From a virus: a stretch of DNA of 22,345 nucleotides. Made by a program: the position numbers and the translations under genes. Positions 1-22,345 of the stretch are shown here, in pieces; the first letter of the stretch is position 1; each line of letters starts with the position of its first letter. A model generated the notes under the pieces. It worked only from the letters and a program-made list of their open reading frames with translations, was not told where the DNA came from and did no database searches. The stretch is taken from IMG/VR virus record IMGVR_UViG_3300046462_000140, positions 1 through 22,345 of that record; one strand, written 5' to 3'.

Positions 1-1743
1 GCCCACGCAATCCGCACAGGCACCGCAGCGCCGGCCATCAAGGCCATCAACGCCCTGCAGTCGGTGCCGTTCAAGATCAACACGTGGATCATGGACGTCA
101 TCCAGCAGTGCTACGACAAGGGCATCCGCGTGGACGGCCTGCCGTATCGCAATCAGTTTGCAGTGCCGGTGCGTCTGTCCTCCGCGGAGTTCAATGCGCT
201 GCCCGTCGAGGCCCGCAAGCTCCACGCCAAGACCATCAAGGGCCTCAAGAAGGCCAACAGGGCCAACGTGGTCGACCGTGTCGCGTTCAAGCAGGACATG
301 GATGTGGCCGCACGTCAGGCCGTGGTCGAGCAGTTCTACTGCCCGATGAACATGGACTGGCGCGGCCGGGTGTACGCCCTGACGCACTTCAACTTCCAGA
401 GGGAGGACCGTGTGCGGTCGATGTTCCTGTTCGCCAATGGTGAAGCCATCGGCCGCAAGGGCATCTACTGGCTCGCGGTGCATGTGGCTAACTGTGGTGC
501 GTTCAAGAAGATCGACAAGGCGCCAATCAAGGAGAGAGTGCGATGGGTTCGGGAGAACTTAGCCCTACTGGCCGACTACGCAGCGAACCCGCTTACCAAT
601 TTAGGCTGGGTCGAAGCGGACAGCCCGTTCCTGTTCCTTGCAGCATGCCGGGAATTGACTTCGGCCCTATCGAGCGGCGTGTCGTTCGTCACGCACATGC
701 CGGTATCGTTCGATGGCTCTTGCTCGGGATTGCAGCACTTAGCTGCGATGACGCTTGCCCCCGAGGGATCCCACGTCAACCTGACGAACAACGCGACCCC
801 GTCTGACGTCTACCAGCTGGTGGCTGACCTCGCCAAGAAGCGGATCGAGGCCGACCTGGGCAACACGGAGCTGTTCTCCAAGCCCGACGAGAAGAAGCCA
901 GCGAAGGTCAATATGACCATCGGCAAGCTGGCGGCACTCGCTCTGGCGTTCGGCGTCGACCGCAAGCTCGTCAAGCGCAACGTGATGACCTTCGCCTATT
1001 CCTCGAAAGAGTTCGGCATGTCCGAGCAGCACTTCGAGGACACGATGGAGCCGCTCGAACTGAAGCTCCTCAAGAAGGAGATCGACGCGCACCCCTTCGG
1101 CGAAAGTGAGGAAGAGTGGAGGCAGTGCAGCCGCTACTTGGCCAAGCGGGTCCTGGCGTCCATCAAGGACGTCGTGAAGGGACCGGCGCAGGCCATGGAG
1201 TTCATGCAGAAGCTTGCGAAGGCTATGGCCCACGAGGGCAAGCCGCTCTCATGGACGTCGCCGGCTGGTCTCCCGTGCATCAACAGGTACCACGAGAACA
1301 CCACGGAGCGTGTGGAGCTGTGGTGCTACGACAAGGGCATCAAGGTATCCACACGGGTCACCGTGGCTACCGGCTACGAGACGCCCATCGCGAAGGAGAA
1401 GGCGGCGGCAGGGATTGCCCCCAACTTCGTCCACTCGCACGACGCAGCGCATCTGCTGCTCACCGTCGCGGCTTCGGCCGACGAGGGTATCAGCGATGTG
1501 GCCACAGTGCACGATAGCTTCGGGTGTCTGCCGTCCAGGGCAACACGCTTCAACCAGATCATTCGCGAGCAGTTTCTCCGAATGTACACCGACCACGACG
1601 TGCTCTCCGAACTCTTGGAGAGCGCGAGGACTGCACTCACGCCGGCTAACCACTGGCGACTTGATGAAGCCGTTGCAGCGATGCCTCAGAAGGGCACGCT
1701 CGACCTCACGGAGATACTACATGCTCGCTACGCGTTCGCGTGA
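1..1743 (+). CDS. T7-type single-subunit DNA-directed RNA polymerase (5' partial)
   Basis: The reading frame is open from the first base, so the gene starts upstream; 580 residues are present and about 300 N-terminal residues of a T7-length (883 aa) enzyme are missing. The visible part covers the palm, fingers and C-terminal end. Conserved elements are DWRGRVYA (codon for D at 355), motif A FDGSCSGLQH with catalytic Asp at 712, motif B KRNVMTFAYSSKEFG with Lys at 973 and Tyr at 997, and motif C HDSFG with catalytic Asp at 1513. The protein ends in YAFA, like the T7 enzyme (FAFA). The enzyme synthesises phage RNA from phage-specific promoters. The promoter-specificity loop region (about 1255-1375) differs clearly from T7, so its promoters should differ too. 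The gene heads the T7-type module and its end overlaps the next small ORF. Confidence 0.97.
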   Translation, partial: AHAIRTGTAAPAIKAINALQSVPFKINTWIMDVIQQCYDKGIRVDGLPYRNQFAVPVRLSSAEFNALPVEARKLHAKTIKGLKKANRANVVDRVAFKQDMDVAARQAVVEQFYCPMNMDWRGRVYALTHFNFQREDRVRSMFLFANGEAIGRKGIYWLAVHVANCGAFKKIDKAPIKERVRWVRENLALLADYAANPLTNLGWVEADSPFLFLAACRELTSALSSGVSFVTHMPVSFDGSCSGLQHLAAMTLAPEGSHVNLTNNATPSDVYQLVADLAKKRIEADLGNTELFSKPDEKKPAKVNMTIGKLAALALAFGVDRKLVKRNVMTFAYSSKEFGMSEQHFEDTMEPLELKLLKKEIDAHPFGESEEEWRQCSRYLAKRVLASIKDVVKGPAQAMEFMQKLAKAMAHEGKPLSWTSPAGLPCINRYHENTTERVELWCYDKGIKVSTRVTVATGYETPIAKEKAAAGIAPNFVHSHDAAHLLLTVAASADEGISDVATVHDSFGCLPSRATRFNQIIREQFLRMYTDHDVLSELLESARTALTPANHWRLDEAVAAMPQKGTLDLTEILHARYAFA

Positions 1744-1930
1744 AACACGCCTGCCTGACTACGACACCGTCCGCACGCTCTCGCACAACGAGCGTGTGTG
1801 GAACGCTCTGATCCCCCAAGCCGCCGTCGAGTTCAAGGTGGTCCCCGATGTTGGCGTGAAGTATCTGCACGCCACCAAGGGCTGGAAGTGGGTGAGCAAG
1901 AAGCGCTTCGCGATCCGCGGGGTGCTGTGA
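1721..1930 (+). CDS. Small basic protein of unknown function (69 aa)
   Basis: The ATG at 1721 lies inside the end of the RNA polymerase gene in another frame. It is preceded by GGAG (1710-1713) with a 7-base spacer, a good ribosome binding site. The protein is rich in Lys, Arg and Trp near its C-terminus (GWKWVSKKRF) and has no membrane segment. I do not recognise the family. The position straight after the RNA polymerase is where T7-like phages carry small host-takeover proteins, but no function can be read from the sequence. Confidence 0.6.
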   Translation: MLATRSRETRLPDYDTVRTLSHNERVWNALIPQAAVEFKVVPDVGVKYLHATKGWKWVSKKRFAIRGVL

Positions 1931-2103
1931 GCGCCCTGAGTACGCTCAAGGGGCACCTCGACGAAATCGTCCGCATCGACAATCAGATCCGAGATCTGGT
2001 GCGGGGCCGCAAGGTGCTGACGCTGGAAGACATCAAGCTCTTCCGGCAGCTCAAAGACGGCCACAGGTACCACGTCCGCGTCATCCAGAACAGCAAGCCG
2101 TAG
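1927..2103 (+). CDS. Small helical protein of unknown function (58 aa)
   Basis: A GTG start at 1927 overlaps the TGA of the preceding ORF (GTGA junction), which suggests coupled translation. The product is mostly charged and helical (SALSTLKGHLDEIVRIDNQI, then RGRKVLTLEDIKLFRQLKDG). No known domain is recognised. The same frame is open further upstream, but the GTGA junction makes 1927 the most economical start. Confidence 0.55.
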   Translation: MSALSTLKGHLDEIVRIDNQIRDLVRGRKVLTLEDIKLFRQLKDGHRYHVRVIQNSKP

Positions 2104-2112
2104 GAGGCTCTA

Positions 2113-2277
2113 TTGGAATACCAAGCGAAGCATTCGTCTCCCGACCGCGTCTTCCGTGCGGCCATCCTCAACGGCACCCCTGTGCCCGAGCAGACCCGTG
2201 CGGTCCTTGAGGCCCGTGGTGTCGACACCTCGGAGCTTGAGCAGAGGATCCGCCAGCAGATCGAGTGGAGGCACTGA
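2113..2277 (+). CDS. Small protein of unknown function (54 aa)
   Basis: A TTG start at 2113 follows a clear TAGGAGG (2101-2107) with a 5-base spacer; the same TAG ends the upstream gene. The product is charged, with a predicted helical C-terminal half (TSELEQRIRQQIEWRH). There is no recognisable domain. The strong ribosome binding site is the best support for translation. Confidence 0.55.
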   Translation: MEYQAKHSSPDRVFRAAILNGTPVPEQTRAVLEARGVDTSELEQRIRQQIEWRH

Positions 2278-2423
2278 TGTTCAAGACGTTCATCCTCAAC
2301 GAGCCCGATGGTGACTACGTCTGCTACGCGCAGCAGTACACCCACTACGGCACCGACGATGTGTACCCGGTCTGGTACATCAAGTCGTCGTGGCTGATCC
2401 CCGGCACCGAGCTGGAGGACTGA
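2277..2423 (+). CDS. Small Tyr/Asp-rich protein of unknown function (48 aa)
   Basis: The ATG overlaps the upstream stop by one base (TGATG). The product is rich in aromatic and acidic residues (DGDYVCYAQQYTHYG, VYPVWYIKSSW), which suggests a small compact beta protein. No family is recognised. It belongs to the close-packed run of small genes behind the RNA polymerase. Confidence 0.5.
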   Translation: MFKTFILNEPDGDYVCYAQQYTHYGTDDVYPVWYIKSSWLIPGTELED

Positions 2424-2626
2424 TGCCATCATACCTCTACTACGTCGGCGAGGAGCCTTTCCCGCCGCCGAAGCACGAGTGGCGCACCGACCACCTCTAC
2501 TCGACCAAGCAGACCCCTCGCGGGTCTGTTGTCGTTTTGGGGGACCGCATCATCTCCGAATACGAGATGCCGACCGCAATCGCCCAGCAGCAAGCTGATT
2601 GGCTCAACCACAGGAAGACCGCATGA
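2423..2626 (+). CDS. Small protein of unknown function (67 aa)
   Basis: The ATG at 2423 overlaps the preceding TGA by one base. An upstream in-frame start exists at 2390, but the overlap junction favours 2423. The product begins MPSYLYYVGEEPFPPPKHEW and ends in a short helix (PTAIAQQQADWLNHRKTA). No domain is recognised. Confidence 0.55.
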   Translation: MPSYLYYVGEEPFPPPKHEWRTDHLYSTKQTPRGSVVVLGDRIISEYEMPTAIAQQQADWLNHRKTA

Positions 2627-2757
2627 CCGCGACCACGCTCCTCAACACCGCCGACTGGCACGCGACCATGGCACTTAAGGCCTACCGGAAGCGGGAGTAC
2701 GACGACTACCGCTATCACATCCGCAAGGCCGACCTCCTGCGGAGCCTCGTATTCTGA
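2623..2757 (+). CDS. Small basic/Tyr-rich protein of unknown function (44 aa)
   Basis: The ATG overlaps the upstream TGA by four bases (ATGA). The product is a single likely helix with many Arg, Lys and Tyr residues (LKAYRKREYDDYRYHIRKAD). No family is recognised. The ORF is short enough to occur by chance, but it fits exactly between its neighbours with overlapping junctions on both sides. Confidence 0.45.
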   Translation: MTATTLLNTADWHATMALKAYRKREYDDYRYHIRKADLLRSLVF

Positions 2758-2921
2758 TGGAAGGTCCGTACACCACCGCACCAAACAAGGACGGCCGAGG
2801 CTACGACGTGGTCCGCATGGCGCCGTCCGTGATTGCCACTGAGCTGAAGCTGGGGGAGGCCGAAGCACTCGCGTTCGCGCTGAACACCCAGGTCCGCATT
2901 ATCGAAGGGAAACTGAAGTGA
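2757..2921 (+). CDS. Small protein of unknown function (54 aa)
   Basis: The ATG shares a base with the upstream TGA (TGATGG). The product starts with a polar segment (MEGPYTTAPNKDGRGYDVVR) and ends with an amphipathic helix (GEAEALAFALNTQVRIIEGK). This beta-then-helix layout recurs in other small proteins of this window (2918-3118, 3115-3279, 9821-9991). Function is unknown. Confidence 0.5.
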   Translation: MEGPYTTAPNKDGRGYDVVRMAPSVIATELKLGEAEALAFALNTQVRIIEGKLK

Positions 2922-3118
2922 AGTTCAAATCTGACGGATGTGACTGGCGTGACCTCGTAATCGGGGACACCAGCGGCGACCGCCTGCAGGTAAGCGTTGA
3001 TGTAGACGACAAGGCCTTCATCGCCGTGTCCTCGGGGAGCATCTACGCCGCTCACTACCTGACGCGCAAACAACTGCTGCGTCTGGCCTTCAATATCCTC
3101 AAGGAGCTGTCCAAGTGA
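2918..3118 (+). CDS. Small alpha/beta protein of unknown function (66 aa)
   Basis: The GTG start overlaps the upstream TGA (GTGA). Several short beta strands (LVIGD, RLQVSVDV, AFIAVSS) are followed by a C-terminal helix (TRKQLLRLAFNILKELSK). No membrane segment or known motif is visible. The layout resembles the next gene, so the two may be distant paralogues, though identity is too low to be sure by eye. Confidence 0.55.
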   Translation: MKFKSDGCDWRDLVIGDTSGDRLQVSVDVDDKAFIAVSSGSIYAAHYLTRKQLLRLAFNILKELSK

Positions 3119-3279
3119 AGATGAAGAACCGAGCCACCATCCACATGGGTGCCAGCAAGTTCACCGTGAACGTCAACGACGGCCACGGCAATGGGGTGGA
3201 GTTCGACCTCTACGCCATGAACAAGGACGAGCGCCGCAACTTCACCCGCGAGTTCGTGAAGGCCTTCCGTAGTGCGTGA
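3115..3279 (+). CDS. Small alpha/beta protein of unknown function (54 aa)
   Basis: The GTG at 3115 overlaps the upstream TGA (GTGA); an ATG at 3121 two codons later is an equally possible start. The product has beta-strand-like segments (ATIHMGASKFTVNVND, VEFDLYAM) and a C-terminal basic helix (KDERRNFTREFVKAFRSA). No family is recognised. Confidence 0.5.
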   Translation: MKMKNRATIHMGASKFTVNVNDGHGNGVEFDLYAMNKDERRNFTREFVKAFRSA

Positions 3280-3496
3280 AGACCTCACGATCCTTGGTGG
3301 CGTTTTCGCTGTGGTCATCATCCTGTTCACAGGCATCTTTCTACTGGCGAACGCGATCAACGGACACTCTTGCGCAGCCACCGCTGACAAGATGGGCCTA
3401 GAGCACTCTTACAGCGCCACGACGCCTTGCATGGTCAAGGTTGATGGGCGCTGGGAGCCGCTCAGCTGGCAGCGCTCCGTGCGGATCAAAGACTGA
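3272..3496 (+). CDS. Small single-pass membrane protein (74 aa)
   Basis: The GTG start at 3272 overlaps the preceding gene by 8 bases. One hydrophobic segment (residues about 8-28, LGGVFAVVIILFTGIFLLAN) is followed by a polar 45-residue tail with two Cys (C33, C52) and a Trp-rich patch. The tail is probably periplasmic. The protein is the first of a cluster of envelope-directed small proteins (to 4092). Function is unknown. Confidence 0.6.
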   Translation: MREDLTILGGVFAVVIILFTGIFLLANAINGHSCAATADKMGLEHSYSATTPCMVKVDGRWEPLSWQRSVRIKD

Positions 3497-3570
3497 TGTT
3501 CGAACACATCTTCGTCGCCTACATGGCGGCGGTCCTCCTCTTAGGGGCACTCTCGTGCTTCGCCGAGTAA
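3496..3570 (+). CDS. Hydrophobic micro-protein (24 aa)
   Basis: The ATG overlaps the upstream TGA by one base. The product, MFEHIFVAYMAAVLLLGALS plus CFAE, is essentially one membrane helix. It is too short for family assignment. Support is the exact stop-start junction upstream and its place among other membrane peptides. Its 3' end overlaps the next GTG by 16 bases in another frame, and it could instead serve only to couple translation of that gene. Confidence 0.35.
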   Translation: MFEHIFVAYMAAVLLLGALSCFAE

Positions 3571-3752
3571 CTGCGGGGGCCCTGGTGGCCCTCGTTTTCA
3601 TTTCGACCGCACAGGCCGGTCCGTCCTGCACCCCAACGTATCCCCGCGGCTACCACGTGCCGCATGGGACCAAGAAGAAGCCGCTGAAGATCTGCACTGG
3701 CGGTGACCTCCAATCAACCTGGGGCACCTGCGTGTCCCGATTTACGGCCTAG
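3555..3752 (+). CDS. Small exported protein with cleavable signal peptide (65 aa)
   Basis: The GTG start at 3555 has AGGGG (3543-3547) seven bases upstream. Residues 1-21 look like a classical signal peptide: LRR, a hydrophobic core (AGALVALVFIST), then AQA before the likely cleavage site ahead of Gly22. The mature part is about 44 residues and basic (GTKKKPLK), with three Cys (C25, C47, C59). It would be delivered to the periplasm of a Gram-negative cell. No family is recognised. Exported phage proteins expressed with the early or middle genes sometimes act in superinfection exclusion, but nothing here proves that. Confidence 0.6.
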   Translation: MLRRVTAGALVALVFISTAQAGPSCTPTYPRGYHVPHGTKKKPLKICTGGDLQSTWGTCVSRFTA

Positions 3753-3765
3753 GAGCCAACGACTG

Positions 3766-4011
3766 ATGTTCTCCAAAATCTGGAACTACCTCGTCAACGT
3801 CGAGCAGACGGTCGAGCACGACGTCGAGGCGATCATCTCGACCTTCACGAACACCGTGGCCAAGCTGGAAGATGCTGCGGTGGCCAAGGCGAAGCAGGCT
3901 GACGAAGCCTTCCTCCAGTCTATGAAGCTCAGCACTGTCGCTGACGCGCTCAAGGCTGAAGGCGTTCGCGCCCAGGACGTCGCTGCCAAGATCAAGGCGC
4001 TTGTTTCCTAA
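3766..4011 (+). CDS. Small Ala-rich coiled-coil protein (81 aa)
   Basis: The ATG at 3766 is preceded by AGGAG (3751-3755) with a 10-base spacer. The protein is almost entirely helical: an amphipathic N-terminus (MFSKIWNYLVNVEQTVEHDV) and then a Lys/Ala/Glu-rich stretch likely to form a coiled coil (residues about 30-60). There is no signal or membrane helix. The layout resembles small phage proteins often seen next to holin-like peptides, and here it is followed at once by a 26-aa membrane peptide. Function is unknown. Confidence 0.6.
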   Translation: MFSKIWNYLVNVEQTVEHDVEAIISTFTNTVAKLEDAAVAKAKQADEAFLQSMKLSTVADALKAEGVRAQDVAAKIKALVS

Positions 4012-4092
4012 GTGTCTGCGGACAACACCATCCTGTTGGGCGCAATTGCAGCAGCCCTAATCCTCGCACTCACCGCATTGCTGAAAGTCTAA
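4012..4092 (+). CDS. Single-helix membrane micro-protein (26 aa)
   Basis: A GTG start sits directly after the upstream TAA. The product is one clear membrane helix (residues about 7-24, LLGAIAAALILALTALL) with a Ser-Ala-Asp N-terminus and a terminal Lys-Val. The ribosome binding site is weak (AAGG 14 bases upstream). The uninterrupted hydrophobic helix in a gene-sized slot supports a real peptide, but a chance ORF cannot be excluded. Confidence 0.4.
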   Translation: MSADNTILLGAIAAALILALTALLKV

Positions 4093-4102
4093 CTACGTTT
4101 CC

Positions 4103-4633
4103 ATGACCAAGAAGATTAACGCTACTCTGCCGAAAGGCACCCTTGTCTTCCCGAAGCTCAACAAGCCGGATGACTTCAAGGGCAAGCGCACGTTCAAGAC
4201 CCGCATCAAGTTCGACGACGAAGCCCATCGCAAGGTGGACGCGTGGTTGCGCAAGGGCGCCAAGGAGCTTGGACACCCGGATGCCAAGCTGCCCTGGTAC
4301 AAGGACAAGAAGACCGGCGAGCTGACGCTCAAGGTCGCCTCGGGCGAGAAGTATCCCCCGGCTCTTCTCGACGCGAAGGGCAAAGAGATCCCGCGCGCCA
4401 AGGTCGAGGTCGGTGGGGGCACCATCGCGAAGGTCGACGTGAACCTCTCTTATTACGAGGGCTTCGGCGGCGGCTTCAATCTGTACATGAACTTCGTGCA
4501 GATCATCGAGCTGCAGAAGAAGGGCTTCAACGTCCAAGAGGAGGAAGGCTTCTCCTACGAGGACGACGGTGACGAGGGTGACACCGAAGCGCCGAAGACC
4601 AGCACGGATCTCGACGACGACATTCCGTTCTGA
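4103..4633 (+). CDS. Single-stranded DNA-binding protein, T7 gp2.5 type
   Basis: The 176-aa protein has the features of T7 gp2.5 (232 aa): an OB-fold-like core with alternating basic and aromatic residues (LVFPKLNKPDDF, KRTFKTRIKFDD, NLSYYEGFGGGFNLYMNFVQ) and a strongly acidic C-terminal tail (residues about 146-176) ending DDDIPF. In T7 the acidic tail and terminal Phe contact DNA polymerase and helicase and regulate DNA binding. It coats single-stranded DNA during replication and recombination. It lies directly before endonuclease I, as in T7, and overlaps it by one base. The ATG at 4103 gives a normal N-terminus; no strong ribosome binding site is visible. Confidence 0.9.
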   Translation: MTKKINATLPKGTLVFPKLNKPDDFKGKRTFKTRIKFDDEAHRKVDAWLRKGAKELGHPDAKLPWYKDKKTGELTLKVASGEKYPPALLDAKGKEIPRAKVEVGGGTIAKVDVNLSYYEGFGGGFNLYMNFVQIIELQKKGFNVQEEEGFSYEDDGDEGDTEAPKTSTDLDDDIPF

Positions 4634-5112
4634 TGTCGAAGCCCGCGCTCACTATCGAGCCGACCTTTAGGTCTCTGCTCGAAAAGGATGCTGCGGAGAA
4701 ACTCACGGCGCACGGTGTGCCGTACGGCTTCGAAAGCCAGTACATCACGTACACCGTGCCGTCCCGTGAGGCCAAGTACCTCCCTGACTTCTCGTTCGAA
4801 GGTTGTCCAATCATCCTTGAGCCCAAGGGTCGCTTCGGCGGATCCTATGAGTTCAAGGGGAAACGTATGGGCAACTCCAAGGACGCAGCAGTCAAGGAGC
4901 GGCAGAAGTTCGTCCTGCTCAAGGAACAACATCCTGAGTGGGACATCCGCTTCATCTTCTCCAAAGCGAAAACCCCGATCTACCCAGGCAGTCCTACCTC
5001 CTACGGCAAATGGGCCACGGACCACGGTTTCAAGTGGGCCGAGAAGGTCGTGCCTGACGCCTGGATCGAAGAAATCAAAGCGTACCTGAAGCAACCCAAA
5101 AAGCGAAAGTGA
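4633..5112 (+). CDS. Endonuclease I (T7 gp3-type Holliday junction resolvase)
   Basis: The 159-aa protein is close to T7 gp3 in length (149 aa). The catalytic set of the family is in place: E17, then D52 in LPDF, then E63 and K65 in LEPKG, matching E20, D55, E65 and K67 of T7. Also conserved are EQHPEWDIRFIFS and GSPTSYGKW. The enzyme is a dimer that cuts four-way junctions and branched DNA; in T7 it also breaks down host DNA to supply nucleotides. The ATG overlaps the stop of the ssDNA-binding gene by one base. The protein ends in a Lys-rich tail (KQPKKRK). Confidence 0.95.
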   Translation: MSKPALTIEPTFRSLLEKDAAEKLTAHGVPYGFESQYITYTVPSREAKYLPDFSFEGCPIILEPKGRFGGSYEFKGKRMGNSKDAAVKERQKFVLLKEQHPEWDIRFIFSKAKTPIYPGSPTSYGKWATDHGFKWAEKVVPDAWIEEIKAYLKQPKKRK

Positions 5113-5118
5113 CCTGAC

Positions 5119-5370
5119 ATGTCCGACACGTTCACCATCGGCTCCACGACTGATCTGACCACCGACATCAACCTCGCTCCGCAGTGCCGTACGATCCTGA
5201 CGCACCTGAAGCGCGGCAAGACGATCACCAACAACGAGAGCATGCTGGTGTACGGGATCTTCCGCCTGTCGGACGTGATCAACAAACTCCGCAACAAGGG
5301 ATACGACATCGAGACCGAAGTGAAGCGGGACGAAGTCGGCCGGCGCTACTCCAGCTACAAGCTGGCCTAA
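5119..5370 (+). CDS. Small helix-turn-helix (winged-helix-like) protein
   Basis: The 83-aa protein has the layout of the small phage helix-turn-helix family related to Pfam HTH_39: CRTILTHLKRGKTITNNESM, then a recognition-helix-like segment (FRLSDVINKLRNKGYDIETE) and a two-strand wing (RDEVGRRYSSYKL). It occupies the slot between endonuclease I and the primase-helicase where T7 carries its amidase/lysozyme (gene 3.5), which is absent. It probably binds DNA. Its target and whether it regulates transcription are unknown. Confidence 0.7.
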   Translation: MSDTFTIGSTTDLTTDINLAPQCRTILTHLKRGKTITNNESMLVYGIFRLSDVINKLRNKGYDIETEVKRDEVGRRYSSYKLA

Positions 5371-7019
5371 TGGCTTCATGCACTAAGGGGGCGTGCCCAT
5401 GTGGCACGTCCTCTGACGCTTTTGCGACATACGACGACGGCAGCGGGAGCTGGTGCTTCAGCTGCAATGACCCGAAGAACTTCAGCCAAGCAGGTAAGGT
5501 GCGAGAACAAGACGACGACTTCGCAGAGAAGCCGAAGAAGAGCTTCACCCCGATCAAGGGGCACTACGCGGATCTGACGGCTCGCGGGATCACCGAAGAG
5601 ACCTGCAAGAAATGCGACTACCAGATCGGCGAGACTGACAGCGGTAAGCGCGTCCACATCCAGCTGATCAAGGACGACAATGGTCGCCTGATCGACCAGA
5701 AGACCCGCGACAAGGACAAGCAGTTTGCATGGGTGGGTGGCAGCAAGTATGCCGGCATCATCGGCTCATGGTCCTGGCCCGCCAAGGGCAAGTCCGTGGT
5801 GATCACCGAGGGCGAACTGGACCGCATGTCCATCTCCCAGGCCTTCGACAACAAGTGGCCCACTGGCTCACTCCCCAACGGAGCCTCAACGGCCAAGAAG
5901 GCCATCCTGGCGGACTACGAGAAGCTCTGCCGCTTCGACAGCATCATCCTGTGCTTCGACAACGACGCGCCAGGACAGGAGGCCCTCAAGGTCGCCTGTG
6001 AGACGCTGCCGGTCGGCAAGGTCAAGATCATGTCCTTGCCCAAGAAGGACGCCAACGCGGTCCTGATGGACAAGGATCTGGGACCCGCGGTGCTCGTGCG
6101 CGCCTTCTGGGACAGCACGCCCTACAGGCCCGATGGGATCCGTGACGGCTCCGACTTCTCCGTGACGCGGATGAAGCAGAAGCGGAAGCAGGGTGTCACG
6201 CTGCCGTTCCCTAAGCTCAACGAGATGTGGGCAGGGGACCGCGACGGCGAAGTTACGACCATCATCGCCGGCTCCGGTATCGGCAAGAGCACCATCGCGC
6301 GCAACATTGCGTATCACGTTCGCATGGAGCACGGCTTCAAGATCGGCAACATCTTCCTTGAGGAAGACAACGACACGACCGTGAAGGCGTACATCGGCCT
6401 GCACCGCGAGAGGCCTCTGCGCCAGCTGGTGTCTGAGCCTGACGCGTTGACTGACGAGCAATGGGAAGCCTCCCTGGCGGCAGTCGTGCGCGGCAACATG
6501 ATGTTCTACGACCACTTCGGCTCGGTCGAGAGCGAGCGCCTGCTCACCATGATGCGCTACATGGCCGCAAGTGGGTGCCGGCGCATTGTGCTCGATCACA
6601 TCAGCATGTCGGTCTCGGGCCTCGCCAGCAATGACGAGCGCAAGGACATCGACGTTCTCATGACGGGTCTGGGCTCGTTCACCCAGGAGACTGGCGTGGG
6701 CGTGTATGCGGTCTCGCATCTCAAGCGCCAGATGGGCAAGGACTTCAACGAAGGCGCCCCGATCTCCCTCAGGGACATCCGTGGCTCGTCGGCAATCGAG
6801 GGCGTGTCCTTCAACGTCCTGGCGGCCGAGCGCAATCAGCAAGATCCCAAGAAGAAAGCCTTCGCTCAGCTGCGGTCCCTCAAGTGCCGCATCACAGGCG
6901 AGACGGGCGAAGCCGACCTGCTCAAGTGGAACCTTGAGAAGGGCTGTTACGAGCCAGCAAGCGCGGCCGATCTGGCCGAGTTCGATCCACACGATGACAC
7001 AGAGGATGCAGCGTTATGA
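5370..7019 (+). CDS. Bifunctional DNA primase-helicase, T7 gp4 type
   Basis: The 549-aa protein is similar in length to T7 gp4 (566 aa). A Cys-rich zinc-ribbon region at the N-terminus (C4, C9, C11, C29, C32) is followed by the Toprim primase core with Glu147 (ITEGELDRM) and Asp197/Asp199 (CFDNDAPG). The RecA-like helicase domain has Walker A GSGIGKST (Lys306), Walker B VLDHIS (Asp409), AERNQQ, and the KCRITG arginine finger (Arg507). It lays primers and unwinds DNA as a hexameric ring. The C-terminus is acidic (EFDPHDDTEDAAL) but lacks the terminal Phe that T7 uses to contact its polymerase. The first zinc pair reads Cys-Pro-Cys rather than the usual CxxC, so C4 or C9 may be the partner ligand. 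The ATG overlaps the preceding stop. Confidence 0.96.
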   Translation: MASCTKGACPCGTSSDAFATYDDGSGSWCFSCNDPKNFSQAGKVREQDDDFAEKPKKSFTPIKGHYADLTARGITEETCKKCDYQIGETDSGKRVHIQLIKDDNGRLIDQKTRDKDKQFAWVGGSKYAGIIGSWSWPAKGKSVVITEGELDRMSISQAFDNKWPTGSLPNGASTAKKAILADYEKLCRFDSIILCFDNDAPGQEALKVACETLPVGKVKIMSLPKKDANAVLMDKDLGPAVLVRAFWDSTPYRPDGIRDGSDFSVTRMKQKRKQGVTLPFPKLNEMWAGDRDGEVTTIIAGSGIGKSTIARNIAYHVRMEHGFKIGNIFLEEDNDTTVKAYIGLHRERPLRQLVSEPDALTDEQWEASLAAVVRGNMMFYDHFGSVESERLLTMMRYMAASGCRRIVLDHISMSVSGLASNDERKDIDVLMTGLGSFTQETGVGVYAVSHLKRQMGKDFNEGAPISLRDIRGSSAIEGVSFNVLAAERNQQDPKKKAFAQLRSLKCRITGETGEADLLKWNLEKGCYEPASAADLAEFDPHDDTEDAAL

Positions 7020-7225
7020 TGAGGCCTAAGGCGCAGGCTGTAACTTTCTCCGAAGGAGGCAACTGGGTGTCGTTCCCGTGCCGGGAGCGCAACACGCCGC
7101 AGGGCATCCTAGTTCACTCCATCAAGTTCGACGATGGGAGCATCTGGGATGCCTACAACGGCTGGCGCCCCAGCACACTGCCAGAAAAAATGGAACTTGA
7201 CCCGTCGGGCAAAACAGGAGCATGA
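7016..7225 (+). CDS. Small protein of unknown function (69 aa)
   Basis: The ATG at 7016 overlaps the helicase stop (ATGA); a second ATG follows directly. The product is beta-rich (AVTFSEGGNWVSFPCRE, ILVHSIKFDDGSIWDAYNGW) with no known domain. Its 3' end overlaps the start region of the DNA polymerase in another frame, so coupled translation into the polymerase is likely. It might be a short helicase or polymerase accessory protein, but that rests on position only. Confidence 0.55.
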   Translation: MMRPKAQAVTFSEGGNWVSFPCRERNTPQGILVHSIKFDDGSIWDAYNGWRPSTLPEKMELDPSGKTGA

Positions 7226-9221
7226 CGCTATAACTCGACTACTCTACGACACAGAGAGCAACGGTTTCGTTGCGAATGCGACCAAGATCCACTGTGTCGG
7301 AATTATCGACCTGAAGACCGAAGAGGTCATCGGGTTTCGACCACACCAGATCAAAGACGCCCTGCAGATCCTCAGCGAGAGCGAGGAGCGCATCGGGCAC
7401 AACATCCAGAAGCATGACGAGAGGCTGGTCGCCAAGCTCCACGGGGCTCTCCCTGGCGCGCGGATCAGCGACACGTTCGTCATCGCGAGGACGATGTTCC
7501 CCAACGTCAAGCTGACGGACAGTGGTCTGATCGAAAGTGGGAAGCTCACGGAGAAGCTCCGGGGCAAGCACTCGATCAAGGCCTGGGGCATGCGCCTGGG
7601 CGAGCAGAAGGGCGACTACGCGGAGGTGAAGGAAGCCGAGGCGCGCGCCAAGGGCATCACAGACCCGAAGGAAATCGCGGACTACGTGTGGGGCACGTTC
7701 AACGAAGACATGTTCGACTACATGCTTCAGGACTGCCGCACCAATCTGGTCCTGTGGAAGCACCTTAGGCCCGAGGAATACCCTCAGGCACCGCTGGAGC
7801 TTGAGCACCGCATCGCCGAGGTGTGTACGGCTATCGAGGCGGCCGGCGTCCCTTTTGACGAAAGGGCTGCTGGGCAGCTTCAGGCTGACCTCGTGGAAAA
7901 GAAGAGCGGACTGGAGCAGAGGCTTAAGGAGACCTACGGCTACTGGTATCAGCCCATCAGCCCTGACCCGACCAAGAGCCTCTTCGTCCCCAAGCGGGAC
8001 AACAAGAAGCTTGGCTATATCGCAGGTCAAGCGAGCACCAAGCTGAAGCTCGTCGAGTTCAACCCCAAGAGCCGCGACCACATCGCGCGCGTGCTCATCA
8101 ACCAGGGCTGGAAGCCGGAGAAGCTCACTGAGGGCGGCAAGCCCCAGATCGACGAAGAGACCGTAGAGAGCATCGTCGCCCGCTATCCCGAGATGGATGG
8201 ACTGGGTGAGTACATGATGCTGGAGAAGCGACTGTCGCAACTCTGCGGGACAAGCAACAGCCTGATCCAGTCACAACAGACTGACGGGCGCATTCACGGC
8301 GTGATCAACCCAGGCGGCACGGGGACGGGGAGGTGTTCGCACTTCCTGCCGAACCTCGCGCAGGTCCCATCAGCGAAGAAACCCTATGGTACAGAGTTCA
8401 GACGACTGTTCTACGCACCTGTCGGCTGGTCCTTTCTTGGTGCGGACATGCAAGGCCTCGAACTCCGAGGACTGGCTCATTATCTCCACCCGCTGGACGG
8501 AGGGAAATATGCGAGGACCGTGCTCGAAGGTGATCCTCACTGGGCAACCGTTCAAGCAATGGGGCTCGCCGGAGGGGAGCGCGACAAGCATAACCATCTG
8601 CACACCATCGTCCGAGAAGACGGAGCCAAACGGTTCGCCTATGCGGTGATCTACGGCGCCCAGGACAAGATGGCCGGCGACATCGTGTACGAGTGTCTCC
8701 TCAACGCCCAGAGATCCTGTGGTGACGAGGGCGACGCCCTGTACCGCGAGTTCTTCGGCGTAGGTGTCCCTGGGGATCGCAGGATCCGCATGGTCGGCAA
8801 GAAGATCCGTGAGAACTTCTCTCGCGGCATCGACGGCTTCGGGGATCTCCAGTCGAAGATAGCGAAGCAAGTCGAGAAGCTGGGGCGCATCCCTGGGCTC
8901 GACGGCAGGCGCATTCCAACACGCAGCAGCCACAGCGCATTAAATTTCCTTATCCAGTCGAGCGGAGCGATCCTCTGCAAACGATGGGTGGCGGATGCGT
9001 TCGAGGAATGCTGCAGGCGCTACCGATATGGGTGGAACGGGGACTTCGTGTTCGTCCTCTTCATCCACGACGAAATCCAACTATGCGTACGAGAAGGCCT
9101 TGAAGAAGAAATCGGCAACATCATCGTCAAAGCGGCCCAAGCGGCCGGCGAGCCGTACGGCTTCAGGCTCAAGCTCGACAGCGAGTATTCGTTCGGCCGC
9201 ACCTGGGCTGACACTCACTGA
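7149..9221 (+). CDS. Family A DNA polymerase with 3'-5' exonuclease, T7 gp5 type
   Basis: Exonuclease motifs: DTE (Asp at 7248, Glu at 7254), HNIQKHD, and YMLQDC with Asp at 7731. Polymerase motifs: A, GADMQGLELR (Asp at 8445); B, KRFAYAVIYGA (Lys at 8628, Tyr at 8640, equivalent to T7 Tyr526); C, HDE at 9066-9074. It copies the genome with the gp4-type helicase. Between WYQP and FNPKSRDH there are about 34 residues against about 66 in T7, so the thioredoxin-binding loop is roughly halved. The start is uncertain. ATG 7149 has GGGAG (7136-7140) 8 bases upstream but adds a 27-residue extension overlapping the previous gene. Homology begins near 7233, where only a non-standard ATA (7230) with AGGAG (7216-7220) would fit. 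The ATG at 7222 is out of frame and stops after three codons. Confidence 0.95.
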   Translation: MPTTAGAPAHCQKKWNLTRRAKQEHDAITRLLYDTESNGFVANATKIHCVGIIDLKTEEVIGFRPHQIKDALQILSESEERIGHNIQKHDERLVAKLHGALPGARISDTFVIARTMFPNVKLTDSGLIESGKLTEKLRGKHSIKAWGMRLGEQKGDYAEVKEAEARAKGITDPKEIADYVWGTFNEDMFDYMLQDCRTNLVLWKHLRPEEYPQAPLELEHRIAEVCTAIEAAGVPFDERAAGQLQADLVEKKSGLEQRLKETYGYWYQPISPDPTKSLFVPKRDNKKLGYIAGQASTKLKLVEFNPKSRDHIARVLINQGWKPEKLTEGGKPQIDEETVESIVARYPEMDGLGEYMMLEKRLSQLCGTSNSLIQSQQTDGRIHGVINPGGTGTGRCSHFLPNLAQVPSAKKPYGTEFRRLFYAPVGWSFLGADMQGLELRGLAHYLHPLDGGKYARTVLEGDPHWATVQAMGLAGGERDKHNHLHTIVREDGAKRFAYAVIYGAQDKMAGDIVYECLLNAQRSCGDEGDALYREFFGVGVPGDRRIRMVGKKIRENFSRGIDGFGDLQSKIAKQVEKLGRIPGLDGRRIPTRSSHSALNFLIQSSGAILCKRWVADAFEECCRRYRYGWNGDFVFVLFIHDEIQLCVREGLEEEIGNIIVKAAQAAGEPYGFRLKLDSEYSFGRTWADTH

Positions 9222-9429
9222 TCCACTTGAACGTCTCCACAAGGTCTTGCGCGCCATCTGGCGTGAGCAGGTCCGCGTGAAGTCCGACATGGCACGAAAG
9301 GAGGCCGACGTCATCGCGATGGCGGCTTCCCTACAACTCATCACCACGAAGGTCGGGCCGCAGCGCTTCGCCAAGACGTGGCTTATCACCAGCAAGGGCC
9401 TCAACTGGCTCAACGAAAAGGAAGACTAA
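9208..9429 (+). CDS. Small protein with winged-helix-like C-terminus (about 73 aa, start uncertain)
   Basis: The frame is open from inside the polymerase gene, but protein-like sequence begins around TDPLERLHKVLRAIWREQV. No ATG, GTG or TTG lies at the right place. CTG at 9208 is the simplest start; TTG 9247, GTG 9277 or ATG 9289 would remove conserved-looking helix. The C-terminus (QRFAKTWLITSKGLNWLNEK) resembles the last helix and wing of small phage winged-helix proteins. Function is unknown. Confidence 0.55.
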   Translation: MTLTDPLERLHKVLRAIWREQVRVKSDMARKEADVIAMAASLQLITTKVGPQRFAKTWLITSKGLNWLNEKED

Positions 9430-9821
9430 TGCTTCAGGAAGTGAATTTGATCGCGCTCGATAAGGCCCTGACGCTCCTGTTTGGGGACGAGCACAGCGCC
9501 TTGGTTGCCAAGCTCTACACGGCCTTCGACACCGCGATGAAGAATGGCTTCGAGCTGGGACTGCAGCAGGGCCAGGAGAACCTTGAGGCCGCCTGTGATG
9601 CCGCGTTCGACAGCGGGTACGAGTACGGCGAGGCCGAGGGTCTCCTGCGCGGCGCTGCTGACCCGAACGACGAAGTCAGCACGGCGTACGACGACGGCTA
9701 CCTTCACGGTGTTGGCGATGCACGGGCGTGCCCGGCGCTCGCCGATGAAGTGGTGCAGGACATCCTCCAGATCCGCGCTGAGGATCACTTCGAAGCTATC
9801 GAGGACGTGCTCGAACGCTAA
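9429..9821 (+). CDS. Acidic protein with internal repeats (130 aa), unknown function
   Basis: The ATG overlaps the preceding TAA by one base. The protein is acidic and contains three related short units: residues 32-48 (AFDTAMKNGFELGLQQG), 58-71 (AAFDSGYEYGEAEG) and 86-98 (AYDDGYLHGVGDA). All share an Ala-aromatic-Asp-x-Gly-aromatic-x-x-Gly core. The flanks are helical and acidic, ending VQDILQIRAEDHFEAIEDVL. No known family is recognised. Its place between polymerase and exonuclease suggests a role during DNA replication, by position only. Confidence 0.6.
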   Translation: MLQEVNLIALDKALTLLFGDEHSALVAKLYTAFDTAMKNGFELGLQQGQENLEAACDAAFDSGYEYGEAEGLLRGAADPNDEVSTAYDDGYLHGVGDARACPALADEVVQDILQIRAEDHFEAIEDVLER

Positions 9822-9991
9822 TGGAAGGCATGCACGCATTCGAGGGAGGTCCGTTTCAAGTCTCGGCTGATCGGGTGGATGACAAGGTCACCATCAAGAT
9901 CTACCGGGGCGCGGACCTCCTTGTGGAAATACAGACGACCCGCAAAGGCGCTCAGTTCATTGCGGATCAGATCACAAGGATCCTTTGGTGA
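9821..9991 (+). CDS. Small alpha/beta protein of unknown function (56 aa)
   Basis: The ATG overlaps the upstream TAA by one base; a second in-frame ATG lies three codons on. Beta-strand-like segments (PFQVSADRVDDKVTIKIYRG, LLVEIQTT) precede a C-terminal helix (GAQFIADQITRILW). No domain is recognised. Its stop overlaps the exonuclease start (GTGA). Confidence 0.5.
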   Translation: MEGMHAFEGGPFQVSADRVDDKVTIKIYRGADLLVEIQTTRKGAQFIADQITRILW

Positions 9992-10764
9992 TACGACTGC
10001 TGCTCATTGACGGAGATGAATTTTTATTCCGTGCCTGCGCCGCTGTAGAGAAGGAAGTGCGCTTCAACGTCATCCTCGGTGAGGTCGCCTGGAATGAGCC
10101 TCCGATCCACGTGCTGGGCTCCAACCCAGTACAAGCCCGCGAGGTGCTCGACGAGATGCTCAACCGCATCTTTGAGCGCTTCGAGACCCGCAACCACGCG
10201 CTCTGCTTCTCGACGGGACCTAACTTCCGGTACGGCGTCGACCCGACCTACAAGAACAACCGAGCCACCTCGCGTAAGCCCCTGTGCTACGTGGAGCTGC
10301 GTGAGCAGGTCGAGGCCGACTACAAGTGCCGTGCGTTCCCAGGCCTTGAGGCCGACGACGTGATGGGCGTGCTCGCCACGCACCCCAAGACGGTGCGCGA
10401 GAGCCAGCCGATCATCATCTCGCAGGACAAGGACATGCAGACCATCCCGACGCAGGTTTGGCGCCAGGGTGAACTGATGACCATCAGCGAAGCGCAGGCC
10501 GACTATTACCACATGTTCCAGACGCTCGTTGGGGACACCAGTGACGGGTACAAGGGCTGTCCTGGCGTGGGCAAGGTGAAGGCTGAGAAGATCCTTGGCA
10601 ACGGAGGCACCCACGGGGACCTCTGGCCGAAGGTGCTGATGACCTACGAGAAGGGCGGCCTCACCGAGCAAGACGCACTCACACAAGCCCGCCTCGCGCG
10701 GATACTGCGGTGGGGTGATTGGGACAACACGAAGAAGGAGCCGATCCTGTGGCAACCGAAGTGA
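9988..10764 (+). CDS. 5'-3' exonuclease, T7 gp6 type (FEN-like)
   Basis: The 258-aa protein has the acidic metal-binding clusters of the 5'-nuclease family: D8 and D10 (LLIDGDEFLF), E121-D124 (GLEADDVMGV), D147/D149 (ISQDKDM) and D183/D186 (GDTSDGYKG). A helix-hairpin-helix follows (PGVGKVKAEKIL). The C-terminus (ARILRWGDWDN, LWQP) also matches T7 gp6. It degrades DNA from 5' ends, removes RNA primers, and in T7 serves host DNA breakdown and recombination. I chose GTG 9988, which overlaps the upstream TGA; TTG 9985 would add one residue. Confidence 0.94.
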   Translation: MIRLLLIDGDEFLFRACAAVEKEVRFNVILGEVAWNEPPIHVLGSNPVQAREVLDEMLNRIFERFETRNHALCFSTGPNFRYGVDPTYKNNRATSRKPLCYVELREQVEADYKCRAFPGLEADDVMGVLATHPKTVRESQPIIISQDKDMQTIPTQVWRQGELMTISEAQADYYHMFQTLVGDTSDGYKGCPGVGKVKAEKILGNGGTHGDLWPKVLMTYEKGGLTEQDALTQARLARILRWGDWDNTKKEPILWQPK

Positions 10765-10991
10765 CACAGCGCGCCTATGGCGTGTTCGACACCGAGACCG
10801 GCCAGTGGTGGGCAATGTATGCCTACGGCACCATCAGCGCCGCAAAGAACTCGTGGAACGCTGCGAAGGGTCGCTATCGCCGCGAGCTGGGGCCGGACGG
10901 GCGCATGATGCTCGTTAAGAACCCCACGTTCAACGATCAGAGCCGCTTCATCGTGAGGCCGATCAGCTTCACAGCGTTGGACATCGAGTGA
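10761..10991 (+). CDS. Small protein of unknown function (76 aa)
   Basis: The GTG at 10761 overlaps the exonuclease TGA (GTGA). An in-frame GTG at 10749 would add four residues. The product begins MTQRAYGVFDTETGQWWAMY and contains SAAKNSWNAAKGRYRREL, a basic helix. This looks like a small globular alpha/beta protein of phage type. No function can be assigned. Confidence 0.55.
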   Translation: MTQRAYGVFDTETGQWWAMYAYGTISAAKNSWNAAKGRYRRELGPDGRMMLVKNPTFNDQSRFIVRPISFTALDIE

Positions 10992-11206
10992 CCGCGCTCC
11001 TCGTCCAACTCTCAGCCTCCGCGCTGAGCCTGTCGGGCCAATGGTTCTACGGCAACAAGAGTAAGTGGGGCCCGATCTTAGGCCTCAGCGCCCAGGTGCC
11101 ATGGTGGATCATCATGGTCACTCAGGGCCTTTGGGGACTGCTCCCTGTCAACATCTTCACGGGCATCATCCACGCCCGCAATCTCTGGAAATGGCTCAAG
11201 GACTGA
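10988..11206 (+). CDS. Small integral membrane protein, two TM segments (72 aa)
   Basis: The GTG overlaps the upstream TGA (GTGA). Residues about 8-18 are mildly hydrophobic, about 27-45 (ILGLSAQVPWWIIMVTQG) and 48-62 (WGLLPVNIFTGIIHA) are membrane-like, and the end is basic and aromatic (RNLWKWLKD). The NKSKWG-then-W pattern resembles short PnuC-like membrane proteins that occur in several phages, but the similarity is too weak to claim transport. It lies between replication genes and the nucleotide-metabolism gene, so a holin role is less likely. Confidence 0.55.
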   Translation: MTALLVQLSASALSLSGQWFYGNKSKWGPILGLSAQVPWWIIMVTQGLWGLLPVNIFTGIIHARNLWKWLKD

Positions 11207-11652
11207 TGATCTTTCAGAACGAGTACGAGAAAGAACTTTACGACCGCGCGCGCCGCGGACTTCCTGAGAAGGAGAAGCCCCCATTGCCGACCCGCGCATT
11301 CGAGACCGGCGCCACCCGTGACACCGACGAGGGCAAGCTGGACTTCGAAGGCTTCCTCTCGCCCCTGGTGATCGAGCGCTACGCCGAGCACATGCACGTG
11401 GCCCGCAAGATGCCCGATGGCACCATGCGCAACAGTGACAACTGGCAGCTCGGGATCCCCCTTACCGTCTACATGAAGTCCATGTGGCGGCACTTCTTCG
11501 CCGTCTGGAAGCTCCACAGGGGCCTCAAGGTGACCGAGGTTGTCCGTGGGGAAACCATCGTGAAGGACATCGAGACCGAGCTGTGTGCCCTCCGCTTCAA
11601 CGTGGACGGCATGCTGCACGAGATCCTGAAGGCCAAGAGTGCCAGCAAGTAG
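11206..11652 (+). CDS. dATP/dGTP diphosphohydrolase N-terminal-domain protein (DUF5664-like)
   Basis: The 148-aa protein has the signature blocks I associate with the phage DUF5664 / dATP-dGTP diphosphohydrolase N-terminal domain family: FETGATRDTDEGKLDFEGFL (residues 32-51), SPLVIERYAEHMH, NSDNWQLGIP (76-85) and YMKSMWRHFFAVWKLHRG (89-106). The family is all-helical and related to MazG-type nucleotide pyrophosphatases. If active, it would remove pyrophosphate from purine dNTPs and alter nucleotide pools. The assignment is from memory of the motif, and activity of this stand-alone domain is not established. The ATG overlaps the upstream TGA by one base. Confidence 0.75.
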   Translation: MIFQNEYEKELYDRARRGLPEKEKPPLPTRAFETGATRDTDEGKLDFEGFLSPLVIERYAEHMHVARKMPDGTMRNSDNWQLGIPLTVYMKSMWRHFFAVWKLHRGLKVTEVVRGETIVKDIETELCALRFNVDGMLHEILKAKSASK

Positions 11653-11902
11653 CAGCACAGACGCCCACGGCACCACCTACACCATCGCAGAAGAGCCCGC
11701 AGTGAGAACCCCAGGATCCCAATGGCGCCCTGGGTGTCCCGCTGTCGAGATCTGGTGGAGCAGGAACGGTGCCAAGGCCGACGAGACCCTGATCATCAGG
11801 CAAGAGTACGAAGACCGCGAGCACGCGGAAGTCATGGAGCTGACGTTCGGTCAAGTCTACGACCTGATCGACGGGCTCAACAGAGCAGTGGAGAGCAAAT
11901 GA
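11639..11902 (+). CDS. Small protein of unknown function (87 aa)
   Basis: The GTG at 11639 overlaps the preceding gene by 14 bases; an in-frame GTG at 11702 would give 66 residues and drop a poorly structured N-terminus. The better-formed part reads VEIWWSRNGAKADETLIIRQ, then EDREHAEVMELTFGQVYDLI: a beta hairpin followed by a helix. No known family is recognised. Confidence 0.5.
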   Translation: MPASSSTDAHGTTYTIAEEPAVRTPGSQWRPGCPAVEIWWSRNGAKADETLIIRQEYEDREHAEVMELTFGQVYDLIDGLNRAVESK

Positions 11903-12228
11903 GAGAGCTGACGCCAGAGATGCTCGCGCTCGTGCAGTCGCTGAAGACCGACGAGTACAAGGAGATGCAGCTGCAGGCCCAGGCTGACCTAAGGAAGGCT
12001 CAGGCCTCGCATGAAGAGAAGATGCAGGCGTACTGGGCCCAGAAGCGGGCCGAGGAAGCCGCCGAGCAGGCGCTGGTGGATAAGCTGGAGGGCGCCCTGC
12101 GCGCGGCCGGCATCAAACTCAGAACCTACGGCGGCTACGACTACTCGGGTTTCGAGTTCGAGCTGCCTGACGGCACCAATGCCGAGCTGGACCGCGACAT
12201 CGACACGTTTGACGAGGAGCGCCAATGA
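11899..12228 (+). CDS. Coiled-coil protein with C-terminal AAGI/PDG module (109 aa)
   Basis: The ATG overlaps the upstream TGA (ATGA). Residues about 17-60 are a long Glu/Lys/Ala/Gln-rich helix that should form a coiled coil. The C-terminal part (about 59-103) has ALRAAGIKLRTYGGYDYSGF and LPDGTNAEL. The next gene carries a similar module, so the two look like tandem paralogues with different N-termini. Function is unknown. Confidence 0.6.
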   Translation: MRELTPEMLALVQSLKTDEYKEMQLQAQADLRKAQASHEEKMQAYWAQKRAEEAAEQALVDKLEGALRAAGIKLRTYGGYDYSGFEFELPDGTNAELDRDIDTFDEERQ

Positions 12229-12491
12229 CGCCTATCGAATGGAATGACAGCGAGCCGGGTTTCCCGGATCACCTGCCGCCGGAGAAGCCGAGTAATCCTG
12301 TGGTGGTGGCGCTGACCCGCCAAGAGGCCGAGGAGCGCATCGAGCGCGTCCTTGAGGCCGCGGGTATCTCGCTGGATCTCTTCGCTGTGGAAGGCGGCGT
12401 CGTGGATGTCATTGCGACATTTCCTGACGGCGCCACGTACACCAACAACTTCGCCATCAACATCCTGGCGGAAGGTTACGAGATCCGATGA
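12225..12491 (+). CDS. Protein with AAGI/PDG module (88 aa), paralogue of the upstream gene
   Basis: The ATG overlaps the upstream TGA (ATGA). Residues 1-30 are Pro-rich and probably unstructured. Residues about 35-81 (EERIERVLEAAGISLDLF, then FPDGATYTNNFAINIL) align with the C-terminal part of the preceding protein. It is predicted to be an alpha-beta fold. No known function. Confidence 0.6.
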   Translation: MTPIEWNDSEPGFPDHLPPEKPSNPVVVALTRQEAEERIERVLEAAGISLDLFAVEGGVVDVIATFPDGATYTNNFAINILAEGYEIR

Positions 12492-12916
12492 CCACACTCG
12501 CCTACAGAGACGGCGAGCTGGCCTGCGACAGCCGCGTGACCGCGGGTGACATGATCGTCTCCGACAAGCGCCGCAAGGTTCACCGTCTTCGTGACGGGAG
12601 CATCGTGGCGTGGTCTGGGAGCGTGCAGGACGCCGAGCTGCTTCTGCAGGCGATGCGCAAGACCGCCAAGGTCACGCACCCGAAGCTGCAGGAGATATCT
12701 GCGCTGCACCTAAGGACCGATGGCTCCTTGTGGGAATACGAAGGGGAAGCCTGGGTCAAGCAAGACCCCGGCTACTACGCGACTGGCTCTGGGTCTCCCT
12801 ATGCCTTCGCAGCGATGGACGCAGGCGCCAGCGCCAGGGAAGCCATCCGTATCGCAATCAAGCGTGACGCCAATAGTGGCGGCAAAGTTCAATCACTGAA
12901 ACTGAAGGCCACATGA
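12488..12916 (+). CDS. HslV-like Ntn-hydrolase (proteasome-type peptidase homologue)
   Basis: The 142-aa protein follows the HslV pattern. It starts Met-Thr-Thr, so Met removal would expose a nucleophilic Thr. Asp14 (ELACDSRV) and Lys30 (KRRKVHRL) align with catalytic Asp17 and Lys33 of HslV, counted from the mature Thr. The GSIVAWSGS strand matches the GFAG region, and TGSGSPYAFAAMDAGASARE matches the conserved GSGGNYA region and helix. HslV forms a double hexamer that needs the HslU ATPase; no ATPase partner lies in this window. At 142 residues it is shorter than HslV (about 175). Similar small HslV-like proteins occur in phages with unknown targets. The ATG overlaps the upstream TGA. Confidence 0.8.
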   Translation: MTTLAYRDGELACDSRVTAGDMIVSDKRRKVHRLRDGSIVAWSGSVQDAELLLQAMRKTAKVTHPKLQEISALHLRTDGSLWEYEGEAWVKQDPGYYATGSGSPYAFAAMDAGASAREAIRIAIKRDANSGGKVQSLKLKAT

Positions 12917-13077
12917 ACACACTGGAAATCATCAAGCTCAGCGAAGGCGGCTACGTTGTGCGTTCAGGCCCCAGCTCCCTGCGTCCCCAGTATGAGCAAG
13001 CGTATCTCTTCGCCTGCACGCGCCTCGACGAGGCCCTAGGGTACATACAGGACAAACTGGAGCCAATCGCGGAATGA
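12913..13077 (+). CDS. Small protein of unknown function (54 aa)
   Basis: The ATG overlaps the stop of the HslV-like gene (ATGA). Two beta strands (LEIIKLSEGGYVVRSG) are followed by a helix (LDEALGYIQDKLEPI), an alpha/beta mini-fold common among phage small proteins. It could be an accessory of the HslV-like protein by position, but no motif supports this. Confidence 0.5.
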   Translation: MNTLEIIKLSEGGYVVRSGPSSLRPQYEQAYLFACTRLDEALGYIQDKLEPIAE

Positions 13078-13424
13078 AGCGACTACTGCTAGGCCCGGCG
13101 CTCGCGCTCCCCTTGATCCTTGGTCTCTGCACCTTCCATACGAAGGTCCCAGAGCTGCCCAAGGTGCCCGAGGTGATCCGAGAGATCCCGCTGGACGACT
13201 TCAAGCAATTCCCTCCGATCCCTGTGGTGCCTCCGGTGCCCGTCAAGAAACACCAGGTGAAGAAGCATGCTCCCGTGGTTCACCCCAACCGAGCGCCTCT
13301 ACGGCGCCCTCAGACACCTGTGGCGCCGGCTCCGGTGGAGCCCTTACCCCCACAGCAAGGCCCCATCTGCATCTTCCCGTTCAACATGATCCCCAACTGC
13401 ACCCCGCAGGTGGCCGGCCAATGA
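13074..13424 (+). CDS. Pro-rich, membrane-anchored or exported protein (116 aa)
   Basis: The ATG overlaps the upstream TGA (ATGA). Residues 1-19 (MKRLLLGPALALPLILGLC) form a signal peptide or N-terminal anchor; the Cys lacks a good lipobox because Leu precedes it. Residues 24-95 are very rich in Pro, Val and basic residues (IPVVPPVPVKKHQVKKHAPV), an extended linker able to cross the periplasm. The end holds two Cys (CIFPFNMIPNC). The layout recalls Pro-rich outer spanins or TonB-like linkers. Without a lipobox or coiled-coil partner the spanin reading is only a suggestion. Confidence 0.6.
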   Translation: MKRLLLGPALALPLILGLCTFHTKVPELPKVPEVIREIPLDDFKQFPPIPVVPPVPVKKHQVKKHAPVVHPNRAPLRRPQTPVAPAPVEPLPPQQGPICIFPFNMIPNCTPQVAGQ

Positions 13425-13903
13425 CACATCACCACTCATCTGCCGATAGTGCCAGCGACTTCGAGCGCGTGTTCAGAGAAGCCTGCGACGAAGCGGGCCG
13501 CGCCTACGACAATGAGGCTTTGCTCAAAGCGATTGCCGATTTGAAGGCCGCAAGAAGTAGTGAATACCGCTGCGCAAAATGCGGAGCGGGCGCAGATGAG
13601 CGCTTCGACTGCTGTGAGGTTCATGCCCTCACTTCCACTGGACCGCAGCCACCGAGCAAGATGCTCACCATGCTGGCAATCCTAGATGCGGCCGGCGGCC
13701 AGACCGAGGCGAGCGACAGTAAGTGGTGCTGGCTCAACTACTTCTGCGACGACGTCGAACCCGTTGACACGTTCAATCAAGCGATCGACGCCAAATTGAT
13801 CCGCGTCACCCACGATAGCAGCTTCGACACTTCAACCGCCTTTTTGACCGACGCTGGCCGTGCCTCTCTGGCGGTGTCGCGCCCACAACGAGTACCCCAA
13901 TGA
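13421..13903 (+). CDS. Protein with Cys-rich zinc-ribbon-like segment (160 aa), unknown function
   Basis: The ATG overlaps the upstream TGA (ATGA). An N-terminal helical region includes a natural His3. A Cys cluster (C51-x2-C54, then C64, C65 and H68) could bind zinc. The C-terminal part (residues about 80-155) alternates helices and strands and contains KMLTMLAILDAAGGQ and TAFLTDAGRASL, which resemble the helix and wing of small winged-helix proteins. It may be a DNA- or RNA-binding protein, but no family is recognised. Confidence 0.6.
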   Translation: MTHHHSSADSASDFERVFREACDEAGRAYDNEALLKAIADLKAARSSEYRCAKCGAGADERFDCCEVHALTSTGPQPPSKMLTMLAILDAAGGQTEASDSKWCWLNYFCDDVEPVDTFNQAIDAKLIRVTHDSSFDTSTAFLTDAGRASLAVSRPQRVPQ

Positions 13904-14004
13904 CCACCTTCGCAATCGAAACCGTCCTGCTGCTGCCGTACGTCTACTGGCTGAAGCTGATGCAGGCACACACTGAATTCTACGAGGACCTGATCTATGC
14001 ATAG
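13900..14004 (+). CDS. Micro-protein with hydrophobic N-terminal helix (34 aa)
   Basis: The ATG overlaps the upstream TGA (ATGA). Residues 4-20 (FAIETVLLLPYVYWLKL) are hydrophobic, followed by a short acidic and aromatic tail. It could be a small membrane peptide. Support is the junction and the fit between neighbours; it could still be a coupling ORF only. Confidence 0.35.
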   Translation: MTTFAIETVLLLPYVYWLKLMQAHTEFYEDLIYA

Positions 14005-14242
14005 CCCCGACGCTACCTGGGAGACCGGACTGGTCATCCCTGAGACCACCAAGCCCATCGACGTCCAGACGCTCGACGCGTTGTTGAGGATCGAGGTGTT
14101 GCTGGAGGAGTTGCTCGGCCAACGCAACGTCGTGGCGGTCTCCGGTGACCTGAGCGACCTGCTGTCTGACATCGAGCCCACCGAGACGCCGTTCCTTGAG
14201 AGCATCAAGGACGAGAAGAAGACCAAGGGCAAGCGTAAGTGA
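13997..14242 (+). CDS. Small acidic protein of unknown function (81 aa)
   Basis: The ATG lies 8 bases before the end of the upstream ORF. A leucine-rich helix (LDALLRIEVLLEELL, residues about 27-41) lies between a polar N-terminus and an acidic stretch, and the C-terminus is basic (KDEKKTKGKRK). The helix may dimerise. No family is recognised. Confidence 0.5.
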   Translation: MHSPDATWETGLVIPETTKPIDVQTLDALLRIEVLLEELLGQRNVVAVSGDLSDLLSDIEPTETPFLESIKDEKKTKGKRK

Positions 14243-14406
14243 ACAGTGATCTGATCCTCGCGCTGTCCGACCGGATCGCCGAGACCATCAAGGACTTCAC
14301 CGAGGTCAACCCGGTGGATGCCGTAGGGGCCCTTACGGCGCTGGAATACACCTACGCCTGCATTGAGCGGGTGTTGGATGACACCCCACCACACAAGCTG
14401 CACTAA
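14239..14406 (+). CDS. Small helical protein of unknown function (55 aa)
   Basis: The GTG overlaps the upstream TGA (GTGA). The product is two predicted helices (SDLILALSDRIAETIKDF and AVGALTALEYTYACIERVL). There is no domain. Its stop codon is part of TAAGGAG, the ribosome binding site of the next gene. Confidence 0.5.
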   Translation: MNSDLILALSDRIAETIKDFTEVNPVDAVGALTALEYTYACIERVLDDTPPHKLH

Positions 14407-14415
14407 GGAGACGAC

Positions 14416-14610
14416 ATGAACGTGATCAACACCGAACCGAACTTCGCGAAGGCCATCGAAGCCGAGGCCGCCAAGGAGCTGGCCCAGGAGAAGGCGACTG
14501 CCGCCAAGTCCAAGATCAAGGACAGCCTGAAGCGCATCGCTGCGGCCGAGAAGGTTCTCCAGAACCTCCAGGACGAGCACGCTGTCCTGCTGGCCGACAT
14601 TGCTTCCTGA
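14416..14610 (+). CDS. Small coiled-coil protein (64 aa)
   Basis: The ATG at 14416 is preceded by TAAGGAG (14404-14410), the best ribosome binding site in this part of the window, so the protein may be abundant. After about 12 residues it is one continuous Ala/Lys/Glu helix with a coiled-coil pattern (AKSKIKDSLKRIAAAEKVL and on). Function is unknown; the size and helix content would suit a small scaffold or inhibitor, but this is not shown. Confidence 0.6.
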   Translation: MNVINTEPNFAKAIEAEAAKELAQEKATAAKSKIKDSLKRIAAAEKVLQNLQDEHAVLLADIAS

Positions 14611-15175
14611 TCAACGCATCCTGTCCCGTCCTCTGCGTTTGCATTGGGCGGGATGGGAGACCAACACCGTCCGCCTCCAGCAGGCTGGCTGGCAACTGGC
14701 GGCCGAGCAGGACTTCTACCAAGACCGCATGCGGATCGCCATGAAGCATGACGGCATGAACCTCCTGGCTCTGACGCCGCGCTTCGACTTCCGCTATCAG
14801 GAAGCCCTGCGCGACCCCAGGTATCTGGAGAGCCTGCCGATCCCCGTGGTGGCCGCAATGGGCCGCGAGGTCCGCATCCACGAACACGGACAGCTCGACT
14901 GGAGCTTCCAGGCGATTGACGCCAAGCCGACGTTCACGGCCGAGAAGATCACGCAGTTGGAGCACCTCGCGCACTTCGCGGCGCCCCTGGTCCGCTGCAA
15001 CGAGGTGATCATCCCCGAGGAGAGCGTGCCCGAGCTGCTCGACCGGATCCTGCAGCTGCAGCAGCCGGCGCGCACAGATCGCCTCAGAGAGCAGATGAAG
15101 AACCCCGAGGGCATGCTGATCGACAGCGTGCCGAAGCAGAAGTTCCACGCGCAGATCCTCAGCCTCGCAGCTTAA
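14600..15175 (+). CDS. Protein of unknown function (191 aa), last gene of the plus block
   Basis: A TTG start at 14600 overlaps the preceding gene by 11 bases; later TTG and CTG codons in the first 15 residues are alternatives. The protein-like part begins LRLHWAGWETNTVRLQQAGW and continues as a mixed alpha/beta protein (LLALTPRFDFRY, PIPVVAAMGREVRIHEHG). It contains no membrane segment. I do not recognise the family. It ends 2 bases before the A-run of the terminator at 15178. Confidence 0.6.
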   Translation: MLPDQRILSRPLRLHWAGWETNTVRLQQAGWQLAAEQDFYQDRMRIAMKHDGMNLLALTPRFDFRYQEALRDPRYLESLPIPVVAAMGREVRIHEHGQLDWSFQAIDAKPTFTAEKITQLEHLAHFAAPLVRCNEVIIPEESVPELLDRILQLQQPARTDRLREQMKNPEGMLIDSVPKQKFHAQILSLAA

Positions 15176-15177
15176 CG

Positions 15178-15223
15178 AAAAAAAAACCCCCAAGGGATCC
15201 CATTACGGGTCCTTGGGGGTTTT
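15178..15223. terminator. Bidirectional intrinsic terminator between convergent gene blocks
   Basis: A perfect 13-bp inverted repeat pairs 15183-15195 (AAAACCCCCAAGG) with 15211-15223 (CCTTGGGGGTTTT) around a 15-base loop. The left arm belongs to a run of nine A (15178-15186), so RNA of the minus strand ends with nine U after the stem, a strong terminator. In the plus direction only four U follow. It sits between the last plus gene (ends 15175) and the last minus gene (stop at 15240). Confidence 0.92.
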
Positions 15224-15239
15224 AGGTTAGGCGTAGGCT

Positions 15240-15614
15240 TTAGGCGTTCGCGCGCGGGTCACCCGGCAGGAACGTAGTGCCCGTCTGAGCAACCGGAGAA
15301 GCCACAGGGCCGAGAGCCGGCACAACGGCCACAGGATCAGCAGCGGGAGCCACGGGTGCGTCCACGGGAGCCGGCGCTACAAAGAGAGCCGCCGAGACCG
15401 CAGCGATACCAGCGGACTCCGCAGGGGTCGTGGTGGCGGCCAGGAGCGTGGCGGTGAGCTGGTCGATGTCAGCCTGGGCGGACACGAGGTCGGCTTTCGC
15501 GGCACCAGCCGCTTCCACGGCGGCATCGCGCTCAGCGGCCACAGAGGCGACCGAGGAGGCCAGGGTGGCGACCTTGGCGACCGCGTCAGTGAGTTTGGAG
15601 AGGTCGAGAGGCAA
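15240..15614 (-). CDS. Ala-rich coiled-coil/disordered protein (124 aa)
   Basis: A TTG start at 15614 follows AAGGA with a 9-base spacer on the minus strand. Residues 1-60 form an Ala-rich heptad helix (DAVAKVATLASSVASVAAER and on). Residues 70-124 are Ala/Pro/Val-rich and likely disordered (VAPAPVDAPVAPAADPV), ending LPGDPRANA. There is no known family. It is last in the late block, after the SGNH spike, and could be a small virion or tail-associated protein. The amino acid composition is very biased. Confidence 0.6.
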   Translation of the reverse strand: MPLDLSKLTDAVAKVATLASSVASVAAERDAAVEAAGAAKADLVSAQADIDQLTATLLAATTTPAESAGIAAVSAALFVAPAPVDAPVAPAADPVAVVPALGPVASPVAQTGTTFLPGDPRANA

Positions 15615-15619
15615 TAGAA

Positions 15620-15658
15620 GGTTTCCTTATTGAAATAGGCGCACTCAATGGCTAATTA
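15620..15658 (-). promoter_or_regulatory. Candidate minus-strand regulatory element upstream of 15614
   Basis: Read on the minus strand, this gap contains AATTAG, 22 bases, then TAAGGA. The only other sizeable minus-strand gap (19661-19696) holds ATTTAG, 21 bases, then TAAGGA. The shared layout may be a phage RNA polymerase promoter, or the TAAGGA may just be a ribosome binding site. Confidence 0.2.
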
Positions 15659-15664
15659 GGTGCC

Positions 15665-15799
15665 ATGGAATACGTTGCATACGCGATAGGCGCCATCATG
15701 GGCGCCCACATTCTTCTCACGGTCTACCGTGCGATCCGCAGGCCATCGAAACAAAAGCTCGATGGCCCCGTTAGCGGGTGGGGTACCCCAGAGGGCTAG
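15665..15799 (+). CDS. Possible plus-strand membrane micro-protein within the minus block (44 aa)
   Basis: This ATG ORF lies in the 187-base gap between two minus-strand genes; no minus-strand frame there codes more than about 15 residues from an ATG. The product has a hydrophobic helix (residues about 4-21, VAYAIGAIMGAHILLTVY) followed directly by a basic cluster (RAIRRPSKQK), the normal positive-inside arrangement of a small membrane protein. AGGTG lies only two bases before the ATG, a poor spacing, and the terminator at 15178-15223 separates it from plus-strand transcription. It may be a real antisense-oriented gene or a chance ORF. Confidence 0.4.
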   Translation: MEYVAYAIGAIMGAHILLTVYRAIRRPSKQKLDGPVSGWGTPEG

Positions 15800-15801
15800 G
15801 G

Positions 15802-17850
15802 CTACTGAGCACCAACGTCCCGCAGGTACGGCAGGATGCAGACGTTCCTGTAGTTTGACATCTGGACCGAAGTCAAAGACGAACCGATATCGCCAAAGGC
15901 AATCCGTATGTTGTTCGAGAACGTCGCAACGTCCGCTAGGAACTGAATGGCCTGAGTAGGCAACGCGGTGGATGCCTGAGTATCCCCAACCAAGAGCGCA
16001 CCGTTCCGGGTAAAATCACGACCGGTCGCACCAGTACGCCGCAACACGAAATGACCATCCGTAGCCGTGTTGGCGTTGTTGGCGCCAAAAGTCGCATCAT
16101 TGATGACCCAGTTGACAACATCGCCCGTGCTTCGCGGATTGGCTAGGGTGCGCGCAGTAGTGGCCACGGCGTTACCGATAATGCGGTTAGACGCACTAGC
16201 AGCAGCACCAACAGTGATCGAGAAGAACGATACGTGCGCCGAGTTCTGGCTGAAGTTTCCGCCAGCCGTTGAAGGCACGAACTGCGTATTAAGTGCCGCG
16301 CTTACGCCGTCACCCGTAAAGCCGCGGTCAGCAAGGAAGTTCGGGGAGCCGACGAGCGCTGCGGTAAACGTGCCGGGGTTCTTCCAGTTGATACGTGCGG
16401 CCTGACTGTCAGCACCTGCAAAGCCGTAGATGGCATCACGGGTCTGCCAAATACCGTAGCCCTTCATACACTTGATGGCGAAGTCAATCGACGCCAAACG
16501 TGCAGCACTAGGAGGCGCTGTGAAGGCCGCAGCAACCGCCTGAGCTTCCGTAGATACAGCACTGAAACCTGCGGGCGCCGTGCCCAAGTAGTTTGCGAAG
16601 ACACCCTTCAGATAGGTGGACGCAACACTCAATCCCGAATTGGCCGGATGGATGCCGTCCGTCGTGTAGGCCGAGTTAGCCCACAAGGCGCCGCTAGAGA
16701 GCACGGATGGGACATCAAGGATTTCGTCGAGGCCGTTTGAGCCGACGTTAGCGACCAGAGCCGTGTTGAGCGTGTCGCGGTTTCCACCGACACCGAAGTT
16801 CGTAACCGGCGTGGTGTTGGTGCTGTCGGTGCGTGCAAGGATCTTCATCTGCGCAACGCGCGAGATGCCGAGCTGCTTTGCGACGCCCCAGATGGCTTGC
16901 AACGCTGTCTGCGTTACGGCAGGGGTGGTACCTGCCGCGATGTCGTTGGTACCGCCTTCCGAAACTAGATGCGTTGCATAAGCCAGCATCTTTAGGCGCC
17001 GCCCCATGTTGGCGCTCGCCGTCGCGACGGTTGACGTGCTGCGAGCCAGATTGACCCACGGGATGTTGCGACCGTTCACGCCCCACATGGAGCGAACCAT
17101 GATACCGCCAGAGGTGCCGTTGACGCCGGAACTGTTGGCGTCGAGCGAGAAGTCAGCAATGCTATCGCCCATGATGGCGATAGAGACCTCGGGAGAGGTG
17201 AACTTGCCGAGCACACCGATAAGCGGCGACTGCAGATTGACTTCCGTCCCGGTAGGAACTCCAGTCGTCATCACCTGAGACGTGCCGTTGTTGTTCTGGA
17301 CACTAGCCTCGCCGGTCGACGGCGTGTAAGCCGATGGCACCGGGATAAACTGGCCAGACGACACCAGCACGCTATCATGAATGAAAATCTGCGTGCCAGC
17401 GGGGATCACGCCAGCGTAGCCGAACGCGGTCGCGGGGATCTGATCTGAGACGACTAGAGCTGCACCATCCGCAACCGAAACCGTATTCGACGCGGCGAAG
17501 GTGACGCGCACGCAATTCGGGTTTGGTGCTGTCGGTATCTCGATAGATGCTTCCAGCGTGTAGGCGTTCCCGAGAGTGTTCTCGGCGCCGGTCGTATCAC
17601 ACCAATAGTTGCAGTAAGCCAGCTTGAGGTAATAAACTGACTGGCCGCCAAGTACGGAGAGTCGGCGTGTTTCGAGGCGAGTTGTCGTTGCGCCGGCAGT
17701 AAAAGAGCCCTTCGCGTTGCGGGCATTGCTGCCGACTATCTGCTCGTAGGGGAGAGCAACCGGGCCGCCCCCGGAAGTCCCGGCGTTAACTCTGCGCCTA
17801 GTCTTACCAATCGACGGAACGCCGGGAACGAAGATGTTCGTCGGCGCCAT
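15802..17850 (-). CDS. Tail spike/fibre with SGNH (GDSL-type) esterase domain
   Basis: The 682-aa protein carries SGNH hydrolase motifs: IMGDSIADF (block I, catalytic Ser230), GGTNDI (block III, Asn302) and DGIHPANSG (block V, Asp398 and His401). The family removes acyl groups from sugars or lipids; in phages it usually deacetylates surface polysaccharide. The N-terminal 200 residues are beta-rich. The C-terminal third (from about 450), with GYGIWQTRDAIYGFAGADSQ and HFVLRRTGATGRDFTRNGAL, looks like a jelly-roll domain. I chose ATG 17850 because it overlaps the upstream stop (TAATG) and gives MAPTNIFVPG; an in-frame start at 17871 adds MRRRELL. It is the second likely receptor-binding protein beside the beta-helix spike. 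Confidence 0.85.
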   Translation of the reverse strand: MAPTNIFVPGVPSIGKTRRRVNAGTSGGGPVALPYEQIVGSNARNAKGSFTAGATTTRLETRRLSVLGGQSVYYLKLAYCNYWCDTTGAENTLGNAYTLEASIEIPTAPNPNCVRVTFAASNTVSVADGAALVVSDQIPATAFGYAGVIPAGTQIFIHDSVLVSSGQFIPVPSAYTPSTGEASVQNNNGTSQVMTTGVPTGTEVNLQSPLIGVLGKFTSPEVSIAIMGDSIADFSLDANSSGVNGTSGGIMVRSMWGVNGRNIPWVNLARSTSTVATASANMGRRLKMLAYATHLVSEGGTNDIAAGTTPAVTQTALQAIWGVAKQLGISRVAQMKILARTDSTNTTPVTNFGVGGNRDTLNTALVANVGSNGLDEILDVPSVLSSGALWANSAYTTDGIHPANSGLSVASTYLKGVFANYLGTAPAGFSAVSTEAQAVAAAFTAPPSAARLASIDFAIKCMKGYGIWQTRDAIYGFAGADSQAARINWKNPGTFTAALVGSPNFLADRGFTGDGVSAALNTQFVPSTAGGNFSQNSAHVSFFSITVGAAASASNRIIGNAVATTARTLANPRSTGDVVNWVINDATFGANNANTATDGHFVLRRTGATGRDFTRNGALLVGDTQASTALPTQAIQFLADVATFSNNIRIAFGDIGSSLTSVQMSNYRNVCILPYLRDVGAQ

Positions 17851-18122
17851 TAGAAGTTCTCGACGGCGCAAACCACCTGAGTGCCCGAGGCAACGATGCC
17901 ATACACAGCGTCAGTGGTCTCAAGGGCAACAGAGGCCCCAAGGACACCGGGGAGCAGCAGGCCGTTGTTGACGGTCACGCCTGAGTTGCCAAGGTAGACC
18001 GCGGTGGTGCCAGTGTTCTCAACGACCACAGTGTCACGGCCGGAGCGCTGGGCGACGATAAGCGTCGCAGTGGTGGCCACAGTCGCCTGAGAGGTGGCGA
18101 AGTTGGCATTCAAATTCTTCAC
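17850..18122 (-). CDS. Small beta-rich protein (90 aa), probable virion protein
   Basis: A GTG start overlaps the stop of the upstream membrane gene (GTGA). The sequence is Thr/Val/Gly-rich and reads as a beta sandwich (RDTVVVENTGTTAVYLGNSG, then LLLPGVLGASVALE and AVYGIVASGTQVVCAV). Small proteins of this look occur near phage fibre or head-decoration genes. It sits between holin-like genes and the SGNH spike and overlaps the latter by one base. The exact role is unknown. Confidence 0.6.
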   Translation of the reverse strand: MKNLNANFATSQATVATTATLIVAQRSGRDTVVVENTGTTAVYLGNSGVTVNNGLLLPGVLGASVALETTDAVYGIVASGTQVVCAVENF

Positions 18123-18280
18123 GAGGATAGGCCCTTGTTCTTAATCTTGTAGTAGATTTGCACGATCAACCACACGCCACCGAGGAGCCCTACGGCCAGC
18201 TGGATGTACGGGTTGACCGTGTTGAGCCACAGGGGCGAAGTCAGAGCTGCGCCTGCGCCTGCGGTAGTTGCGGTTTCCAT
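18119..18280 (-). CDS. Holin-like single-TM protein (53 aa)
   Basis: The ATG at 18280 overlaps the upstream stop by one base, and the TGA overlaps the next GTG. The N-terminus is small and polar (METATTAGAGAALTSPLWLN), followed by one membrane helix (residues about 27-45, LAVGLLGGVWLIVQIYY) and a basic end (KIKNKGLSS). Size, topology and place next to a muramidase fit a holin or pinholin; T7 gp17.5 also ends in a membrane helix with a basic tail. Family similarity is not proven. Confidence 0.55.
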   Translation of the reverse strand: METATTAGAGAALTSPLWLNTVNPYIQLAVGLLGGVWLIVQIYYKIKNKGLSS

Positions 18281-18693
18281 TACGCTCTCTTGATCCATGC
18301 GGAGGCTATTCCTGCGACAACCGTGGACGTACCCGTCAGCGTAAAGACGGAGCCCACGACAATGCGCGCGTATTCAAGCTCGACATCAGGGACCTTGAGT
18401 ACGGTCCAGCCGAGCGCGGGGAAGGTGCTGACGAAGAAGATGGCTGCGTGGTAGAGGAGGACAGGGAAGACCCCGAGGCCCCAAGCAACCCAAAATACCG
18501 GATGATTGAGCATCGACATCGTCACGTCTCGCACGGCGGCGAAGTGTGCTGTCTCTGACTGCACGATGGCAGTCGACACTGTCGCCGAGTTGTTGTTCTC
18601 GACGACGTGCGTGTCTTCCTTCTTATTCAGCCACCCGAAGATCCCTGTGAGGAGCTGCGGGACCGAAGTGAGCAGCGTGATCAGCCAGCTCAT
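18280..18693 (-). CDS. Holin-like membrane protein, GTA-type 3-TM family
   Basis: The 137-aa protein has three hydrophobic segments: residues about 2-22, 66-90 (VFWVAWGLGVFPVLLYHA) and 110-132. A polar, Gln/Glu/Thr-rich stretch after the first helix precedes MSMLNHPVFWVAWGLG. This arrangement, especially the HPxFWxAWGLG segment, resembles the GTA_holin_3TM family that accompanies muramidases in proteobacterial phages and gene transfer agents. It would form lesions in the inner membrane so the endolysin reaches the cell wall. The ATG overlaps the upstream TGA (ATGA). The assignment is by motif memory. Confidence 0.65.
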   Translation of the reverse strand: MSWLITLLTSVPQLLTGIFGWLNKKEDTHVVENNNSATVSTAIVQSETAHFAAVRDVTMSMLNHPVFWVAWGLGVFPVLLYHAAIFFVSTFPALGWTVLKVPDVELEYARIVVGSVFTLTGTSTVVAGIASAWIKRA

Positions 18694-18932
18694 TCCTCGG
18701 TGTCCTTGGGGTCCTCAAGGTGAACCACGGGCTTCATCACGAGCAGCACGAACGGCAGCAGCGAGATGATAAGTTCTACGTAGTTGGAAGGCAGGAAGCG
18801 CGAGAGGATCGGCCTGAGGTCGATGCCCTGGAGCTGGTAGAGCAGCTCGGGAAGCACAGCGACGACGGCCAGACCCAGCGCATGCCAGTGGACCTTCAGT
18901 CGGGCCCAGATGTCTTTTAGTTCACTAAGCAT
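18690..18932 (-). CDS. Small membrane protein of the lysis cassette (80 aa)
   Basis: The ATG at 18932 overlaps the end of the muramidase gene by 8 bases. Two hydrophobic segments (residues about 17-33, HALGLAVVAVLPELLYQ, and 53-68, ELIISLLPFVLLVMKP) are flanked by charged ends. The two-TM layout and location suggest a holin or antiholin partner of the next protein. No specific family is recognised. Confidence 0.55.
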   Translation of the reverse strand: MLSELKDIWARLKVHWHALGLAVVAVLPELLYQLQGIDLRPILSRFLPSNYVELIISLLPFVLLVMKPVVHLEDPKDTEE

Positions 18933-19650
18933 GTTTCAGTTGATCGTTGTACGCATTGGCGCGGTGGTTGGCCTGTACGGCATGCCATATGAGCCAGAGT
19001 GTGCCAGTGATCACGAGGCCCGCAATGACCCAGCCGGCGACCGTGGAGAAGTCACAGCTGTTGATCACTGGAGCCGCGGTGGCACCTGTGGAGGCACCCG
19101 CGGTCGAGTGTGCGATGGCCTTGCCCGCGTTCTTGGTGGCTTCGTTCTTGAGGCCAGGAGCGACGGGTTTACCCGAGGCACCGAGGGCCATACGGACACC
19201 CGTGGCTTCCACGTCGGCCACCCTTCGGCTCCAGCCCTTGCCAAAGCAGGAGAAGGTGCGCAGCGAGTGCAGGAAGGACGAGCGCTTGGCGCAGAAGGCC
19301 TTCACGTAGGCGACTGGGGCGAGCTTCTGGGCGTCGAGGGCCGTGCGGTAGGTGAGGGCGCGCTTGACGCCGGAGTTCACACCGAAGTCGAACTCGACGA
19401 AGTCCACGCCGGCAGGGCGCGCATCGCAGCCGAGCTTGGCCCAGTATTTCTGACGGTAGATGTCGATGGCGACTGCCTTGGGCATTGCCTTGACGTCAGC
19501 CGGGGAAGCATCGGGCTTCCAGTAGAGGCGAGCATCGAAGATGGTGATGCCCCAGTTGGTGGCGCCACCGGGATCACGGGGATCGTTGGTGTAGCCGCCT
19601 TCGTAGGTCAGCGTCTTGCTGATGCTCGCCTCGCGATTTGAGGCGGTCAT
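18925..19650 (-). CDS. Endolysin: GH108-type muramidase with C-terminal membrane segment
   Basis: The 241-aa protein begins with the GH108 (Zliva-type) muramidase motif EGGYTNDPRDPGGATNWGIT, with the likely catalytic Glu at residue 17. Further family features are VEFDFGVNSG (residues 85-94) and, in the peptidoglycan-binding-3-like part, FGKGWSRRV (136-144). It would cut glycan strands of peptidoglycan. There is no N-terminal signal. After a Gly/Ala/Thr-rich linker (about 155-200), a membrane helix (about 203-223, STVAGWVIAGLVITGTLWLI) and a basic tail follow, which is unusual for a soluble phage endolysin. Three small membrane genes follow at once. A TAAGGA lies 13 bases before the ATG, a long spacing. 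Confidence 0.88.
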   Translation of the reverse strand: MTASNREASISKTLTYEGGYTNDPRDPGGATNWGITIFDARLYWKPDASPADVKAMPKAVAIDIYRQKYWAKLGCDARPAGVDFVEFDFGVNSGVKRALTYRTALDAQKLAPVAYVKAFCAKRSSFLHSLRTFSCFGKGWSRRVADVEATGVRMALGASGKPVAPGLKNEATKNAGKAIAHSTAGASTGATAAPVINSCDFSTVAGWVIAGLVITGTLWLIWHAVQANHRANAYNDQLKHA

Positions 19651-19660
19651 TGTTGGTGGT

Positions 19661-19696
19661 GGGTCCTTAGTTTATATCGGAACGGGATCACTAAAT
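19661..19696 (-). promoter_or_regulatory. Candidate minus-strand regulatory element upstream of the endolysin
   Basis: Minus-strand reading gives ATTTAG, 21 bases including GATATAAAC, then TAAGGACCC. The TAAGGA is 13 bases from the endolysin ATG, too far for a good ribosome binding site. ACTAAGGA loosely resembles the initiation part of T3-type promoters. Compare the element at 15620-15658. This is a weak call based on two sites. Confidence 0.22.
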
Positions 19697-19699
19697 CCC
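19684..19699 (-). other. Short hairpin at the end of the beta-helix spike gene
   Basis: GGGAT (19684-19688) and ATCCC (19695-19699) form a 5-bp stem with a 6-base loop that contains the spike stop codon. No U-run follows on the minus strand, so it is not a normal terminator. It could be an RNA-processing or attenuation site, or chance. Confidence 0.3.
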
Positions 19700-21580
19700 A
19701 CGCCACGCGCCGTTCTGTCGAAAGGCCATGCAGCCTGTGCCGCCGCCTGTGAGCGGAGAGCTTCCGGGTGTTCCATCAGTGACGAAAACCTGAGAGCCGT
19801 TGGTAGGAGCCGAAGGCATGGCGGCGAAAGTGTTGCCAGTAACGTCACGAAGCTGCACGTTTGCCGGAGAATTCAGAGTGTACGGGTTAGTCGTACCTGT
19901 GATGATGTTGTCGAACACCTGGATTGGAGCAATAAGGCCCGCGTTAGTAGTCGCGCCTCCAACTCTAATTCCAAACGGATTGTTCGCCCCGGTCTCCCTC
20001 ACGATGTTCCCTGAGACGAGACACTTCGTGGCCGCCTGTACCCATATCAGCACGGACCCTGAGGCAGACGCGCAGCGGAGCCTGTTGTTCTGGATGAGCA
20101 GCTCAGACAGCCACGCCGTAGTTGTCAGGTTCTCAGTAACCAGAATAACGCTCGTCGCAGTGGATGCGCTTGATTGTATTTGGTTGCTGTGGATCGAGAC
20201 CATGCCCGCAGCACTTCCGTCACCACTAGATACCTGCACAGCAGTCGTGCTGAAGTTCTCGAACATGTTGTCGTGGATCGCGATGGACCCAGCTGCGTTG
20301 TTGGAGATGTTTAGAGAGACACTCTTTACGGAACCAAAGCTGGCGTTGTTGTAGATATTGAGGTAACCGACTTCACTGTAGATTGCGGCTAGCGACGAGC
20401 TTAGGGTCGTGTAGAAGTAATTGTCATGCACCGATCCGCCAGCGGCCTCGTTGCCTGAAGTGGTGTATAGATACACGCCAACGTTAACGTAGTTGAAGAA
20501 CGAACATTTGCGCACCTCGGTCCACGCTGGACGCAGACTGACCAGAGCGTTGTAGAGGTTATTGAACAGAACGTTCTCGATAATGCTGTTCGTCGTGTTG
20601 GCCGGTGTCGGGCTCGTGCCCGTCATTGAGATGCCAGAACCGCCCGTATTCGTCGCACTCGATGTGATCTGAAAATCACGGAAGGTGGACGGGAAGTACG
20701 AGCTGACTACAAACGTGTCTTTATTCGCCACGGACTGGATGATCCGCGAGACATTAGCCGCGGCGGCCAAACCGGGACCTCCGCCACTCCCGGCACCGTA
20801 TATGTTGACAGGCGTGGTGCTGGTGATCGAGTTGGACACCTTGTAGCTGCCGACTGGGAGAAACACTGGGGCTCCCGCCGCAGCAGTTACTGCGTTCTGG
20901 ATGGCGGTAGTGTCGTCAGCAACACCATCGCCAACTGCACCGTAGCTCTTGACGTTGAATACGCCAGCAAATCCGTTAGCCAGCACGAAGGCTGTCGTGG
21001 CCAACTGTGTGGTGTTAGTGCCCACGGCAGCGGTCGGGGCCGTAGGTGTCCCTGTGAACGCCGGGGAAGCTAGGGGCGCCTTGGTGGCGTCCTGCGAGTC
21101 CACGTAGGTTACAGGGGCGAGTGCGGCGACCTGGGAGTTGACGTAGGACACAGAGGCCCGCGAGGTGTCGCTCGGGTGGACGTGGTCCTCCCTGGCGTAC
21201 TTGGTCGAGATGCCGACTGCAGCAGCGCTGTCCATCAGAGGGGCCACAGTGGCCGGTGCCGAGCCTACGGCGTTCGTCTGGACCCAAGCCGTGGTGGCGA
21301 TGCGGGTGCTGTTGTCGCCATTGGACGGCGTGGGTGCCGCGGGGATCCCGGTGAACGTCGGGCTGTCGATGTTGGCCTTGCCGGCAGATGAAGTGGCAGC
21401 GCTGGCAGCAGCGAGAGCCGCAGCAGCGGCCGAGGCTGCAGCGGCAAGGGCACTATCAGCGGCCTGTGCCGCGCTTGACGCAGCAGCGGCGGGATCCGCG
21501 TAGAAGGCGGCGGGGGCCGAGGGGGCCACAACGGCCCCGGTGTTAGTGGGGCCGTCAGTGAAGAACGAGGAGTCTACCAT
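19691..21580 (-). CDS. Tail spike with pectate-lyase-type beta-helix
   Basis: The 629-aa protein is modular. The N-terminus is MVDSSFFTDGPTNTG, then an Ala-rich coiled stalk (residues about 30-66). Two tail-fibre repeats follow: 73-101 (SPTFTGIPAAPTPSNGDNST and on to ATTAWVQT) and 172-201 (SPAFTGTPTAPTAAVGTNTT and on to ATTAFVLA). Between them lies a metal-binding-like HVHPSDTSR (HVH at 133-135). From residue 208 (FNVKSYGAVGDGVADDTTAI) a pectate-lyase-3-like right-handed beta-helix runs to about 590. A short C-terminal domain ends FRQNGAWRGI. Such spikes bind and often cleave host polysaccharide. No T7 gp17-type N-terminal domain is seen, so attachment to the tail must differ from T7. The ATG overlaps the upstream stop by 7 bases. 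Confidence 0.88.
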   Translation of the reverse strand: MVDSSFFTDGPTNTGAVVAPSAPAAFYADPAAAASSAAQAADSALAAAASAAAAALAAASAATSSAGKANIDSPTFTGIPAAPTPSNGDNSTRIATTAWVQTNAVGSAPATVAPLMDSAAAVGISTKYAREDHVHPSDTSRASVSYVNSQVAALAPVTYVDSQDATKAPLASPAFTGTPTAPTAAVGTNTTQLATTAFVLANGFAGVFNVKSYGAVGDGVADDTTAIQNAVTAAAGAPVFLPVGSYKVSNSITSTTPVNIYGAGSGGGPGLAAAANVSRIIQSVANKDTFVVSSYFPSTFRDFQITSSATNTGGSGISMTGTSPTPANTTNSIIENVLFNNLYNALVSLRPAWTEVRKCSFFNYVNVGVYLYTTSGNEAAGGSVHDNYFYTTLSSSLAAIYSEVGYLNIYNNASFGSVKSVSLNISNNAAGSIAIHDNMFENFSTTAVQVSSGDGSAAGMVSIHSNQIQSSASTATSVILVTENLTTTAWLSELLIQNNRLRCASASGSVLIWVQAATKCLVSGNIVRETGANNPFGIRVGGATTNAGLIAPIQVFDNIITGTTNPYTLNSPANVQLRDVTGNTFAAMPSAPTNGSQVFVTDGTPGSSPLTGGGTGCMAFRQNGAWRGI

Positions 21581-22221
21581 GAGCCATCCGTGTCGAGTTG
21601 TAGGGCCGGAGCGACGACGGCATCAGCCGCCAGCTCGTCGGCATCAGCCATGCGCTGCAGGCTCTGTGTGATTTGGGCGTAGGTGCCCTCGGCCTCCGTG
21701 CGGTTCTCGACGTCCTTGAGGTAGCTGTAGGCCGCGGCGAGCGCACCGTAGAGCACGGCGTCCCACGCGACCTTGAGGGCCGTGTTGGTGTCCGTGTCGG
21801 CGTTCAGCGCGGCGAACTCGGCGTAGTAATAGATGAGGACCTGAGAGCCCGCGGCCGGCGAGGGCCCGAGGATCCAACTGCCTCCCTGGCGCACGTAGAC
21901 CCGCGGTGTTGCTCCGGGCATCTGCGAGGCCGTGATGACCTGCGTGAGGGCGGTCTTGCGCAACTCGTATTCGAGGATGCCGTCCGCGTCGGTGTCGACC
22001 ATGATGGCGATCAACTCAAGCATATCCGAGGGGATCGCGAGCTTCGTGTAGCCATCGGGAATGGTGTACAGCACCTGCTTCTCTTGGAAAGGCAGTCTGA
22101 GTTCGCGCTGCAAGCGCATGATGCTTTGATTGATGAAGAGGGCCACCATCGCGTCGTTCTTGTTCACGACGTTATTGTTGACCATAGCCTTGAACTGGGC
22201 CTTTAATTCGCCGAGTGTCAC
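21574..22221 (-). CDS. Adaptor / head-tail connector-like structural protein (215 aa)
   Basis: A GTG start at 22221 follows AAAGG with an 8-base spacer. The protein has an N-terminal helical region (TLGELKAQFKAMVNNNVVNK, ALFINQSIMRLQRELRLPFQ), a beta core (VLYTIPDGYTKLAIPSDMLE, RVYVRQGGSWILGPSPAAGS, VLIYYYAEFA) and C-terminal helices rich in Ala and Tyr. This is the layout of the adaptor (SU10-like) family that joins portal and tail in many podoviruses. It does not look like T7 gp11. The assignment is by overall pattern, with no decisive motif. Confidence 0.65.
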   Translation of the reverse strand: MTLGELKAQFKAMVNNNVVNKNDAMVALFINQSIMRLQRELRLPFQEKQVLYTIPDGYTKLAIPSDMLELIAIMVDTDADGILEYELRKTALTQVITASQMPGATPRVYVRQGGSWILGPSPAAGSQVLIYYYAEFAALNADTDTNTALKVAWDAVLYGALAAAYSYLKDVENRTEAEGTYAQITQSLQRMADADELAADAVVAPALQLDTDGSW

Positions 22222-22236
22222 GTTGGTGGCCTTTCG

Positions 22237-22345
22237 TTAGATTTTCTTGTTGGTCAGGATGAAGTCGTCCAGGGCGTAGCGCTGGAGCATCTTCAGCGTC
22301 TCGCGCACGGGCGCGGTCATGACGTCGAAGCCGTAGAGGCGATAC
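22237..22345 (-). CDS. C-terminal end of an unidentified, probably structural, protein (partial)
   Basis: A minus-strand frame enters from the right edge and ends with TAA at 22237-22239. The last 35 residues read RLYGFDVMTAPVRETLKMLQ and then RYALDDFILTNKKI. There is no in-frame stop before the edge. It lies just upstream of the adaptor-like gene, where a head protein would be expected, but the fragment is too short to identify. Confidence 0.55.
   Translation of the reverse strand, partial: YRLYGFDVMTAPVRETLKMLQRYALDDFILTNKKI

Follow-up and report, generated by a model that had tools for sequence, protein, structure and literature searches.

A probable AUA start on a T7-type DNA polymerase gene and near-cognate start codons at the same site in related phages

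Where does translation of a T7-type DNA polymerase begin when its reading frame has no ordinary start codon at the point where homology to other polymerases begins? This question is raised by a virus record of 22,345 bases, analysed here over its whole length and called the window, which carries an Autographiviridae-like early region (Table 1). Its polymerase gene resembles T7 gene 5 in encoding a family A enzyme behind the primase-helicase, with the exonuclease Asp a few residues from the start and a C-terminal His; however, most relatives outside the clade described below, isolates included, have ATG at −4 to −6 before that Asp, whereas the window has ATA. Codons such as ATA, CTG, ATC and ATT are normally almost ignored by ribosomes as starts. 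We argue that the gene is very probably translated from AUA at 7230, positioned by an AGGAG sequence, in a clade that reuses near-cognate starts at this one site, most likely through translational coupling.

The early genes of the window encode a T7-type RNA polymerase, a gp2.5-like SSB, endonuclease I, a primase-helicase, a family A DNA polymerase and a 5′-exonuclease. The DNA polymerase matches Pfam DNA_pol_A (E 1e-29) and the T7 gp5 chains of known structures (E 1e-95, both domains aligned), carries the exonuclease D-x-E motif as DTE at residues 7–9 counted from ATA, ends in His and has the primase-helicase and 5′-exonuclease as neighbours. A 20–35-residue WGDEW...KGYP segment (window ~8000–8060) is missing from the polymerases of the window, L009 and L012 and present in other relatives. 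Elsewhere, a gene at 12488–12916 that is conserved in the relatives matches the proteasome subunit family PF00227 (E 1.5e-10), and minus strand genes at 15240–22221 encode a GDSL-lipase domain protein, a glycosyl hydrolase 108 lysis enzyme and an SU10-type adaptor; these are convergent to the early genes, an arrangement that differs from that of T7. The relatives of the window include contigs from IMG/VR as well as a region of the Bradyrhizobium sp. BR 10289 genome (L065), where an 81% identical polymerase lies within a 278-kb Bradyrhizobium contig, which suggests a T7-like prophage and Bradyrhizobium as a likely host group. The phages of the near-cognate-start clade are T7-like soil phages.

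Table 1. Features around the polymerase gene of the window
Feature	Position	Strand	Remarks
Primase-helicase, T7-type	5370..7019	+	Pfam Helic-prim_T7_N, DnaB_C, Toprim; PHROG_239
69-aa ORF between helicase and polymerase, window lineage only	7016..7225	+	TGA ends 5 nt before ATA 7230; matches no known protein family in Pfam or PHROG
ATG, rejected alternative start	7149..7151	+	GGGAG, spacer 8; extension unconserved
3′ module TTGACCCGTCGGGCAAAACAGGAGCAT	7197..7223	+	Behind different inserted genes in five lineages (window, L003/L034, L017/L054, L014, L063); carries the Shine-Dalgarno (SD) sequence
SD sequence AGGAG	7216..7220	+	9-nt spacer to ATA 7230; −6.6 kcal/mol with anti-SD
Out-of-frame ORF ATG ACG CTA TAA, three codons	7222..7233	+	Stop overlaps ATA (ATAA); not conserved; possible coupling leader
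ATA, probable DNA polymerase start	7230..7232	+	Relatives' junctions, conservation, SD, folding
T7-type family A DNA polymerase, 663 codons from ATA, ends WADTH-stop	7230..9221	+	Pfam DNA_pol_A, PHROG_17
gp5.7-like ORF, +1 frame of polymerase	9220..9429	+	PHROG_1334; own start codon missing in most relatives

The original prediction held that the polymerase lacks an ordinary start where homology begins, and reading the frame directly bore this out together with all of its coordinates. From 7230 the frame reads ATA ACT CGA CTA CTC TAC GAC, with GAC at 7248, and in-frame ATG, GTG and TTG are absent from 7200 to 7493. The first downstream ATG (7494) is 82 codons past the exonuclease Asp, and we rejected it as a start since it would remove the conserved first 80+ residues. 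Upstream, the frame is open from 7113, and the only ordinary in-frame starts between the upstream stop and Arg-Leu-Leu-Tyr-Asp-Thr-Glu are ATG 7134, ATG 7149 and TTG 7197. ATG 7149 was correctly described as having a GGGAG (7136–7140) and as adding 27 residues encoded over the ORF at 7016–7225; the other two, missing from the earlier list, have no SD sequence, and TTG 7197 would add 11 residues. The ATG at 7222 is indeed out of frame and opens only Met-Thr-Leu-TAA. ATA 7230 itself differs from an ordinary start by a single mismatch and has, as first noted, a correctly spaced AGGAG. The alignment with T7 gp5 starts at the third gp5 residue, and T7 Met1 falls on the Arg codon at 7236, two codons past ATA.

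The relatives narrow the choice. The homologous helicase-polymerase junction was extracted from all fetched relatives, about 60 related loci with 35 distinct polymerase junctions, and the polymerase is nearly invariant in these from Arg-Leu-Leu-x-Asp-Thr-Glu on. Among 33 distinct junctions, column −4 (relative to the exonuclease Asp) contains seven codons that specify only Arg or Lys and column −2 five codons that all specify Leu. Columns −10 to −7 show no conservation, and the codons further upstream are unrelated. By these columns purifying selection sets in at the Arg two codons after ATA, which means that translation has to begin no later than 7233.

In the relatives the start place is codon −6 or −5 relative to the Asp. 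Ordinary codons at this site are ATG in L004, L039, L048 and others, GTG in L047 and L009, and TTG in L011, immediately behind an in-frame TAG. Sixteen of the 35 distinct junctions are non-canonical there, with ATA in the window, L010, L034, L063 and L014 (grouped with L022 and L053), ATC in L017, ATT in L015, CTG in L013 and L042, and CTG as second codon in L012, L016, L018, L051, L060 and L061. ATA, ATC, ATT or CTG is thus present in 15 of the 16, against about 10% expected when junctions are weighted equally and their kinship is ignored. Eight of the 35 have no ATG, GTG or TTG at all between the in-frame stop and the conserved N-terminus; the stop lies upstream by 81 nt in L010 (ATA), 33 nt in L014/L022/L053 (ATA), 27 nt in L042 (CTG), 21 nt in L012 (ATT-CTG), 24 nt in L016 (CTG), 33 nt in L051 (ATT-CTG) and 69 nt in L061 (CTG), and the eighth is L086. 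The upstream ordinary codons of the window are unconserved. L086 reads GTT-CTA at the site and so lacks both ordinary and single-mismatch codons there; its polymerase frame has a further break close to the C-terminus. Decay, error or a still weaker start may be the cause. In a distant marine locus (L152) the frame reads TAA CCG CTG AGA TGG ATC TTC GAC, with the stop two codons upstream, and its CTG is the only plausible start.

The clearest control for the window junction is L010, whose polymerase is 91% identical to that of the window over the N-terminal 200 residues and 95% over the best segment. It shares the identical ATAACTCGACTACTCTACGAC with the window despite a different upstream gene, and its bases equal those of the window from GCTATAACTCG onward. 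The upstream gene in L010 is the helicase itself, which ends ...GCA TCG CTA TAA, so that helicase stop and polymerase start share ATAA. The helicase-polymerase junction as a whole is an insertion hot spot, at which unrelated genes lie behind a common 3′ end, TTGACCCGTCGGGCAAMACAGGAGCAT, that supplies the polymerase SD sequence (window 7197–7223; L034, L054, L014, L063). In Rhizobium phage RHph_I20 (L153, 208–346) the annotation places the polymerase start 31 codons ahead of the homology, over another gene, possibly in error.

The signals needed for initiation are found around the near-cognate codons. SD pairing upstream of them has a median of −6.6 kcal/mol against a background of −2.9 and is not weaker than in canonical members, and folding around the start is −7.2 against a background of −14.1. 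In nearly all non-canonical junctions the upstream stop either overlaps the start by 4 nt (CTGA, ATAA) or ends 5–6 nt before it, and canonical members have the same geometry with ATGA and GTGA. The window combines both forms, the 69-aa ORF ending just before ATA and the mini-ORF opened by ATG 7222 overlapping it. A stop that overlaps the start or lies a few nucleotides from it is typical of translationally coupled gene pairs, and termination-reinitiation coupling has this geometry (PMC6728339). Initiation at the near-cognate site by a coupling mechanism of this kind is supported by the strength of the SD pairing, the weak local folding and the overlapping upstream stop. AUA 7230 would be read as fMet, presumably by the initiator tRNA, and placed by the AGGAG; ribosomes would finish the upstream frame, be held near the site by the SD sequence on termination and then restart inefficiently at AUA.

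Non-canonical starts are restricted to the polymerase among the core genes compared. In the same loci, none of about 102 distinct junctions of the SSB, endonuclease I, HTH protein, primase-helicase and 5′-exonuclease genes has one, all being ATG, GTG or TTG. The difference from the 16 of 35 at the polymerase gives a Fisher p of 1e-11, and the strict count of 8 of 35 with no ordinary start at all gives 9e-6, both ignoring the kinship of junctions. On a tree of 38 polymerases there are at least seven changes between the ordinary and near-cognate states, and a single inherited event therefore does not account for the pattern; the best reading is that the clade has switched repeatedly between the two kinds of polymerase start. 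Among the other genes of these phages, the 5′-exonuclease (window 9985 and relatives) starts unusually often with TTG or GTG, making it another replication gene with weak starts. A small gene of unknown function in L036, homologous to window 10988–11206, begins with CTG in place of the GTG or ATG of the other copies, with no ordinary start back to an in-frame stop 21 nt upstream.

Four explanations were originally offered for the window junction, and the relatives strongly favour the rare AUA start. A real N-terminal extension over the ORF at 7016–7225, from ATG 7149 (or ATG 7134 or TTG 7197), is encouraged by the open frame and by SD pairing at ATG 7149 (−6.5 kcal/mol) as good as that at ATA, which is a point against an AUA start. 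Yet the extension from ATG 7149 is found only in two near-identical loci, and the other relatives have no such extension over 7149–7229; its reading frame is not conserved. Between 7016 and 7230 the window and L029 differ at two positions; 7062 is upstream of the extension, and 7168, inside it, is silent in the ORF from 7016 and changes Ala to Asp in the extension frame. L014 has a one-base length difference between the SD sequence and ATA that puts any upstream extension out of frame, and T7 Met1 aligns within the conserved region. ATG 7134 and TTG 7197 (pairing of −0.9 kcal/mol at the latter) are likewise unconserved and in the wrong frame in L014. We thus reject an extended polymerase as very improbable.

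If ribosomes shifted frame within the three-codon leader or the upstream gene to make a fused polymerase, this would fit the many relatives in which the 4-nt overlap sets the polymerase at −1 relative to the upstream gene. However, the upstream genes are unrelated between relatives, ATG 7222 is unconserved, and no common slippery motif was seen by eye at the junctions. The first base of the upstream stop is at start −7 in window-type and start +1 in L010-type junctions; as no constant shift fits this varying upstream frame, frameshifting into the polymerase is very unlikely. The other role proposed for Met-Thr-Leu-stop, as a leader that couples to the gene, is possible, because ATAA/CTGA overlaps are seen again in relatives where the upstream frame is a real gene. 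An error is conceivable in a metagenomic contig, where an indel at 7222–7232 could hide an ATG, but the junction is identical in three assemblies (the window; L002/L029; L024/L059), and independent lineages have the same ATA, in L010 behind a different upstream gene. A sequencing or assembly artefact is therefore a most unlikely cause of the missing ATG.

The AUA start at 7230 leaves the matter of what its weakness means. Initiation at CUG in a standard E. coli reporter is 0.86% of that at AUG (PMC11497404); weak initiation is expected of AUA as well. Since IF3 in addition represses such starts (PMC5472188), polymerase yield would be low and could come under IF3 control, and it is plausible that the near-cognate start limits polymerase synthesis. 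Coupling would partly compensate for the low yield. An essential polymerase might need more than a weak start gives, which would count against AUA, as does the GTT-CTA of L086. Because the start-site residue is mostly hydrophobic, protein constraint in extended forms could account for part of the codon choice. A further possibility accepts the AUA start and competes only with dosage control: under coupling, codon identity may be unimportant and near-cognates may simply drift in without regulatory meaning. We give this a substantial chance, somewhat below even; the at least seven switches and the overlapping stops at most junctions agree with it. Against it, near-cognate starts are absent from the neighbouring core genes of these phages, and many of the non-canonical starts are one silent upstream change from an ordinary codon (TAA to TGA would make ATG, TTC to TTT would make TTG) and have nonetheless not changed. 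Such retention could reflect either selection for low dosage, that is for scarce polymerase, or tolerance under coupling.

The 3′ end of the gene has an unusual feature of its own. The window polymerase ends WADTH-TGA (stop at 9219–9221), and directly behind it, in the +1 frame, lies a T7 gp5.7 homologue without a start codon. The relatives' gp5.7-like copies that have no ATG of their own are always in the +1 frame, at spacings of 1, 7, 10, 13, 16, 19, 25, 28, 34 and 61 nt, whereas those with an ATG of their own are found in other frames as well. Elsewhere among the relatives, PD-(D/E)XK, GIY-YIG (T5orf172/MUG113), endonuclease VII or HNH domains occupy the same +1 frame right after the polymerase stop. 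One cultured isolate, RHph_I20, also shows the arrangement. This frame is open for at least 50 codons at 64 of 89 distinct polymerase ends, and 20 of those 64 have no nearby ordinary start, against counts of 0–8 at the ends of other genes; the T7 annotation carries a possible 5.5-5.7 fusion. The simplest reading is a candidate programmed +1 frameshift at the Thr-His-stop. Dual coding at this end was rejected, variation at four-fold sites being 0.325 in the last 40 codons and 0.409 elsewhere, no clear reduction. More tentatively, and with the chances rather against it, an IF3-gated near-cognate start may keep the polymerase scarce while the +1 frameshift appends gp5.7 or nuclease domains to a fraction of it.

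To our knowledge, a few genes use near-cognate starts, namely infC, sigR and RepFIB rep, and we found no report of such starts on phage DNA polymerases among the open-access papers searched. The closest tested parallel is RepFIB rep, a replication protein gene with a good ribosome binding site and a weak near-cognate start, CTG, interpreted as giving just-enough expression and misannotated in most records (PMC11983097). It differs in being a plasmid initiator from a single plasmid family whose start was tested by mutation, whereas the phage polymerase start is read from sequence. The infC (AUU) and Streptomyces sigR (GTC) starts are repressed by IF3 and make expression dependent on initiation factor 3 (PMC5472188), as we infer for the polymerase, but these are chromosomal regulators. 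Coupling at ATGA and TGATG (PMC6728339, PMC2268962) is alike in its stop-start overlap and in having the SD sequence inside the upstream gene, but the overlapping codon in the phage polymerases is CTG or ATA, not ATG. The locus is thus best read as a known mechanism in a new setting, clade-wide near-cognate starts on one replication gene, with the window using AUA.

A whole phage clade would then have near-cognate starts on its replicative polymerase, at one site and with repeated switching, while its core replication neighbours have ordinary ones. In the start-less members the next ordinary codon lies 10–82 codons past the exonuclease Asp, and gene callers limited to ATG, GTG and TTG will produce false polymerase extensions or lose the proofreading motif. 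Natural comparisons within the clade could show whether start-codon strength sets the dosage of the polymerase and whether phage replication is gated by the IF3 of the host; if the reading of the 3′ end is also true, the polymerase gene would be regulated by unusual decoding at both ends.
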